A DNA stretch of 64,000 nucleotides from Methylocella silvestris (lineage in GTDB: Bacteria > Pseudomonadota > Alphaproteobacteria > Rhizobiales > Beijerinckiaceae): assembly GCF_002891535.1 (NCBI RefSeq), contig NZ_PDZR01000001.1, positions 124,001 through 188,000 of the forward strand. The letters run 5' to 3'. The notes below the pieces were generated by a model. That model saw nothing but the letters and a program-made list of their open reading frames with translations. It was not told where the DNA came from and searched no databases. Below are positions 1 through 64,000 of this stretch, one piece after another. A program made the translations under genes and the position numbers. Within the stretch, counting starts at the first letter, position 1. Each line of letters opens with the position of its first letter.

Positions 1-656
1 GAAATGACGACGGGCATGTCCGCCCCGCCGATCGGCACGATCAGCAGCACGCCGAGCGCGAAGGACACGACCGCGATCGCCCAGAACACGATGTGATTGG
101 CGGTTGTCGAAAAGGCGATGACGAACAAGAGCAGCAGTACGCCGAGCGCGATATTGATCAGATGCCGGTGCGGCAGCATGATCGGCTTGCCCGACATGCG
201 GCCGTCAAGCTTCAGGAACGCGATCACCGAACCGGTGAAAGTCAGGGCGCCGATGGCGGCGCCGAGGGACATTTCGACGAGGCTGCTCGTGTGGATCGGC
301 GATCCGAGCCCGAAGGCGCGCGGCGCATGCAGGGCGGCCGCCGCGACCAGCACGGCGGCGAGGCCGACGAGCGCGTGAAACAGCGCGACGAGCTGCGGCA
401 TCGCCGTCATCTGGATCGTGCGCGCCCGCCAGGCGCCGATGCCGCCGCCGATCGCAATGCCGGCGAAGATGATCAGAAAGGAGACGCCGCCGGCGGGGGG
501 CTGATAGAACAGCGTCGTGATGATCGCGATCGCCATGCCGATCATGCCGGCGCGATTGCCGCGCCGCGAGGTTTCCGGCGACGACAGGCCGCGCAACGCG
601 AAAATAAACAGGAGTCCCGAGACGAGGTAGAGGACGGCCGCGATATTGGCGTTCAT
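1..656 (-). CDS. pntB: NAD(P) transhydrogenase subunit beta (partial, 3' end outside window)
   Basis: This is the N-terminal ~218 residues of the membrane beta subunit of proton-translocating transhydrogenase, which couples hydride transfer from NADH to NADP+ with proton entry. The reading frame opens MNANIAAVLYLVSGLLFIFALRG style and runs through several hydrophobic helices, with the conserved stretch around residues 30-60 (SSPETSRRGN) and a GGGIGAWRA segment typical of PntB. The start ATG at 656 lies 3 bases after the stop of the upstream pntA2 gene, so the subunits are translated from one message. The NADP-binding domain III is beyond the window edge. Identification is from family recognition of the N-terminal region; the truncation is only the window boundary. 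Confidence 0.93.
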   Translation of the reverse strand, partial: MNANIAAVLYLVSGLLFIFALRGLSSPETSRRGNRAGMIGMAIAIITTLFYQPPAGGVSFLIIFAGIAIGGGIGAWRARTIQMTAMPQLVALFHALVGLAAVLVAAAALHAPRAFGLGSPIHTSSLVEMSLGAAIGALTFTGSVIAFLKLDGRMSGKPIMLPHRHLINIALGVLLLLFVIAFSTTANHIVFWAIAVVSFALGVLLIVPIGGADMPVVI

Positions 657-659
657 CGG

Positions 660-1097
660 TCAGCCCTTCTTTTTATACATCGCGAGCATGCGCTCGGTGA
701 CGAGGAAGCCGCCGAAAATATTCACCGAGGCGAGCACGAGGGCGATAAAGCCGAAAATCTTCGCCGCGACGGCGCCCGGATCGCCATGCGCGCCAACGCC
801 GACGGAGGCGGACAAGAGCGCGCCGACGACGATGACCGATGAAATCGCATTGGTGACCGACATCAGCGGCGTATGCAGCGCGGGCTTGACAGACCAGACC
901 ACGTAATAGCCGACGACGACGGCGAGCGCGAAAATCGCAAGACGGAAGATGATCGGATCAATCACCCCGCCACTCAGCGCGTGGCCGCTTCCGGCGAGCT
1001 GGTCGGCGTAGGTTTCGGCGTTTTGCGCGGCCTGCTTTGCCGCGGTCACCGCATCATGAAGATGTTGCAGCGCCACTGGGTCGATTTCGTTCGCCAT
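660..1097 (-). CDS. pntA2: NAD(P) transhydrogenase subunit alpha, membrane part (PntA2)
   Basis: This 145-residue protein is the separate membrane-spanning C-terminal part of the alpha subunit in the three-subunit form of proton-translocating transhydrogenase found in alphaproteobacteria. An N-terminal soluble piece ([17 protein letters not shown]) is followed by about four hydrophobic helices, including [20 protein letters not shown] and the final [18 protein letters not shown], which match the family. The ATG at 1097 was chosen over a longer upstream reading because the homology starts there and the upstream residues are arginine/proline-rich without resemblance to the family. It lies between pntA1 (106 bases upstream) and pntB (3 bases downstream). 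Confidence 0.94.
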
Positions 1098-1203
1098 CAC
1101 TCTCTCCCTCGGAATTTTTGTGGGGCGGCCGGACCGTTGGTCGCGGATCGGCGTTGTGAGCGCTCGCTTCCGGGCGCCTTCGGCCGCCGTGCGGCTTGAA
1201 AGA

Positions 1204-2598
1204 TCAGGGCTTGCCCTGGGCCGATCCCCTGCCTGACTTCGATCTTTGGCGCGGCTTTGCCGCGGGCTCCGGCCCTTCGGCCGTGGGTTGAGGCTGCTCG
1301 TCGCCAGCCGCGGGCGGAGGCGCGATCTCTGCGCCAGGTTCCGCTTCGACCAGGGCGGGCGCTTCGGCCACGGCGTCCGCGGCGCTCTCAGGCGCCTGAG
1401 CTTGCGCCCCGGCCCCGGCCTCAGGCTGAGGTTCAACCGCGGCTTCGGTCGTGGATTCTGGCGCCGGGGCCTGAAAATTCGGATGCGGCAGCGCGCCGTC
1501 CCGCGTCAGTAGCGTGGCCTTGACGATTTCGTCGTCCCAATCGATCGCGAGCTCATGTGTCTCCTTGTCGATCAGGGGCTTCAGGAAATTGACGAGGTTG
1601 CGCGCATAGAGCGCCGAGGCGGAGGCTGCGACGCGTCCGGGCACGTTGAGATTGCCGATAATCTTGACGCCATTTTCGCTGATCACCGTCTCGCCTGGCC
1701 GCGACAATTCGCAATTGCCGCCGCGCTCGACGGCAAGGTCGATGATGATCGACCCCCGCTGCATCGAGGCGACCATGTCCGCCGTGATCAGGACCGGCGC
1801 CTTGCGGCCCGGAATCAGCGCGGTGGTGATGACGATGTCCTGCTTGGCGATATGAGAGGCGGTGAGCTCGGCCTGTTTCGCCTGATATTCGGGCGACATC
1901 GGCTTGGCGTAGCCGGCCGCCGTCTCGGCGGCGGCGAATTCTTCATCCTCGACGGCGATGAATTTCGCGCCGAGCGACAGAACCTGCTCTTTGGTGGCTG
2001 GCCGGACGTCCGTTGCGGTGACGAGGCCGCCGATCCTGCGCGCCGTCGCGATCGCCTGCAGTCCGGCGACACCGACGCCCATGACGAAGATCCGGGCCGG
2101 CTGAATCGAACCCGCAGCCGTCGTCATCATCGGGATGGCGCGGTCGTAGGATGCGGCGGCGTCGATGACGGCGCGATAGCCGGCGAGATTGGCCTGGCTC
2201 GACAGCACATCCATCGACTGCGCGCGCGTGATGCGGGGAATGAGCTCCATCGCAAAGGCGCTGACGCCGGCGCCGGCAAGCGATTGCAGCGCGGCGACGT
2301 TTTCATAAGGGTCGAGGACGGCGAGGACGATGGCGCCGGGCTTCACGCCCGCGAGTTCGGCGGCTTTGGGGCGGCGCACCCGCAGCACGACGTCGGCCCC
2401 CGCGGCGGCGGCGGCGGCGGTCGGCGCGAGCGTCGCCCCGGCTGCGGCAAAGGCGTCGTCGGCGATGGCCGATCCCCGGCCCGCGCCGGTCTCGACCGCG
2501 ACCTCTGCGCCGAGGCCGATGAATGTCTTTACGGTCTCGGGAGTCGCCGCGACGCGGCTTTCGTGAGGGTCGGTTTCGGCTTGAACCGCTATGCGCAT
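1204..2598 (-). CDS. pntA1: NAD(P) transhydrogenase subunit alpha, NAD-binding part (PntA1), with long C-terminal tail
   Basis: This 464-residue protein is the soluble NAD(H)-binding domain I of proton-translocating transhydrogenase. It begins [23 protein letters not shown], has the alanine dehydrogenase/PNT N-terminal fold and the nucleotide-binding region with [20 protein letters not shown] and the characteristic mobile-loop region [16 protein letters not shown]. The folded domain ends near residue 375. The remaining ~85 residues are a low-complexity tail rich in Ala, Pro, Glu and Gln that ends in basic residues; such tails are much shorter in most homologues. It is the first transhydrogenase gene of the operon and follows the small oxidase subunit gene by 78 bases. 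Confidence 0.95.
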
Positions 2599-2676
2599 TT
2601 AGCTCTCCGATAGAAGATCGCGCCCCCGGGCGGGGGCGCGTTCAGCGTTCCCGGCGCTCTGCGGCGCCGTGTGAAG

Positions 2677-2826
2677 TCAGAGGGTGATCAAGGCGAGAAG
2701 AATCACGATTCCGGCGACGCCAATCGTGCCATAGAGCGCGAATTTCACGAAATGCCGGTAGGTTCGGACGTGCTCCGCATAGTCCATATCAGGATGGCTG
2801 ACGGGGTCGGCGAGATCGTGCGCCAT
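2677..2826 (-). CDS. aa3-type cytochrome c oxidase subunit IV-like small membrane protein
   Basis: This 49-residue protein begins MAHDLADPVSHPDMDYAEHV and ends with one membrane helix (FALYGTIGVAGIVILLALIT). The acidic N-terminus with the D-M-D-Y-A-E-H motif, a short basic/aromatic stretch (RTYRHFVKF) and a single C-terminal helix match the bacterial aa3-type oxidase subunit IV family (PF07835). In the oxidase this subunit contacts the core complex from the membrane and is not catalytic. It stands directly upstream of pntA1 on the same strand, an arrangement I recall from other Rhizobiales, although no other oxidase genes are present here. It is easily missed by length cutoffs. Confidence 0.85.
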   Translation of the reverse strand: MAHDLADPVSHPDMDYAEHVRTYRHFVKFALYGTIGVAGIVILLALITL

Positions 2827-2949
2827 GGCGTTCCTCCGATTGACGGTTCTGAAGCTTTGGCAATGAATAGACCGCCGCGCAAGAGAACAAAAGCCTTTTT
2901 GCGGCGCGTGAACGCCGATAGCTCTATCGACTTTTGGAGTGGCGACGGG

Positions 2950-4320
2950 TCATTGCGGCGGCTGCAAGCCGGCCGTCATGAGCGCCGCGCTCTGGCGCGC
3001 GCACAGCGCCTCGACGGAAAAGTCGCCGATCGCTTCATTGAACAGGCGATAGAAGTTCAGGCGCGCCCCAAGATGGAGAAAGGCGCCGCCAAGGCCGATC
3101 GCGGCGCGGTCCATGAAGACGAATTCGCGCGGCACCCGCACCGGGCCTTTCTGCTTCAGCGCCTGATGCACGCGAAACGCTTCCTTGCGCCCGTAGCTGC
3201 CGGGTGAGACGCCGTCGGCGATGGTGCGCACCCGGTCGTCGAGCAGCGGACCGTAGATGAATTTCGCCCAGATGTTGAGGATTTCGGCGAGATCGCGCGT
3301 CAGGCCCTGAAAGCCCCAGATCTCATAGGCGTGAAAGGTCCGGGCGAAATCATCATGCAACAGGCCCTCGTAGAGATCGACCACGCCCTGAACGAAGCCG
3401 GGCTTGAAGATCCGCACGCAGCCATAATCCAGCAAATTGATGCCGGCCGCCTCGCCGCTTCCGTCGCCGCCGCCGAAGACCGTGTAATTGCCAAGATGCG
3501 GATCGCCATGGATGACGCCAAACCGGTTGAATGGAATCCACCACGCCTTGAACATGGCGCTCGAAATGCGCGCCCGCGCGGCCTCATCCGCCGATTTGAA
3601 ATCAAGCAGCCTGCCACCCTCGAGCCAGTCCATCGTCAGGAGCCGCGCCGTCGACAATTCGGGGCGAATCGCCGGAACGCGGATATCGGCGAAGTCGCCG
3701 AGGATATCGCGATAAAGCGCGGCATGGCGCGCCTCGCGCTGATAATCCAGCTCTTCGCGCACGCGCTCGCTGATCTCCTGCGTGATCTCGCGCGTGTCGA
3801 TGACCGGATTGAGCCGGCGGTGCAGGGCGAACAGGATTGCGAGCTGGCTGAGATCGGCTTCGACGGCCGAGTTCATATCCGGATATTGCAGCTTGCAGGC
3901 CAGCACGGCGCCATCGAGCGCTATCGCGCGATGCACCTGGCCGAGTGAGGCGGCGGCCGCGGGCTTAAGATCGAAGCTTTTGAATCTGGACGCAAAGTCG
4001 GGGCCGAGTTCGGCCTGCATCCGCCGCTTGACGAAGGCGGCGCCCATCGGCGGCGCATCGGCCTGCAGCTTTTGCAATTCGTCGGCGTATTCTTGCGGCA
4101 GGAGATCCGGGATGGTCGCCATCATCTGGGCGACTTTCATCATTGGCCCCTTGAGGCCGCCGAGCGCCTGCGCCAATGCGGCGGCGTTCGAGGCGTCGCC
4201 CGTGCGTGATCCGGTCAGTCTGGCGCCCGCGATCCGCGCCGCGACCCCGCCGACATTCGCGCCGACCCTTGCATAGCGCGCGGCTCTGGCGGAAAAGCGA
4301 TTGGCTTCCTGATCCTTCAT
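2950..4320 (-). CDS. ABC1/UbiB (AarF) family atypical kinase
   Basis: A 456-residue member of the ABC1/UbiB family of atypical protein-kinase-like ATPases, whose bacterial member UbiB supports ubiquinone synthesis and whose mitochondrial homologues (COQ8) do the same. Visible signatures are the KxGQ-like segment near residue 62 (KVAQMMATIPDLLP), the alanine-rich nucleotide loop (AAAASLGQVHRA), the lysine in VLACKLQYP, the catalytic-loop region GVIHGDPHLGNY and the DFG-equivalent LLDYGCVR. It lacks the long C-terminal membrane helices of classic UbiB, so it resembles the shorter AarF-type proteins common in Rhizobiales. The start is an ATG at 4320; the upstream 160 bases hold a palindromic repeat and no gene. 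Confidence 0.88.
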   Translation of the reverse strand: MKDQEANRFSARAARYARVGANVGGVAARIAGARLTGSRTGDASNAAALAQALGGLKGPMMKVAQMMATIPDLLPQEYADELQKLQADAPPMGAAFVKRRMQAELGPDFASRFKSFDLKPAAAASLGQVHRAIALDGAVLACKLQYPDMNSAVEADLSQLAILFALHRRLNPVIDTREITQEISERVREELDYQREARHAALYRDILGDFADIRVPAIRPELSTARLLTMDWLEGGRLLDFKSADEAARARISSAMFKAWWIPFNRFGVIHGDPHLGNYTVFGGGDGSGEAAGINLLDYGCVRIFKPGFVQGVVDLYEGLLHDDFARTFHAYEIWGFQGLTRDLAEILNIWAKFIYGPLLDDRVRTIADGVSPGSYGRKEAFRVHQALKQKGPVRVPREFVFMDRAAIGLGGAFLHLGARLNFYRLFNEAIGDFSVEALCARQSAALMTAGLQPPQ

Positions 4321-4391
4321 ACGCGCCCCTTGCGGATCTTTTTCGCGTCGGTCGGAGCGCGACGGACGTTACGCTCCAAACCACGCGATTC

Positions 4392-4439
4392 GATCGCGTT
4401 CATGAGTTTGGATTGATCCAACCCAAACTCATCGCGATC
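4392..4439. repeat. Palindromic intergenic repeat, copy 1
   Basis: A near-perfect palindrome: outer arms gatcgcg/cgcgatc (4392-4398 and 4433-4439) enclose inner arms atgagtttgg/ccaaactcat (4402-4411 and 4423-4432) around a short centre. Related but degraded elements occur at 12166-12214 and 34013-34045. It lies between the GNAT gene and the AarF gene, both on the minus strand. It could act as a processing or termination hairpin, but there is no U-tract. Confidence 0.75.
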
Positions 4440-4479
4440 TAGGGGCTATCGCTTATGCGGCTGTCAATGCGCGCAAGGC

Positions 4480-5094
4480 TCAACGCTCCGGCGCGCGCGC
4501 GAGCTCGGTAGCGGTCGGCTGGCCGCTGGCGAGCCCTTCCTCGAGCCTTTTGTCGAATTCAGCGAAGTCCAGCCGCACCTCGACGACATTGCCCTCGCCT
4601 CGGCGCGCGACGAAGCCGAGCTCCTCGGCCATGATCAGCATTTTCCCGTTGTCCGGGGAGATATATCCGGTCACGGCGCGAAGGCCGCGGCGGCGCGCGC
4701 ATTGCAGAATTTCCGTCATCAGCCGATAGCCGAGGCCGTGCGCCTTGAAGTCGGAGCGCACCATGACGTCATATTCTGCGGTGTCGGATTGCGGCGTGTC
4801 CTGGCCGATATGAACGATCCCGTAGATCTCCTCGGGCCCCGCGTCCGGCAGACTGGTCGCGACGATGGCCGCGTCTCTCTCGGGGTCAAGATGGGCGAAC
4901 CGTTCCGCCATGTGAGCGGCAAAGCCGCGCACGGCGCCGAGCAGCCGGAAGCGGATGTCCTCAGGCGAGGCGTGCGAAAACATCTCCTCCAGACGCGCTT
5001 TGTCGTCTGGCCGGACATAGCGCAACTGGAAGCGTTCGCCGTCTGGGAGCCTGATGATGTGCTGGCGCTCTGACTGTCTGATCGGCATATTCAT
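4480..5094 (-). CDS. GNAT family N-acetyltransferase
   Basis: A 204-residue GNAT-fold acetyltransferase. The acetyl-CoA binding segment is visible around residues 115-145 (DVMVRSDFKAHGLGYRLMTEILQCARRRG), followed by ISPDNGKMLIMAEELGF, the usual last GNAT helix region. The fold resembles the GNAT domain of Pat-type protein lysine acetyltransferases, but there is no ADP-forming CoA-ligase part and no cyclic-nucleotide domain, so the substrate cannot be named. The ATG at 5094 (MNMPIRQSERQHI) is preferred; a longer reading to 5241 has no support. It is separated by 159 bases from the AarF gene downstream. Confidence 0.85.
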   Translation of the reverse strand: MNMPIRQSERQHIIRLPDGERFQLRYVRPDDKARLEEMFSHASPEDIRFRLLGAVRGFAAHMAERFAHLDPERDAAIVATSLPDAGPEEIYGIVHIGQDTPQSDTAEYDVMVRSDFKAHGLGYRLMTEILQCARRRGLRAVTGYISPDNGKMLIMAEELGFVARRGEGNVVEVRLDFAEFDKRLEEGLASGQPTATELARAPER

Positions 5095-5475
5095 GGAGTT
5101 GGGCCTCGATTTGACCTGTCTGATTCCAAACCGCAAGGTGCGACAGGCGCATCTTGCGGCATCAAGCAGCGTCTTCAGCGCATTGGCCTGATGTGCTCTG
5201 GACCCGGAAGGCGTCACGGTATCCGGCATGGGCGCCCCCAAGCTGGATTCACGACTTTCGTCGCGTCCTCATTCCGGCCCGCGCTCGACTCAGCGTCGAT
5301 TGGATCGGGCGGCCTTCTCTGGTCTCGGCAAATATGCCCTCGCGCAGCCTACTTCGCAAGTGCAGCATTTGCCGGAACGGACATCGATCGAAAGGCGGCT
5401 GTGCGCGCCACCCTCTTGATTCGACGTAAAAAAGCGGCGGAACGTCGCAGTCGCGCCGAGTTGGTTAATGTTTCG
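5095..5475. other. Intergenic region, no gene recognised
   Basis: About 380 bases between the cobB stop and the GNAT start. Open frames crossing it on the plus strand continue antisense through cobB and have no recognisable product. I see no tRNA, riboswitch consensus or strong terminator; the promoter of the GNAT gene is presumably here. Confidence 0.6.
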
Positions 5476-6816
5476 TTAGGCCGCGGCGATAAGATGGAAA
5501 AAGCTGCCGCTGACATGGGCCCGGCGGGATCCTTCCCCGCGCTCGGATCCGCCATGCGCGTCGATCACATGGGCGAAGGGCGGGTCCTCGCCGGCCTGCG
5601 TTTGCATGGTGGCGTAATGAAATTCGTGCCCGCGCAGCCGCGCGCCCGCCCTGCCGAGCGGATGGGACGCGGCCAGCCTCGCCTCGCGATAGCCGAGATG
5701 CAGCGACCGTTTGGCGAAGCTGAAGCCCGGCGCCAGAAGCCCGGCCATTGCGTGGCTTTCTCCCTTTGCGTCGATGAGAGCCTCGCCCAAAACCATGTAG
5801 CCGCCGCATTCGCCATGGATCGGCTTCGTTTGCGCGAAGCCTCGCAGCCCCGCCATGAATTGCTCCGCCGCGGCGAGTTGTCCCGCATGAAGTTCCGGGT
5901 AGCCGCCGGGCAGCCAGCAAAGATCGCTGTCGGGCGGCGGAGGCTCATTTGCGAGCGGGGAGAAAAAGATGATCTCGGCGCCAAGCGCGCGCCAGCCTTC
6001 CAGAATATGCGGATAGAGAAAGGAGAAAGCGGCGTCGCGCGCGACCGCGATCCGCTGCGCCGGCGGCGGTAGAGCGGCGATCTTGGTTAACGCGCCCGCG
6101 CCGTCCGCGCGCGCCAGCGCGACGATTTCATTGAGGGCGCAATTGCCCGCGACAAAGCCGGCGATCTCTTCAAGCAGCGTCTCCAGCCCTGCGATCTCCT
6201 GAGCTTGCACGAGGCCGAGATGGCGTTCGGGCAGCTCGATTTTTTTGTCGCGCGGCAGCGCGCCGAGGACGGGAACGCCCAACGCCTCGATCGCGTCGGC
6301 GGCGAGGCGCCGGTGCCGCTCGCTCGCGACCCGGTTCAGGATCGCGCCCGCGACTCTTATGCGCGAATCGTAGACCGCGCAGCCTTTGACGATGGCTGCG
6401 GCCGATTGCGCCTGTCCGCTCACATCGACACACAGCAGGATCGGCCAGCCAAGCGCGGCGGCGACGTCGGCCGACGATCCGGTGCGTCCGGGCGCGCCCC
6501 GAACGCCATCGAACAGCCCCATGGAGCCCTCGCACAGCACGAGGTCGGCGGCGCCATTTCCGTTCTCCGCCGCCATGTTCGCCAGCCCGCGCAAAAGCTC
6601 CGGCGCCATCGCCCAGCTATCGAGGTTGACGCTGATCCGCCCCGTCGCGGCGGCATGGAAGGCAGGGTCGATGTAATCCGGCCCGCATTTGGCGGCGCCG
6701 ACGGCGAGTCCCTTGTTCCTCAGCGCCCGCATCAGGCCGAGAGTCAGCAGCGTTTTGCCGCTCCCCGAGCGCGGCGCGGCGATCATCAGGCCGGGAACGG
6801 CACCATGCGCGTTCAT
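5476..6816 (-). CDS. cobB: Hydrogenobyrinic acid a,c-diamide synthase CobB
   Basis: CobB uses ATP and glutamine to amidate the a and c side chains of hydrogenobyrinic acid in the aerobic cobalamin pathway. The 446-residue protein begins with an ATP-binding dethiobiotin-synthetase-like domain carrying APRSGSGKT near residue 15, continues with [14 protein letters not shown], and ends in a class I glutamine amidotransferase domain whose catalytic cysteine is Cys337 in [10 protein letters not shown]. Length fits the family (430-460). Its ATG at 6816 overlaps the cobM stop by 4 bases, making it the last gene of the cobL-cobE-cobM-cobB run. Confidence 0.96.
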
Positions 6817-7574
6817 GACGGGCCGCCGCGAAAACGGCGCCGGTAATCGCGATTATAAAGCGCACTGTCGCGAAAATCGCGCGCCTCCAGCGCTGGCCCG
6901 ACGAGGATCAGCGCCGTCCGCTCCATCGGCGCCGCGGCGACCGCTTGCGGCATCGCTGACAGCGTTGCGCGCAAGACGCGCTCATCCGGCCAGGAGGCGC
7001 GATAGACGACGGCGGCGGGGCAATCGGGGCCATAGAAGGGCGTCAGTTCGGCGCAAACCCGTTCGATCGCATGGATTGACAGATGCACGGCGAGCGTCGC
7101 TCCGGTCGCCGCGAAGGCTTTCAGCGTCTCGCGCTCCGGCATCGAGGACGCGCGTCCCGGGGTTCGCGTCAGAACCAGCGATTGCGCGACTTCCGGCAGG
7201 GTGAGTTCGCATTGAAGCGCGGCTGCGGCGGCGGCGAAAGCCGGCACGCCGGGCGTGATCGTGTAAGGAATTTCGAGTTCGTCGAGGCGGCGAAGCTGCT
7301 CGCCCATCGCGCTCCAGATCGAGAGATCGCCCGAATGCAGCCGCGCGACATCCTCGCCGCGCCCCTGCGCGCGCAGGAATTCCTCGATGATCTGATCGAG
7401 ATCGAGCTCCGCCGTGTCGATCATCCGCGCGCCGTCCGGGCAATAGGCGAGGATCGCGCGCGGCACGAGCGAGCCGGCGAACAGGCAGACCGGACAGCGC
7501 GCGATGAGATTGCGGCCCCGCACGGTGATGAGGTCCGGCGCGCCCGGTCCGGCGCCGATGAAATGCACGGTCAC
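6813..7574 (-). CDS. cobM: Precorrin-4 C11-methyltransferase CobM
   Basis: CobM adds a methyl group from S-adenosylmethionine at C11 of precorrin-4, giving precorrin-5. The protein shows the tetrapyrrole methylase signature [18 protein letters not shown] at the N-terminus and the [12 protein letters not shown] segment that binds SAM. I chose the GTG at 7574 (protein of 253 residues, starting just before TVHFIGAG), because it lies 10 bases after the cobE stop and gives the usual family length; an ATG at 7649 would add 25 residues antisense-like in composition and overlap cobE by 65 bases. Its stop overlaps the cobB start by 4 bases. Confidence 0.94.
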
Positions 7575-7584
7575 GGCGCGGCGC

Positions 7585-7968
7585 TCATTGTGGGTCGGTG
7601 CTGGCGATGGCGCAGCTTGCGCCCGCCGCGCTGATGCGGGCGAGCACAAGTCGCGAACCGGCGCCCGCCCCGGCGAGCGCCGCCGTTTCGGCGAGCGACG
7701 GCAGTCCGAACAGCGCCTCGACTTTCACGGAGCGGGTTTCTGCGCGAGGCGAGGCCTCCTGCAAAAGCTGCGGCGGAAGAAACACGAGAGGCAGGCCAAG
7801 CCTCTCCGCCGCGATAAAAAGGCCGGGTTCGCCATTCTTGGCGGCGTGAGCATAGATGGCCGCGGGCGCTTCCGCGCATCCCGCGCGCAGGATCGCGCGA
7901 CGGATCAGCGTCTCGATCGCCCCGCCGGGGCAATTCTTTCTGCAGCCGACGCCGATGGCGAGCGTCAT
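7585..7968 (-). CDS. cobE: Cobalamin biosynthesis protein CobE (CbiG C-terminal family)
   Basis: A 127-residue protein of the CobE/CbiG C-terminal family. It begins [22 protein letters not shown], matching the glycine-cysteine N-terminus of that family, and contains the [17 protein letters not shown] region and the closing [18 protein letters not shown]. CobE is required around the ring-contraction stages of the aerobic pathway in Pseudomonas denitrificans, but its exact role has not been clearly settled to my knowledge. The ATG at 7968 overlaps the cobL stop as ATGA, the tight coupling seen between the other genes of this run, so I prefer it to an ATG at 8001. Confidence 0.9.
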
Positions 7969-9206
7969 GTCGCCGCCCGCCCGGCTTTCGTGACGGACCA
8001 TTGCGTCACAGGCATCGCCAGCCGCCAGCCGAAAAAGCCGCCGAGTTTTTCGGCACGCGTTACACTCAGCCGCGTCAGTTCGCCGCCGATCGCCTGAAAG
8101 CGCGCCAAAAGTTCGGCTTCGGCTTCGAGCGTGACGGCGTTGACGACGAAGCGTCCGCCAGGCTCCAGCGCGGCGAAAGCTTGATCGAGGAGATCCGGAT
8201 CGCTGGAGCCGCCGCCGACAAAGATCGCCTGCGGCCGCGGCAGTCCGGCAAAGGCCGCCGGCGCCTTTCCTTCGACGATTTTGATCTGCGGCGCGCCGAG
8301 ATTTCTGGCGTTGCGGCCGATCCGCGCCGCGCGCTCCGCGCGGGCTTCGATTGCGATGGCGCGATTGACCGGATCAAGGCGCAGCCATTCGATCGCCACG
8401 GAGCCGGAGCCGGCGCCGACGTCCCATAGGAGATCGCCGCGCCTTGGCGCCAGCGCCGACAGGCTCGCCGCACGGATTTCGCGCTTGGTCAATTGGCCGT
8501 CATGCTCAAACAGCGAATCGTCGAGTCCGCTCGATATAGGGACAAAATTTTCGCGCGGCGCTGAAGTGATCTCGACTGCGACGAGATTGAGGGGATCTAT
8601 GTCGGCAAGATCAAATTGATCTGCCTCGACGGCGCGGATTTTTTCACGCGGGCCGCCGAGCGCTTCCAGCACATGGATCATGGAGCGTCCAAGACCCCTC
8701 TCACGCAAAAGCGCGGCGATTTTCGCCGGCGTCGCCCCGTCCCAGGAGAGGCAGAGGATTTTTGCGCTTGGCTGGAGCGCCGGGATGATGCGCTCGAAAT
8801 CGCGGCCATGCAGGGAGAGCAGCGCGCAATCCTGCAGGCTCCAGGCGAGGCGTGCGGCGGCGAGGCTGAAAGAGGATGGCGCCGGGAGGCAGATCATCTC
8901 GCCGTGCGGGATATGCGCCGAAAGCAGCGCGCCGACGCCATAGAAAAAAGGGTCGCCCGAGGCCAGCACGCAGAGTTTTTCGCCGCGCCGCCGCAAAATC
9001 TCCGGCAGCGCCGCCTCGATCGGCGAAGGCCAGACCATGGTTTGCGCCTCGAACGAGCCGGCCAGTTTCAGATGGCGCGCGCCGCCGATCACAAATGAGG
9101 CTTGCGCCAGTTTTTCCCGCGCGGCAGGGATGAGGCCGTGGGCGCCGTCTTCGCCGATGCCGATGAGAGCGAGCCAGGGGGCGGCTGGGTCCGACGCGGC
9201 GGTCAT
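7965..9206 (-). CDS. cobL: Precorrin-6Y C5,15-methyltransferase (decarboxylating) CobL
   Basis: CobL methylates precorrin-6B at C5 and C15 and removes the acetate carboxyl on ring C, giving precorrin-8X. The 413-residue protein is the usual fusion of a CbiE-like tetrapyrrole methylase (residues ~1-205, with LIGIGEDG near the N-terminus and VLASGDPFFYGVG) and a CbiT-like class I methyltransferase (residues ~225-400, with LLWDVGAGSGSVAIEWLRL). It starts at the ATG at 9206, about 20-30 bases from the divergent cobK start, so the promoters of both genes must overlap their 5' coding regions or lie within that short gap. Confidence 0.95.
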   Translation of the reverse strand: MTAASDPAAPWLALIGIGEDGAHGLIPAAREKLAQASFVIGGARHLKLAGSFEAQTMVWPSPIEAALPEILRRRGEKLCVLASGDPFFYGVGALLSAHIPHGEMICLPAPSSFSLAAARLAWSLQDCALLSLHGRDFERIIPALQPSAKILCLSWDGATPAKIAALLRERGLGRSMIHVLEALGGPREKIRAVEADQFDLADIDPLNLVAVEITSAPRENFVPISSGLDDSLFEHDGQLTKREIRAASLSALAPRRGDLLWDVGAGSGSVAIEWLRLDPVNRAIAIEARAERAARIGRNARNLGAPQIKIVEGKAPAAFAGLPRPQAIFVGGGSSDPDLLDQAFAALEPGGRFVVNAVTLEAEAELLARFQAIGGELTRLSVTRAEKLGGFFGWRLAMPVTQWSVTKAGRAAT

Positions 9207-9226
9207 GGCGCAGGAAAGCCCGAATT

Positions 9227-10000
9227 TTGGAGCGAAGCTTGCGCGTTCTTATTCTTGGCGGCACGGCTGAAGCTAGCGCCCTTGCCGCGCTCTTGGCCGA
9301 CAGGCCCGCAATCGCGCCGCTCCTGTCGCTCGCCGGGCGCACCGCGGCCCCCGTAAAGGCGCCGATCCCGATGCGCATTGGCGGCTTTGGCGGCGCTGAG
9401 GGTCTCGCGCGCTATATCGCGGAGGAGCGTGTCGAGCTCCTGATTGATGCGACGCATCCCTTCGCCGCCGCGATTTCGCGCAACGCCGTCGGCGCCGCGT
9501 GCGCGGAAAAAATTCCTCTGATCGTCGTCGGGCGTCCGCCCTGGACGCAGCTGCCCGGCGACCGCTGGATCCCGGCGGGCGACATGGCGGAGGCCGCCGC
9601 TCTCCTTGGCGCGGCGCGCCGGCGCGTTTTTCTCGCCATCGGCCGGCTGCAGCTTGCCGCCTTCGAGGCCGCGCCGCAGCACTTTTATCTGATCCGCGGC
9701 ATCGAGCCCGTTTCGCCGAAGCTGCCGGACCATCGCTTCATCAGCGCGCGCGGGCCGTTTGAGAGGGAGGCGGAGCGGCGGCTTCTGGGGGAAGAGCGTA
9801 TCGACGTCGTAGTCGCCAAGAACAGCGGCTCCCCTGCGGTTTACGGCAAGATCGAAGCGGCGCGCGAACTCGGACTGCCGGTCGTCATGGTCGAGCGCCC
9901 GCCCGGGCAAGGCGCGCTCAAAACTCCGGCCGAGGCTCTGGGACTGATCCTTCGCCAATGCGCGATTCATGAGGCCGCCCTCGCGCCGCGTGGCGTATAG
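9227..10000 (+). CDS. cobK: Precorrin-6A reductase CobK
   Basis: CobK reduces precorrin-6A to precorrin-6B with NADPH. The protein has the N-terminal nucleotide-binding VLILGGTAEASALA, the ERVELLIDATHPFAAAIS motif and the C-terminal VVAKNSGSPAVYGKIEAARELGLPV region of the family, and is 257 residues long, as expected. The first codon is not ATG: TTG at 9227 is used here, with a second TTG at 9239 just before the conserved RVLILGG equally possible. It is the only methylation-stage cob gene on the plus strand and its 3' end overlaps that of cobJ by 34 bases. Confidence 0.93.
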   Translation: MERSLRVLILGGTAEASALAALLADRPAIAPLLSLAGRTAAPVKAPIPMRIGGFGGAEGLARYIAEERVELLIDATHPFAAAISRNAVGAACAEKIPLIVVGRPPWTQLPGDRWIPAGDMAEAAALLGAARRRVFLAIGRLQLAAFEAAPQHFYLIRGIEPVSPKLPDHRFISARGPFEREAERRLLGEERIDVVVAKNSGSPAVYGKIEAARELGLPVVMVERPPGQGALKTPAEALGLILRQCAIHEAALAPRGV

Positions 10001-10746
10001 ACATAAGGCGCGCCGTTCGGGCGGCGCAGCAGGCGCGTTTCGCTCGATCCGACGATGACCAGCGTCGCCATATCAGCGAGATCGGGATCCGCGTCGCCAA
10101 GGTCGCAGAGGGTAATGCGCTCGTCCGCGCGCCCGATCGCCCGCGCAAAGATCACCGGCGTCGCCGGCGCCTTCAGTTTACGCAAAAGGGCGAAGGCGCT
10201 GCGGATCTGTTCATGCCGCGTGCGCGAGGCGGGATTATAGAGCGCCATGACGAAATCGGCGTCAGCCGCCGCCGCCAACCTTTTTTCGACGAGCGCCCAG
10301 GGCTTTAGATTGTCAGAGAGCGAAATGGCGCAGAAATCATGGCCAAGCGGGGCGCCGAGCCGTGCGGCCGCGGCCTGCATTGCTGATATGCCGGGAGAGA
10401 CAGTGACGTCGATCTCGCGCCAGCCGGCCTCGCCTTCCTCGATCGCCTCGAACACCGCTGCCGCCATGGCGAAAATTCCGGGATCTCCCCCCGAGACCAC
10501 CGCGACGCGCCGGCCCTTGCTCGCCAGCTGCAGGGCGGCGCGGGCGCGATCGAGCTCCACCCTGTTGTCGCTTGCATGGCGCGCCTGTCCGGGCACAAGC
10601 TCGCAGCGTTCGAGATAGGGCGCATAGCCGACGAGATCGGAGGCCGCATGGATGAGGCGCGCCGCTTCCGGAGTCACCCAGTCCGCAAACCCCGGGCCGA
10701 TGCCAACGACGCTCAGAGACCCAGAGGATGGCGGACCCGCGATCAT
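9967..10746 (-). CDS. cobJ: Precorrin-3B C17-methyltransferase CobJ
   Basis: CobJ methylates C17 of precorrin-3B and drives ring contraction, yielding precorrin-4. The 259-residue protein has LSVVGIGPGFADWVTPEA at the N-terminus, the SAM-binding VVSGGDPGIFAMA and the ALYNPASRTRHEQI segment typical of CobJ. It starts at the ATG at 10746, overlapping the cobI stop by 4 bases. The last 34 bases overlap the end of cobK on the other strand, so transcripts from the two genes must be complementary at their 3' ends. Confidence 0.95.
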   Translation of the reverse strand: MIAGPPSSGSLSVVGIGPGFADWVTPEAARLIHAASDLVGYAPYLERCELVPGQARHASDNRVELDRARAALQLASKGRRVAVVSGGDPGIFAMAAAVFEAIEEGEAGWREIDVTVSPGISAMQAAAARLGAPLGHDFCAISLSDNLKPWALVEKRLAAAADADFVMALYNPASRTRHEQIRSAFALLRKLKAPATPVIFARAIGRADERITLCDLGDADPDLADMATLVIVGSSETRLLRRPNGAPYVYTPRGARAAS

Positions 10747-11486
10747 GGCCGTCTGCCCTCGCCGGGAATGAGAATCATCGAGAAATAGGGCGCGAGATCG
10801 TCGGTCTTTTCGTCCAGCGGAAGGATCCGCTCGGCCGCCTGCGTGCCATGCTCGACATAGATCGCCGTGCTCGAGCGGCCTGCCTCGAGGATCGCCGCCC
10901 TGACCTTGGCGAGATTTGCGCCGAGTTTTATGATGATGGCGGCGTCGCAGGCGCCAAGGAGCCGGGCGAGATCCGGTCCGCCGAGCGTCCCGGGCAGCAC
11001 GCTGAGCACATCGTCGCCCCAGGTGATCGGCAGTTTCGCCGCGCTCCAGCAGCCCGACATGCCGGTGACGCCCGGCACGACTTCGACGCAGAAGCGGTCC
11101 TTCAGCCGCACGTAAAGATGCATGAAGGAGCCGTAGAACAATGGGTCGCCCTCGCAGACCAGCGCCACGTCGCGGCCGGCCGAAAGATGGCCGGCGATCT
11201 CCTCGGCGGCGTTCGCGTAAAAGGCGCCCAGCGTCTCGACATAGACGGGGTCCTGGAAATGGCGCTCCGTCGTCATGGGATAGAGCAGGGCGAGCTCCGT
11301 CGAGGCGGGGCTGAGCCAGCTTTCGAGGATCGCGCGGGCCTGTCCGCGCCGGCCTTTCTTGGCGAAATAGGCGACCACCGGCGCGGCTTTCAAAATCTTC
11401 ACGGCCTTCACGGTCAAAAGGTCCGGGTCGCCCGGCCCGAGCCCGACGCCGTAAAGACGGCCGATAGGAGGCGAGTTCGTGGTCAT
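10743..11486 (-). CDS. cobI: Precorrin-2 C20-methyltransferase CobI
   Basis: CobI transfers a methyl group to C20 of precorrin-2, forming precorrin-3A. The 247-residue protein carries RLYGVGLGPGDPDLLTVKA at the N-terminus, CEGDPLFYGSFMHLY for SAM binding and VVPGVTGMSGCWSAA, all standard for the family. It starts at the ATG at 11486 and overlaps cobH upstream and cobJ downstream by 4 bases each, so cobH-cobI-cobJ are translationally coupled. Confidence 0.96.
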   Translation of the reverse strand: MTTNSPPIGRLYGVGLGPGDPDLLTVKAVKILKAAPVVAYFAKKGRRGQARAILESWLSPASTELALLYPMTTERHFQDPVYVETLGAFYANAAEEIAGHLSAGRDVALVCEGDPLFYGSFMHLYVRLKDRFCVEVVPGVTGMSGCWSAAKLPITWGDDVLSVLPGTLGGPDLARLLGACDAAIIIKLGANLAKVRAAILEAGRSSTAIYVEHGTQAAERILPLDEKTDDLAPYFSMILIPGEGRRP

Positions 11487-12130
11487 TCGGCCTCGCCCGC
11501 CAGCGCGTTGAGGGCGCCCGCCGTCATGGCGCTGCCGCCCTTGCGTCCCCGCACGGTGATGAACGGCGCCTGCGCCGTCTCGATCAGGGCCTCTTTCGAT
11601 TCGGCCGCGCCGACGAAGCCGACCGGCATGCCGATGATGCAGGCCGGGCGCAGCGGCGAGCGGTCCATGAGGTTTAAGAGGCGAAACAGCGCGGTTGGCG
11701 CATTGCCGATTGCGATGATCGCGCCATCGAGGCGCTCGCTCCAGAGTTCGATCGCAGCGGCGCTGCGCGTATCGCCGAGATTTTTCGCCAGCGTCGCGAC
11801 GGATGGATGATCGAGCGTGCAGATCACCTCATTGCGGTTCGGCAGGCGGGCGCGGGTCACCCCTTCGGCGACCATTTTCGAATCGCACAGGATCGGCGCG
11901 CCCTCGCGCAGGGCGACCCGCGCGCGGGTCGCGGCGCCCGGCGAAAAGACAAGGTCGGCGGCGATCTCGACCATGCCGCAGGCATGGATCACCCGCACGG
12001 CGACGATCTCCTCATCCGCCGAAAAGCGCGAAAGATCGGCTTCAGCGCGGATCGTCGCGAAGGAGCGGCGGTAGATTTCCGCCCCGTCGCGCAGATAGTC
12101 GAAGCGGCCTTGCTGTTGCTCTGCGCTCAT
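11483..12130 (-). CDS. cobH: Precorrin-8X methylmutase CobH
   Basis: CobH moves the methyl group from C11 to C12 in precorrin-8X, giving hydrogenobyrinic acid. The 215-residue protein has the conserved catalytic histidine at about residue 49 in RVIHACGMVE, the ILCDSKMVAEGV segment and the PVGFVGAAESKEAL motif. It begins at the ATG at 12130; a 115-base gap containing a degraded palindromic repeat separates it from cobG upstream, so cobHIJ may have its own promoter or be processed from the long riboswitch-led message. Confidence 0.95.
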   Translation of the reverse strand: MSAEQQQGRFDYLRDGAEIYRRSFATIRAEADLSRFSADEEIVAVRVIHACGMVEIAADLVFSPGAATRARVALREGAPILCDSKMVAEGVTRARLPNRNEVICTLDHPSVATLAKNLGDTRSAAAIELWSERLDGAIIAIGNAPTALFRLLNLMDRSPLRPACIIGMPVGFVGAAESKEALIETAQAPFITVRGRKGGSAMTAGALNALAGEAE

Positions 12131-12165
12131 CTCATCGCTGCTGCTGCGCGCTCGACAGCGCTCGA

Positions 12166-12214
12166 GATCACGATGATTTTCGACCGATGCGGACCAAACT
12201 CATAAAACGTGATC
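12166..12214. repeat. Palindromic intergenic repeat, copy 2 (degraded)
   Basis: Outer arms gatcacg (12166-12172) and cgtgatc (12208-12214) match the layout of the element at 4392-4439, and the interior retains ggaccaaactcat. The inner arms have decayed. It lies in the 115-base space between cobG and cobH. Confidence 0.55.
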
Positions 12215-12245
12215 GATTTCAAAAGTCCGGGGCATGATGCCGGCG

Positions 12246-13517
12246 TCATGTGCTGGCCATGGCGTGCAACAAATTCCGCGCGGCCGTCAATGAGAGATTT
12301 CGGCTAGATGGCGCGTCAAAGGCCGAGCCGTCGAGAACGAGATCGTAAAGGCCGTCATGGGCGACCAGCGTCAACGGAGCCCTGCGCGGCCGGGCGCAGC
12401 CCTTGGCGCAGCCCGAGACATGCAGGGCGAGGCCAGTGGGGAAAAGTTGTCCCGCAAGCGGCGCGAGCGCCAACGCGTCTGCATGCGTTGGCGTCGTGCC
12501 GCGCGCGCAGGCCGGCGCGCCGCCGCAGGCCGCGACGCCGAGCCGCTTGTCGTCGGGGGAGACGATGAAGCCGGCTGCGTGAAAATATTCTGCGAGCGCG
12601 TCTGCCTCTTGCGGCGCGACGCCGGGCAGAATGACCGCCCGCCACGGCGTCAGGCGGATCTCGCCGCGCCCATGGGTCTGCGCCGCGCCGGCAACCGCCG
12701 CCAGCATATTTGCGGAGAGGCGCCCAAACGGCGCCGCCGCGCCGAAGCAGGAAAGATCGCCGAAGCGCAATAGCCCGACTGGCGCCGGCGGCGCGGGGCG
12801 GGGCGGCGCCCATTCTTGTTGCGGGGCCGGTCGGCCCGCGGCGGCGGCGAGCGCAGCGAGCCCGCCTCCAAAAATGACGTCTGTCATTCTTCGGGGCGGC
12901 TCCGGCATAGCCTCGCCGACAGCCAGAAAAGCGCGGGCGATTCTTAATGCGACGGCGACGATCTCCTCCGGCGCGCAAGAGCCGATGGCGATTGCGTCGA
13001 CGCCGAGCGCGATGTCGAATTTGCCGCGCGGCTGGTCGAAGGCAAAGCGAACGTCGGTTATCTCATCCCAGAGCGAAAGCGGGCCGCCGTCATCGATCAG
13101 GAAGCCGAATTTTCCTGGTAAGCTGTGGAGATCTGTGGCGTCGATGAGCGCGGCCTCGAGCGCGGCGCCAATCGGCGTCACATCCGCCCGCCCGCAAAGT
13201 CCGGCGAGCGGGCTGATCATGACATTGCGCACCGCTTCCGCCGCGGCGTCGGCGTCGATCAGGCCAAGCCGATCGAGTTCGGCGAGAAGATCCGGCAGGC
13301 GCTCCGGCGTCACGCCGCGCAACTGTAGATTTGCGCGCGATGTTAGCTCGCATTGACCATTGCCGAACCTGTTTGCGGCGCCGGCGATGGCGCGCGCCGT
13401 TTCCGACGACAGGCAGGCGCCGCTGATGCGGAGGCGCGCGATCAGCCCGTCGCGCGCCTGCATCGGCGCGCGCGCCCCGGGGCACCAGCCCTTGCGAAGC
13501 TCCGCGCGCGTCAACAT
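12246..13517 (-). CDS. cobG: Precorrin-3B synthase CobG
   Basis: CobG is the oxygen-dependent enzyme that converts precorrin-3A to precorrin-3B and marks the aerobic (late cobalt) pathway. The 423-residue protein has the sulfite/nitrite reductase ferredoxin-like half domains: GAPMQARDGLIARLR with CELTSRANLQLRG in the first, and GRGEIRLTPWRAVILPG in the second, followed by cysteine clusters (AACGGAPACARG and HVSGCAKGCARP) suited to an iron-sulfur centre. The ATG at 13517 overlaps the cobN stop by 7 bases. Its presence means that this organism makes B12 with molecular oxygen rather than by the CbiD/CbiG anaerobic route. Confidence 0.94.
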   Translation of the reverse strand: MLTRAELRKGWCPGARAPMQARDGLIARLRISGACLSSETARAIAGAANRFGNGQCELTSRANLQLRGVTPERLPDLLAELDRLGLIDADAAAEAVRNVMISPLAGLCGRADVTPIGAALEAALIDATDLHSLPGKFGFLIDDGGPLSLWDEITDVRFAFDQPRGKFDIALGVDAIAIGSCAPEEIVAVALRIARAFLAVGEAMPEPPRRMTDVIFGGGLAALAAAAGRPAPQQEWAPPRPAPPAPVGLLRFGDLSCFGAAAPFGRLSANMLAAVAGAAQTHGRGEIRLTPWRAVILPGVAPQEADALAEYFHAAGFIVSPDDKRLGVAACGGAPACARGTTPTHADALALAPLAGQLFPTGLALHVSGCAKGCARPRRAPLTLVAHDGLYDLVLDGSAFDAPSSRNLSLTAARNLLHAMAST

Positions 13518-16500
13518 GACAGGCGCTCGCGCATCGATCTGATATCCTCATGCGCCGAATTGCGCCGGCTTCGCCAAAAGCCGCGCCGCGCCGCTTCCTC
13601 GAAACGGGACAGGATGGCGCCGGCGGCTCTCGGATTGGCGCTCGCGAGAAATGCTGCGACCTCAGGGTCGCCGCAGGTCGCGTCGAACATCAGGTCGAAG
13701 TGGTGGCTTTGCGTCGCATCGGTCATGATCGCAAGGCCGAAGAGATGATCGACGGTCTCGGCGATCTCGGCCGCGCCGCGATGGCCGTGTTGCATCTGGC
13801 CTCTGATCCAGCGCGGGTTGCCGGCGCGCCCGCGCATGATGCGGGCGATCTCCTCGGGCATCGTCCGCACTGTGATCTTTTGGGCGTCGCTTGTCGCGAC
13901 ATGGTAGATCGCGGGGCGCCCGCCAAGCATTTCGGCGGCGGCGGAAAATCCGCCCTCGTGATCGACGATGGCGTCGGATTCAAGAAGGTCCTGCTCGACC
14001 TGATCCTGAACGTGGATCATCGCGTCGGCGCTGGCGACGCGCCCCGCGAACGCCGACGTTTGGGTCGCCTCGCCCTGCGCGCCGCGATAGGCGTGCGAAG
14101 TCGCCTTGATGTAGAGTCGCCCCAACTCTTCACGCGTGACCGACGCGTCGTTGTCGATTGCCCGCGATAGCTGGAGCCCGAAGGCGCCGGGGGCGGCGCC
14201 GAAGATGCGCAGCGGCGCTTCGCCGCTCTCGCGCGCAGACGCCGAAAGAGGATTATCATCGTCATCTTCATCGCGCTCGCTGATGGCGCGAACGGCCTGA
14301 TCGTAGAGCGCGATCTGCGCGGGAAAGGCGTCGCGGAACATGCCGGAAATGCGCAGGGTGACGTCTACGCGGGGGCGTCCGAGTTTGGCGAGCGGGACGA
14401 CCTCGAAACCGCTGATGCGGGAGGTGGCATGGTCCCAGACGGGGGCGGCGCCGATCAGGGCCATGGCCTGCGCGAGATCGTCGCCGCCGGTGCGCATGGT
14501 CGCGCTCGCCCAGATGTCCATCACGATGCGCTTCGGCCAATCGCCGTTATCTTGCGCATGGCGGCGCAGGACTTCTTCCGCCGCGCGCTTGCCGATCTCG
14601 AACGCCGTGCGTGTTGGTACGGAGCGCGGATCGACGCTGTAGATATTACGCCCTGTCGGCAGAACGTCGATGCGCCCGCGCGAGGGCGCGCCGCCAGGTC
14701 CCGGCGCGACGAATCGTCCATCGAGCGCTGCGATCAGAGCCGCGAGCTCGGCCTCGCCGCAACGCGCGATGAGTTCGCCCGCGCCGGCGCGAGCCTCGTG
14801 CGGGAGAGCCGCAACCAACGCCTCGCGCCGGCCGGGATCGGGCGCCGTCCCAAACACATGCAGCCCGTCGCCGATGCGCAAATCCTTGACGTCGCAGAGG
14901 AAAGCGTCGAGGCGCGCCAGGGCGTCAAGATGATTTTCGTCATCCTTGATGCCGCAGTCCTGGGCGAGGCCGGTTTCGCGCGCGCGGGCGAGAATGGCCT
15001 TTGCGATCAGCTTTGCCCGTTTCGGGTCGAGCGCTTCGGCGCTGGCATATTCATCGAGCAGCGCTTCAATGTCCTGCGCGGCGCCAAAACGGCCCGCGCT
15101 CATCAGCGGCGGGGTCAGATGGCCGATGGTCAGGGCGGCGATGCGACGCTTCGCCTGCGCCGCCTCGCCCGGATTGTTGACGATGAACGGGTAGATGACC
15201 GGCGTCGGCCCCAGCACGGCTTCGGGGGCGCAGGAGGGGCCAGGCGCATTGGCCTTGCCAGGCAGCCATTCCAGCGTGCCATGGGCGCCGCAGTGAATGA
15301 GCGCGTCGATTTTGGCTACGCGCCGCAGCCACATGTAGAAGGCGATATAGGCATGGCGCGGCGCCAGCGTCACGTCATGATAGTTCGCCTTGTGCTCGGC
15401 GGCCGCGCCGCGTCCGGGCTGCAGCGCCACGAAGAAACGGTTCGCGGAAATAACCGAGAAGCGGAACATTCCGTCGCCATCGGCTTCGCCTGCGGGATCG
15501 CCCCATTGCGCGAAAACCTGCTCTGAAAAGGCGCGCGGCGCGGCGGCGAGCGCCTGCTGGTAATCGGGCAGGGGATAGCAAACCGTGAACGCCTGCGTTT
15601 CGAGGAGCCGCATCAGTTCGTCGTCGGTGGGCAAGGCGCCGATGTCATAGCCGGATTGGTCCAAGGCGCGCGCGATCGCGCCGACGCTTTTTGCGGTGTC
15701 GAGCCCGACGGCATAGCCGCCGCGTCCCGCCTTGCCCGGATAGTCCGACAGGATGCAGGCGATGCTGCGCTCGAAGCGCGGCGTCCTGCGCAATTTGGCC
15801 CAGGCCGCGGCGAGGTCCGACACGAAGTCGACGCGGGAGGGGAGGGCGACATGGGTCAGCGGCGTGAATTCGAGATCGGCGCGATGCGCCGTCTCCGCCT
15901 TCACGGCGATCGCGCGCGTAATCAGCCGTCCGTCCATTTCCGGCAGCACGACATTCATGGCGAGATCGGCCGCCCGCAAGCCCCTTGGATCATCGGCCCA
16001 TTGCGCCTCGGTCGCGCTTGAGAAGATGATTTGCAGGACCGGCGCGTCGGCCTCGTCAAGCACGCTGCCGCCGTCGTCGAGCCGGGCGGAAAACGCCGTG
16101 GCGTTAAGAATGACGTCTGGTCTTTCTTCCTCGAACCGGGCGCGGAGAAAGTCGGCCGCTTGCGGGTCCTTGAGGCTCGACACGAAAATCGCCTCGACGT
16201 CAAAGCCCCGCAGGTGTAGCGCGTCGGCGAGCGCAAGGATTGGCCCGTTGTCTCCGGCAAGAAGATATGATCTGTAAAATATGATTTTCGCGCGGGGCGC
16301 GTCTTTGCCGGCGCGTCGGCGGGCGGGATCATAGAGTCCGGCAGGCGGCTCTATGCCTTGCGAGGTCCATGGCGCGGGTCCGCGCAGCGTCGCCTCGACC
16401 CAGTCGAGAACGGTCGCGATATTTGCGCTCCCGCCGCTCTGCAGCCGTGCGAATATTTCGTCAAGATCGGCTTGCGCGATGGTCGAGGCGTCGCTGAGGC

Positions 16501-16858
16501 GCGGGTCGGCGGCGGCGTCGCCCGAAACGATGGCGAGTTTCACGCCGTTGTTCCGCGCCGTACGGCAAAGCTCCTCGACGCCATAGCGCCAATAGTCGAG
16601 GCCGCCGAGCAGGCGAACGAGAACGAAGCGCGACTTTGCGATGACTTTTTCAACGTAAAGATCGACAGAATAGGGGTGCTTCAGATCGGAAAGATTGGCG
16701 AGCCTTATGCTCAGGCCGCGCCTTTGCGCGACGCCGGCAAGAGAGGAAAGGTCGCTGTCCGAAAAGGACAGAAAGACCAGATCGGCCGGCGTCTGCGCGA
16801 GATCGATGGCGACCTCGGCCTCGTCGAGCGATCGGCTCTCTGTACGGAGCAGATGCAT
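13511..16858 (-). CDS. cobN: Cobaltochelatase subunit CobN
   Basis: CobN is the large subunit of the ATP-dependent CobNST chelatase that inserts cobalt into hydrogenobyrinic acid a,c-diamide. The 1115-residue protein is homologous to magnesium chelatase ChlH, with recognisable segments GRGGYAVGLDTAKSVGAIA, IDALIHCGAHGTLEWLPGKA, and near the C-terminus FDLMFDATCGDPEVAAFL. It is somewhat shorter than the ~1250 residues common in this family. Partners CobS and CobT are not in the window. It starts directly after the cobW stop (no spacer) and overlaps cobG, so all three are probably read from the riboswitch-controlled message. Confidence 0.96.
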   Translation of the reverse strand: MHLLRTESRSLDEAEVAIDLAQTPADLVFLSFSDSDLSSLAGVAQRRGLSIRLANLSDLKHPYSVDLYVEKVIAKSRFVLVRLLGGLDYWRYGVEELCRTARNNGVKLAIVSGDAAADPRLSDASTIAQADLDEIFARLQSGGSANIATVLDWVEATLRGPAPWTSQGIEPPAGLYDPARRRAGKDAPRAKIIFYRSYLLAGDNGPILALADALHLRGFDVEAIFVSSLKDPQAADFLRARFEEERPDVILNATAFSARLDDGGSVLDEADAPVLQIIFSSATEAQWADDPRGLRAADLAMNVVLPEMDGRLITRAIAVKAETAHRADLEFTPLTHVALPSRVDFVSDLAAAWAKLRRTPRFERSIACILSDYPGKAGRGGYAVGLDTAKSVGAIARALDQSGYDIGALPTDDELMRLLETQAFTVCYPLPDYQQALAAAPRAFSEQVFAQWGDPAGEADGDGMFRFSVISANRFFVALQPGRGAAAEHKANYHDVTLAPRHAYIAFYMWLRRVAKIDALIHCGAHGTLEWLPGKANAPGPSCAPEAVLGPTPVIYPFIVNNPGEAAQAKRRIAALTIGHLTPPLMSAGRFGAAQDIEALLDEYASAEALDPKRAKLIAKAILARARETGLAQDCGIKDDENHLDALARLDAFLCDVKDLRIGDGLHVFGTAPDPGRREALVAALPHEARAGAGELIARCGEAELAALIAALDGRFVAPGPGGAPSRGRIDVLPTGRNIYSVDPRSVPTRTAFEIGKRAAEEVLRRHAQDNGDWPKRIVMDIWASATMRTGGDDLAQAMALIGAAPVWDHATSRISGFEVVPLAKLGRPRVDVTLRISGMFRDAFPAQIALYDQAVRAISERDEDDDDNPLSASARESGEAPLRIFGAAPGAFGLQLSRAIDNDASVTREELGRLYIKATSHAYRGAQGEATQTSAFAGRVASADAMIHVQDQVEQDLLESDAIVDHEGGFSAAAEMLGGRPAIYHVATSDAQKITVRTMPEEIARIMRGRAGNPRWIRGQMQHGHRGAAEIAETVDHLFGLAIMTDATQSHHFDLMFDATCGDPEVAAFLASANPRAAGAILSRFEEAARRGFWRSRRNSAHEDIRSMRERLSC

Positions 16859-17908
16859 TCAGCGCTCCAGCGCTTGCAAGATTGCGGCGGCGTTCAGGCC
16901 CTTTTCGCCGATGACCACGAGTCGCCCCTGACGCGCCTCGCCCAAGGCCCAGGGGCGGTCAAAACTGTGCTTGAAGCGCGCGCCGACTCCCTGCACCAGA
17001 AGCCGCATCGGCTTGCCGCGCACCTCGACGAAGCCCTTTACGCGGAGGACGTCGTGCGCCTCCGCGATCTTCGCGAGGCGGCCGACGAATGAGGTGGCGT
17101 CGTCGATCGCCGGCGTCTCGACAATGAGGCTCTCAAAATCATCATGGTCGTGATCGGCCTCGTCGTCATGATGCGAGCGCCGGTTCAAAAGATCATCCTC
17201 GGCGGCCGCGTTGAGGCCGAGGAGAATGGCAGAATCGATGCGCCCCTGCGCCGCGCCGACGATTCTGACGGCGCGCGGCAGGACCGCCCTGATGTCGGCG
17301 CGAACGCGCGCCTCGTCGTCAGCGCCAAGAAGATCGATCTTGTTGAGGATCACGAGATCGGCGCAAAGCAGCTGATCCTCGAAAACCTCCTCCAGCGGAT
17401 TATCATGCCCGATCGAGGGATCGGCCTCGCGCTGGCGCGCGAGTTTAATGGGATCGTCAGCAAAGCGTCCGTCCGCCGCCGCCGCGCCGTCGACGACGGC
17501 GATGACGCCGTCCACCGTGAGCCTTGCGCGGATCTGCGGCCAGTCGAATGCCTTGACGAGAGGCTTTGGCAAGGCAAGGCCTGAGGTCTCGATGACAATG
17601 TGCTCGGGCGGCGGATCGAGGGCGAGCAGGCGCTCGATCGCGGGCAAAAAATCATCGGCGACGGTGCAGCAGATGCAGCCATTGGCGAGCTCGACAATGG
17701 CGTCCTCAGCGCAGCCGAGGTCGTCGCAGCCGCGCAAAATGTCGCGGTCGACGCCGATGTCGCCGAATTCATTGATGATGAGGGCGAGGCGGCGCCCCGC
17801 GCTATGCTCCAGCAGATGGCGGATCAGCGTCGTCTTCCCGGCGCCGAGGAAGCCGGTGATGATGGTAGCGGGAATCCGCGACAGGCGTGCGGTGGAGAGA
17901 TCATTCAT
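16859..17908 (-). CDS. cobW: CobW-family metal-binding GTPase
   Basis: CobW is a G3E-family GTPase thought to deliver cobalt to the CobNST chelatase. Residues ~12-24 carry the Walker A motif TGFLGAGKTTL, the conserved metal site is in NGCICC, and the base-recognition motif is ILNKIDLL. A histidine/aspartate-rich loop (SHHDDEADHDHDD) lies near residue 230 and may bind metal. I chose the ATG at 17908 (MNDLSTARL) because the family begins close to the Walker A motif; an ATG at 17989 would add 27 arginine-rich residues. It is the first gene after the cobalamin riboswitch, 120 bases downstream. Confidence 0.95.
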   Translation of the reverse strand: MNDLSTARLSRIPATIITGFLGAGKTTLIRHLLEHSAGRRLALIINEFGDIGVDRDILRGCDDLGCAEDAIVELANGCICCTVADDFLPAIERLLALDPPPEHIVIETSGLALPKPLVKAFDWPQIRARLTVDGVIAVVDGAAAADGRFADDPIKLARQREADPSIGHDNPLEEVFEDQLLCADLVILNKIDLLGADDEARVRADIRAVLPRAVRIVGAAQGRIDSAILLGLNAAAEDDLLNRRSHHDDEADHDHDDFESLIVETPAIDDATSFVGRLAKIAEAHDVLRVKGFVEVRGKPMRLLVQGVGARFKHSFDRPWALGEARQGRLVVIGEKGLNAAAILQALER

Positions 17909-18026
17909 CAGGCCCGGGGTCTCCGCTCGACGCGGGCGCTGAGGAACACGGGCGCGGAAGCGCCCTTTGCCGGCGCGAACGGCCGACATCGATCATGGCC
18001 GGAGCGCCCCGCCGGCCAGAACTCGA

Positions 18027-18225
18027 TCGAACGGCAGGTTTCCTGGCTCGCGGATCGGCGCCGCTCGCCGCCTTCCCAGAAGCTTTATGGCTCCCAGTGG
18101 CTTATGGCGTGCGGCTACCCGCTTACAGTTGCGGGGGCAGCTGTGGATTGCGCGCTTTTTTAAAGCGCGCGCCACATTCCCTTTAAACCCTCGGCAGAGG
18201 GACCGTTACGGGCGCGAGAGTAGAC
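18027..18225 (-). promoter_or_regulatory. Cobalamin riboswitch
   Basis: Read on the minus strand, this stretch has the landmarks of an adenosylcobalamin riboswitch in the right order: a 5' segment with AAAGGGAA (around 18176-18186), a variable GC-rich helix with a TTTAAAAAA loop, the core GCTGCCCCCGCAACTGTAAG (around 18122-18141), a CACTGGGAGC and TGGGAAGGC pair, and the 3' B12 box AGCCAGGAAACCTGCCG (18031-18047). It precedes cobW by about 120 bases, so high cobalamin is expected to reduce expression of cobW-cobN-cobG and perhaps cobHIJ. Whether control is by termination or translation is not evident. Confidence 0.96.
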
Positions 18226-18258
18226 CCTGTGGCTGCCGTGTCAATCGCGACGTCAGAC

Positions 18259-18774
18259 TCACCCGAAACAACCGTCGACGGTCTTTTGCCAATCCGCCGG
18301 CTTCGGCTCGTGATTGCTCGGCCGTTCGCGGTTCAGCGCGCCATCCGAGCGCGCCCGGAGATAGACGTAGATCGGATCGAGGTAGCACATGACGTTCTTG
18401 TTCTCGCCAAAGCTCGGCATGACCAGCTCCTGCGAGGCGCTGATGTTGCGCTTGCCGCCGATGATCGTGCCCTGCACCTGCTGCGTCGTCAGGGATTTGA
18501 GCGAATCAACGAGTGAGGGCGCGTAGGACGAACCGAGGGCGTCAGGGCCATGGCATTGCAGGCAGTTCGCCCCATACATGCGGTAGCCGATGAAAGTGTA
18601 CCAATCGACCATGCCGTCCTTGCCGATCTTGTAGGTCGGGTTGCCGTCCTTGTCGAAATATTCGCCGTTTGTCGAGGTGACCGGCGCGGGATCTCCGGCG
18701 CCATCGGCGCGCGCCGCTGCCGCTGCGAGGAGACTTGCCGCGGCAAGGCAGGCGAGAGATGCGGCAAGCTTCAT
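18259..18774 (-). CDS. Four-cysteine c-type cytochrome of the methanol-metabolism (XoxG-like) family
   Basis: A 171-residue periplasmic monohaem cytochrome c. It has a signal peptide (MKLAASLACLAAASLLA, cleavage near ARADG), the haem motif CLQCH at residues 71-75, a probable axial methionine at about 119 (VMPSFG) and two further cysteines at 130 and 169 that could form a disulfide. The segment YFDKDGNPTYKIGKDGMVDW followed by Y-x5-Y-x4-CxxCHGPD is the hallmark of cytochromes that NCBI labels methanol-metabolism related, which include XoxG, the electron acceptor of lanthanide methanol dehydrogenase. No xoxF is in the window. The ATG at 18774 was chosen for the signal peptide. It ends 34 bases from the riboswitch. 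Confidence 0.85.
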   Translation of the reverse strand: MKLAASLACLAAASLLAAAAARADGAGDPAPVTSTNGEYFDKDGNPTYKIGKDGMVDWYTFIGYRMYGANCLQCHGPDALGSSYAPSLVDSLKSLTTQQVQGTIIGGKRNISASQELVMPSFGENKNVMCYLDPIYVYLRARSDGALNRERPSNHEPKPADWQKTVDGCFG

Positions 18775-18961
18775 TTTTGTTCTCCTCGTTACAGGGCGCA
18801 TTTTTTCGTGGCCGTCGCGCCGAAGCCGCGCGCGGATTGTCAAGGGCCATGAACGCGCGCGCAAGAGCAGAGTTGTTTTTTCTCCGTCACGAAATCGTTG
18901 CGGACATTGACCTTTTGCCGGCGGCCCGGCAGGTCGATACACTCCACGGCAGGAGAGAGCG

Positions 18962-19579
18962 ATGAACGAACTTCTGGACCAGACGGATTTGCGCCATCGC
19001 GAGAAGATGGCCAATCGCAAGCGCGTTCAGGACGCCAAAGTCGCCGGCAAGACGATTACGGAAAAGGGCCTGCTGATGGTCCACACCGGGTCGGGCAAGG
19101 GGAAATCGACCGCCGCGTTCGGGCTTTTGCTGCGCGCGCTCGGCCATGGCTGGCGCTGCGCCGTGGTCCAGTTCGGCAAGGGCGCCTGGGACAGCGGCGA
19201 ACGCGCGGCGCTGGCCCGCTTCGAGGATCTCGTCGAATGTCATGCGCTCGGCGCGGGGTTTACCTGGGAGACGCAGGATCGCGCCGGAGACGTCGCCAGC
19301 GCCGAGGCGGCCTTCGCCAAAGCGGAAGCCCTGATGCGCGATCCCGCCCTCAAACTGATCGTGCTCGATGAACTGAACATCGCCTTGCGCTACGATCATC
19401 TTCCGGTTGCGCGAATCGTCGAGGTGCTTAGCGCGCGACGACCCGATCTCCATATCGTCGTCACGGGCCGCAACGCCAAGGCGGAGCTGATCGCGGCTGC
19501 CGATCTCGTCACCGAGATGACGCTGGTGAAGCATCATTTCGCGGCCGGGGTGCGGGCGCAGGCGGGCGTCGAATTTTGA
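18962..19579 (+). CDS. cobO: Cob(I)yrinic acid a,c-diamide adenosyltransferase CobO
   Basis: CobO attaches the adenosyl group to the cobalt of cob(I)yrinic acid a,c-diamide. The 205-residue protein has the P-loop [14 protein letters not shown] at residues ~37-50, the [14 protein letters not shown] region and the [13 protein letters not shown] Walker B-like segment, as in CobO/BtuR. An AGGAGA ribosome-binding site is placed 6 bases before the ATG at 18962. It is divergent from the cytochrome gene and its stop overlaps the start of cobQ, so the two are co-translated. Confidence 0.96.
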
Positions 19580-21057
19580 CGCCTTCGGGCGGGCGGTCAA
19601 GGGCGCGCGCGCTGATGATCCAGGGCTCTGGCTCCGATGTCGGCAAATCGCTCATCGTCGCCGGGCTTTGCCGCGCCTACCGCAATCGCGGCCTGAAGGT
19701 GCTGCCGTTCAAGCCGCAGAACATGTCGAACAACGCCAGCGTCACGCCGGACGGCGGCGAGATCGGCCGCGCCCAGGCGATGCAGGCGCTGGCCTGCGGC
19801 GCGCCCCTCAGCGTCGATATGAATCCGGTGCTGCTGAAGCCGCAGACCGGCTTTGGCGCGCAGGTCGTCGTCCAGGGCAAGGTCGTTGGAACCGCCGCCG
19901 CGCGCGACTATCAGCAGTGGAAGCCCAAACTTCTCGGCGCTGTGCTTGAAAGTTTTGCAAAACTTGCGGCCAACGCCGATCTTGTCCTGGTGGAAGGGGC
20001 GGGGAGCGCCTCCGAAGTCAATCTGCGCCAGAACGATATCGCCAATATGGGCTTTGCGCGGGCCGCTGGCGTTCCCGTGATTCTTGTCGGCGATATCGAC
20101 CGCGGCGGCGTCATCGCCCAGATCGTCGGCACGAAATCCGTGATCGCGGCCGAGGACGCCGCAATGATCCGGGGCTTTATCGTCAATAAATTCCGCGGCG
20201 ATCCGACGCTGTTTGCCGACGGCATGGCGTTCATCGCGCAAAGATCCGGCTGGCCCGCGCTCGGGCTCATTCCCTTTTGCGCGGAGGCGGCGCTTCTGCC
20301 GGCCGAGGACAGTTTTGGTCTCTCGACGCCAAGACCGAAAGGCGGCGGCAAAATTCTCATCGCGGTCCCCGTCTTGCCGGGAATCGCCAATTTTGACGAT
20401 CTCGATCCGCTGCGGCTCGAGCCCGACGTCGAAATCGCGATGGTGCGGTCCGGCGCGGTTTTGCCGGCCGAAGCGCGCCTCGTGCTGTTGCCCGGCTCAA
20501 AGACGACGATCGCCGATCTCGCAGCCTTCCGGCGCGAGGGGTGGGACATCGATCTTGCCGCGCATCTGCGCCGTGGCGGTCATGTCATCGGCCTTTGCGG
20601 CGGTTACCAGATGCTCGGCAGGATGTTGCGCGACCCCGACGGCGTCGAGGGTCCGCGGGGGGAGGCCATCGGCCTCGGGTTGCTCGACATCGAGACCGAA
20701 CTCACCGGGGAAAAAATGCTGGCGCCCGTGGAGGGGGTCTCCGCGGCGGATGGCGCGCCCTTCAAGGGCTATGAAATGCATCTTGGCCGCACCTATGGGC
20801 CCGGTTGCGAGGCGCCGCTGCTGATTTTGGCAGATGGGCGGCGCGAAGGCACCGTCTCGGCGGACGGGCGGGTCAGCGGCTCCTATGTGCATGGGCTTTT
20901 CAGCGACCCGGCGCAGCGCGCCAGCCTGATGGCGCGCTTGGGGGGCGAAGGCTCGGGGCTCTCTTACGAGGCCTCGATCGAGCGGGCGCTTGACGCGCTC
21001 GCCAACCATCTCGAGGCCCATATGGACCTCGACCATCTGCTCACCCTGGCCAGTTGA
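19576..21057 (+). CDS. cobQ: Cobyric acid synthase CobQ
   Basis: CobQ amidates the b, d, e and g side chains of adenosylcobyrinic acid a,c-diamide using glutamine and ATP. The protein has the N-terminal [20 protein letters not shown] nucleotide-binding segment, KPQNMSNNA, and a C-terminal glutamine amidotransferase domain with Cys341 in [10 protein letters not shown]. The start taken is TTG at 19576, overlapping the cobO stop in TTGA and giving 493 residues; ATG at 19614 just before IQGSGSDVG is a reasonable alternative. Its last 17 bases overlap the end of cbiB on the other strand. Confidence 0.95.
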
Positions 21058-22033
21058 GGCAAAGCGCGGCGAGCCCAACCAGGGCGAGATTGACGAGGCA
21101 GGCGCGCCGATAGAGCGCCAGCGCGCAATAAATCGCCTCGGGCGCTGCTTCCGCCGAGCCCGTCCCCATCCAGCCGTCAGTGACGAGTTTGTCGCCATAT
21201 TGCCTTGGTCCGCCGAGCTGCAGGCCGAGGGCGCCGGCGAAAGCCGCCTCCGGCCAGCCGGCGTTCGGCGAGGGATGGCCGCGCGCGTCGCGACGCGTGG
21301 CGCGCCAGGCGGCCGCGGCGTCAGCGCCCGGCAGGACGGCGGCGGCGATCACGATAAAAACGGCCGACAGGCGCGCGGGCAGAAAATTGGCGAGATCGTC
21401 GAGCTTTGCGGCGGCAAAACCAAAGGCTTTATGCCTTGGCGTCAGATGGCCGATCATGCTGTCGGCCGTGTTCAGCGCCTTGTAGGCGACCCCGCCCGGC
21501 AGACCGCCGAGCGCCAGCCAGAAGATCGGGGCGACGACGCCATCGGAAAAATTCTCGGCGAGGCTTTCGATCGCGGCGCGGCAGACGCCCGCTTCATCAA
21601 GCGCATCGACATTGCGGCCGACGATGGCGCCGACCGCGACGCGCCCGCCCGGAAGCCCAGAATCCTCCAGCGCCAGCGCCACGGCGCGAACATGCTGACC
21701 AAGACTTTTTTGCGCGATCAGAGTTGAGGCGGCAAGCGCGAGCAGAATGAGCGAGAGGAAGGGCGGCAGCCCCACATGAAGAATGAATTGTTCGATGAAA
21801 AAGGCGCAAGCCCCCGCCACGCCGAGAACGAGAACCAGCGCCGCCGCGCCGAGAAGACGGCGTTGGCCAAAGGGCAGATCGTCCCGATTGAGCCATCGGT
21901 CGGCGAACGCGATCAGGCCGCCGATCCAGGTGACCGGATGGCCGATCGCCGCAAAAAGCACCCTGGGATAGCCAATCGCGCCTTCGATCCCAGCCGCAAC
22001 GCTTGCCAGCGCGAAAAACATCGGGAAATTCAT
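21041..22033 (-). CDS. cbiB: Adenosylcobinamide-phosphate synthase CbiB (CobD)
   Basis: CbiB (CobD in Pseudomonas nomenclature) is the membrane enzyme that links the aminopropanol unit to adenosylcobyric acid. The 330-residue protein is mostly hydrophobic with several membrane helices and contains the family landmarks [58 protein letters not shown] and [24 protein letters not shown] use the ATG at 22033 ([12 protein letters not shown]); a longer frame to 22255 would cover the 5' half of the divergent cobC and has no family support. Confidence 0.94.
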
Positions 22034-23150
22034 GTTAGGTCTGGCGGCGGCTTGGGACAGGCCGCTCCTTCGAGGGTCGATACGGTTGAGAGACGAAACA
22101 TTTTTGCATGATAATGCCGACGCCGGAACCGAAAGCGCTGGGCGTGTTTTTGAACGAAGCGAGGCGGCGCCGGCGCATGGCGGCGATCTCTCTGCCGCCC
22201 GAAAAAACTTTCCGGCGGCGCCCGAGCCTTGGCTTGACCTGTCGACCGGCGTCAATCCCCATTGCTATCCGTTCCAGATCCCCCCGCCCGAAAGTTTTGC
22301 GCGTCTGCCCGATCCGGCGGCCCTTGCGACGCTCGAATCAGCGGCCGCCGCCGCCTTTGGCGTCGAGCGCGCCGTGAGCGTCGTTGCGGCGCCGGGCACG
22401 CAGGCGATCATCAATTGGCTGCCGCATCTCCTTCCGGCGCGGCGCGTGGGGCTTTTGGGTTTTACCTATTTCGAACACGCCCGCGCCTGGGGCCGGGTCG
22501 GCGCGCAAACCAGCGTCGTTGAGGACATTGACGCGCTGGAGAAATTTGATGTCGCGATCATCGTCAATCCGAATAATCCGGACGGGCGGCTCGTCTCCTT
22601 AAATCGCCTGCGCGATCTTGCCGATCGCTTTTACCGCAGCGGCCAGCTTCTGATTGTCGATGAGGCGTTCGCCGATTTTCTGGGCCCCTCCGCCTGTCTC
22701 GCGCCGCATCTGCCGCCCTCCGGCGCCGTCGTGTTGCGCTCCTTCGGCAAGGCTTTCGGCCTGCCGGGGCTCCGGCTCGGCTTTGCCGCGTCGGCGCCCG
22801 ATTTTGCCGCAAAGCTTCGCGCCGCCCTCGGATGCTGGCCGGTTTCCGGCGCGGCCGTGGCGATCGGGACGCAGGCGCTGGCCGATGCGGCGTGGCTTGG
22901 GCGCATGCGCAAGACTCTGGAGGAAGATGCGGAAAAGCTCGACGCCATCCTGATCGAAGCCGGCTTTACGCTGACCGGCGGAACCCCGCTGTTCCGGCTG
23001 GCCGAGGCGGCCGATGCGCAGCGCCGGTTTAACCAGCTTGGCGAGGCGGGGATCTTGGCGCGGCGTTTCGCGGAGCGTCCGCGCTGGCTACGCTTCGCTA
23101 TTCCGGGCTCCGACGCGGACCGGGCAAGGCTCCGCGCTGCGCTTGCTTAG
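22032..23150 (+). CDS. cobC: Threonine-phosphate decarboxylase / aminotransferase CobC
   Basis: CobC is a PLP-dependent fold type I enzyme that supplies (R)-1-amino-2-propanol phosphate for the linker of cobalamin. Recognisable parts are WLDLSTGVNPHCYP (about residue 68), the aspartate region VNPNNPDG, LIVDEAFADFLG and the PLP lysine in RSFGKAFGLPGLRLGF. The frame opens at an ATG at 22032 that overlaps the divergent cbiB start by two bases; the first ~50 residues are not conserved, so translation may begin later, for example at TTG 22104. The real protein is then ~345 residues, nearer the family average. Confidence 0.92.
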   Translation: MLGLAAAWDRPLLRGSIRLRDETFLHDNADAGTESAGRVFERSEAAPAHGGDLSAARKNFPAAPEPWLDLSTGVNPHCYPFQIPPPESFARLPDPAALATLESAAAAAFGVERAVSVVAAPGTQAIINWLPHLLPARRVGLLGFTYFEHARAWGRVGAQTSVVEDIDALEKFDVAIIVNPNNPDGRLVSLNRLRDLADRFYRSGQLLIVDEAFADFLGPSACLAPHLPPSGAVVLRSFGKAFGLPGLRLGFAASAPDFAAKLRAALGCWPVSGAAVAIGTQALADAAWLGRMRKTLEEDAEKLDAILIEAGFTLTGGTPLFRLAEAADAQRRFNQLGEAGILARRFAERPRWLRFAIPGSDADRARLRAALA

Positions 23151-23200
23151 AAAAAAAGGAAGGCTTTTTGGACCAAGCGGATCGTTGAAACAATGGATTG

Positions 23201-23250
23201 GAGCATGTGCTTATCGTCCGGATGATTCCATCTGAACGGAACATGCTCTA
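23201..23250. repeat. Palindromic dispersed repeat between convergent cobC and nadD
   Basis: Outer arms gagcatgt (23201-23208) and acatgctc (23241-23248) flank nested shorter arms tccg/cgga and gatg/catc. The nadD stop codon lies in its right end. I recognise the same gcatgttccgttcagatgg type of element as a common dispersed repeat in Rhizobiales genomes. Its position between two convergent genes would suit a two-way termination hairpin. Confidence 0.65.
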
Positions 23251-23898
23251 ACGCTTGCGCGCGGCGCGCAGCGCCGTCGAGGAGGCGGGCGAGCGCGGCC
23301 CGTGCAAAAAGACGAAAGCCGGCGGCTTCGCGCAAGGCAGGAGGCGGGCGGCGCTTTCGCTGATGCGATAGGGCGCGAGCGCGCGGCCCGCGCGCGAGGC
23401 CATCGCGTTGAGGGTGGAGCCCGGACGGTCGACGATTGCAATCGGCGTCAGGCGCAGAAAATCGCGCCAGCGCTTCCAGCGATGAAACGAAGAGAGATTA
23501 TCGGCGCCCATGATCCAGACGAAGCGCACGCCGGGGCAGCGCCGTTTCAGATAGGTCACCGTATCGAAGCTGAACGGCGAGCCGAGCGCCTCCTCGATGG
23601 CGCTCACTTTTATGCGCGGGTCTCTGGCGAGCCGCCTCGCTTCCGCGAGGCGAACGGCAAGCGGCAGAAGTTCGCCCCTGTCCTTAAGCGGATTGCCGGG
23701 ACTGACCAGCCACCAGACGCTATCCAGCCGCAACCGCCGCAAGGCGATCCGGCTGACGGCGAGATGGCCGTCATGAGGGGGATTGAAGCTGCCGCCGAAC
23801 AGGCCGACGCGCAGTCCCGGCGGATGCGGCGGCAGGATGGCGCAGCGGGCAATCTCGCCGGCCCTCGCGCTGGCGAGGCGCGGCGCCTTTCCGGTCAC
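23248..23898 (-). CDS. nadD: Nicotinate-nucleotide adenylyltransferase NadD
   Basis: NadD transfers AMP to nicotinate mononucleotide in NAD synthesis. The 216-residue protein has the nucleotidyltransferase signature [15 protein letters not shown] near residue 32, the [18 protein letters not shown] motif and the C-terminal [11 protein letters not shown] (ISSTxxR-type) segment. The first ~28 residues are an extension of uncertain use. Its ATG overlaps the proA stop by 4 bases, matching the conserved Rhizobiales order obgE-proB-proA-nadD. The usual following genes (rsfS, rlmH) are absent here; the cobalamin locus begins instead. Confidence 0.94.
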
Positions 23899-25193
23899 GG
23901 ACGAATCTGCCCCTCGCCATGCACCCTGTATTTGAAAGTGGTCAATTGCTCGACGCCGACCGGGCCGCGCGCGTGCATGCGGCCGGTGGCGATGCCGATC
24001 TCCCCGCCAAAGCCGAACTCGCCGCCGTCGGCAAATTGCGTCGAGGCGTTGTGCATGACGATCGCCGAATCGACCTCAGCGAGGAAGCGCGCGGCGGCCG
24101 CAGGGTCTTCCGTCACGATGCAGTCGGTGTGATGCGAGCCATAGGCCTCTATGTGGGCGATGGCGCCATCGATCCCGTCGACCAGCCGCACGCTGATGAT
24201 GGCGTCGAGATATTCGGCGCTCCAGTCCGCCTCGCTTGCCGGCGTTACGCGCGGATCGGCGGCACGCGCCGCAGCGTCGCCGCGCACGGCGCACCCTGCG
24301 TCAAGCAGCGTCTTGACGAGCGGGGCGAGGTGCGTCGCCGCGCAGGCGCTGTCCACGAGCAGCGTTTCAGCCGCGCCGCAGACGCCGGTGCGACGCAGCT
24401 TGGCGTTGAGAAGGATTTTTGTCGCTTTGCCAAGGTCGGCGGCGCGATCGACATAAATATGCACGACGCCTTCGAGATGGGCGAAGACGGGAACCTTCGC
24501 CTCGTTCTGAACGCGCGCGACAAGGCTTTTGCCGCCGCGCGGCACGATGACGTCAATGTCGCCATTGAGCCCGGACAGCATTTCCCCGACGGCGGCGCGA
24601 TCTGCGACCGGCACGCGCGAAATCGCCGCCGGCGGCAGTCCGGCCTCGATGAGCCCGGCGACAAGGCAGTCATGGATGATGGCGCTCGAGCGCTGGCTCT
24701 CCGAGCCGCCGCGTAAAATCGCGGCGTCGCCCGCCTTGAGGCAGAGCGCGCCGGCGTCGGCTGTCACGGCCGGGCGGCTTTCGTAGATGATGCCGATCAC
24801 GCCGAGCGGCACGGCGACGCGCTCGATCAACAGCCCGTTTGGCCGCTCGAACCGCGCCAGCACGCGTCCGACCGGATCGGGCAAGGCGGCGACTTCCTCG
24901 ATCCCGCGCGCCATAGCCTCGATGCGCGCGGGATCGAGCTTCAGGCGATCGAGAAAGGAGCCGGCGACGCCCTTCGCCTTTGCTGCGGCGTAATCCTGCG
25001 CATTGGCGGCCTCGATGGCGCCGGCATTGGCGCGGATCGCCGCAGCGGCGGCGTTGAGCGCGCGCGTCTTGACCTCGGCCGGAGCGGTCGCCAGCACGCG
25101 CGCGGCCGCGCGGGCGGCGCGGCCGATCCCGGCCATGAGCGCCGCCAAGTTCTCGTCTGCGCCTTCGATGCGTTTCAAATGATTCATCGTCAT
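23895..25193 (-). CDS. proA: Gamma-glutamyl phosphate reductase ProA
   Basis: ProA reduces gamma-glutamyl phosphate to glutamate semialdehyde in proline synthesis. The 432-residue aldehyde-dehydrogenase-fold protein contains [39 protein letters not shown], the catalytic Cys272 in [13 protein letters not shown] and the C-terminal [21 protein letters not shown]. The ATG at 25193 is used; an in-frame ATG follows two codons later. Translation is coupled to nadD. Its normal partner proB lies 1.2 kb upstream on the same strand, separated by an oppositely oriented transport gene. Confidence 0.96.
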
Positions 25194-25415
25194 TGCTTAT
25201 GCGCCCCGGCGGCGCGCCTCAAGCCGTCTTTGCCAAAGGCGCGGTGCGAAATATTTGCCGCGACTGGCGACGATCGTCAAACCCCGGCGCTTGAGGCCAA
25301 GAAGGTCGCAGATGCCGGGCCCAGGCATGCGACGCCCCAGATGGCGGGCGGAAGCCGGTTTGCATTTCATCATTAAGTATATAGTCTTTATAGGATTACT
25401 GTCCGTGAGGTGAAA

Positions 25416-26399
25416 ATGCGCGTCCGTATGATCCGAACCCTCGCGCCCTGGGCGCGCATCCTGTCCGCAATTGCCGGCCTGTCGCTCTTTGCCTGCGCTC
25501 CGGCCGTCGCCGAAAGCGCGCCATGGACCCTGAATTTTGGCTATCAGAAATCCTCGACGCTTTCGGTGATTCTCAAGACGAACGGTGAACTTGAAAAGGC
25601 GCTGGCGCCGCTCGGGGTCGAAATCAAATGGCATGAGTTTACGAGCGGCCTGCCTCTGATCGAAGCGTTGAATCTGGGCCATCTCGATTTCAGCGCCGAC
25701 GTCGCCGACACCGTGCCGATTTTCGCTCAGGCGGCTGGCGCGAAGCTGGTCTATGTCGCAGATGAAGCCGCCTCGCCGTCAGCTCAGGCCATTCTCGTGC
25801 CGGCGGGTTCGGAGATTAAAACCCTGGCTGATCTGCGCGGACGCAAGATAGCCGTGACCAAGGCGGCGGGCAGTCATTTTCTCCTGCTTGCCGCGCTCAA
25901 AAAGGCCGGCCTGACGTTCAAGGATATTTCGCCCGCCTATCTCGCGCCGGGCGATGGGCGCGCGGCCTTTATCGGCGGCAAGGTCGACGCCTGGGTGGTC
26001 TGGGATCCTTTCCTGACGAGCGCAAGGCTGCAGTCGGGCGCGCGCATCCTCTCCGACGGCGCCGGGATCGCGAGCTACAAGCGCTATTATCTGGCGTCGC
26101 AAAACTTCGTCGAAAACCACGGCGCGGCGCTCGAAATCCTCTTCGCCAAATTGCGTGAGACCGGACTTTGGGTGAAAAGCCATCCGGCCGAGGCGGCGGC
26201 GCTCCTGTCCGGTATCTGGAGCATCGACGCCGCGACCGTGGAAGAGGCCAACAGCCATCGCGGCTACGCCGTCGGTCTGGTGACGCGCGAGGGGCTGACA
26301 GAGCAGCAGGTCATTGCGGATGCTTTTGCCGGAGAAGGGCTGATCCCTGCCAAACTCGACGCCAGCAATGTGAAGATCTGGGGCGGAGCGGCCAAATAG
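25416..26399 (+). CDS. Sulfonate/nitrate/taurine-type ABC transporter substrate-binding protein (SsuA-like)
   Basis: A periplasmic binding protein of the SsuA/NMT1-like fold. After a signal peptide (about 30 residues, ending APAVAES) come LNFGYQKSSTLSVILKTNG, the family segment VEIKWHEFTSGLPLIEALNLGHLDFS, DVADTVPIFAQAAGAKLVYV, DLRGRKIAVTKAAGSHFLLL and GGKVDAWVVWDPF, the pattern of aliphatic-sulfonate binding proteins. No permease or ATPase gene adjoins it, so it must work with a transporter encoded elsewhere. The ATG at 25416 follows AGGTGAAA; a GTG at 25410 is possible. It stands alone, reversed, between proA and proB, with an AT-rich promoter-like stretch around 25370-25400. Confidence 0.9.
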   Translation: MRVRMIRTLAPWARILSAIAGLSLFACAPAVAESAPWTLNFGYQKSSTLSVILKTNGELEKALAPLGVEIKWHEFTSGLPLIEALNLGHLDFSADVADTVPIFAQAAGAKLVYVADEAASPSAQAILVPAGSEIKTLADLRGRKIAVTKAAGSHFLLLAALKKAGLTFKDISPAYLAPGDGRAAFIGGKVDAWVVWDPFLTSARLQSGARILSDGAGIASYKRYYLASQNFVENHGAALEILFAKLRETGLWVKSHPAEAAALLSGIWSIDAATVEEANSHRGYAVGLVTREGLTEQQVIADAFAGEGLIPAKLDASNVKIWGGAAK

Positions 26400-26404
26400 G
26401 CCGC

Positions 26405-27571
26405 TCACCCCATCCTTTCGCCCGTTAGCACCATATCGTCGCGATGAATGAGAACCGGGCGCTGCGGGCCGCCTAAAATCGCCTCGAGATCTTGCGAATT
26501 ATGGCCCGCGATCAGGACGGCGTCGCCAGAATCATAGGCGACGAGGCCGCGGCCGATCTCGCCGTCCGCGACATTGCGCATGATGACGCAATCGCCGCGG
26601 GAAAAATCGCCCTCCACCTTTGTGACGCCGGCCGGCAGCAAGCTGGCGCCGGCGCGAATCGCCCGCTCCGCCCCGGCGTCGAGATGCAGCGCGCCGCGCG
26701 GCTCGACTGAGCCGGCGATCCATTTCTTGCGCGCCGTGATCGGGCTGGAGCCCGTCAGGAACCAGGTGCAGGGCGCGCCATGCTTGATCCGCTCGATCGG
26801 ATGGGCGATGCGCCCGTCGGCAATCAGCATATGCGCGCCGCCGGTGGTCGCGATCTTGGCCGCCTCGATCTTGGTGCGCATGCCGCCGCGCGACAGGTTT
26901 GACGCGGCTCCTCCCGCCATCGCCTCGATCTCGGCGGTGACGCGCGGCACGACCGGAACGAGCGCAGCGTTGGGATCGTCCCCTGGCGGCGCCGTATAGA
27001 GGCCCGGAACATCGGAAAGAAGAATGAGCAGATCGGCGCTGGCCATGGTCGCAACGCGGGCGGCGAGCCTGTCGTTGTCGCCATAGCGGATTTCAGAGGT
27101 CGCCACTGTGTCATTCTCGTTGATGACGGGCACGGCGCGAAGATCGAGCAGGCGACCGATCGTCGCGCGCGCATTGAGATAGCGCCGGCGCTCTTCGGTA
27201 TCGCCGTAGGTGACGAGAATCTGCCCCGCCGTGATCGCATGGGAGGCGAGCGTCTCGGCCCATATGCGGGCGAGCGCGATCTGGCCGACGGCTGCGGCGG
27301 CCTGGCTGTCCTCCAGCTTCAGAATGCCGTCCGGCAAGCCAAGCACGGTGCGCCCGAGCGCGATCGAACCCGAAGAGACGACAAGGACATCCGCGCCCTG
27401 CCGGTGCAGCGCCGCGATATCCTGCGCAAGGCAGACGAGCCATTCGCGCTTGACGCCCCCCTCCGCGCGGTCGACCAGCAGCGACGAGCCGACCTTGATG
27501 ACAATGCGGCGGAAGCGGTCGAGGCTCGGCAACGCGCTCGCCAGCATTGCAGCTGAGGAGGACCGCGTCAT
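26405..27571 (-). CDS. proB: Glutamate 5-kinase ProB
   Basis: ProB phosphorylates glutamate, the first and feedback-inhibited step of proline synthesis. The 388-residue protein has the amino-acid-kinase domain ([12 protein letters not shown] near residue 23, [49 protein letters not shown]) and a C-terminal PUA domain (residues ~290-380, [24 protein letters not shown]). Its ATG overlaps the obgE stop by 4 bases. The stop lies 5 bases from the end of the convergent binding-protein gene. Confidence 0.96.
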
Positions 27572-28608
27572 GGCGCCCAGACGACGGCGGCGGCGGCCGT
27601 CTCCGCGGCGTCGGCGACGGCCGCCGCGTCGATTTCGGCCAGAACCGCGCGCAGCGCCTTCTGCACATTGAGGTTCGTCGCCGCCGACAGCTGCAGGGGC
27701 GCACGCTTTGCGGCGCGCTTCAGGCGCATCGCCTGCTGTTTCAACGTGTCCGCGTCAACGCTGTCGACTTTCGACAAAGCGACGATCTCTGGCTTGTCGG
27801 CGAGGCCGCCGCCATAGGCCTCGAGTTCGCGCCGCACGGTTTTATAGGCCTTGCCGGCGTGCTCCGTGTCGGCGCCGACGAGGTGGAGCAGCACGCGGCA
27901 GCGCTCGACATGGCCAAGAAAGCGGTCGCCGAGACCGATTCCTTCATGGGCGCCCTCGATCAGGCCGGGAATGTCGGCAAGCACGAATTCGCGCCCGTCG
28001 CAGCCGACGACGCCGAGCTGGGGATTTAAGGTCGTGAAGGGATAGTCGGCGATTTTTGGCCGCGCTGCGCTGACTGTCGCCAGAAAAGTCGATTTGCCGG
28101 CGTTGGGCAGTCCGACAAGCCCGGCGTCGGCGATGAGCTTCAGCCGCAACAGAACGGTGCGTTCCTGGCCCTCCTGGCCGGGATTGACGCGACGCGGCGC
28201 CTGGTTCGTCGCCGATTTGAAATGCGCGTTGCCGAAACCGCCATTGCCGCCCCGCGCCAGCACCAGGCGCTGGCCGACCTCGGTCATATCGGCGATCATG
28301 GTCTCGCCGTCCTCGTCGAGGATCTGGGTGCCGACCGGAACCTTCAGCACGGCGTCGGCGCCGCGGCCGCCAGCGCGATTCTTGCCCATGCCGTGAACGC
28401 CGGTCTTCGCCTTGAAATGCTGCTGGTAGCGGTAGTCGATCAGCGTATTGAGGCCGCCGACGCATTCGACCACGACATCGCCGCCTCGGCCGCCGTCGCC
28501 GCCGTCAGGGCCGCCGAATTCGATGAATTTTTCGCGCCGGAACGACAGGCAGCCAGCCCCGCCATCGCCGGAGCGGATATAGATTTTTGCGGAATCGAGA
28601 AATTTCAT
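27568..28608 (-). CDS. obgE: Obg family GTPase ObgE/CgtA
   Basis: A ribosome-associated GTPase involved in 50S assembly and growth control. The 346-residue protein has the glycine-rich Obg domain at the N-terminus ([20 protein letters not shown], then [15 protein letters not shown]), the G1 motif [10 protein letters not shown] at ~residue 167, the G3 motif [16 protein letters not shown] and a G4 variant LSKVDSV. No long C-terminal acidic tail is present. The ATG at 28608 was chosen because the family begins with this MKFLD sequence; a longer frame to 28932 reaches into the neighbour without support. Confidence 0.96.
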
Positions 28609-28745
28609 GGCCCTGTCGCCTGTCAGCACAGCAATATGGGGAAGACGAGGCGCTTTCAAGCCTGGCGGCTTCATTGCAATGTTGCGCGCCGCCGAGGCGA
28701 CGCGCAACGTTTGATCGGTTGTTACGTCTACGTTGGCCTGCGTGG

Positions 28746-29390
28746 CTATCCGCCGGCGATGGTCAGATGGTCCAGCATCGAGTCCGGCGTCTGATGCACC
28801 ATCGGCGGCAATTGCGGACTGAGCCGCCGCGCGGCCCAGGCCTTGCGGCTGAGCCGGAACCGGTCGCAGGGATGCAATCCGCCGCGCGCCGGCAAAAGAT
28901 CGAGGCCGGAGTCGACATAGGCGAAGCCGCATTTTTCCAGAACGCGACGCGAGGCCGGATTATGGGCGCGGGCGTTGGCGCAAAGATATTCGGCTCGCGT
29001 CAGCGCGAACAGCGCCTCGATATGCGCCTGCGCCGCCTCGGGGGCATAGCCCTTGCCCCAGGAGGACGGCGAAACCAGAAAGCCAAGTTCGATCGCTCCG
29101 CTGTCAGCCAGCGTGGCGCTGGTCAGCCCGATCACCGGCCGGCCTTCGCCCTTCTGGCTGATGACGAGAACCATGGCGCGGCCATTGGCGTTGTCGGCGC
29201 GCGCCTTGAAAATGAAACGCTCGGCCTCACCAGCGGGATAGGGATGCGGAATCGCCGCCGTCATCCGGGCGGTCTCTTCAAGGCTCGCAAAAGACTTGAT
29301 CGCCGCGGCGTCGTTGGCGCGCGGCCAGCGCAGCCAAAGCCTCTTTGTCTCGAGGCGGAAGATGTCGTCGCTTGTCAGATCGGGGAACAT
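28746..29390 (-). CDS. GNAT family N-acetyltransferase (RimJ/RimL type)
   Basis: A 214-residue acetyltransferase of the RimJ/RimL class, which acetylates N-termini of ribosomal or other proteins or small amines. It begins with [18 protein letters not shown], has the acetyl-CoA site [20 protein letters not shown] and ends the domain with [16 protein letters not shown]. The ATG at 29390 is preceded by GGAG at a spacing of 6, and a hairpin lies further upstream at 29514-29557, so the longer frame to 29513 is unlikely. The gene sits between rpmA and obgE as in many Rhizobiales. Confidence 0.9.
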
Positions 29391-29513
29391 TTCAGCTCCG
29401 GAACGGAAAACCGGGGGGCTCTGCAAAAAGAGCGGGGTGGTCCCATCGGCCGGTCCGGACGCGTCGCTAAATCCCTTGTCTGCTCGCCGAATCTCAGAGA
29501 GTTTGTTCAACAT

Positions 29514-29557
29514 GGAAACGCGTCCGCCTGGGTCTATGGGATCAGGCGGAGGTTTCC
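29514..29557 (-). terminator. Hairpin after rpmA (possible terminator)
   Basis: Directly after the rpmA stop, outer arms ggaaac/gtttcc (29514-29519, 29552-29557) and inner arms tccgcctg/caggcgga (29523-29530, 29543-29550) make a strong stem. No U-tract follows, so it may be a processing or attenuating hairpin rather than a classic terminator. Confidence 0.5.
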
Positions 29558-29570
29558 AGAACGCTCCGCC

Positions 29571-29846
29571 TTATTCTGCTGCTTCGCTTTGCTGCTCGAT
29601 AACGACCGATACGTAAGACCGGCCTTTGTCTTTAGTAAGGAACTTGATCGTGCCGTCGGCGAGGGCGAACAGCGTATGGTCTACGCCGATTCCGACATTG
29701 GCGCCGGGATGCCATTTGGTGCCTCGTTGCCGCACGATGATATTGCCGCTGACGACGCGCTCGCCGCCGAATTTCTTCACGCCGAGACGCCGGCCGGCGG
29801 AGTCGCGGCCGTTGCGGGATGAACCGCCTGCTTTTTTATGCGCCAT
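29571..29846 (-). CDS. rpmA: 50S ribosomal protein L27
   Basis: L27 reaches towards the peptidyl transferase centre of the 50S subunit. The 91-residue protein begins [20 protein letters not shown] and has the invariant [28 protein letters not shown] and [12 protein letters not shown] segments. The ATG at 29846 is the universal start; upstream in-frame codons to 29927 are not part of the protein. It follows rplU by 155 bases. Confidence 0.98.
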
Positions 29847-30001
29847 TGATCTGGCTCCAAATTGTTGCGGCGGAGGCGCTAAAGCGCACATCGCTCGCCG
29901 CGTATTGCTGGTTGGGCGGAGCCTCACGGGGTTAGGGCGGATACGACCCTAGCCGTAAAGCAAAATTTGTTCCGGCTCGCGCGGCCGGCGCCGAAAGCGC
30001 G

Positions 30002-30379
30002 TTAGGCCTCAGGGGCGCTGGCTGCAGGCGCCTCGCCCGCGGGCGATCCCGTCCCGGCCGACGCGCCGCCGGCCCCGAGCGAGGTGATGCGCACGAGGGT
30101 CAGATCCTGCCGGTGACCGCGCTTGCGCTTCGAATTCTGGCGGCGCCGCTTCTTGAAGGAGATCACCTTCGGCCCGCGCTTCTGCTCGACGATCTCGCCG
30201 ACGACGCTGGCGCCCTCGATAAAGGGCGCGCCAAGGGTCGATTGGCCCTCGCCGCCATACATCAGGACCGTGTCAAAGCTGACGGCGTCGCCCTTTTCGC
30301 CGGGCAAGGCCATCACCGTAATGGTGTCGTCGGCGGAAACATTATACTGCTTGCCGCCGGTTTTGATGACTGCGAACAT
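30002..30379 (-). CDS. rplU: 50S ribosomal protein L21
   Basis: L21 binds 23S rRNA in the 50S subunit. The 125-residue protein starts MFAVIKTGGKQYNVSADDT and has VVGEIVEQKRGPKVISFKKRRRQNSKRKRGHRQ, diagnostic for L21. About 20 extra C-terminal residues rich in Ala, Gly, Ser and Pro extend past the normal end, as in other alphaproteobacteria. It heads the rplU-rpmA pair and has an unusually long upstream space with a strong hairpin. Confidence 0.98.
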   Translation of the reverse strand: MFAVIKTGGKQYNVSADDTITVMALPGEKGDAVSFDTVLMYGGEGQSTLGAPFIEGASVVGEIVEQKRGPKVISFKKRRRQNSKRKRGHRQDLTLVRITSLGAGGASAGTGSPAGEAPAASAPEA

Positions 30380-31124
30380 CGTTTTTCCTTGTGTTCGATC
30401 CGGCTCTTACGGGCAACCCCGCGGGCCGTCTTCTTTGCAGCTGTCGAAATCCGGTCGGGACGGGAGCCGCTTCCTGAGAAACCGCCCGCGTCCCCGCGAT
30501 TGATCGCATGACGCCGCGTAGCCCGCCGGGCCCCGCTCCGTCATGCCGTTCGCCGCGCGATTGCGTGACAACGGGACTTTTCGCCCCACGCAAACCTCTA
30601 CGTCGGGTCCTCCGCGTCGGCCAGTTGGTGAAGCAGCCAAGGCGCGAATAGAAAAAGCGCGGACGAAAGAGCGCCGCGCTGCGAAGGATCAATTACAAAA
30701 GCTGGCCGCTCTTGTCAAATCATTCGATGCCGGCGAACTAGTGCGCAACGCCCAATTTGGGCCATGTTCGGCAGGCTTTGTCGTTGGCGGGCAATATTGG
30801 CGCGCGCCGCATCATGTTTTTGGCGCAAGCGTGGACCGGGAAAGGATTGCCTTTAGATATTTAAGAGACTTGACGCTAAATGACGTCTTCTGTCTGAGGT
30901 CAACAGGCTTTTCGGTCAATCAGGCTCTGCGGCGCTTTCGGCGTCAGTCTTCGGGTCGCCGCGGTTAGGCCGCACTCTGCCAGCTTCTCCCGCCAGGTTC
31001 CGGTTTCCCAAGTGCCCCTTTCGGCTGCAATCATCGCCAAACGACCTTCAGCGCGGTTCTCCCCGAGCGCCGCGCGGCGGCGGCCAGGAAACGACCAAGA
31101 ATTCGATCAGGGCCAGAAAATCGC
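30380..31124. other. Long intergenic region upstream of rplU and the M23 peptidase gene
   Basis: A 745-base space between divergent rplU and the M23 peptidase gene. An open plus-strand frame (30543-30968, 141 codons) has no recognisable domain and no clear ribosome-binding site, so I do not call it a gene. No tRNA fold was recognised. Both promoters and a probable rplU leader are expected here. Confidence 0.6.
30506..30546 (-). promoter_or_regulatory. Hairpin in the rplU leader region
   Basis: Arms gcatgacg (30506-30513) and cgtcatgc (30539-30546) pair perfectly, with additional GC pairing inside (gcccg/cgggc). It lies about 130-170 bases upstream of the rplU start on the transcribed strand. 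A leader-based autoregulatory structure is possible, but a fortuitous palindrome or repeat cannot be excluded. Confidence 0.4.
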
Positions 31125-33122
31125 ATGACCATGGATGCGCCTTTGCGCAGTCATCAGTTTGTCCCGGGGCTCTGGCTCGGTCGCTTTCAGGGCGGCGTCG
31201 ATCTCGGGCATGAGCCCGCAATCGAGGCGGACGGCAAGCGTCATTCGTCCTTCGACCGGCGGCGCATTTCGTTCCGATGGTTGTCCGGCACGGTTTTGAC
31301 GGGCGTCTCAGGCGGCGCGCTGATCGGCGCTGCGATCTTTGCGTCGCTCGGGAATCACGCCTTTATCGCCGAGCCGCCCTCGCTTGCGCCGCGCAAGGAA
31401 ATCAATGTCGATTTCGGCGTGAACCAGCACAAGGCGGACCGCCTCGTCAAAGCGGTCGACATCGTCGCGGCCAAGCAGAGCTTTCGCGCGCCGACGACGA
31501 TCAAGGTCGGCGACAAAGAGGTGATGAAGACCCACACCTTTACCCGCGTCGAGACCACGTTGCTGACGAGCAGCAGCGGTCTGGCTGACGTGCCAGCGTT
31601 CAACCCCTTGAAAATTCTCGCAGACGCGCGCAATCCGATCGATGTCGCGCCGGAGCCGGTGCAGGATGACGCGGAAGTCTCCTGGACGATGCGCGACGTG
31701 CCGGTCGAAAATCTCGCGGCGACCGGCCTCAGCGACGAAGAGGTTCGCGCCCAGGTCGCCGAACATGTGAAGAACAGCGCGACGGCGGGATCACGGCAGA
31801 TCGCCCTGCCGCCGCAGTTGCTTTTGATGCGCACCGCGCGCGCCAATCTGCCCGGCATGCTCGCCTATGCAAATCCCGCCGAGCAAATCAAGACGACGCC
31901 CTTTTCGGCGATCGAAGTGCGGATGGTGCCCGAAAACGTGACCAACGTCGCCCGCGCGCCGCAGCCGGCAAAGCCGGCGCAGACGGAGGAGCGGCTCGTT
32001 GTGGTGCGCCACGGCGAGACGCTCGACGACGTTTTGCGCGCGGCAGGGCTGAGCAGGGACAAAGCCGCTTCGGTGATTGCCGCATTCAAGCTGAAGTCCG
32101 GCGAATCGGCGGCTCCCGAGGGACGCCGCGTCAAATTGTTGTTCGCCGATCTCGACGGCGCCGAGGAGAAGACGACGCTCGCGCGGCTTTCGGTCTACCA
32201 GGAGGAGAGCCTCGAGAGCGCCGTCGCCATCAACGATCGCGGCGACTATGTGCGCGTGACGGCGCCCGCGCGTCCGGCGAAGCGTCAGGCCGACGACAAC
32301 GACGACGAGGACGGCCTGCGGCTTTATGATTCGCTTTATGAAACGGCGTTGAAACAGGAAATCCCGCGTCCGATCATCGATGATCTCGTGCGTGTCTTCG
32401 CCAATGACGTCGACTTCCAGCGCTCGGTTAGCGGCGGCGATTCGTTCGAGGCCTTCTACGACGAAAGCGACGAGGGCGAAGCGCGCAATCAGCTCCTCTA
32501 CGCGACGATCACGGCGCGCGGCGAGACCTACCGCTATTACCGGTTTCAGACGCCGGACGACGGCGTCGTCGATTTCTACGATCAGGACGGAAGATCGACG
32601 CGAAAATTCCTCGTGCGCACGCCGATCCTCAACGCCAAATTCACCTCAGGATTCGGGTCGCGATTCCATCCGATCCTCGGTTACACGCGTCCGCACACGG
32701 GCGTTGATTGGGCCGCCCCGATCGGAACGCCGATCGTCGCCGCCGGCAATGGCGTGATCGTCAAGGCGGGATGGGATTCAGGCTATGGACGGCGCGTCGA
32801 GATCGAACACGCCAATGGCTATGTCACGACCTATAACCACATGTCGGGCTTCGCGCGCGGGGCGGGCGAGGGCGCGCGCGTCAAGCAAGGCCAGGTCATC
32901 GGCTATCTCGGCCAGACCGGCCTCGCGACCGGGCCGCACCTCCATTACGAGGTGCTGGTCAACGGCCATTTCGTCGATCCGATGAAGGTGAAACTGTCGC
33001 GCACGCGCGAATTCGACGGGCGCATGCTGGCCACTTTCAAGCGCGAACGCGACCGTATCGACGGTCTGCTCGCCGAGGCGCCGGCGGCAGAGCGCGTCGT
33101 CGCCGAACAGCGCGCGAAATAG
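31125..33122 (+). CDS. M23 family metallopeptidase (envelope peptidoglycan hydrolase)
   Basis: A 665-residue envelope protein. A short cytoplasmic N-terminus is followed by one membrane helix near residues 52-78 (GTVLTGVSGGALIGAAIFASLG), a long poorly conserved middle part containing a LysM/opacity-type segment (RLVVVRHGETLDDVLRAAGLS) and a C-terminal M23 (LytM) domain at about residues 506-626. The zinc ligands are visible in RPHTGVDWAAP (HxxxD) and GPHLHYE (HxH), with the glycine-rich GFGSRFHPILGYT before them, so it should be catalytically active. These proteins cut peptidoglycan peptide crosslinks or regulate other hydrolases. It stands alone on the plus strand. Confidence 0.92.
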   Translation: MTMDAPLRSHQFVPGLWLGRFQGGVDLGHEPAIEADGKRHSSFDRRRISFRWLSGTVLTGVSGGALIGAAIFASLGNHAFIAEPPSLAPRKEINVDFGVNQHKADRLVKAVDIVAAKQSFRAPTTIKVGDKEVMKTHTFTRVETTLLTSSSGLADVPAFNPLKILADARNPIDVAPEPVQDDAEVSWTMRDVPVENLAATGLSDEEVRAQVAEHVKNSATAGSRQIALPPQLLLMRTARANLPGMLAYANPAEQIKTTPFSAIEVRMVPENVTNVARAPQPAKPAQTEERLVVVRHGETLDDVLRAAGLSRDKAASVIAAFKLKSGESAAPEGRRVKLLFADLDGAEEKTTLARLSVYQEESLESAVAINDRGDYVRVTAPARPAKRQADDNDDEDGLRLYDSLYETALKQEIPRPIIDDLVRVFANDVDFQRSVSGGDSFEAFYDESDEGEARNQLLYATITARGETYRYYRFQTPDDGVVDFYDQDGRSTRKFLVRTPILNAKFTSGFGSRFHPILGYTRPHTGVDWAAPIGTPIVAAGNGVIVKAGWDSGYGRRVEIEHANGYVTTYNHMSGFARGAGEGARVKQGQVIGYLGQTGLATGPHLHYEVLVNGHFVDPMKVKLSRTREFDGRMLATFKRERDRIDGLLAEAPAAERVVAEQRAK

Positions 33123-33156
33123 GGTGTGCGGCGCGCGTTGGCGCGCTCGCAGAAAC

Positions 33157-33864
33157 CTATTTTACAAGGTCGGAGACAACGACCGACTTGTCGGATCCGA
33201 CAAGTTTCATCCGCACCAGCTCGTCGCCGTCGAACCAGAGGTCGCGGTCGAAATCCTCGGGCGGCTTGGCTGACAGCTGAAAATGCTGCGTCTTGCGCGC
33301 GACGCCGCCGATCGTCAGCGTTTCTTCGCCGAGGTCCTTGACCTTTACCGTATATCTTTTGCCGTCGGCGGGATCGAACAGCTCGGTCCGAGTGACAAGA
33401 TCCCGGCTCCAAAGGCTCGCGGGCGCGATCGACTTCGGCTCCTCCGATGATTTGCCGTCGACGATGAGCGTGATCTTGTCCGGCGTCGCAGACGGGGCAA
33501 TTTCGATCGTGTGCTTCGTCCCATTGTCGTCGGTCTGCGATTTGAAGCCGGTGAGCTGACCGGCTTTCCAGGTTTCGCTGCAGGCGTGCTCGTAGCGATA
33601 GGCTTCGATATACATGACCTTGACCGAAATATTGGTCTTGTTCTTGGCTGTTGTCGTATCGCCCTTGCGCTCGATGTCAATTACATTCGAGCCGATCTTG
33701 TCGCCCTTGCGGACGATATCGAAGGTCTGCTGCGATTTCGCCGCGGGTTTAGACGCAGGCGCATGCGGGGCGGCTTCGCCCTTTGGCGCCGCTGGATCGG
33801 CGCGACCGGGGGTCACAGCGACCAATGCGGTCGTCAAAGCAAGCATAACGCCAAGTATTTTCAT
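33157..33864 (-). CDS. Periplasmic DUF3108/DUF6134-like protein
   Basis: A 235-residue exported protein with a signal peptide (MKILGVMLALTTALVAVTPGRAD), a short Ala/Pro/Lys-rich linker and a beta-rich domain containing QQTFDIVRKGDKIGSNVIDIERKGD, VMYIEAYRYEHACSETWKAGQL and FDRDLWFDGDELVRMKLVGSD. The repeated pattern of residues reporting an ester-like or lipocalin-like barrel with a C-terminal DELVRMK segment resembles DUF3108/DUF6134 proteins of Rhizobiales. Function is unknown. It is convergent with the M23 peptidase gene, 34 bases away. Confidence 0.8.
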   Translation of the reverse strand: MKILGVMLALTTALVAVTPGRADPAAPKGEAAPHAPASKPAAKSQQTFDIVRKGDKIGSNVIDIERKGDTTTAKNKTNISVKVMYIEAYRYEHACSETWKAGQLTGFKSQTDDNGTKHTIEIAPSATPDKITLIVDGKSSEEPKSIAPASLWSRDLVTRTELFDPADGKRYTVKVKDLGEETLTIGGVARKTQHFQLSAKPPEDFDRDLWFDGDELVRMKLVGSDKSVVVSDLVK

Positions 33865-34012
33865 GTCAGCACCCGTAAATTGCGGTCGAAATCGTCTAAG
33901 TTACAAAAGCGTCGGATTTTAGTCGCGCGCCAGCTCGGCAGCGTCACAGGCGGGTTGAGGAAAAGCGGGGCCGCCTTCCACTCCAAACGCTTAGGGCGAT
34001 CCCACACGCGAC

Positions 34013-34045
34013 TTTGGACTGATTCGATCCAAAACCATCGTGATC
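34013..34045. repeat. Palindromic intergenic repeat, copy 3 (degraded)
   Basis: The core tttgga (34013-34018) and tccaaa (34028-34033) followed by ccatcgtgatc resembles the elements at 4392-4439 and 12166-12214. It lies between the GluQ-RS gene and the DUF3108-like gene. Confidence 0.5.
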
Positions 34046-34136
34046 TACTGTCGGCGCGCGCTCAGCTATTCCCATTCGCTCGATCGCGTCAACATCGCGT
34101 CGGGTTAATCTTGCTTCATCTTCGCCATTGAAATCA

Positions 34137-35024
34137 TCAGCCGGCGGTCGCCTCGATTTTCAGGGATTCGCGCGCCGCTTGCGGCGACAGACCTTCCTGA
34201 CGCAGCGCCCGCAGCGATTTGGCGCGCAGGCTTTTCGACAGTTTCTGCCCGGACGCGTCTCGAAGCAGGCGGTGATGCCGATAGGTTGGCGCCGGCAGAT
34301 CGAGCAGCGTCTGCAACAGGCGGTGCAGATGCGTCGCCATGAACAAATCCTCGCCGCGGACGACGTCGGTCACGCCCTGCAGCGCGTCGTCGGTTACAAC
34401 GGCGATATGGTAGCTCGTTTTAATGTCGCGGCGCGCGATGATTGCGTCGCCCCAGATCGCGGGCGTCGCCTGGCGGCGCGAGGCGCCCATGCCTTGGGGA
34501 GAGCGCTCGAGCCAATCGAGCTGAAACCCGACATGGGCCAGCGCCGCCGCCATATCGATGCGCGTCGCCGCGGAGCGTCCGCTCGCCAATCGCCTGGCGC
34601 GCTCGGCTGGCGAGAGATGCTTGCAAAGGCCGGGATAGAGCGGCGATCCGTCGGGATCGCGCGGCCAATCCGGCTTGCTGGCGACGGCGGCCATGATCTC
34701 GCCGCGCGAACAAAAACAGGGATAGGCCGCTCCGAGCGCGCGAAGCCGCTCGAGCGCATTGGCGTAATCGGCGAAATGTTCTGACTGACGCCGCGCCGGA
34801 AGCTCCCAGCTCAAACCGAGCCAGTGAAGATCGTCATAGATCGCCTGCTCAAATTCCGCGCGGCACCGTTCCGCGTCGATATTCTCGATGCGCAACAACA
34901 TGCGGCCGCCGGTCGCTTGGGCCAGCTCGAAATTCAGCGCCGCCGAATAGGCATGGCCAAGATGAAGCAAACCGTTCGAGGAAGGCGCGAAGCGGAAGGT
35001 CTGGTTCGAGAAGCTCCGCGTCAT
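34137..35024 (-). CDS. gluQ: Glutamyl-Q tRNA(Asp) synthetase
   Basis: GluQ-RS is a truncated glutamyl-tRNA synthetase paralogue that attaches glutamate to the queuosine at the wobble position of tRNA(Asp). The 295-residue protein has only the catalytic core: FRFAPSSNGLLHLGHAYSA with the HIGH-type motif, ENIDAERCRAEFEQAIYDDLHWLGL, a zinc-site region with CFCSRGEI and YPGLCKH, DVVRGEDLFMATHLHRLLQTLL and the KLSKS motif in ASGQKLSKSLRA. There is no anticodon-binding domain, which fits GluQ-RS rather than GltX. Confidence 0.92.
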   Translation of the reverse strand: MTRSFSNQTFRFAPSSNGLLHLGHAYSAALNFELAQATGGRMLLRIENIDAERCRAEFEQAIYDDLHWLGLSWELPARRQSEHFADYANALERLRALGAAYPCFCSRGEIMAAVASKPDWPRDPDGSPLYPGLCKHLSPAERARRLASGRSAATRIDMAAALAHVGFQLDWLERSPQGMGASRRQATPAIWGDAIIARRDIKTSYHIAVVTDDALQGVTDVVRGEDLFMATHLHRLLQTLLDLPAPTYRHHRLLRDASGQKLSKSLRAKSLRALRQEGLSPQAARESLKIEATAG

Positions 35025-35190
35025 GTTTTCAGAAGTCCGAGGGGACGGTCGCCTCGCGGCGCTCCGATCATGGCTCGAAGATCGCGGTTTTCATGTCGCT
35101 ACTACAAGCATAAAATCCTTCGGCGGGTCAAAAAGGCGTGAAAAAGCGGCCGGTCCGGCTGGCTTCGGCGGGCGGCCGCCTTGATTGAGA

Positions 35191-37272
35191 TCAGTAGCGC
35201 ACCTTCACATATTCGCCGGGCGCGTCGCAGAGCGGTTTCAGCGCGCCGTCGCCGGGAATGCGCGCCGGCACGCGCGCGGGCGCTTGCGCCGTGACCCACT
35301 GGACCCAATCCGGCCACCAGCTGCCGGGATGCTCGGTCGCCTTCGCCACCCAGTCGTCGAAAGACCCTGAGGGCGGCTCGCCAAGCCAATATTGATATTT
35401 GGGCTTTGCGACCGAATTGATGACGCCGGCGATATGTCCGGACCCGGCGAGCACATAGCGGACCTCGCCGCCGAACAGCTGCGCGCCGATGAAGACGGAG
35501 CGCGCCGGCGCGATATGATCCTCGCGCGTGGCAAGGTGATAAATCGGGATAGTCACCTTGTGCAGATCGAGCGGCTTGCCGCCAAACGAGGAGAGGCCGC
35601 GCGCAAATTTATTCTCGAGGTAGCAATCGCGCAGATAGGCCATGTGATTGGCCGCCGTCATCCGCGTCGCGTCGGAGTTCCAGGCGAGCAGGTCAAAGGC
35701 GAGCGGCGCCTTGCCTTTCATGTAATTGTTGATGACGAAGGACCAGATCAGATCCTCGGGCCGCAGCATGTTGAAGGAATTTGCCATCGAGGCCGCTTCG
35801 AGATAGCCGGGCCCGGCCATTTTCTCCTCGAGATCGCGCAGCTGCTCTTCGTCGACGAAGAGTTTCAGATCGCCGGCATGGCTGAAATCGGTCTGCGTCG
35901 TGAAGAAGGAGGCGCTGTCGATCCTTTTGTCGCCGGTTTCGGCCATATAGGCGAGCGTCATGGCGAGCAGCGTCCCGCCGATGCAATAGCCGATGGGGGT
36001 CACGGTGGTCTCGCCGGTCGCCTTCTCGATGGCGTCAAGCGCGGCGAAAATGCCCTCGCGCATATAATTTTCGAACCCCTTGTCGCGATGGCGCGCATCG
36101 GGATTGACCCAGGAGATGATGAAGACGGTCAGCCCCTGCGACGCGGCATAGCGCACGAAGCTTTTGTCGGCGGTAAGATCGAGGATGTAGAATTTGTTGA
36201 TCCAGGGCGGCACGATCAGCAGCGGCCGTTTGTAGACGGTCTCGGTCGTCGGCGCATATTGAATGAGTTCAATGAGTTCGTTGCGGAAAATGACTTTTCC
36301 CGGCGTCGTCGCGAGATTGACGCCGACCTCGAATTTCGACGCGTCGTAGCGGGTGATTTTCAGGCGGCCGTTGCCGGCCTCAAGGTCGCGCGCAAGCATG
36401 GAAGCGCCGCGCACGAGGTTTTCGCCGCTCGATTGCCAGGTTTCCTTCAACACCTCCGGATTGGTCGCGAGAAAATTCGACGGCGACAAGGCGCTGGACA
36501 GCTGCCGGAAATAGAATTTGGCTTTCTCGCGCGTACGCGGATCAAGCTCCTCGGAGCGTTCGATCAGGCCGTTCGCCCAATTGACGCTGATCGCATGCGC
36601 CTGCCTCAGAAAATCGAAGAACGGGCTTTCTCGCCATTCCGGAGCGGCGAACCGCTTGTCGGAGGGGTCATAGGGGACGAGCGGATCGCCGGATTCGCCG
36701 GAGAGCCGGCGCACCGTGTTCGACATGAGGCCGAGAAAGCTCATCATCAGCGCGGTCTGCGCCTCGGCGGTCTTTTTAGGGTCGCTCAGCCAGAGTTCGG
36801 TCACCTTGCTGATCGAGCGGACTGCATTCGAGAGTTCGGTCGAGAGTTCGCTCTTGATTTCGCCCTTCGCCGGCGGCTTCAGGCTGGCCGCAAGCGCCTT
36901 ACCTCCCTGTTCGAAGAGCCGCGCGATATTATAGGCCATTCGCTCGAAATCGGGTTTTGGCGCGGCGCTCGCCGCTCCGCTCGGACCCGCGAGATTCGCA
37001 AGGATCGGCGACAGCGCCGCAAACGCCGGGGGCACGGCCGGAAAGCCAACCGGGAAGCCGGGTTGCGCCGGCGGCGCGGCGGCCGGAGCGGCGCTCGCCT
37101 CCGCGCCTTTCGCCTCCGCGCCATTGCCGGGCGCGGCCTGCGCAGCGGGGGTTTTGGCGCGCCGCTTCTCTTGCGCCGACGCCTGGGCGAGCGCCCGCTT
37201 CTTGCGCGCTGCGATCTTGGCCTTGTTGACCTGTCCGGTTTCCGGTGCGCGGCGGGGTCCTGTCGGGCTCAT
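35191..37272 (-). CDS. phaC: Class I poly(3-hydroxyalkanoate) synthase PhaC
   Basis: PhaC polymerises (R)-3-hydroxyacyl-CoA into PHA storage granules. The 693-residue protein has the PhaC N-terminal region (SPSNFLATNPEVLKETWQSSGENLVRG) and the alpha/beta hydrolase core with the lipase-like box around Cys430 in PIGYCIGGTLLA, the aspartate in LLAWNSDATRM and the histidine in LAGSGHIAGVINS. The first ~105 residues are an Ala/Pro/Lys-rich extension beyond most class I enzymes (~600 residues) and may be disordered. No phaA, phaB, phasin or phaR gene is adjacent. Confidence 0.95.
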   Translation of the reverse strand: MSPTGPRRAPETGQVNKAKIAARKKRALAQASAQEKRRAKTPAAQAAPGNGAEAKGAEASAAPAAAPPAQPGFPVGFPAVPPAFAALSPILANLAGPSGAASAAPKPDFERMAYNIARLFEQGGKALAASLKPPAKGEIKSELSTELSNAVRSISKVTELWLSDPKKTAEAQTALMMSFLGLMSNTVRRLSGESGDPLVPYDPSDKRFAAPEWRESPFFDFLRQAHAISVNWANGLIERSEELDPRTREKAKFYFRQLSSALSPSNFLATNPEVLKETWQSSGENLVRGASMLARDLEAGNGRLKITRYDASKFEVGVNLATTPGKVIFRNELIELIQYAPTTETVYKRPLLIVPPWINKFYILDLTADKSFVRYAASQGLTVFIISWVNPDARHRDKGFENYMREGIFAALDAIEKATGETTVTPIGYCIGGTLLAMTLAYMAETGDKRIDSASFFTTQTDFSHAGDLKLFVDEEQLRDLEEKMAGPGYLEAASMANSFNMLRPEDLIWSFVINNYMKGKAPLAFDLLAWNSDATRMTAANHMAYLRDCYLENKFARGLSSFGGKPLDLHKVTIPIYHLATREDHIAPARSVFIGAQLFGGEVRYVLAGSGHIAGVINSVAKPKYQYWLGEPPSGSFDDWVAKATEHPGSWWPDWVQWVTAQAPARVPARIPGDGALKPLCDAPGEYVKVRY

Positions 37273-37515
37273 GGCGTTGTCCTCTGAGGTTTCTTATTTC
37301 TTTTCAACCGCAGGCTGTTTTGGCTTGAGGCGCCTGGTGGCAAATTTATCCCGGGATAGAAGCTAAAGACGCGCCGGCCAGTGGCCGGCTCGGCCTCATC
37401 ATAATGATTTTACGCCGCCGGAAAACCATGTTGTGACGCTATTCTGCCTGGATCCTGATCGGCGCGGCGGGGCGAAGGCGCGCCTTTCCCTCTTTGAACT
37501 TCTGTTTTAACGATC

Positions 37516-38055
37516 ATGCGATCCGAACGACCGGAAAATTTTCGGAACATGCTCAAAAAAATCCAACAGCGGCGTCGAAGCGGCGTCCCGACTGGCGAGA
37601 CCCTCGATATGGCCATATGCGCGCCTCTTCTTCCGACTGATTTCGCCCCGGCGCCGCGCGCAGCGCTGGCGTTGCTCGTCGCCGCCGCCTTCAGCCTCGC
37701 CGCGCCGCCGCTCGCCGCGCAGACGGCGGATCCGACGCCCGCTCCTTCGGCAGCCCCTGCGCCCGCACCTGCGCGACAGAAGACCGCCGTCGAGAAACGC
37801 AACCCGGCCGGTTCGCCACTGGATACGCTGCTGAACACCAAGCTCTGGCCCGATGTGCCGGAAGCCAAGGACTTCGTGAAGGAAGCGCGCCCCGATCCCG
37901 ACAGCCTCAGCTATCAGCCGACCTGGGGCGCCGAGCCGACCCGGCCGAAGCCGCGCAATCCGGCCGAGCTCGACACGCTCCGGCGCGAACTCAGCGGCGC
38001 GGAGGCCAGCAACAAGGCGCGCGGCGTCATCCCGCCGGCCGGCGCGCAGCAATAG
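37516..38055 (+). CDS. Exported hypothetical protein, proline/alanine rich
   Basis: A protein of unknown function, 179 residues from the ATG at 37516 or 148 from the ATG at 37609. The second start gives a more convincing signal peptide (basic/neutral start, hydrophobic AALALLVAAAFSLAAPPLAAQ, then TADPTPAPSAAPAPAP). After a Pro/Ala linker comes a short conserved-looking part (AGSPLDTLLNTKLWPDVPEAKDFVKEARPDPDSLSYQPTWG) ending near the C-terminus. I recognise similar short exported proteins in Rhizobiales but no function. It is convergent with nth, 12 bases apart. Confidence 0.7.
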   Translation: MRSERPENFRNMLKKIQQRRRSGVPTGETLDMAICAPLLPTDFAPAPRAALALLVAAAFSLAAPPLAAQTADPTPAPSAAPAPAPARQKTAVEKRNPAGSPLDTLLNTKLWPDVPEAKDFVKEARPDPDSLSYQPTWGAEPTRPKPRNPAELDTLRRELSGAEASNKARGVIPPAGAQQ

Positions 38056-38067
38056 GCGTCTTCCATC

Positions 38068-38805
38068 TCAGGCGGGAAACGTCTTATCGGGAAAGTCACA
38101 GAGATCGACGATAAGGCAACGCCCGCATTCGGGTTTGCGCGCCTTGCACACATACCGGCCATGCAGGATCAGCCAGTGATGCGCGTGGTGCTTGAAGGCG
38201 TCCGGAATGACGCGTTCGAGGCCGAGCTCGACTTCCAGCGGGGTCTTGCCTTTCGCCAGCGGGATGCGGTTCGAGACGCGAAAAATATGCGTGTCGACGG
38301 CGATCGTCGCCGCGCCGAAGGCGATGTTCATCACCACATTGGCCGTTTTCCGGCCGACGCCGGGCAGGGTTTCCAGCGCGGCCCGGTCGCGCGGGACTTC
38401 GCCGCCAAATCGTTCGACCAATTGGCGTGACGCTTCGATGACATGTTTCGCCTTGGTCCGGTAGAGGCCGATGGTCTTGATCATTTCGCGCAGCCGGTCT
38501 TCGCCGAGCGCCAGCATTTTTTGCGGGCTGTCGGCGAGCGCGAACAGGGCCTTGGTCGCCTTGTTGACGCCGACATCGGTCGCTTGCGCCGACAGCGTGA
38601 CGGCGACAAGCAAAGTGTAGGGATTGCTATAATCCAGTTCGCCTTCCGGATGAGGCGAGGCGGCTTCGAAACGGGCGAAAATCGCTTCGATGCGACTGGC
38701 CTGCGTCGCCGCCCGCGTTTTTGCGGCGGCCGGGGCGCCGCCAGCGGCCGGAGGGGCGGCCGCTGCGCGCGCGCCCGCGGATTTTGCCATGGTTCTTTTC
38801 GCCAT
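38068..38805 (-). CDS. nth: Endonuclease III
   Basis: Endonuclease III removes oxidised pyrimidines and nicks the abasic site. The 245-residue protein has the helix-hairpin-helix ETLPGVGRKTANVVMN with the catalytic lysine, the catalytic aspartate in AVDTHIFRVSNR, and the iron-sulfur cluster motif C-x6-C-x2-C-x5-C in CKARKPECGRCLIVDLC. A ~35-residue Ala-rich extension precedes the domain. I set the start at the ATG at 38805 (an ATG at 38790 is also possible), because the longer frame to 38907 would run into the divergent DUF2244 gene. Confidence 0.95.
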   Translation of the reverse strand: MAKRTMAKSAGARAAAAPPAAGGAPAAAKTRAATQASRIEAIFARFEAASPHPEGELDYSNPYTLLVAVTLSAQATDVGVNKATKALFALADSPQKMLALGEDRLREMIKTIGLYRTKAKHVIEASRQLVERFGGEVPRDRAALETLPGVGRKTANVVMNIAFGAATIAVDTHIFRVSNRIPLAKGKTPLEVELGLERVIPDAFKHHAHHWLILHGRYVCKARKPECGRCLIVDLCDFPDKTFPA

Positions 38806-38854
38806 CGGCGCGTTATAGTTTGGCAAGGAGCGAGAGAGAAGAGCCGCGTCCCCC

Positions 38855-39376
38855 ATGCCAACCGCCGAGTCCGCCATCCTCCCCAGCGACGTCGCCCTTT
38901 TCGCCACGCGGCTGCAGCCGCATCGCTCGCTTCGCGCCGCTCATTTCAGACTGCTTCTGATGGCTTTTCTAGGGGCCAATATTATCACCAGCCTGCCGTT
39001 TATTTTTCTGGGGGCCTGGCCGGTCGCCGGCTTCTGCGGCCTCGACGTCGCGCTGCTCTATGTCGCCTTCAAAGCAAATTTCCGCGCCGCGCGCGCTTAT
39101 GAAGATTTCGCGGTGACGCCGTTCGAGTTGTTTGTCGTCAAGGTGAGCGCGGCGGGCGAGCGGGCGGAGTGGCGCTTCAATCCCGCTTTCGTGCGGCTGG
39201 AGCGCGAGGAGCATGAGGAATTCGGCATATTGCGCCTGGCGCTCGTTTCGCGCGGCCTCAGCCTTGAGGTCGCGGATTTTCTTGGTCCCGCCGAGAAAGC
39301 GAATTTTGCCGGCGCTTTGGCGCGCGCGCTGGCGGAAGCCCGGCGCGGTCCGCGATATTCCTTAGATGGAAAATGA
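38855..39376 (+). CDS. DUF2244 domain membrane protein
   Basis: A 173-residue inner-membrane protein with two hydrophobic helices at about residues 34-70 (LLLMAFLGANIITSLPFIFLGAWPVAGFCGLDVALLYVAF) followed by a cytoplasmic domain with ARAYEDFAVTPFELFVVKVSAAGERAEWRFNPAFVRL. This is the DUF2244 layout, a PH-like small-domain family widespread in alphaproteobacteria, often near nth or cytochrome oxidase genes. Function is unknown. It starts 50 bases from the divergent nth start. Confidence 0.88.
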   Translation: MPTAESAILPSDVALFATRLQPHRSLRAAHFRLLLMAFLGANIITSLPFIFLGAWPVAGFCGLDVALLYVAFKANFRAARAYEDFAVTPFELFVVKVSAAGERAEWRFNPAFVRLEREEHEEFGILRLALVSRGLSLEVADFLGPAEKANFAGALARALAEARRGPRYSLDGK

Positions 39377-39711
39377 GATCGAGAAGGCCCGGCCGTTTCA
39401 ACCTGTGAAACGGCCGGCCAGACATGGCGGCGCCTGCTATTTAGAAACGAATCGGCGCGAACCGTCCGAAAGTCGCGAAGGCATCGAACCTCGCGTGCTG
39501 TCACTACACCTGTGGCGGGGCGTGTGCCTGACCCAAACACGTTAAGAAAACATAAAAAAGAATTGAAACCGCAGTAGTTTTGCAAGATCGGCGCGTCTCT
39601 GACGCCGGTTCGCAACTCTCCCGCGAAGAATGCTGCGCCGCGCCCGCGACTGCGGCGGATGTTCGACGGATAAAGCGCCGATCTTGGGCCGAGCAATGTT
39701 TCCCGCGGCGC
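39377..39711. other. Intergenic region between convergent genes
   Basis: About 335 bases with a strong hairpin next to the DUF2244 stop and an A-rich stretch around 39545-39565. I recognise no gene or RNA. Confidence 0.6.
39389..39417 (+). terminator. Hairpin terminator candidate after DUF2244 gene
   Basis: A 12-bp perfect stem (ccggccgtttca at 39389-39400 and tgaaacggccgg at 39406-39417) with a 5-base loop begins 12 bases after the stop codon. No T-tract follows, so termination would be atypical, but the position and stability suggest a 3' end. Confidence 0.6.
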
Positions 39712-40122
39712 CTATGGCTCCCTTCCGTAATTATAGCCGCGGTACAGCACTGGCGGCCCCGGAAAAATCAGCGAATCAGCGTAGAGGCCGCGCGACTGAC
39801 AGACCGCCGTGGCGCGAAAGCGGGCGGTATCGCCGACAAGATCAGCCTGCGGCATTGGCACAATGCTGCAACGCGGATCGACGGCGAAAGCATAGGGCGG
39901 AGGGGCCGGCGGCGGCGGAACAAGATAGGGCCGCGGCGCATAACCAAGGTCCGCCGCCGCGCAGGCGCCGGTGAGGACAAAAGCGCAGAGCCAGGATATG
40001 CCGAGGCCGGCGGCGGAACGCCCCGCGCGCGCCGCCAAACCTCGGACCTCGTCTGCGCGAGCCCGGCGCTCAACTGGCGCCGCCGCGTCCGCGCCACGGG
40101 CAGGCGCAGCCAATTGCTTCAT
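39712..40122 (-). CDS. Exported hypothetical protein
   Basis: A 136-residue protein of unknown function. From the ATG at 40122 (MKQLAAPARGADAAAP) there is a basic region, a hydrophobic export or anchor helix near residues 40-58 (GLGISWLCAFVLTGACAAA), a proline-rich stretch (RPYLVPPPPAPPPYAF) and a C-terminal domain with two cysteines (PRCSIVPM and AVCQSRGLY) that could form a disulfide, ending in PPVLYRGYNYGREP. The Cys pair and Tyr/Gly/Pro composition resemble small outer-envelope proteins of Rhizobiales. A longer frame to 40215 exists. Confidence 0.6.
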   Translation of the reverse strand: MKQLAAPARGADAAAPVERRARADEVRGLAARAGRSAAGLGISWLCAFVLTGACAAADLGYAPRPYLVPPPPAPPPYAFAVDPRCSIVPMPQADLVGDTARFRATAVCQSRGLYADSLIFPGPPVLYRGYNYGREP

Positions 40123-40284
40123 AAAGCTTCTCCCGCCAGGCAAGATGAGCCGAATCGCCCGGTCGCCAGCCTCAGGCGAGCCGGAGCGAATCGGCTGATC
40201 GCGATTCGCAAGCAATCATAGCCATGCGATCTTGCGGGAAGCAGGAAAAGCCAATCAATACGGGAAGATTACAAGTTTAAGTAT

Positions 40285-41004
40285 TCACTCTTTCACCTTC
40301 AGCCCTTTCAGGCTGGCGAAGACCGAATGCACGTCGACATCGTCCTCGACCTCTGCCGGCTTCGGCGCGGCCGCGCCGAAAACTTCGGCTTCCGTCCTTG
40401 GCTCCTCGCGATAGGGCGCGCGCGTCGTGGTCTCGGCCGGCAACAGCGTGTCGCCATGGCTCTCCTCGACATGCGGCCGGTCCTTGGCGGCGCGATTGAC
40501 CTCGAAATCGAGGTCAATCTGCGAGCAAAGTCCAAGCGTGACGGGGTCGGCCGGCGTCAGCGCGGCGGAATTCCAATGCGTGCGGCTGCGGATCGCCTGC
40601 AGGGTGGATTTGGTGGTGCCGGCGAGGCGCATGATCTGCGCGTCTTTCAATTCCGGATGATTGCGCACGAGCCACAAAATCGCGTTGGGGCGGTCCTGCC
40701 GGCGCGAAAGGGGAGTATAGCGCGCGCCGCGCTTGCGCGCCGGCTCCGGCAACCGCACCTTGGAGACGGCGAGCTGGAGTTGGCGGTTCTGATCCTTTTC
40801 CGCGGCGGCGATCTCCTCGCGCGTCAACTGGCCGGAGGTGATCGGATCGTGCCCCTTGATTCCGCTCGCGACCTCGCCGTCTGCGATGCCCTTGACCTCC
40901 AGCGGATGCAATTTGCAGAAATTGGCGATCTGATCGAAGGTCAGCGAGGTGTTCTCGACGAGCCACACGGCGGTTGCCTTGGGCATGAGCGGCGCGGTGT
41001 TCAT
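40285..41004 (-). CDS. trcR: DUF1013 family cell-cycle transcriptional regulator (TrcR)
   Basis: A 239-residue member of the DUF1013 family, restricted to alphaproteobacteria and named TrcR (cell cycle transcriptional regulator) in current annotation. It starts MNTAPLMPKATAVWLVENTSLTFDQIANFC, which looks like a helix-turn-helix, and has a second HTH-like stretch RPNAILWLVRNHPELKDAQIMRLAGTTKSTLQAIRSRTHWN. The C-terminal ~60 residues are acidic and less conserved. The family is conserved and nearly always single copy. It is transcribed alone on the minus strand. Confidence 0.88.
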   Translation of the reverse strand: MNTAPLMPKATAVWLVENTSLTFDQIANFCKLHPLEVKGIADGEVASGIKGHDPITSGQLTREEIAAAEKDQNRQLQLAVSKVRLPEPARKRGARYTPLSRRQDRPNAILWLVRNHPELKDAQIMRLAGTTKSTLQAIRSRTHWNSAALTPADPVTLGLCSQIDLDFEVNRAAKDRPHVEESHGDTLLPAETTTRAPYREEPRTEAEVFGAAAPKPAEVEDDVDVHSVFASLKGLKVKE

Positions 41005-41290
41005 GTTAGCTTCTCCTTTGCGCTCAAAACGGAAATTGCCCCAGACGGCGAAGAGGCGACGTCTGGAACGCCCGCCGCGCAGAGGCGAGGCTCACGAGAC
41101 GAAGCTCACGAGACGAGGCTGAACGTTAGCCATGACGGGAATTGCCGCAATATAGGCGCCCCCGACTGCGAAGGCAATCCGCTTGCTGCATTGAAGCGCT
41201 CGCGGCCGCCCGTTCCAGCCGCGCCGTTTGAAACAATTTACCGGCGCCGCGCTATGTCGTAACCCTGCTTCAAGGAGCTTTGCGCGTTCG

Positions 41291-41608
41291 ATGATCCGTT
41301 CCGTGCTGCAATTCATCGGCCTGTTTTCGCTCGCAAGCGCCTTCGCCGCCCTGATGATCGACGGCTGGCGCTCCTTTGCCGCCGGGCGCGTGCTGCTGAC
41401 TGAGGTCGGCGCCGCCGCCGCGGCTCTTGCGCCGTCGAAATTCGACGCCTTTCACCAAACGGTCGCGCGCCGGGCGCCGTCATGGCTCGAGCCCGCCCTC
41501 GACGCCTTTGGGCGGCTGCCGAGTTTTGTTTTGCTCGCGCTCATCGGCCTGATCGCTCTGTGGCTGGCGCAGAAGCCGAAACCGAAGATCGGCTATTCGA
41601 GCCGCTGA
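41291..41608 (+). CDS. Small inner-membrane protein, function unknown
   Basis: A 105-residue protein starting at the ATG at 41291 (MIRSVLQFIGLFSLASAFAALMIDG). It has an N-terminal helix, a ~45-residue loop predicted outside or inside the membrane (FAAGRVLLTEVGAAAAALAPSKFDAF and a WLEPALDAFGRLPSF segment), and a C-terminal helix (VLLALIGLIALWLA) ending in basic residues. Comparable two-helix proteins occur in other Rhizobiales. I cannot assign a role. A longer frame from 41228 lacks support. Confidence 0.68.
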   Translation: MIRSVLQFIGLFSLASAFAALMIDGWRSFAAGRVLLTEVGAAAAALAPSKFDAFHQTVARRAPSWLEPALDAFGRLPSFVLLALIGLIALWLAQKPKPKIGYSSR

Positions 41609-41864
41609 GGCGCCTTCACGCAATGCTGACGCTTTTGCATGTTTGGTGGACGTGCCGAAATGCCATATTTGCTTGTTATAAAACGTCTTTTCAATTAAAG
41701 CAGACGGCGGAATTGCGAAAAGCGGTCCGGCCGCGCGCGCGGAATTGATGAGAAATTAACGCAATTACGCAACTTTGACCCAGCCATAACCATTGTAGTT
41801 GAGCGTGGACGCCTCATCTGAGCGGGGCTGGCCGAAAGCGGCAAAATTTTCTGAAAGGAAAGGC

Positions 41865-42515
41865 ATGTTCCGCAAACTTCTGACCTTGCCCGCGGCCGCA
41901 GATGCGTTGCCGGGCCGGTTCGAGCCAATCAAGACAGCGGACAAGCATTTTGTGAATGGACGCCCAATCGCGCCGCCGTTTCCCGAGGGAATCGAGACCG
42001 CCCTGTTCGGGTTTGGCTGTTTTTGGGGGGCTGAGCGCAAGTTCTGGGAATTGGGCGAAGGAATTTATTCGACCGCTGTCGGCTATGCCGGCGGGGTGAC
42101 GCCCAATCCGACTTATGAGGAAGTGTGCTCCGGCCTCACCGGTCATAATGAGGTTGTGCTGGTCGCTTTCGATCCGAAAATCACCTCTTACGAACTCTTA
42201 TTGAAGAGTTTTTGGGAGAGTCATGACCCGACGCAGGGCATGCGGCAGGGAAATGACGTCGGCACCCAATATCGCTCCGGCGTTTATGTCGCCGACGCCG
42301 CGCAGCGCGCCACGGCGGTGGCGAGCCGCGACGCCTTCTCTCGCGCGCTGGCGCAAAAGGGCTATGGACCGATCACGACCGAAATCGTTGAGCGCCCGGC
42401 GTTCTATTATGCTGAGGGCTATCACCAGCAATATCTCGCCAAAAATCCGAACGGCTATTGCGGCCTGGGCGGCACAGGCGTGTGTTGCCCGATCGCGATC
42501 GGCGTCGCCGCTTGA
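41865..42515 (+). CDS. msrA: Peptide methionine (S)-S-oxide reductase MsrA
   Basis: MsrA repairs oxidised methionine (S-epimer) in proteins. The 216-residue protein has the catalytic Cys52 in [15 protein letters not shown], followed by [41 protein letters not shown] and [18 protein letters not shown] with resolving cysteines near the C-terminus (GVCCPI). The ATG at 41865 is preceded by AGGAAAGG, so it is preferred to an upstream ATG at 41799. The N-terminal ~40 residues belong to the longer MsrA subgroup. Confidence 0.96.
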
Positions 42516-42662
42516 GCGAACATGCCGCTTTTTGTGGGAATGTCATCCGTCAACAGGGCGCAGGAAGGCGATTTTCCTAGCGCAACGTTTGTGTTATAAA
42601 AGTGGCGTAAAAGCGCCTTATTTTGGGCTGGCGCGATTTGCGTCGGGCGTTGGGAGCCATAG

Positions 42663-42911
42663 ATGAATTGTTTGCGAGTTTATGTCCTGGGCGCCGCCAT
42701 CTTCATGATGGCGGCCGGGGGTCTGGCCGCCAACCCACTCGCAGCTGCCCCTGATCAGGGGCTCGCCGCGCCGGCCGCCTATCCAGAGAGGCATGAGGCG
42801 CCCATTGTCCTCGGCCGCAGCGTCGGCGTGCGTCACAAGACCAAGATGCATCATGTCCGGCTGAAGCCGGACGAAATATTTTCCGATGAGGCGCCTTCTC
42901 AAAACGATTGA
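42663..42911 (+). CDS. Small exported hypothetical protein
   Basis: An 82-residue protein with a signal peptide (MNCLRVYVLGAAIFMMAAGGLAANPLAAA) and a short mature part containing ERHEAPIVLGRSVGVRHKTKMHHVRLKPDE. A GGGAG sequence precedes the ATG at 42663. No domain is recognised and no function can be given. It ends 38 bases from the convergent mepA stop. Confidence 0.55.
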   Translation: MNCLRVYVLGAAIFMMAAGGLAANPLAAAPDQGLAAPAAYPERHEAPIVLGRSVGVRHKTKMHHVRLKPDEIFSDEAPSQND

Positions 42912-42949
42912 GTCAGCGCAAATCCAGCTTTTCGCCGCTTCGCGCGGGG

Positions 42950-43870
42950 TTATTTCGCGTTCAGCACCATCCGGCACTCGGCGGGAAGCTGCGCCATTGT
43001 GATCGGTGGCTTGGGATGCGACGGCGCCGGCCGCGGATGCAGCACAGCGTCGGAGAACCAATAATCCAGCGAGGCGTCGCAGCCCTCGCCGGGGGGAACG
43101 GGATCCTGATCGCGGCAGGCCTCCTCCCCCGGAGGGCAGGCGAGGCGTATGTGGAAATGATAGTCGTGCCCGTAATAGGGGCGCACCTTGGTCAGCCATG
43201 AGCGGTTGCCGACGGCTTCGCGGCAGATCGCCTTCTTGATCGCCGCATTGACGAAAATGCGTTGCACCTGACTGTCCTGCGCCGCCGCCTTGATGACCGC
43301 AAGATGGTCGGGCGTCCATCGCGCCGGATCGACGTCGAGCCGGTCGGCGCGGACCACCATGGTCGCCGACATTTCCTCGCGTTCGGCTCGCGACAATTCG
43401 CGGCCGGGCATTGGCGTCAGCCATATATCGGCGTCGAGACCGATCTGATGCGAGGCGTGGCCCGTCAGCATGGGGCCGCCGCGCGGCTGCGACATGTCGC
43501 CGACGAGAATGCCCGGCCAGTTGCTGACGCGCGGAACCTTGCGCGCGAACTCTTCCAGAAACGCGATGAGTTTGGGGTGGCCCCAGTTGCGGTTGCGCGA
43601 CAGCCGCATCACCTGCCAGGCTGGGCCGTTGACCGCCAGATTGCGGCCGCCGGCAAGGCAACCGCGCGAATAAAAACCGATGGTGCGGGCGCGGAGCGGC
43701 GCCGGCCCATGCTCGCGGCCAAACAGTTCTTTCGCCGGAGTCGAAGGCGCGGAGGGGTTGACGAGCGGCGGCAAAACATTGGCGCCGAGCGTTCCCTTTT
43801 CCTGAGCCTCTACGGCGCGCGCCGCGGCCGTGCTCAGCAGCGCGGCCAGAACCAGGGACAGCAAACGCAT
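42950..43870 (-). CDS. mepA: Penicillin-insensitive murein endopeptidase MepA
   Basis: MepA is a periplasmic LAS-type (M74) zinc endopeptidase that cuts D-Ala-meso-DAP crosslinks in peptidoglycan. The 306-residue protein has a signal peptide (MRLLSLVLAALLSTAAARAVEAQ), the segment SIGFYSRGCLAGG-like IGFYSRGCLAGGRNL, the zinc site in LTGHASHQIGLDADIWL and the second site in YYGHDYHFHIRLACP. Paired cysteines in the C-terminal part fit periplasmic location. The ATG at 43870 follows GGAGG at good spacing, so it is chosen over 43906. Confidence 0.94.
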   Translation of the reverse strand: MRLLSLVLAALLSTAAARAVEAQEKGTLGANVLPPLVNPSAPSTPAKELFGREHGPAPLRARTIGFYSRGCLAGGRNLAVNGPAWQVMRLSRNRNWGHPKLIAFLEEFARKVPRVSNWPGILVGDMSQPRGGPMLTGHASHQIGLDADIWLTPMPGRELSRAEREEMSATMVVRADRLDVDPARWTPDHLAVIKAAAQDSQVQRIFVNAAIKKAICREAVGNRSWLTKVRPYYGHDYHFHIRLACPPGEEACRDQDPVPPGEGCDASLDYWFSDAVLHPRPAPSHPKPPITMAQLPAECRMVLNAK

Positions 43871-43936
43871 CTGGCCTCCTTCCGTCAGAGCCGGGTCCCA
43901 AGGCATGAGCCGGGACAGCGGCTTTGGGAGACCGTT

Positions 43937-43960
43937 CGGATCCCGCCAGAATGGGATCCG
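43937..43960 (-). terminator. Hairpin between ialB and mepA
   Basis: Arms cggatccc (43937-43944) and gggatccg (43953-43960) are perfect with an 8-base loop, 43 bases after the ialB stop on the minus strand. No T-tract is present, so a role in termination is uncertain. Confidence 0.4.
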
Positions 43961-44002
43961 AGGGTTAATCGATCGTTATAGCGAACGAAGCAACAGACCG
44001 CG

Positions 44003-44635
44003 TCAGCGTTTCGCCAGGGCGTCGAGCGCCTGGTCGAGCCCCTTTAACGACAAGATGATCTTGACGGCGTTGCCTCTGGGATCGGTGAAGGTGATCTGGG
44101 CCGGTTGCGGCCGGTTCCGAAACAGATGCAACTGGTCGTCGTTAAGCTCGATTTCCGAGAAACAGGCCGCCTGAATGCATGTTTTCAGCGGAATCTTGAG
44201 AGGGGGCTGCCCCGGATCGGCCAACACTTCAATGCCGGGCGCGATCGTTATATTGACGGGCACGAGAATGACGAGCCGGGTCGTCTTTTCGCCAGCTTTC
44301 TCGTCTTTCGACGCCGTTTTCTCCGCCGGTTTCTCGGCGGTCTGCTTGTCCTTGTCGGCCGTTTTGCCTGGCGCCGGCTTGTCCTTTTGAGCACTCGGCG
44401 GCTGAATATTGCGTCCGAACGCAACCTGGGCGATTGGCTCTGTCTGGCCCGGCGGGACGACAGAGGCGATGACCTCACAGGCCCATTCGCCGGGCGCTCC
44501 CTCGCCGCAGCGCAATTTCCAATCGCCGAAGGTGGCGACATTGTCCGCAGCAGATGCTGCAGGGCGCGCTTCCGCCATTGCCGCGCCGACGGAGACGACG
44601 AAAGCGAGCGCGGTGAGCGTTGATAATTTCCGCAT
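44003..44635 (-). CDS. IalB (invasion-associated locus B) family protein
   Basis: A 210-residue exported protein of the IalB family, named for Bartonella but present in most Rhizobiales with unclear function. It has a signal peptide (MRKLSTLTALAFVVSVGAAMAEA), the family segment FGDWKLRCGE...WACEV with a conserved cysteine pair, a long Lys/Ala/Glu-rich insert at about residues 80-112 that is not typical, then LVILVPVNITIAPGIEVLAD and KTCIQAACFSEIELNDD with a second cysteine pair. The ATG at 44635 begins the signal peptide and was preferred to 44758. Confidence 0.88.
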   Translation of the reverse strand: MRKLSTLTALAFVVSVGAAMAEARPAASAADNVATFGDWKLRCGEGAPGEWACEVIASVVPPGQTEPIAQVAFGRNIQPPSAQKDKPAPGKTADKDKQTAEKPAEKTASKDEKAGEKTTRLVILVPVNITIAPGIEVLADPGQPPLKIPLKTCIQAACFSEIELNDDQLHLFRNRPQPAQITFTDPRGNAVKIILSLKGLDQALDALAKR

Positions 44636-44862
44636 AGGACTGCCTTGCACCTGAGCTTTGCGCCGCGGATCACTAAAGACCCCGGCCCTCCCGATCGGTC
44701 CTTGCAGGACCGCTTGAACTTTTGCGGGTTCGCATCGACCCGCAAGGCCAGATATCACGGGCCGCGGTTCAGAAACAGGGGCCGCGCGCCGGGCAAAGCT
44801 TGCATTTCCTTTTCAGCGGCTGCGCCTTAGATGCTGTCTCTTTCCATGAGGAACCGCGCCGG

Positions 44863-45258
44863 ATGAAAATGCCAGAAGGCCCGAATAAACTTTTCATCGC
44901 CGCGGCCCTGGCCGGAGGTCTTGGCGCGGCGGGCGTAATCCTGTCGGCGGTCGGCGCGCACGCCGTCTCAAATCCGCTTCTTGCGACCGCGGCCAATTTT
45001 TTGCTCATTCATGCGCTCGCCATTTTGGCGTTGGCTGGAATCGGCCTCGCCGCTCCCGCGCGGGCGGGCGGTTTTCTCATCGCGGCGGCGCTGTTGTTTG
45101 TAGGCGCCTGCCTCTTTTGCGGCGATCTTGCTGCGAGGGCGCTGCGCGACGCGCGGCTGTTTCCGATGGCCGCTCCGATCGGCGGATCGCTGCTGATCTG
45201 CGGTTGGACCGCGATCAGTGTCGTCGCGCTGGCGGCTCTGCGGCCAAAACGCGGCTGA
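44863..45258 (+). CDS. DUF423 family small membrane protein
   Basis: A 131-residue protein with four hydrophobic helices, starting at the ATG at 44863 (MKMPEGPNKLFIAAALAGGLGAAGVILSAVGAHA). The GAxGVxLGAxGAHA-like N-terminus followed by LLIHALAILALAG, FCGDL and PIGGSLLICGWTA matches DUF423, a family of small inner-membrane proteins without known function. It overlaps nothing; the region to the divergent ialB start holds both promoters. Confidence 0.85.
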   Translation: MKMPEGPNKLFIAAALAGGLGAAGVILSAVGAHAVSNPLLATAANFLLIHALAILALAGIGLAAPARAGGFLIAAALLFVGACLFCGDLAARALRDARLFPMAAPIGGSLLICGWTAISVVALAALRPKRG

Positions 45259-45358
45259 AATCTGCTATTATGATGAACATCGGGTGATGAGGCCCGATTG
45301 TCTGGACATTGCCAAAGGCTCAAGGCAGAGTCAGGGTCAGCTGCAACCTGGGCTTAAG

Positions 45359-45730
45359 ATGACGCGCGCTGGCGAACCGCCATCGAAACGCATTCTGATC
45401 GTTGAGGACGAGCCCTTCGTCGCGCTTTCCCTTGTCGACACGCTCTTGGAACTCGGTTTCGACGTCGCCGCCTGCGTCGCCGATGTTCGCGCTGCGCTTG
45501 ACGTCATCGGGCGCGAGCATCTCGATGGCGCGCTGCTTGACGTCCGGCTCGGCTCGGAGCGCGTCGACCGCGTCGCTGAAATGCTGGACCAGCACGCATG
45601 CCCGTTCATTTTCACCACGGGGCTGGGACAGGCCGACATTCCGCCGGAATTTGCGGGCCGGGCCATCTTGCAAAAACCGTTTGGCACCGCCGCGCTCGTC
45701 TCGATGATCGACAGCGTCTTCGGACGTTAG
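45359..45730 (+). CDS. Single-domain response regulator
   Basis: A 123-residue stand-alone receiver domain. It has the acidic pair in RILIVEDEPFVAL, the phospho-accepting aspartate in LDGALLDVRLGSE, the switch threonine in FIFTTGLGQ and the lysine in ILQKPFG. Receivers of this type accept phosphate from HWE or hybrid kinases in alphaproteobacteria and pass it on or act as sinks. The ATG at 45359 gives just the receiver domain; ATG at 45287 would add a short basic tail. No kinase gene adjoins it. Confidence 0.9.
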   Translation: MTRAGEPPSKRILIVEDEPFVALSLVDTLLELGFDVAACVADVRAALDVIGREHLDGALLDVRLGSERVDRVAEMLDQHACPFIFTTGLGQADIPPEFAGRAILQKPFGTAALVSMIDSVFGR

Positions 45731-45868
45731 CGGTGGACCAAAGTTTTTGCGGGAAAGCGTTTATTTTTCTGTAGAATTGCGCGCGTCGGCATGGCGTTTG
45801 CTGCCTTGATCGCGACATAGTCCACAACGACAAGCAACATATCAGGCTCTTGCGCAAACCGGAGCTGG

Positions 45869-47884
45869 ATGGCGTTTCAAGGACGAAGGGCTGAGACCGA
45901 AGCTCAATCGGATTTGCGGCCTCGTCCGGTCGCCGGGGCGGATGCGCAGATCGGGCGAGAGCGGGGGGCTTTTCAGGCCGTGGATGAAATGGCGTCGATT
46001 CCTACCGTTTCCTCCCGTCCGCCGCGAAAGCGCGGCAGAGTTCTTCTGGCCTCCCTTGGCCTGTTGGCCGTTCTCCTTGGCATGACCGCGGCGGCTGTTC
46101 CCTGGCTGTTTTCCACCGCCGCCTTGCGGGACGGGATTATCGCGCAAATCCGCCAGATCACCGGCCTTAACACGCTCTCGCAAGGCAAGGCGGTGTTCGT
46201 CGTGCTGCCGCAGCCGCATATCAGTATCGACGCCGTCCGTTTCGCCGATTCGTCCGGGGGGCTTCGCATCGACGCCGCCTATCTCAAGGGCTATTTGCGC
46301 GTCTCCGCGCTGCTGCGCGGGCAACTTGAGATCGCCTCGGTGACTTTGGGCGAGCCGCAGATGGTAATCGACCTCGCCGGTCGGCCAATGCCGTCCGATA
46401 GCGCGATCGGACGCGCCGCCAACGCGAAATCGGCGACGCCGCAGGCAAGCTCCGCCGATGAAACGCGGCTTGGGGTGCTCACGCTGGTCAATGGCCGCGC
46501 CCGCCTCACCAACAGTTTCGGCGACGGCGACGCCATTGTCGAGGCGATCAATATCACGGTCGACTGGCGCAAGCTCGGCGCCTCGGCGAACGTCAACGGG
46601 ACCGCGCGCTTTCGCGACCAGCGCGCCGACATTTCCGCCGCGATCGAGCATCCGGCGGATCTGATGCGCGGCGGCGCATCGGGGATTCTTCTGCGGATCG
46701 ACGGTCCCGCCCTGTCGCTGTCGGCGGAAGGCAGTCTGGCGAGCGGGCCGAAGGCTCAATTTGCCGGACGCGTCTCGGCCTCGGCGCCATCCCTGCGCCG
46801 GCTCGTCGAAACGGGCGGCTATTTCATCGCGCTGCCGGCGCCGTTCGAGAATTTCGCGCTCGAGGCCGACGTCAACGCCAGCGCGCCGAGCGCGAGCTTT
46901 TCCAATCTGCGGCTGCAGCTCGACGGCAATGACTATGAGGGCGCCCTCGCCGTGTTGCAGGGGGAGGGCCGGCCGACGCTGGCCGGGACGCTGGCCGCGA
47001 ACCAGCTTTCGCTGCGACCCTTCTTCGCCAATCTGTCGCCGATCCACGGCCGCGACGGGCAATGGAGCCATGACGCCTTCGATCTCGACGAGGATAATTT
47101 CGCCGATCTCGACATCCGCATTTCCGCGCAGCGTCTGTCCTTGCCCGGCGTCGATTTCCGTGACGCCGCTTTCTCCGTGATGAAGCGCGATCGCCGTCTC
47201 GACCTGGCGCTGATTCGGGCCAAGACATCTCAGGGCGAGGTCAGAGGCCGGGCGTCCTTCCTCAAGACGGCTGGCGGACTTGAGACCCATGTCACCGCCG
47301 CGCTTGCCGGCGTGGACGCCGCTGCGATGTGGCCCGGCGGCGTCGAATCCTTTCGCGTCACCGGGACCGTGAACGCGACCGCCAATCTACAAGCCACCGG
47401 GCTGAACATGAGCGAAATCATGCGCAATCTTGAGGGCCGCGCGCAAATCGCCGTGCAGAACGGCGAGATCACCGGCGTCAATCTCGGGCAGGCGCTGCGC
47501 TCCGTCGACAAGCGCCCGCTGGGTCTTGCGGACGATATTCGTTATGGCGCGACAAGTTTCGGCGCGGCGGGATTTGGCCTCCAGCTCGCCAAAGGCGTCG
47601 CCACGATCGAGCGCGGCGAAATGCGCAGCCGCGCCATCGATCTCAATTTCCATGGCGCCATCGATTTCGGCGACAGGATGGTCGACGTGCATGCTACGGC
47701 GACGAGCGCCGAGCCGGATTCGAATTCGAAGTCCGAGCGGCCGCAATTTGCCTTCGATGTCGCCGGATCCTGGGACGAACTCGCGCTGGTCCCGGATGCG
47801 CGCAGCCTGATTCGGCAGTCGGGCGCCGCGGCTCCCTTGTTTTCGACGGGCGCGAAGGTCGCCCCTGCGCCGCCGCAGCACTGA
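45869..47884 (+). CDS. AsmA family outer-membrane-biogenesis protein
   Basis: A 671-residue AsmA/TamB-related protein, one N-terminal membrane helix (about residues 57-80, LLASLGLLAVLLGMTAAAVPWLF) and a long periplasmic beta-rich part. Family features include VFVVLPQPHISIDAVRFAD near residue 112 and the C-terminal AsmA_2 stretch MSEIMRNLEGRAQIAVQNGEITGVNLGQALR followed by ATIERGEMRSRAIDLNFHGAIDF. AsmA-like proteins are thought to move lipids between membranes. ATG at 45869 has GGAG 4 bases upstream; ATG at 45989 is an alternative that gives a shorter cytoplasmic start. Confidence 0.9.
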   Translation: MAFQGRRAETEAQSDLRPRPVAGADAQIGRERGAFQAVDEMASIPTVSSRPPRKRGRVLLASLGLLAVLLGMTAAAVPWLFSTAALRDGIIAQIRQITGLNTLSQGKAVFVVLPQPHISIDAVRFADSSGGLRIDAAYLKGYLRVSALLRGQLEIASVTLGEPQMVIDLAGRPMPSDSAIGRAANAKSATPQASSADETRLGVLTLVNGRARLTNSFGDGDAIVEAINITVDWRKLGASANVNGTARFRDQRADISAAIEHPADLMRGGASGILLRIDGPALSLSAEGSLASGPKAQFAGRVSASAPSLRRLVETGGYFIALPAPFENFALEADVNASAPSASFSNLRLQLDGNDYEGALAVLQGEGRPTLAGTLAANQLSLRPFFANLSPIHGRDGQWSHDAFDLDEDNFADLDIRISAQRLSLPGVDFRDAAFSVMKRDRRLDLALIRAKTSQGEVRGRASFLKTAGGLETHVTAALAGVDAAAMWPGGVESFRVTGTVNATANLQATGLNMSEIMRNLEGRAQIAVQNGEITGVNLGQALRSVDKRPLGLADDIRYGATSFGAAGFGLQLAKGVATIERGEMRSRAIDLNFHGAIDFGDRMVDVHATATSAEPDSNSKSERPQFAFDVAGSWDELALVPDARSLIRQSGAAAPLFSTGAKVAPAPPQH

Positions 47885-47936
47885 GCGGATGCATTGAAAC
47901 AACGGAATGCCCGTTCCAGTCAGATCGGCTTTTGCT

Positions 47937-48626
47937 CTAGCCGCCTTCGCGCATCGCTTCCTCTAGACGCGTCTCGAGCACGGTCGGCTTGACCAGCACC
48001 AGGGCGCCGCGCGTTTTTTCGATGATATGTTCTTGCGCCAGCGCGGAAAGTTCGCGTGTCACCTGTTCGCGCCTGCAGCCGATTCGCGCGGCGAGGACGT
48101 GATGGAACGGCGGCGGCGTCACCACCCGCTCGGTAGGCTTGCCGGGCCTTGGATGCGCCATGCGCAGCAGTTCGGAATAGAGCCTGTGCTTCAGATCGAA
48201 GATCGAATGTTCGGCGAGGCGCGAATTGAGTTCACGGATGCGGCCGGTCAAAAGGCGGAGGATTCGCTCACATGCCGTATTTGAGGCGAAAATGACTTCG
48301 CGAAAGACATGGGCGGGCATGATGCAGAGTTCGGATTTTGTCAGCGCCGTCACATTGGCTGACCGTTTGGCTCCGTCGATCGCCGTCATCTCGCCGAAAA
48401 ACTGACCGGCGCGGCTTTCGCCTAGAATAATCTCCTTTCCCGCGACGGTCCGGATCAGTACGCGGACCTCGCCGGTGACGATGAAATAGACGTCGGAGGA
48501 TTCGTCCTCGTAATCGACGACGAGTTCTCCGTCATCGAAGCGCCGCCACAGACAGAGCCGGTCGAAGCGGTCGAAATCGAGATCGTCGATATCCTTGAAG
48601 AATGAGACGCGCCTGAGACTCTGCAT
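47937..48626 (-). CDS. Crp/Fnr family transcriptional regulator (paralogue 1)
   Basis: A 229-residue regulator with an N-terminal cyclic-nucleotide-binding fold (about residues 10-125: GELVVDYEDESSDVYFIVTGEVRV, GQFFGEMTAIDGAKRSANVTA) and a C-terminal winged helix-turn-helix (HVLAARIGCRREQVTRELSALAQEHIIEK). No FNR-type N-terminal cysteines occur. The effector is unknown; the GEMTAIDG phosphate-binding cassette differs from true CAP (GELGLF). It resembles the regulator at 51425-52156. Start at ATG 48626 is chosen for the family length; 48698 is possible. Confidence 0.9.
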   Translation of the reverse strand: MQSLRRVSFFKDIDDLDFDRFDRLCLWRRFDDGELVVDYEDESSDVYFIVTGEVRVLIRTVAGKEIILGESRAGQFFGEMTAIDGAKRSANVTALTKSELCIMPAHVFREVIFASNTACERILRLLTGRIRELNSRLAEHSIFDLKHRLYSELLRMAHPRPGKPTERVVTPPPFHHVLAARIGCRREQVTRELSALAQEHIIEKTRGALVLVKPTVLETRLEEAMREGG

Positions 48627-48961
48627 GGCTCTCTCGGTGGAAGGCGGTGATCCCGACCCAACGCTAGACTTTGGTCCGGTTGCGGCAGGATAGTCCACAC
48701 GGCGTCCGGACCGTCCGCGGACCGCGGAAATCGGCCGACCATCGTTTCGAAGTATTCAAAGCATGTTCGCCGGTCCGAAAGTCTCGTGTTTTTGGCGTCA
48801 GGCTCTTGCGAGGCGATCCGCCGCGATCCTCGCCAAGCACGATTCGACGATCATCCGGCGTAATTATTCCCGCTAAAGCGTCGATTAAGGCTGCGGCGGC
48901 GGAACTGTCAATGATTTGCCCAACATTTGCCGGCGCGCGGCAGGGGACAGTTCTGGCGCCG
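48627..48961. other. Intergenic region, no gene recognised
   Basis: About 335 bases between the Crp/Fnr regulator gene start and the extensin-like gene stop. I recognise no gene or structured RNA; it should contain the promoter of the regulator. Confidence 0.6.
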
Positions 48962-49828
48962 CTACTGGCAGAATTTCGCTTTGCCGTCAGCGCCGCGGGT
49001 TTCGAGGTCGAAATGCCAATGCGCGCTGTGAAAGGCGTCGGCGCCGGGCCCGAGCGCCGTATGGAAATAGCCGCAGGCGGCGGCGCGGGCCGCGCGGTCG
49101 AAGGCGCGCTCCGGCGCATCGGCGAGGCGGCCGACTTCGTAGAGGCGCCCGCCCGCGAAACGGAGTGCGGCGATGTCGATCGCAAGCCCCTTTGCGTGGG
49201 CGCTCAGCTTGCTGTCGGCGATGTGGTTGCGGGTCCTGCAGTCAAAGCCGGGCCCGGTTGCGATGGCGATGAGGGTCGCGTCAAAATATGCTTTGGCGAG
49301 AGGCGCCAGCAACTCGTCGACATAATCTGCGAAAGTCGCGGCGGCCGGGCAGTCGAGCGTCGGGTGATCGGGCAGATCGAGACGCCCGCCGCTCGGCAAC
49401 GGCAAGGAAAGAAGCTGGACCGGCGCCGCCATCACGCAGCGGGGATCGGCCGGTGATGCTTGCTCCACGGGCTTTAGGATGACGCCGCGGGCGGCAAGGC
49501 CTGCCCGGCAATCGTCCGCCGCCGGCGGCTGATTCGTCGCTGTTGGCGGCGGAGAAGGCGTTGCGGCGGGCGCAGGCTCGCTCTCTGTGGCGGAGGGCGT
49601 TGAAGCGGCGGACGGGCGCTTTGGCGGCAGCGGCGGTCTGCCCTCGTCCGTCGCGGCCGAGGGGCCGCAGTTGGCGCCGATTGACGCGACCACCGCAAGG
49701 ATCAACCGCCAGCGCTCGAAAAAGCGCCGCTTGCGTGTCTTTGCGCGCCGTTCTCGACGCGCTAGGGCGCGGCTGCCATTCAAAAGTTTCAGCAATCTTG
49801 ATCCGATGGCGCGCGTCCTCCCGCGCAT
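48962..49828 (-). CDS. Extensin-like family protein
   Basis: A 288-residue exported protein with an N-terminal basic stretch and signal-anchor near residues 36-55 (RWRLILAVVASIGANCGPSAA), a proline-rich linker (about 60-100) and a C-terminal extensin-like domain: DCRAGLAARGVILKPV, CVMAAPVQLLSL, FDCRTRNHIADSKLSAHAKGLAIDIAALRF and FHSAHWHFDLE. The His/Asp pattern SxHAxGxAxDI plus HxHFD resembles D-Ala-D-Ala carboxypeptidase-like zinc enzymes, so a cell-wall role is likely but unproven. ATG at 49828 was chosen; the frame extends to 50020. Confidence 0.85.
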   Translation of the reverse strand: MRGRTRAIGSRLLKLLNGSRALARRERRAKTRKRRFFERWRLILAVVASIGANCGPSAATDEGRPPLPPKRPSAASTPSATESEPAPAATPSPPPTATNQPPAADDCRAGLAARGVILKPVEQASPADPRCVMAAPVQLLSLPLPSGGRLDLPDHPTLDCPAAATFADYVDELLAPLAKAYFDATLIAIATGPGFDCRTRNHIADSKLSAHAKGLAIDIAALRFAGGRLYEVGRLADAPERAFDRAARAAACGYFHTALGPGADAFHSAHWHFDLETRGADGKAKFCQ

Positions 49829-50022
49829 TGCGCAATGCGGCCGGCTGGAAAAGGTTCGCTCATCGAGGCTCTTGCCGTCGCGGCCAGCCGCGGCGGCGGA
49901 AGGATTGAAGAGGCCGGAGCGAGCCGAAGCGCGGCTTTGGCGCGAATATTGCTGATCCTGAGGGCTTGGCCCCCAAAGGCGCCGGCCCGATATCCCCGCG
50001 CTCCTTCCTTCGAAGTTCACCC

Positions 50023-51411
50023 ATGCATGACTATGATATGATCGTCATCGGGAGCGGTCCCTCCGGGCGGCGGGCTGCGATCCAGTCAGCAAAGCTCGGC
50101 AAATCCGTGCTTGTCGTGGAAAAAGGGCGGCGCGTCGGCGGCGTTTCGGTCCATACGGGCACCATTCCGTCGAAAACGCTGCGCGAGACGGTGCTCAATC
50201 TCGCGGGCTGGCGGGAGCGCGGATTTTACGGACGGTCCTATCGCGTCAAGGAGCAGATCGGCGCCGACGATTTGATGGCGCGCATGAGCAAGACGCTCGA
50301 TCATGAGGTCGAGGTGCTTGAGCATCAGTTCAGCCGCAACGCGGTCCGCACCAAGCGCGGCCATGCCCGTTTTGTCGGCCCGCACGAGGTCGAGATCAAA
50401 GGCGAGAGCGGCGAAACGCAAAATTATTCCGCCGCCCATTTCCTGATCGCTTGCGGCACGCGGCCCTTCAGACCCGATTACGTGCCCTTCAATGAGGTCA
50501 ATGTCTTCGACAGCGACGAAATCGTCGATCTGAAGAAAGTGCCGCGCAGCCTCACCGTCATCGGCGCGGGGGTGATCGGCGTTGAATATGCGACGATCTT
50601 CAGCGCGCTCGACGTCGCCGTGACGTTGATCGAGCCGCGCCCGACTTTCCTCGATTTTCTCGACAAGGAGGTGATCGAGGAATTCGTGCATGATCTGCGC
50701 GACCGCAATGTCGCGCTGAGGCTTGGCTCGCCGGTGACGTCGATCGTCGTCAATGGCTCCGTCACAACGACGCTGGGCAATGGCCGCGTCGTCAAATCGG
50801 AGATGCTGCTGTTTGCCGCCGGCCGCGTCGGCGCGACCGACGTGCTCAATCTTGAGGCGGCGGGCATCGACACGGATCATCGCGGCCGCATCACTGTGAC
50901 GCCCGAGACGCTGCAGACGTCCGTCCCGCATATTTACGCCGCCGGCGACGTGATCGGTTTTCCAAGTCTCGCCTCGACCTCGATGGAGCAGGGGCGCGTC
51001 GCCGCATGCCACGCTTTCGGGCTCCAGCCGTCGCCGCCGCCCGAATTCTTTCCCTATGGCATTTATTCCGTGCCGGAGATTTCGACAGTCGGCATGACCG
51101 AGGAAGAAGTGCGCAAGCGCGAAATTCCCTATGAATGCGGGATCGCTCGCTTTCGGGAGACGTCGCGCGGCCATATCATGGGGCTGAACAGCGGCATGAT
51201 GAAGCTGATCTTCTCGACCAAGACGCGGCGTCTGCTTGGCGCCCATATCGTCGGAGAGGGCGCGACCGAATTGATCCACATCGGCCAGGCGGTGCTGAAC
51301 CTCAAAGGCACTATCGACTACTTCATCGAAAACACCTTCAACTATCCGACGCTGGCGGAAGCCTACAAGATCGCCGGCCTCGACGCCTGGAACCGCATGG
51401 TCCGGCAATAA
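50023..51411 (+). CDS. sthA: Si-specific (soluble) NAD(P)+ transhydrogenase
   Basis: SthA is a soluble FAD enzyme that mainly re-oxidises NADPH with NAD+. The 462-residue protein begins MHDYDMIVIGSGPSGRRAA with the FAD-binding site, has the NAD(P)-binding VIGAGVIGVEYATIF near residue 180 and the second FAD segment HIYAAGDVIGFPSLAS, and ends with the dimerisation domain. The redox-active CxxxxC of related reductases is replaced by VSVHTGTIPSKTLRE, the expected difference for SthA versus lipoamide or glutathione reductases. The ATG at 50023 is chosen; an ATG at 49966 gives an unrelated 19-residue extension. Confidence 0.95.
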   Translation: MHDYDMIVIGSGPSGRRAAIQSAKLGKSVLVVEKGRRVGGVSVHTGTIPSKTLRETVLNLAGWRERGFYGRSYRVKEQIGADDLMARMSKTLDHEVEVLEHQFSRNAVRTKRGHARFVGPHEVEIKGESGETQNYSAAHFLIACGTRPFRPDYVPFNEVNVFDSDEIVDLKKVPRSLTVIGAGVIGVEYATIFSALDVAVTLIEPRPTFLDFLDKEVIEEFVHDLRDRNVALRLGSPVTSIVVNGSVTTTLGNGRVVKSEMLLFAAGRVGATDVLNLEAAGIDTDHRGRITVTPETLQTSVPHIYAAGDVIGFPSLASTSMEQGRVAACHAFGLQPSPPPEFFPYGIYSVPEISTVGMTEEEVRKREIPYECGIARFRETSRGHIMGLNSGMMKLIFSTKTRRLLGAHIVGEGATELIHIGQAVLNLKGTIDYFIENTFNYPTLAEAYKIAGLDAWNRMVRQ

Positions 51412-51424
51412 TCTGGCGCAGCGA

Positions 51425-52156
51425 TTATTTGAGCTTCGCCGACGCGTCGAAGTCTTCCGCCTCCTCCGCGGCGCGGATCGCGCCCATCAGCCGGGGCATA
51501 TCGATCAGCGTCAGGGCGCGGCGGCCGCGCCGCACCAGACCCTCGCGCTCCATGGCGCTCAACTCCTTGGTCACGGTCTCGCGGCGGGTGCTGATGCGTC
51601 CGGCGAGATCGGCGTGGAGCGGCGGCGGCGACACGATCGCCTGTTCAGGATCGGCAGGGTTTGCCCGCGAGAGACGCAGCAGCTCCGTGATCAGCCGTTC
51701 GCGGATCGCGAGGGTGGTGAATTCATTGACGCGGTTCGACAGCATGCGGACCTGTCCGGTGATGAGGCGCAGCAGCTGCAAGCAGACGTCGGCATGCTGC
51801 GTCACCGTCTCGAGAAAGACGGCGGCGGTCATTTTGGCGATGGTCACATCGGTGACGGCAAGAATGCTGGCCGAGCGCGGCCGTCCGTCGATGGCGGAGA
51901 ACTCTCCAAAATACGCGCCGCCTTCGATTTCACGCAAGATGGTCTCACGGCCCGAGATCGCCCGGATCATCACGCGGGCGCTGCCGCTGATCAGGAAAAA
52001 CACGTCGGTGCTTTCATCCTGATAGTCGATGATCCAGTCCTTGGCGTGGGCGCGCCGAAAAATGCAGCGCGCGTTGAGACGGGTGATCTCGTCTGGCGTC
52101 AGCGAGCGGAAAAGCCCGACGCGCGCAAGCGTTTCAGGCGGGCGGCCGGTCGTCAT
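51425..52156 (-). CDS. Crp/Fnr family transcriptional regulator (paralogue 2)
   Basis: A 243-residue regulator closely resembling that at 47937-48626. The cyclic-nucleotide-binding fold (KDWIIDYQDESTDVFFLISGSARVM, GGAYFGEFSAIDGRPRSASI) and helix-turn-helix (LAGRISTRRETVTKELSAMEREGLVRR) are aligned with the paralogue. No iron-sulfur cysteines appear. It is convergent with sthA, 13 bases away, so its transcript may run against sthA. The shared DESxDVxF and FGExxAIDG segments define a subgroup of unknown effector. Confidence 0.92.
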   Translation of the reverse strand: MTTGRPPETLARVGLFRSLTPDEITRLNARCIFRRAHAKDWIIDYQDESTDVFFLISGSARVMIRAISGRETILREIEGGAYFGEFSAIDGRPRSASILAVTDVTIAKMTAAVFLETVTQHADVCLQLLRLITGQVRMLSNRVNEFTTLAIRERLITELLRLSRANPADPEQAIVSPPPLHADLAGRISTRRETVTKELSAMEREGLVRRGRRALTLIDMPRLMGAIRAAEEAEDFDASAKLK

Positions 52157-52217
52157 GCGATCGCGGCCTTATTTTGCGGGCAGAGGAGGCTGGGTCGCCT
52201 GTCCGCTCGCCACCGGC

Positions 52218-52309
52218 GATTTTCCATTCGACCCCGCCCTTTGAATTAAGCGCATTCACGATTCCATGAATCGTGAATGCGCACTAGTGTCCGGCCGCAA
52301 TGGAAAATC
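52218..52309. repeat. Nested inverted repeat upstream of small membrane gene
   Basis: An inner perfect 14-bp hairpin (gcgcattcacgatt 52250-52263, aatcgtgaatgcgc 52269-52282, loop ccatg) is enclosed by an outer 11-bp inverted repeat (gattttccatt 52218-52228, aatggaaaatc 52299-52309). It lies between the divergent Crp/Fnr gene and the small membrane protein gene. It may be a dispersed element, an operator or a transcriptional hairpin. Confidence 0.7.
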
Positions 52310-52517
52310 CCTTCGCCTTCCCGCCTTGAGTCTTTGGCTTGCCGGTTTTTCCGCGCTTGTCGTGCTTGTCGGCGAGCTTTGGATCCTCCTCGGCGGGTTT
52401 CTCGCGCGCTCGGGCGGCGAGGCGCTCACGCCGGTCCTTATCGCGCGGGGGGCGGCTCTCGTTCTCCTGATTTTCGCGTCAACGCTTGCGGGTTCGGCGA
52501 TCGCTGCAATTCTTTGA
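52266..52517 (+). CDS. Small two-helix membrane protein
   Basis: An 83-residue open frame with two likely membrane helices (ALSLWLAGFSALVVLVGELWILLGGFLA and LIARGAALVLLIFASTLAGSAIAAI). Its first ATG (52266) falls in the loop of a 14-bp hairpin, so translation may rather begin at GTG 52287, giving 76 residues. No family is recognised. It is 156 bases upstream of the RND adaptor gene on the same strand and could be an accessory membrane peptide or simply independent. Confidence 0.45.
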   Translation: MNRECALVSGRNGKSLRLPALSLWLAGFSALVVLVGELWILLGGFLARSGGEALTPVLIARGAALVLLIFASTLAGSAIAAIL

Positions 52518-52673
52518 GCGAGCGCCAGAGGCGATGCCGAAGAATTGACTTTCGAAACTCGGCCGCGCAGGTTGCGGCGGTTCAGGCCTCTTCCAGATCA
52601 AGACATTTCTTTTCGCCCCCACCTTCCAACGGAAGCGCCTCGCGGCGGCGCTCGCGGACCTCGGAGAATAGCG

Positions 52674-53807
52674 ATGCGTCTTTCGATCGCTTGCGCGCGA
52701 ATCGCCGTTCAGCTCGCAGTGGCGCTTTCGGCCGCCTCTTGTTCAAATTCCGTTTGGGCGCAAACTCCGGGGGCGACCCACGTCGGCACGATTCTGGCGG
52801 CGAGGGAGCCGGTCAACCCCGTGAAGGAATTCGTCGGCCGCGTCGAGGCGGTCGAACGCGTCAGCGTGCGCGCCCGCATCACCGGCTATCTCAAGGAAGT
52901 TCTGTTCAAGGAAGGCGACGCCGTCAAGGAAGGCGCCCCTCTCTACCGTATCGAGCCGGAGCCGTTCCAGGCCGCACTGCAGCAGGCGCAAGGCGCTCTC
53001 CTCAAGGCGCAGGGACAGGAGGCCAACGCCGCCGGCCAGCTCGATCGCGCTGAAACGCTTTTGAAGACGCAATCGGGCTCCGTCGCCGTCCGCGACCAGC
53101 GCACCGCAGAATACCAGACGACGAAGGGCGACGTGCTGGTCGCGCAAGCCAATGTACAGGCCGCCGCGATCAATCTCAGCTATACCGAGATCAAATCGCC
53201 GATCTCCGGGGTCATTGGGCGCACCAGCGTCACCAAAGGCAATGTGGTCGGTCCCGACAGCGGCGTATTGACGACCATCGTCAGCCAGGACCCGATGTAT
53301 GTCGTAACCCCGGTCAGCCAGCGTGAATTCCTTCAGCTGAAAAGCGAGCAGCGCCGCGCCGGCGGCGATGTGGCCGCCAGCCTGACGGTGGCGCTGCGCT
53401 TTTCCGACGGCTCGGCCTATGCGTTTCCCGGCAAGATCAATTTCGTCGATATCTCAATCGACAAGGCCACCGACAGCGTGCTGGTGCGGGCGAGCTTTCC
53501 AAACCCGCACGGGCAATTGATCGACGGCCAATTGGTCAAATTCTCCATCACGGGCGACAAGCCGGAAGAAAAAATCCTGGTCCCGCAGTCGGCGCTGATC
53601 GCCGATCAGCAAGGCGTCTATGTTTTTGTCGTCGAGGACGGCAAGGCGGCTGTCAAACGCTTGAAACTCGGCGGCGAAAGCGGGGCGAACGCCATCGTCG
53701 ATTCAGGGCTCGACGCCGGCGCCCAGGTCATCGTCGAAGGCATGGAGGTGCTGCGCCCGGGCGCGCCGGTGATCGCCTCGCCCGCCAAGATGCTCGGCCG
53801 GAGCTGA
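52674..53807 (+). CDS. RND efflux periplasmic adaptor subunit (AcrA/MexA type)
   Basis: A membrane-fusion protein linking the inner-membrane RND pump to an outer-membrane channel. The 377-residue protein has a signal peptide with a possible lipobox (ALSAASC, Cys at about residue 23), the lipoyl half motifs FVGRVEAVERVSVRARITGYLKEVLFKEGDAVKEG and AINLSYTEIKSPISGVIGRTSVTKGNVVG, the alpha-hairpin between them, and C-terminal barrel segments ending EGMEVLRPGAPVIA. The ATG at 52674 follows GGAG. The pump gene starts 3 bases after its stop. Confidence 0.94.
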   Translation: MRLSIACARIAVQLAVALSAASCSNSVWAQTPGATHVGTILAAREPVNPVKEFVGRVEAVERVSVRARITGYLKEVLFKEGDAVKEGAPLYRIEPEPFQAALQQAQGALLKAQGQEANAAGQLDRAETLLKTQSGSVAVRDQRTAEYQTTKGDVLVAQANVQAAAINLSYTEIKSPISGVIGRTSVTKGNVVGPDSGVLTTIVSQDPMYVVTPVSQREFLQLKSEQRRAGGDVAASLTVALRFSDGSAYAFPGKINFVDISIDKATDSVLVRASFPNPHGQLIDGQLVKFSITGDKPEEKILVPQSALIADQQGVYVFVVEDGKAAVKRLKLGGESGANAIVDSGLDAGAQVIVEGMEVLRPGAPVIASPAKMLGRS

Positions 53808-53810
53808 ACG

Positions 53811-56800
53811 ATGATTTCGTCGATTTTCGTCGACAGGCCGCGGTTTGCAATCGTCATCGCGCTCGTCACCATGGTCGCGGGCCTCGTCTCGCTGCTGTCG
53901 ATTCCCATAGCGCAATATCCTGATATCGTGCCGCCGCAGGTCTCGGTGTCGACCTTTTACCCGGGCGGCTCGGCGGCGGTCGTTGAATCGACCATCGCGC
54001 AGCCGCTTGAAAGCCAGGTCGTCGGCGTCGACAAGGCGATCTATATGAAGAGCGTCAGCGGCAATGACGGCAGCTATTCGCTGCTCGTCTCCTTTGAGCT
54101 TGGCACAGATCCAGACATCAACACCGTCAACGTCAACAACAGGGTGCAGGTTGCGCTGTCGAAACTGCCGGAGGACGTCCAGCGGCAGGGCGTGACGGTC
54201 AAGAAGCAATCCTCGGCGCTGCTCGGCGTCATCGCGCTCTATTCCCCGAAGGGGACGCATGACGGGCTTTTCATCTCCAATTACACGACGATCAATCTCC
54301 TTGACGACATCAGGAGCACGGCCGGCGTCGGCGACGCGAAGCTTTTCGCGGCTCAGGATTATTCGATCCGGGTCTGGGTGCAGACAGACCGCCTGACCGG
54401 CCTTGGCCTCACCTCGGCCGACCTCATCGCCGCCATCAAGAGCCAGAATGTTCAAGCCGCCGTCGGACGCATCGGCGCACGCCCCATCTCCGACGATCAG
54501 CAATTGCAGCTGAACATCGAAACCAAGGGGCGTCTGTCTTCGATCGACGATTTCAACAAAATTATCATAAGGACCAACGCCGACGGTTCGGTGCTGCGAC
54601 TTTCCGATGTCGCGCGGATTGAACTTGGCGCCGCCAATCTCGATCGCGACACGCGCCTCAACGGCGCTCCGGCGACGCTGATCGGCGTCTACCAGGCCCC
54701 CGGCGCCAACGCGCTTCAGACGCTCGCCGCGGTCAAGAAGCGCCTCGCCGACGCCGCCGAACGCTTTCCCGACGATCTCGCCTGGAAAGTCACCTACGAT
54801 CCGACGGTGTTCGTTTCGGCGACGATCAAGGTCGTCGAGCACACGCTCATCGAGGCTTTCATCCTTGTCGTGCTCGTCGTCTTTCTCTTCCTCGGCAGCC
54901 TGCGGGCGACGCTGATCCCGACCATCGCCGTGCCGGTCAGCCTGATCGGCACATTCGTCGTCTTGAACGCCATCGGCTATTCGGCCAATACCGTCTCGCT
55001 GCTCGCCCTGATCCTGGCGATCGGCATCGTCGTCGACGACGCCATCGTCGTCGTTGAAGCGGTCGAAGCGAAAATGGAGAGCAAGCCGGAATTGACGCCG
55101 GCGCAGGCGACCAAAGAGGCGATGGCGGAGATCACCGCGCCAATTATCGCCATTACGCTGGTGCTGCTGTCGGTGTTCGTGCCGGTGGCGTTCCTGCCCG
55201 GCATCACGGGCGAGTTGTTCCGCCAGTTCGCGGTCACCGTCGCGACCGCTATGGCGCTTTCCGCGATCAATGCTCTGACGCTGTCGCCGGCGCTTTGCGC
55301 GATCCTTCTAAAACCTCATCACGGCCCGCGCCGCGGCCCGATCGGCGCAGTGATGCGCGGCATCGATCATGTGCGCGACGCCTATGGCGCGGTAGTGGCG
55401 CGGCTGGTGCGCCTGTCGATTATCGGATTGGCGATGGTCGCCGTTTCGGTCGTCGGCATCCTCGCGCTGAACAAGATCACGCCGACCGGATTTCTACCCG
55501 AAGAAGATCAGGGCGCTTTTTTCGTCGTGGTCCAATTGCCGGACGCGGCCTCGATTGGCCGCACCGGCGAGGCGGTCGGTCAAGTCGAGGAGATCTTGAA
55601 GCAGGAAAGCGCGATCTCCGATTATTCCGCGATCATCGGCCTCAATTTCATCGACAATTATTCGCAGCCCAACGCCGCCTTTGTGATCGTTTCGCTGAAG
55701 CCATTCGACGAGCGCAAGGATAAAGCGGATTCGGCTACGGGGATCATTGAACGGCTCGGCCCCAAGCTTGCTGGCGTGAGGGGAGCCAAAGCGATCCCGC
55801 TCGGCCTGCCTCCGATCATCGGTCTTGGCAGCGGCGGCGGCTTCAGCTACGTGCTGAAGGCGTTGAACAGCAGCGATCCGAAAGCGCTGGCGCGGGTACT
55901 GCGCGGCCTTCTCGTCGCCGCCAATCAGGACCCGCAGCTCTCGCGGGTGTTCAGCACGTTCTCGGCCAGCAATCCGTCAATCTATCTCGACATTGATCGC
56001 GACAAGGCCAAAATCCTCGGCGTCGAGATCAGCGATATTTTCCAGGCGTTGCAGACGTCGCTCGGCGGCTCCTACATTAACGACGTGAACCTGTTTGGGC
56101 GCACCTGGCAGGTGCAGGCGCAGGCGGAAGCGACCGACCGCAAAAGCATCGACGACATCAACCGCATCAACGTCCGCAGCAAGGACGGCAAGATGATCGC
56201 GCTACGCAGCCTCGTCGAGACGAAGATCGCCATCGGCCCGCAGGCGCTGATCCGCTACAACAACCGTCTCGCCGTGACGGTGCAGGGCGCGCCGGCGCCG
56301 GGGGTTTCATCCGGCCAGGCGCTGAACGCCATGGAGGCCGTGGCGGCCAAGGCGTTGCCCTCCGGCTACAGCGGCGAGTGGACCGACATTTCGTTTCAGG
56401 AGAAACGCGCCGAAGGCAAGATGGGCGCGATCCTCGGCTTCGCTGTGTTGTTCGCCTTCCTGTTCCTCGTGGCGCTCTATGAGAGCTTTACGATCCCCGT
56501 TCCGGTGCTGCTCTCGGTCACGATCGGCATCCTCGGCGCTTTCGCGGCGATCCTCGTCGCTCATCTGACCCTCGATCTTTATGGCCAGATCGGCATCATC
56601 GTTTTGATTGGCCTTGCCGCCAAGAACGGCATCCTCATCGTCGAATTCGCCAAGGAGCGGCGCGAGCATGGCGTTCCCCTGCTCGAGGCGGCGACGGAGG
56701 GCGCGCGGCTGCGTTTCCGGCCGGTCATGATGACGTCTTTCGCCTTCATTCTCGGCCTCGCGCCGCTGGTGTTCGGCAGCGGCGCCGCAATGCTGGCGCG

Positions 56801-56960
56801 GCGCAACGTCTCGACGCCGGTGTTCGGCGGCATGATCGCGGCATCCTTCATCGGCATTTTTGCCATTCCTGCGCTGTATGTCCTGTTTCAAGGGCTGCGC
56901 GAACGCATCAAGGGCGGCTTCGGCAAGAAGAGCGCCGCGCCGGCCGAAGCTGCCAAATAG
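53811..56960 (+). CDS. RND family multidrug efflux pump (AcrB/MexB type)
   Basis: The 1049-residue inner-membrane pump exports hydrophobic compounds with proton motive force. It begins [23 protein letters not shown], has two repeats of six membrane helices with large periplasmic loops, the TM4 aspartate pair in [15 protein letters not shown] (about residue 408), [15 protein letters not shown]-like segment [16 protein letters not shown] and the final helices with [23 protein letters not shown]. It follows the adaptor by 3 bases; no outer-membrane TolC/OprM gene follows. Substrates cannot be told from sequence. Confidence 0.95.
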
Positions 56961-56999
56961 CCGCCGGCATTTTCTGGCGGCAAGCAGGGGGAATGCGAA

Positions 57000-57431
57000 A
57001 TGACCACTGACGCCGACATGAAAGCAGCGATACGGTCCGGCTATGCTGCGCGTCTTGCGGAAGACGTGCCGAAGATGCTGTCCTTTTTCACGGAGGACGC
57101 GGAATTTGCGTTTAACGTCGAGGGCCTGAACCTGACCGGCGACGGCGCGCCGGTTCGCGGCCGCAAGGCGCTGGAGGCGATTTTCACCGCTCTTGTCGCC
57201 GCCTTCAAGATTGATGATTGGACCGAAATCAGCTTGATGGCAGAGGGCGACCAAGCTGTGCTGCACTGGCGGGCGAGGGTGAAAAGCACAAAGACCGGCG
57301 CCTCAAGCCTGTTCGACGTGGTCGACCTGGTGACCTTCCGCGACGGCCTTTTCGCCTCGCTGTACCAACATACCGACACCGCGAAACTGGCGGCGATCGC
57401 GGGGCCGGGCGCGCTGTTGGCTTCGGCTTAG
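57000..57431 (+). CDS. NTF2-like (SnoaL-type) protein
   Basis: A 143-residue protein with an NTF2/SnoaL-like cone fold pattern: helical start DADMKAAIRSGYAARLAEDVPKMLSFFTEDAEFAFNVEG, RGRKALEAIFTALVAAFKIDDWTEISLMAEGDQAVLHWRARVKS and ending VVDLVTFRDGLFASLYQHTDTAKLA. Such proteins may be isomerases, hydrolases or small-ligand binders; the function is unknown. A GGGGGAA sequence precedes the ATG at 57000, 39 bases after the pump stop, so co-transcription with the efflux genes is likely. It is convergent with the encapsulin gene, 14 bases apart. Confidence 0.82.
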   Translation: MTTDADMKAAIRSGYAARLAEDVPKMLSFFTEDAEFAFNVEGLNLTGDGAPVRGRKALEAIFTALVAAFKIDDWTEISLMAEGDQAVLHWRARVKSTKTGASSLFDVVDLVTFRDGLFASLYQHTDTAKLAAIAGPGALLASA

Positions 57432-57445
57432 CCCGAGGGCCGCCG

Positions 57446-58252
57446 TCAACTCGCTGGCGGCGCGAGCGCGACGGCGGCCTCGCTCGTCAAATAGCGGAAG
57501 GTGAAGCTTTCCTGAAGATACAGCTGAACGGTGTCCGTCGTATGGCTGAGATAGCCGATCGCGACGTCCTGGCCGAGCGTCAGTTCGAAATCGCCGCCGC
57601 GCGTCGTCAGCACGAAGGCCCCGGCGATCGCCGGCGCCCAGAAGATCTGATCCTCGACCAACCGCTTGACGTGCTCCAGCACCGGGTAGCCGTGATCGCT
57701 GGTCTCGGCCAGCGCGGTATAGGCCTCTGCGCCGAACAGGACGGCATAAGGGCCATTGACGCCGACGAGGCGCAATTGGCTCAAGGCGTGCGCGATGGCG
57801 TCGGGGTAATCGCGGACGTCGGCCGGGAGCGTCATGATCGGATTGCTGGTTCCCTGCCGCACGCCCGTAATGGCCGCGTCCGCATAACCGTCGAAAATCG
57901 CCCTGTCTTCGGCGAAAGCGATGGTCTTTGCCGCATCCTTGGCGGGCTGCCAGTCGGAATCGTTCGCGCCGCGTTCGACGTCGTCGATGGCAGCGCGCGA
58001 GAGTTCGAAGGGGACGCGCAATTCGACCAGCGGCTTCACTTCGCGCTGGCGCGCCAGCACGCCCTCGGCCGGAGCATTTATAGTCCGAAGATGGCCCGTG
58101 CCCACGGCCGAAAGCGCGACGCCGCCGGTCTGCGGCATGTCGACGACTCGCCGGCCCGCGAGGTACCGCTTGAGCGTACGGGTCGTCTCCTCTTCGATCT
58201 GAGCCCATGCGGCGTCGGAAATTGGCGCGAGCTCGCGATGAAGATTATTCAT
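57446..58252 (-). CDS. Family 1 encapsulin shell protein
   Basis: This 268-residue protein is a family 1 encapsulin (formerly linocin M18/CFP29), which has an HK97-like fold and assembles into an icosahedral shell around cargo enzymes. The N-terminal MNNLHRELAPISDAAWAQIE and TLKRYLAGRRVVD, the middle RAAIDDVERGANDSDWQPA, SNPIMTLPADVRDYPDAI and GPYAVLFGAEAYTALAETSDHGYPV, and the C-terminal TRGGDFELTLGQDVAIGYLSHTTDTVQLYLQESFTFRYLT match the family. The ATG at 58252 lies inside the end of the peroxidase gene with an AGGAGA site 8 bases upstream; a longer frame to 58597 is only antisense-free overlap. It is the shell gene of a cargo-first operon. Confidence 0.95.
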   Translation of the reverse strand: MNNLHRELAPISDAAWAQIEEETTRTLKRYLAGRRVVDMPQTGGVALSAVGTGHLRTINAPAEGVLARQREVKPLVELRVPFELSRAAIDDVERGANDSDWQPAKDAAKTIAFAEDRAIFDGYADAAITGVRQGTSNPIMTLPADVRDYPDAIAHALSQLRLVGVNGPYAVLFGAEAYTALAETSDHGYPVLEHVKRLVEDQIFWAPAIAGAFVLTTRGGDFELTLGQDVAIGYLSHTTDTVQLYLQESFTFRYLTSEAAVALAPPAS

Positions 58253-59333
58253 GCCGTTTATCTCCTTTGAGGGAACCGATGGCGAGGGTCTCGTTTTTTG
58301 CCAGCGGGGCGGATTGTGCGGGCGCCGCCGGCGCGGGAGCCGCCGCCTCATCCGCCACATTTTCCAGAAATGTCGCGGAGGGGACGAAAAACAAATTGCC
58401 CGTGACCGGCCGGCTGAAGTCGAGCAGCTTGTCGTAATTGCCAGGCGGACGGCCGATGAACATATTCTCCAGCATCTGCTCGATGGTGCGCGGCGAGCGG
58501 CTGTAGCCGATGAAATAGGTGCCGAATTCGCCCTGCGCCGGGCTCCCGAACGGCATGTTGGCGCGCAGGATCTTGATCTCCTTGCCGCCCTCTTCAATGA
58601 TCGTCAGCGAGGCGTGCGCCCAGCTTGGCTTGACGCTTTCATCGAGTTCGACGTCGGACAGTTTTTTGCGGCCGACGATGAGCTCCTGCATTTCCGTCGG
58701 CACCGCATTCCACGCCTTCATGTCATGCAGATATTTTTGCACGATGACATAGCTCCCGCCGGCGAAGTTTTCGTCTTCCGCTCCAATGAGGGCGGCCTCC
58801 ACGGCGGCGGCGGCGGCCGGGTTTTCGGTTCCGTCGACAAAGCCGAGCAGATCGCGATCATCGAAGTAGCGAAAGCCTTGCGCCTCATCGACGGGCGAAG
58901 TGAATTTGCCGATGCGCTCCATGATCTGCGCGCCGAGTTCAAAACAAAGATCCATGCGGCTGGCGCGTATGTGAAACAGAATGTCGCCCGGGGTCGCTAT
59001 GGCCGTGCGGCCCTCGGAGCGGATCTCGCGGAAGGGATGCAGCTCGAGAGGGCGGGGCGCGTCAAAAAGCGCGTCCCAGGCCTCGGAGCCAAATCCGATG
59101 ATGCAGGACAGGCCGCCTTCGATATTGCGAAAGCCGACCGCGCGGATCAGTCCGGAAAGATCGCCGCAAAATGCGCGCAGCCCGGCCCGGCTCTCCTCAC
59201 CGGGAGTGATCGCCACGACCATGAAGATGGCGGCCGGAGTGAGGGGGGCGACGACCGGCTGCGGAATCGGGGGCGGGGAGGTCTCACCTGACGCCGCCGC
59301 GCTCATGCCGCCAAGCTTGTCTTCCTTGAACAC
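58245..59333 (-). CDS. DyP-type peroxidase, encapsulin cargo
   Basis: A haem peroxidase of the dye-decolourising family. The 362-residue protein has the distal motif GFVDGTENP (residues 164-172, with the catalytic aspartate), the probable proximal haem ligand His240 (SWAHASL) and the distal arginine Arg257 (ILRANMPFG), as in class P/B DyPs. Beyond the catalytic domain an Ala/Pro linker and targeting peptide TLAIGSLKG direct it into the encapsulin. Its stop overlaps the encapsulin ATG by 8 bases. The GTG at 59333 is used; ATG at 59306 (MSAAASGETS) is equally plausible. The unusual Ala/Pro-rich N-terminal ~25 residues precede the fold. Confidence 0.95.
   Translation of the reverse strand: MFKEDKLGGMSAAASGETSPPPIPQPVVAPLTPAAIFMVVAITPGEESRAGLRAFCGDLSGLIRAVGFRNIEGGLSCIIGFGSEAWDALFDAPRPLELHPFREIRSEGRTAIATPGDILFHIRASRMDLCFELGAQIMERIGKFTSPVDEAQGFRYFDDRDLLGFVDGTENPAAAAAVEAALIGAEDENFAGGSYVIVQKYLHDMKAWNAVPTEMQELIVGRKKLSDVELDESVKPSWAHASLTIIEEGGKEIKILRANMPFGSPAQGEFGTYFIGYSRSPRTIEQMLENMFIGRPPGNYDKLLDFSRPVTGNLFFVPSATFLENVADEAAAPAPAAPAQSAPLAKNETLAIGSLKGDKRHE
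58261..58268 (-). promoter_or_regulatory. Encapsulin ribosome-binding site inside peroxidase coding sequence
   Basis: Minus-strand AAAGGAGA, 8-9 bases before the encapsulin ATG at 58252. These same bases encode Lys-Gly-Asp just after the targeting motif of the peroxidase, so shell and cargo translation are physically linked. Confidence 0.8.
58263..58289 (-). other. Encapsulin targeting peptide of the DyP peroxidase
   Basis: Codons for TLAIGSLKG (residues 349-357), which match the targeting peptide known from DyP cargo of actinobacterial encapsulins (consensus about SLxIGSLKG). It follows an Ala/Pro-rich linker (residues ~329-344), the usual arrangement for cargo loading. Confidence 0.9.
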
Positions 59334-59658
59334 GAATCGCGATCTCCACGCCAGAGTTTGAAACCGCGCCGGAACGGCGGGTTTGCGCGCCGACGCCGCA
59401 TAGCCGGACTAGCCCGGCGCCGCCCGCAATGAGGAAAGGGGCCGCGGACAATACGTTGGACCAGGCTCATCGCCTCGATCGCAGCCAAGTCGCATAATCA
59501 TGCATCATAAAGCAAGGGTAAAGCTCTTGCCGACCCCCGCTGCGCGGAGGTAGGGGCGTTTTGCCGCCCCTCCTTGCCCGCCGGCCGTGCGGCCGCTCGC
59601 ACCAGGAGCGCAATACGGCATGTGCAGGAACAACCCCGCTCCGCGTTTGACGGGCCGG
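59334..59658. other. Intergenic region upstream of the DyP-encapsulin operon
   Basis: About 325 bases between the peroxidase start and the stop of the hybrid kinase, both minus-strand. It should hold the promoter of the nanocompartment operon; AT-richer DNA occurs at about 59490-59525. I see no conserved operator that I can name and no gene. Confidence 0.6.
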
Positions 59659-62370
59659 TCAAATGGCCTCGACGCGATCCAGAAAGGAGGACAATTTGGC
59701 CACCCATTTTCGCGACGCCGGGATGTCGGCGCTTTCGGCCGCCTGTTGAAGGCCGGCGCCGATGTCGGTAATGGCCGGGAATCCGAATGCGCCGCCCGAC
59801 CCCCTCATATTGTGCCCAAGGATCGTAACGGCCTCGAAGTCAGCGCGATCGAGGGCCTCATCCATCGCAAGGACATTCTGCCGACAATTTTTCAGATAGG
59901 CGGGGGTGCGTTGCGCTATTTTTCGATTGGCCCGGGAGGTCGTCTCCGGCGGTTCGCCATCCTTTTGCGACGCCGGCGTCGCAGTTACGGAATAGTCCTT
60001 TATCGCTTGCAGAAGCACGTTCTGCTTGATTGGTTTGGTCAAATAGGCCGTGCATCCTGACGCGAGGCAGACCTCCCGATCGCCCTTCAGGGCGGAGGCC
60101 GTTACGGCGATGATCGGCGTCGGGCGCCGGTTATTCGCCTTCTCCCACGCGCGGATGGTTCGTGTCGCGGTCAAGCCGTCCATGACCGGCATTTGCCGGT
60201 CCATCAGGACAAGGTCGTATTGGCCCGCCATAAACATCTGGCAGGCGACTGCTCCAGTCTCGGCGACGTCGATCAGGTAGGGCGTATCCTCGAGATAAGC
60301 GAGCGCGATCGTGCAATTGTCGGGCGAGTCCTCGGCGAGAAGGATTCGCAGCGGGGGCAGCGGCGCCTCCGCTCCGGCGCCGACGGGCGCGGCCGCCGGC
60401 CGGTTGGCTTCGCGCCAGACCTCAAATGGCACGGCAAAGCCGAAAACGCTCCCCTTCCCGACTTCGCTTTCAACCCAGACGCGCCCGCCCATCAACTCGA
60501 TGAGCCGCTTTGAAATCGTGAGACCCAGCCCCGATCCTCCAAACCGGCGCGTGGTGGATGAATCGGCCTGAGTGAAGCTGTCAAACACATGACCCAGTTT
60601 CGCGCGCGGAATGCCAATGCCGGTGTCCGAGACGGTGAACCGCAAGGCGGTCGGAACCGAGCAGTCTCCATCCAGCTCGACCTTCAAGGACACCTCTCCT
60701 GCCGGCGTGAACTTGATGGCGTTGCCAAGCAGATTGAGGAGCACTTGCCGCAAGCGCGTCGGGTCGCCGACGAGGCTATTGGCGACCCCCGGCGCGATTT
60801 CGCACAACAGAGTTAGCGCTTTTTCGTGGGCCCGGGGCGCCACCATCTCGATTATCTTCTCGAGATGGTCGCTCAACGAAAAGCCGGTTCGTTCAAGGTC
60901 GAGCTGAGAGGCCTCGACCTTGGAGAGGTCGAGTATGTCATTGATGAGGTTCAGCAGATTGTCGCCGGAACGGCGGAAGATCTGCACGTATTTGTCTTGT
61001 TCAGGAGAGAGGGTGGTCTTTGCGAGCAGGTCCGCGATCCCCATGATCGCATTCATGGGCGTTCGGATCTCATGGCTCATGCTGGCAAGAAACTCCGATT
61101 TGGCCCTGCTCGCGCTTTCTGCGTCGGCCTTGGCCTGCTGCAGCTCCACCTCCACACGTTTGCGTTCCGTGACGTCGCGAGCCGCGGCGAAGACCCCCTG
61201 CAGCGTGCGGCTCCGGTCGTAAAAGGTCGTGGCGTTATAGGACACGACGGTCTGCTTGCCATCGCGGGCGCGCGCCGTGAGCTCATAGTCGGTCACTGAA
61301 TTTTCACTCAGCACGCGTTGGATTCCCGCTTCCGCCCGCTTCGGATCGGTGAAGCAGTCCTTGAACGGCGCCCCGATCAGCTCGTCCCGGGTGCGGCCGG
61401 TGAGAGCCTCGGTCTGCTTGTTGACGTCGGTGATGACGCCGGCGGGGTCGATCGTCATCAGGGCGTCGATGTTCGATTCGATCAACGAGCGGGTATAGAA
61501 TTGCTGATCGCGCAAACGCTGATCGGACTTCTTTTGCTCTTCCTCGACCAATTTGCGCGCGGTGTTGTCCGTGCCGATCAACAGATATCCGATGATCGCG
61601 CCCTGCGCGTCGCGCAGCGCCGTGACTGACACAACCGCCGGAAAGCGCGTTCCATCCTTGCGGATATAGGTCAGCTCGTAAATGTCCTCGATTCCACGCG
61701 AGGCCTTGAATACCAGGGCCTCAAATCCCGGTTCGATCGCGGTCGCGAGCTCGACGCTCAAGGCCAGAGCGCGCGCGATGAGCTCCTGCGGATCAGAGAT
61801 GTCGGCCGGCGTAATTCTGTTCATCACTTCGGCGGCCGCGTAGCCGAGCATGCGTTCAGCGCCAACATTGAAGATCTGGATCACGCCGCGGGCGTCCGTC
61901 GCGATGCTGGAAAAATTGGCGCTGTTGAAGATCGCGCTCTGTAGGGCGCCTGCCTTGAGCAGCGCCTCTTCGGCCTCCTTACGGGCGGTATTGTCGGTGC
62001 CGATGAGAAGGTATCCGATGACGGCGCCCTGCGCGTCGCGCAGCGCCGTGACGGATACGACCGCAGGAAAGCGGCTGCCATCCTTGCGGATATAAGTCAG
62101 CTCATAAATGTCCTCGATCCCACGGGAGGCCTTGAACACCAGGGCCTCGAAGCCCGGCGTGATGGAGGTCGCAAGCTCTGCGCTCAAGGCCTCGGCGCGC
62201 GCGATCAACTCCAGAGGATCGGAGATGTCGGCCGGGGTGATCTTGTTCATCACTTCAGCGGCGGCATAGCCCAGCATCCGCTCGGCGCCGACGTTAAAGA
62301 TCTGAATCACGCCTTTGGCGTCGGTGGCTATGCTGGAAAAATTTGCGCTGTTGAAGATCGCGCTCTGCAA
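59659..62370 (-). CDS. Hybrid sensor histidine kinase (PAS-PAS-PAS-HisKA-HATPase-REC-Hpt)
   Basis: A 903-residue membrane-free hybrid kinase. PAS domains lie at about residues 1-130, 143-272 and 292-405; the first two are an almost identical tandem copy with a 142-residue period. Then come HisKA with His433 in ASMSHEIRTPMNA, the HATPase boxes (NLLGNAIKFTPAGEV, VSDTGIGIP, FGGSGLGLTIS), a receiver with Asp724 in LVLMDRQMPVMDG and a C-terminal Hpt with His853 in GHNMRGSGGAFGF. The start is a problem: the frame begins with TTG at 62370 inside the first PAS, without a ribosome-binding site close by. An upstream frame continues to a stop at 62485-62487, but offers no ATG, GTG or TTG. Confidence 0.9.
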   Translation of the reverse strand: MQSAIFNSANFSSIATDAKGVIQIFNVGAERMLGYAAAEVMNKITPADISDPLELIARAEALSAELATSITPGFEALVFKASRGIEDIYELTYIRKDGSRFPAVVSVTALRDAQGAVIGYLLIGTDNTARKEAEEALLKAGALQSAIFNSANFSSIATDARGVIQIFNVGAERMLGYAAAEVMNRITPADISDPQELIARALALSVELATAIEPGFEALVFKASRGIEDIYELTYIRKDGTRFPAVVSVTALRDAQGAIIGYLLIGTDNTARKLVEEEQKKSDQRLRDQQFYTRSLIESNIDALMTIDPAGVITDVNKQTEALTGRTRDELIGAPFKDCFTDPKRAEAGIQRVLSENSVTDYELTARARDGKQTVVSYNATTFYDRSRTLQGVFAAARDVTERKRVEVELQQAKADAESASRAKSEFLASMSHEIRTPMNAIMGIADLLAKTTLSPEQDKYVQIFRRSGDNLLNLINDILDLSKVEASQLDLERTGFSLSDHLEKIIEMVAPRAHEKALTLLCEIAPGVANSLVGDPTRLRQVLLNLLGNAIKFTPAGEVSLKVELDGDCSVPTALRFTVSDTGIGIPRAKLGHVFDSFTQADSSTTRRFGGSGLGLTISKRLIELMGGRVWVESEVGKGSVFGFAVPFEVWREANRPAAAPVGAGAEAPLPPLRILLAEDSPDNCTIALAYLEDTPYLIDVAETGAVACQMFMAGQYDLVLMDRQMPVMDGLTATRTIRAWEKANNRRPTPIIAVTASALKGDREVCLASGCTAYLTKPIKQNVLLQAIKDYSVTATPASQKDGEPPETTSRANRKIAQRTPAYLKNCRQNVLAMDEALDRADFEAVTILGHNMRGSGGAFGFPAITDIGAGLQQAAESADIPASRKWVAKLSSFLDRVEAI

Positions 62371-62544
62371 GGCGCCCGTCTTGACAATCGACTCCTCCGT
62401 CTCGTGACGCGCCGCCTTGTCGGGAGACTGGGGGAGCAGTTTCTTCGTGTGCTTATCCGCCGGAAAATCTGGGCATCTGGCTTTTTAATATTTCAACCAA
62501 TCAGGATCCCACACTTTATCATTCGGAATCGGTCACGAAGGAAA

Positions 62545-62907
62545 TCAGTGAAAAAGCTCCCCGATCGAATGTTCGAGTTGAGCGGGAGAATAGGGCTTCT
62601 GAATGAATTGGCCGCCGCCAACGAACAATTCCGTCATCTCGGCGGACAGGCTGCTGCCCGACGTGTAGAGCACTCGCAATCCGGGCTGAAGCCTGATCGC
62701 CTGATTGGCGACGTCGTATCCGCCGAACGTCAAGGTCTTGAGGCGAATATCGACAAAGAGCGCGTCGATTTGCTTGGTCCCCGACAGGTGCAATAGCGCG
62801 CTGGCGAGGTCGCTGGCGAGGAGGATCGTGTGGCCCAGATCCTCCATCGTCCACTCGGCGCTCTGGCGAATGAACATCTCATCCTCGACGATGAGAATGA
62901 TGGCCAT
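62545..62907 (-). CDS. Single-domain response regulator
   Basis: A 120-residue receiver domain: ILIVEDEMFIRQ at the N-terminus, phospho-accepting aspartate in IDALFVDIRLK, the TSGS switch (RVLYTSGSSLS) and QKPYSPAQL with the conserved lysine. It is upstream of the hybrid kinase on the same strand, 174 bases apart, and is probably its partner or shares its transcript. The ATG at 62907 is used. Confidence 0.9.
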   Translation of the reverse strand: MAIILIVEDEMFIRQSAEWTMEDLGHTILLASDLASALLHLSGTKQIDALFVDIRLKTLTFGGYDVANQAIRLQPGLRVLYTSGSSLSAEMTELFVGGGQFIQKPYSPAQLEHSIGELFH

Positions 62908-63221
62908 CAGAGCGTCAGCGGCTGAGAATTAGGCACTTAGCAAAGCCCCTTTGCGCCGCTTCTTTACTTCTGGCGCCTAACGTAATCCCCGTTGGCGGGG
63001 ATAGTTCCCTGAGGGTCAGATCTTTCTCTCGTCGAATAGCGCCTTCTGCGTTTCTTTCTTTTGATTCGACCTGCACCTTCCTTCGGCCTGACGCCCTAAA
63101 CGCCCCGACGACGCCAGGATGGGGGAAATCTTTGGCAAGGAGGCGGCGAACCGGGCGCCGCGCTGCGTCGCTGAACTCAATGACCGACCTTATCGACGAG
63201 ATGATCTTGTTGCATGTTATT
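62908..63221. other. Intergenic region between TetR gene end and receiver gene start
   Basis: About 314 bases. It should contain the promoter for the receiver and kinase genes. I recognise no gene or RNA. Confidence 0.6.
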
Positions 63222-63851
63222 CTATGCGCGAGGCGGTCGCAGCCCATCCATCAAAATGTCGATCAGCCGCCTTGCGCTGGCCTCCCAGCCCGGAGCGGCG
63301 TTGCCATAAGTAAATCCCACGAGCGCGCGCAGAAGGTCATTCGGGTCGACGCCGGCGCGTATGTCGCCGCTGTCGCGCGCCCGTTCCACCAGCAATGACA
63401 TCGCCGCCGTGATCCGTGCGCCCGAGGACGCGTAAAGCTCTGTTGCGCCGCCGATAATCGACCCGAGCGCCGGCGCGATCACCTTTTTGGCGGCGATATA
63501 ATCGACGAACAGCCGCATCCATTCACGGAGCGCCTCGCCAGGAGACAGCGACTGGAGGAGGCTCGCCGCCGAGTCGGCCAATTGCTGCACTTCGCGGCGG
63601 TACACCGCCTCGACAATTGCGTCGCGGTTCGGAAAGTGCCGGTACAGCGTGCCGATCCCGACGCCGGCGCGGCGTGCGATCTCCTCGAGGCCGACACCCA
63701 CGCCAACATCGGCGAAAGCCGCCTTCGCCATTTCCACCAGCAGCTCGCGGTTCCGCTTTGCGTCCGCGCGCGGCTTCCGCGCGGAGCCCGAGGCCGGCGC
63801 CGGCTTATCTTTGGTTATCCGAGGGCCCGGCCCCGTGGGGTCGACGCTCAC
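63222..63851 (-). CDS. TetR family transcriptional regulator
   Basis: A 209-residue repressor-type protein. The helix-turn-helix spans about residues 34-75 (ELLVEMAKAAFADVGVGVGLEEIARRAGVGIGTLYRHFPNRDAIVEAVY) and the C-terminal ligand domain contains LREWMRLFVDYIAAKK and TYGNAAPGWEASARRLIDILMDGL. The start is GTG at 63851. A short Pro/Lys/Arg-rich N-terminal arm precedes the domain. Two palindromes immediately upstream suggest autoregulation and control of a divergent gene beyond the window. Confidence 0.92.
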   Translation of the reverse strand: MSVDPTGPGPRITKDKPAPASGSARKPRADAKRNRELLVEMAKAAFADVGVGVGLEEIARRAGVGIGTLYRHFPNRDAIVEAVYRREVQQLADSAASLLQSLSPGEALREWMRLFVDYIAAKKVIAPALGSIIGGATELYASSGARITAAMSLLVERARDSGDIRAGVDPNDLLRALVGFTYGNAAPGWEASARRLIDILMDGLRPPRA

Positions 63852-63867
63852 AATGATGTGCTCTTGA

Positions 63868-63890
63868 TATACGGAGGATACCTCCGTATA
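63868..63890. promoter_or_regulatory. Palindromic operator candidate 1 for the TetR regulator
   Basis: Perfect 10-bp arms tatacggagg (63868-63877) and cctccgtata (63881-63890) around the 3-base centre ata, 17 bases before the TetR start codon. Confidence 0.8.
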
Positions 63891-63895
63891 TAAGC

Positions 63896-63910
63896 CGGAG
63901 GCACCCTCCG
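63896..63910. promoter_or_regulatory. Palindromic operator candidate 2 for the TetR regulator
   Basis: Arms cggagg (63896-63901) and cctccg (63905-63910) around a 3-base centre, the same core and spacing as operator 1, with the centres 24 bp apart. Two like sites next to a TetR gene are usual for cooperative or dual control. Confidence 0.75.
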
Positions 63911-64000
63911 TTTACTCGTTCTTCGGAATTTTGGCAATCTTCAATCCTTGCCTCGAAGCGGACGACCCTGAATTGACCCCAAACATCGGAAAATACCATG
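63911..64000. other. Upstream region of a possible divergent gene at window end
   Basis: The last 90 bases end in an ATG (63998-64000) preceded by a purine-rich CGGAAAA, which could be the start of a plus-strand gene. With the operators between them, it could be a target of the TetR regulator. Only its first codon would be inside the window. Confidence 0.35.

Follow-up and report, generated by a model that had tools for sequence, protein, structure and literature searches.

DyP encapsulins, in which a family 1 shell encloses a DyP-type haem peroxidase, number 1,505 systems in a published catalogue, of which 962 are actinobacterial and 519 proteobacterial (PMC8346489). The structure of the Klebsiella shell places Arg34, Asp38 and Asp229 in contact with the targeting peptide, for which the consensus GSLxIGSLK has been given (PMC10960027). 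Activity of an enterobacterial DyP is reported to rise towards acid pH, whether the enzyme is free or encapsulated, and its shell to be stable at pH 4.6 and disassembled at pH 3.6; the same report suggests that the shell prevents DyP aggregation, describes organic peroxides as not used, and obtained only about 4% haem loading when the native two-gene operon was co-expressed in E. coli (PMC12140327). For M. tuberculosis, an operon mutant is described as resisting peroxide or acid singly and as very sensitive to peroxide at pH 4.5, a phenotype that depended on fatty acids (PMC8635971).

The locus in the window (the whole 64,000-nt stretch of DNA analysed) is of this well-known and widespread kind, a canonical family 1 DyP encapsulin. 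Two intact minus-strand genes fill positions 57446-59333, with the DyP peroxidase gene transcribed first and the encapsulin shell gene second; the DyP GTG begins at 59333 and the shell stop codon ends at 57446. The first-pass annotation, made from the letters alone, had placed an encapsulin operon with DyP cargo in this interval; its limits were exact to the base, and its reading is borne out by family models, solved relatives and the conservation of the gene pair. A chance match is excluded by the family scores together with that conservation. The shell ATG sits within the 3′-end of the DyP gene on the same strand, so that the cargo gene immediately precedes the shell gene, and the 8-nt overlap (58245..58252, minus strand) may couple their translation.

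The DyP gene (58245..59333, minus strand, GTG start) encodes 362 amino acids, with 270.2 bits against TIGR01413 (cut-off 100.5), and with N and C domains above cut-off against PF04261 (92.7 bits) and PF20628 (192.1 bits), respectively. The GTG start is supported by the sister genome G040, which has no ATG at codon 10 and yet retains the GTG, the frame and the upstream GGAG. Asp167 (in GFVDGTENP), His240, Arg257 and Asn259 were invariant in all 76 full-length DyPs, including that of the window, among the best 80 of 438 shell relatives and the host family; a catalytic Asp, His240 and Arg257 had been named correctly in advance, the Asp being Asp167. On the basis of the DyP literature, we take Asp167 to be the GxxDG aspartate, His240 the haem-ligand histidine and Arg257 the distal arginine. 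The product is a DyP-type peroxidase, with predicted haem binding and peroxidase activity. Its nearest solved chain was 8u4z, a family 1 encapsulin-associated DyP (E 1.1e-128), the source of which is presumably Klebsiella, in line with PMC10960027.

The shell gene (57446..58252, minus strand) is a complete frame of 268 amino acids, and is the sole PF04454 match in the 4.28-Mb host genome. With 350.3 bits against NCBIfam NF041155 encap_f1 (cut-off 100) and 330.8 bits against PF04454 (Linocin_M18 / encap_f1 family, cut-off 24.3), it is far over both cut-offs, in agreement with the earlier description as a full-length family 1 encapsulin. The nearest solved chain was 6i9g (E 1.4e-111, 375 bits, shell residues 1-265 aligned), and by analogy with solved relatives the protein would adopt the HK97 fold and assemble as the T=1 type. 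Because its residues 1-266 align with residues 1-266 of the Klebsiella pneumoniae shell 8u50 (357 bits), the Klebsiella residue numbering was assumed valid, and Arg34, Asp38 and Asp229 are all present in the window. Arg34 and Asp229 were invariant in 88 of 88 rows (relatives from the best 80 of 438, and the host family), whereas at position 231 the window shell has Ala and 87 of the same 88 rows, including G040, have Ser.

Translation confirmed both the targeting peptide TLAIGSLKG (DyP residues 349-357) and the Ala/Pro linker that had been proposed. The peptide ETLAIGSLK (residues 348-356; 58266..58292, minus strand) is followed by the six residues GDKRHE and the stop codon, and preceded by an Ala/Pro-rich flexible linker (residues 327-347, ADEAAAPAPAAPAQSAPLAKN; 58293..58355, minus strand). 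It deviates from GSLxIGSLK at two places, having Glu-Thr for Gly-Ser; in G040, the peptide starts with Glu-Ser, the shell keeps Ser231, and the linker has many substitutions and 2 residues fewer. With Glu-Thr for Gly-Ser in the peptide and Ala231 for Ser in the shell, DyP may load less well than its relatives do. That Thr349 of the peptide and Ala231 of the shell covary was considered and dropped, because the L040 locus has Thr in the peptide yet Ser231 in the shell, and the window is the one exception to Ser.

Conservation of the pair, for which the first-pass annotation had proposed a search of related genomes, was assessed over 87 loci, i.e. the best 80 of 438 shell relatives in named genomes, minus two duplicates, plus nine host-family loci including that of the window. 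In 83 of these 87, a DyP gene with the peptide lay directly upstream on the same strand, and the remaining four have their shell start no more than about 170 bases from a contig end. Each of the 83 shell-adjacent DyPs ends in L-x-(I/L/V)-G-(S/R)-L-(K/R), with Arg in place of Ser in one case, and DyP and shell genes overlap by 8 nt in 67 of these loci and by 4 nt in 14; the other two have gaps of 2 and 11 nt. No third gene cluster occurred beside the pair at one consistent place in at least 6 of the 78 named loci (best 80 of 438), of which 41 span at least 12 kb and 37 less than 12 kb. Apart from the pair, five clusters reached 6 or more of the 78: one was scattered (6 loci), and four coincided with the pair but on the opposite strand (75, 70, 32 and 13 loci) and are read, from their position, as antisense shadows. 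The first-pass annotation had described the class as known from actinobacteria and some proteobacteria; both groups do hold it, but the wording understates the spread, with 519 proteobacterial systems in the catalogue (PMC8346489) and with Acidobacteria providing 59 of the 78 distinct loci in named genomes among the best 80 of 438. In two metagenome-assembled acidobacterial contigs (L013 and L059) the DyP frame is split in two, by assembly errors or recent frameshifts.

Compared with the Klebsiella pneumoniae system (8u4z for DyP, 8u50 for the shell), to which the window DyP aligned with 432 bits over residues 23-358, the locus has the same peptide type and the same peptide-binding residues (PMC10960027). 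The window peptide begins with ET in place of GS, the window shell has Val230 in place of Ile230, and the formate dehydrogenase and RpoH-like genes reported as conserved in Klebsiella (PMC10960027) are absent among the flanking genes typed at the window. Among the mycobacterial DyP encapsulins (6i9g, 7p1t and 7bok; PMC8635971), 6i9g is the closest solved shell, and 7bok is a solved relative of the window DyP with 402 bits; the window host, in contrast, is Gram-negative, and the accessory genes reported for mycobacteria (PMC8346489) are absent among the typed flanks. Pairs of soil Acidobacteria (e.g. L013, L015 and L020) share gene order, overlap and peptide type with the window, and their shells, up to 83% identical, were the nearest outside the genus among the best 80 of 438; the host phylum differs. 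Seven host-family shells outside the genus were 64-77% identical, and DyPs outside the genus, acidobacterial ones included, 58-71% (best 80 of 438 and host family). Both 6i9g and 7bok are taken to come from mycobacteria.

Distribution of the cassette is patchy. PF04454 matched in 10 of 199 host-family genomes, nine of them with the DyP-type shell, G172 with a different type only, and G095 with both. Within the genus, the DyP-associated shell was found in 2 of 15 genomes, so the cassette is not needed for life in the genus. Monophyly of the nine host-family sequences was rejected in both trees (p-AU 0.0002 for the shell, 8e-6 for DyP), a sign of several acquisitions within the host family. The trees were quick and of modest support, from a sample picked by similarity to the window (best 80 of 438), and L007 and L009 form long branches in the shell tree. 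There, the window pair and a proteobacterial MAG (L037) stood beside 29 acidobacterial shells (SH-aLRT 95); in the DyP tree, the sole well-supported set with the window row was its pair with G040. Transfer from Acidobacteria was suggested by the nearest shells, but we claim no exchange between phyla, nor any direction, since a constraint holding all 28 proteobacterial shells together cost nothing (p-AU 0.50).

A possible vehicle for spread of the cassette, the conjugative plasmid, is seen in Methylobacterium sp. XJLW (L163, NZ_CP017427.1:129865-142653), where a DyP-encapsulin pair, annotated as such, has the peptide GSLRIGSLK and likewise an 8-nt overlap. Unlike the window pair, it is plasmid-borne and has other flanks, and its shell is 66% identical. 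The XJLW pair adjoins uvrBA, a ParDE-type toxin-antitoxin pair and type IV secretion genes. The window shell matched 63 plasmid records, that of XJLW among them, most frequently of Escherichia (18) and Burkholderia (6).

The flanks in G000 and G040 are identical in kind (RND pump, SnoaL-like protein, kinase, response regulator and TetR), so that cassette and surroundings look inherited together; the G040 shell is 97% and the DyP 87-88% identical to those of the window, with Asp167, His240, Arg257 and Asn259 kept. In five shell-less genomes of the genus that have RND-pump orthologues (84-89%), the SnoaL, kinase and regulator genes were also missing in the 16-18 kb read, which gave no clean empty site. 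Directly upstream of the operon, 59659-62370 (minus strand) encodes a hybrid histidine kinase, 94% identical in G040, with three PAS stretches, receiver and Hpt domains; two of the three PAS stretches are near-identical repeats by eye. The 325-nt gap between kinase and DyP genes (59334..59658, minus strand) is presumed to hold the operon promoter, and is largely conserved in G040. It contains one sigma-70-like match (59533-59504, 9/12) and a hairpin at about 59544-59581, with a folding energy of -51.7 kcal/mol (z -3.0) over 91 nt. The hairpin, not listed by the terminator scan, may end the kinase transcript, and gap, hairpin and sigma-70-like match together faintly suggest that the operon has a promoter of its own. 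At 6 kb from the operon, 49966-51411 encodes a Si-specific NAD(P)(+) transhydrogenase (656 bits, cut-off 465).

The host is probably a Methylocella-type methanotroph, judging from its mmoX and PQQ alcohol dehydrogenase genes. The genome encodes MmoX, the alpha subunit of soluble methane monooxygenase, which matches solved alpha chains of methane monooxygenases over its full length (1093 bits), and also four PQQ alcohol dehydrogenases that score above the family cut-off. These genes confirm, as far as tested, the methylotroph-like host suggested earlier and sharpen it to a probable methanotroph. A search of the genome for pmoA gave no match, nor did its positive control. No NCBIfam model matched a second large monooxygenase subunit of 552 amino acids in L138, which at a guess belongs to a propane monooxygenase. 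Methylocella is known from acid soils. Full-text literature searches, at the level of titles and abstract openings and with supplementary catalogues outside their scope, returned no report on an encapsulin in methanotrophs, Methylocella or the window host.

By analogy with relatives, the pair very probably forms a canonical family 1 DyP encapsulin compartment, a shell enclosing DyP, and both assembly and loading would proceed as in those systems. The two genes would be read from one transcript, and DyP would fold, bind haem and assemble into hexamers. During shell assembly, the flexible tail of DyP would bring (E)TLAIGSLK to an interior groove of the shell protein with Arg34, Asp38 and Asp229, and sixty shell subunits would enclose one or two DyP hexamers in a T=1 particle of about 24 nm, with the stoichiometry taken from relatives. 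Hydrogen peroxide would pass the pores and be reduced at the haem, with oxidation of a small organic donor not yet known. In a probable acid-soil methanotroph, the use of such a compartment may be peroxide removal when the cytosol turns acid, and the peroxide could, as a guess, come from monooxygenase uncoupling. This acid-phase peroxide defence is put forward as the likeliest role, at roughly even confidence and carried over from the mycobacterium, because the enterobacterial DyP is more active at acid pH and because of the phenotype of the M. tuberculosis mutant. Rather improbable as a whole is the wider proposal that an acid-soil trait moved as a minimal mobile two-gene cassette among Acidobacteria and Bradyrhizobium-like and Methylocella-like Alphaproteobacteria, and in an sMMO methanotroph destroys monooxygenase-derived peroxide under acid stress.

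The main rival to peroxide defence, itself unlikely, is that the compartment mainly oxidises aromatic or humic phenols, in a catabolic or detoxifying role, with peroxide as co-substrate. Dyes and lignin are reported substrates of DyP enzymes (PMC8346489), the titles of many named relatives among the best 80 of 438 point to soil, bog, fen or palsa samples, and the adjacent RND pump and SnoaL-like protein might take part in handling organic compounds. However, the 78 loci from the best 80 of 438, 37 of them shorter than 12 kb, share no third gene beside the pair, the pores of the Klebsiella shell are given as 9 and 3 ångströms (PMC10960027), and the bulky donor ABTS was turned over 3-8 times faster by free than by encapsulated DyP (PMC12140327).

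Two further readings concern the contents and the state of the cassette. A persisting function is indicated by the two intact frames and by G040, where the pair is retained with the same flanks and catalytic residues, and although the patchy distribution would suit a decaying passenger without current function, we consider this scarcely credible. Multi-cargo family 1 shells occur in mycobacteria, and the shell could in the same manner hold a second cargo besides DyP, e.g. a ferritin-like protein, and serve iron storage too. Two whole-genome searches with peptide patterns make this very unlikely: among their 13 and 8 matches, DyP was the sole gene-sized frame to end in one, with V-for-I variants and ferritin families outside the patterns, and three other matches that end at most 8 residues from a stop codon lie in frames of 20, 24 and 49 codons.

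A different encapsulin-like cassette was met in the comparison genomes, in which five genes follow in one order: a cyclase/ATPase, an encapsulin-like shell, a DUF3237 protein, an FAD amine-oxidase/HpnE-like oxidoreductase and a polyprenyl synthase. It is present in G172 of the same genus as the window (L145:4600-12782), in G095 of another genus of the host family (L146:4297-12480), and on a plasmid of Ruegeria sp. THAF33 (L162:5718-13882), whose annotation already assigns the shell to family 1. Identities are 58-77% between G172 and G095 and 38-60% between G172 and Ruegeria. The shell scored 76 bits against PF04454 and 86 bits against encap_f1, below the cut-off of 100, and its nearest solved shells are EncA-like. 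Polyprenyl transferases are listed among genes tied to family 2 shells (PMC8346489); a shell closest to family 1 beside terpenoid enzymes looks unusual. A draw of 397 genomes of the order gave only two weak partial matches (E ~5e-4), and one of 385 genomes of the class gave no match, the positive control being seen in neither draw. The five-gene set deserves a study of its own more than the DyP encapsulin of the window does.

With the canonical DyP encapsulin of the window, the hosts of this kind of compartment now include an sMMO-bearing, probably methanotrophic bacterium. The native donor of DyP is stated to be unknown (PMC12140327), and DyP encapsulins are the largest encapsulin class; a genus that is probably cultivated and non-pathogenic, together with a close sister genome, would offer a safe setting in which to ask what they are for.
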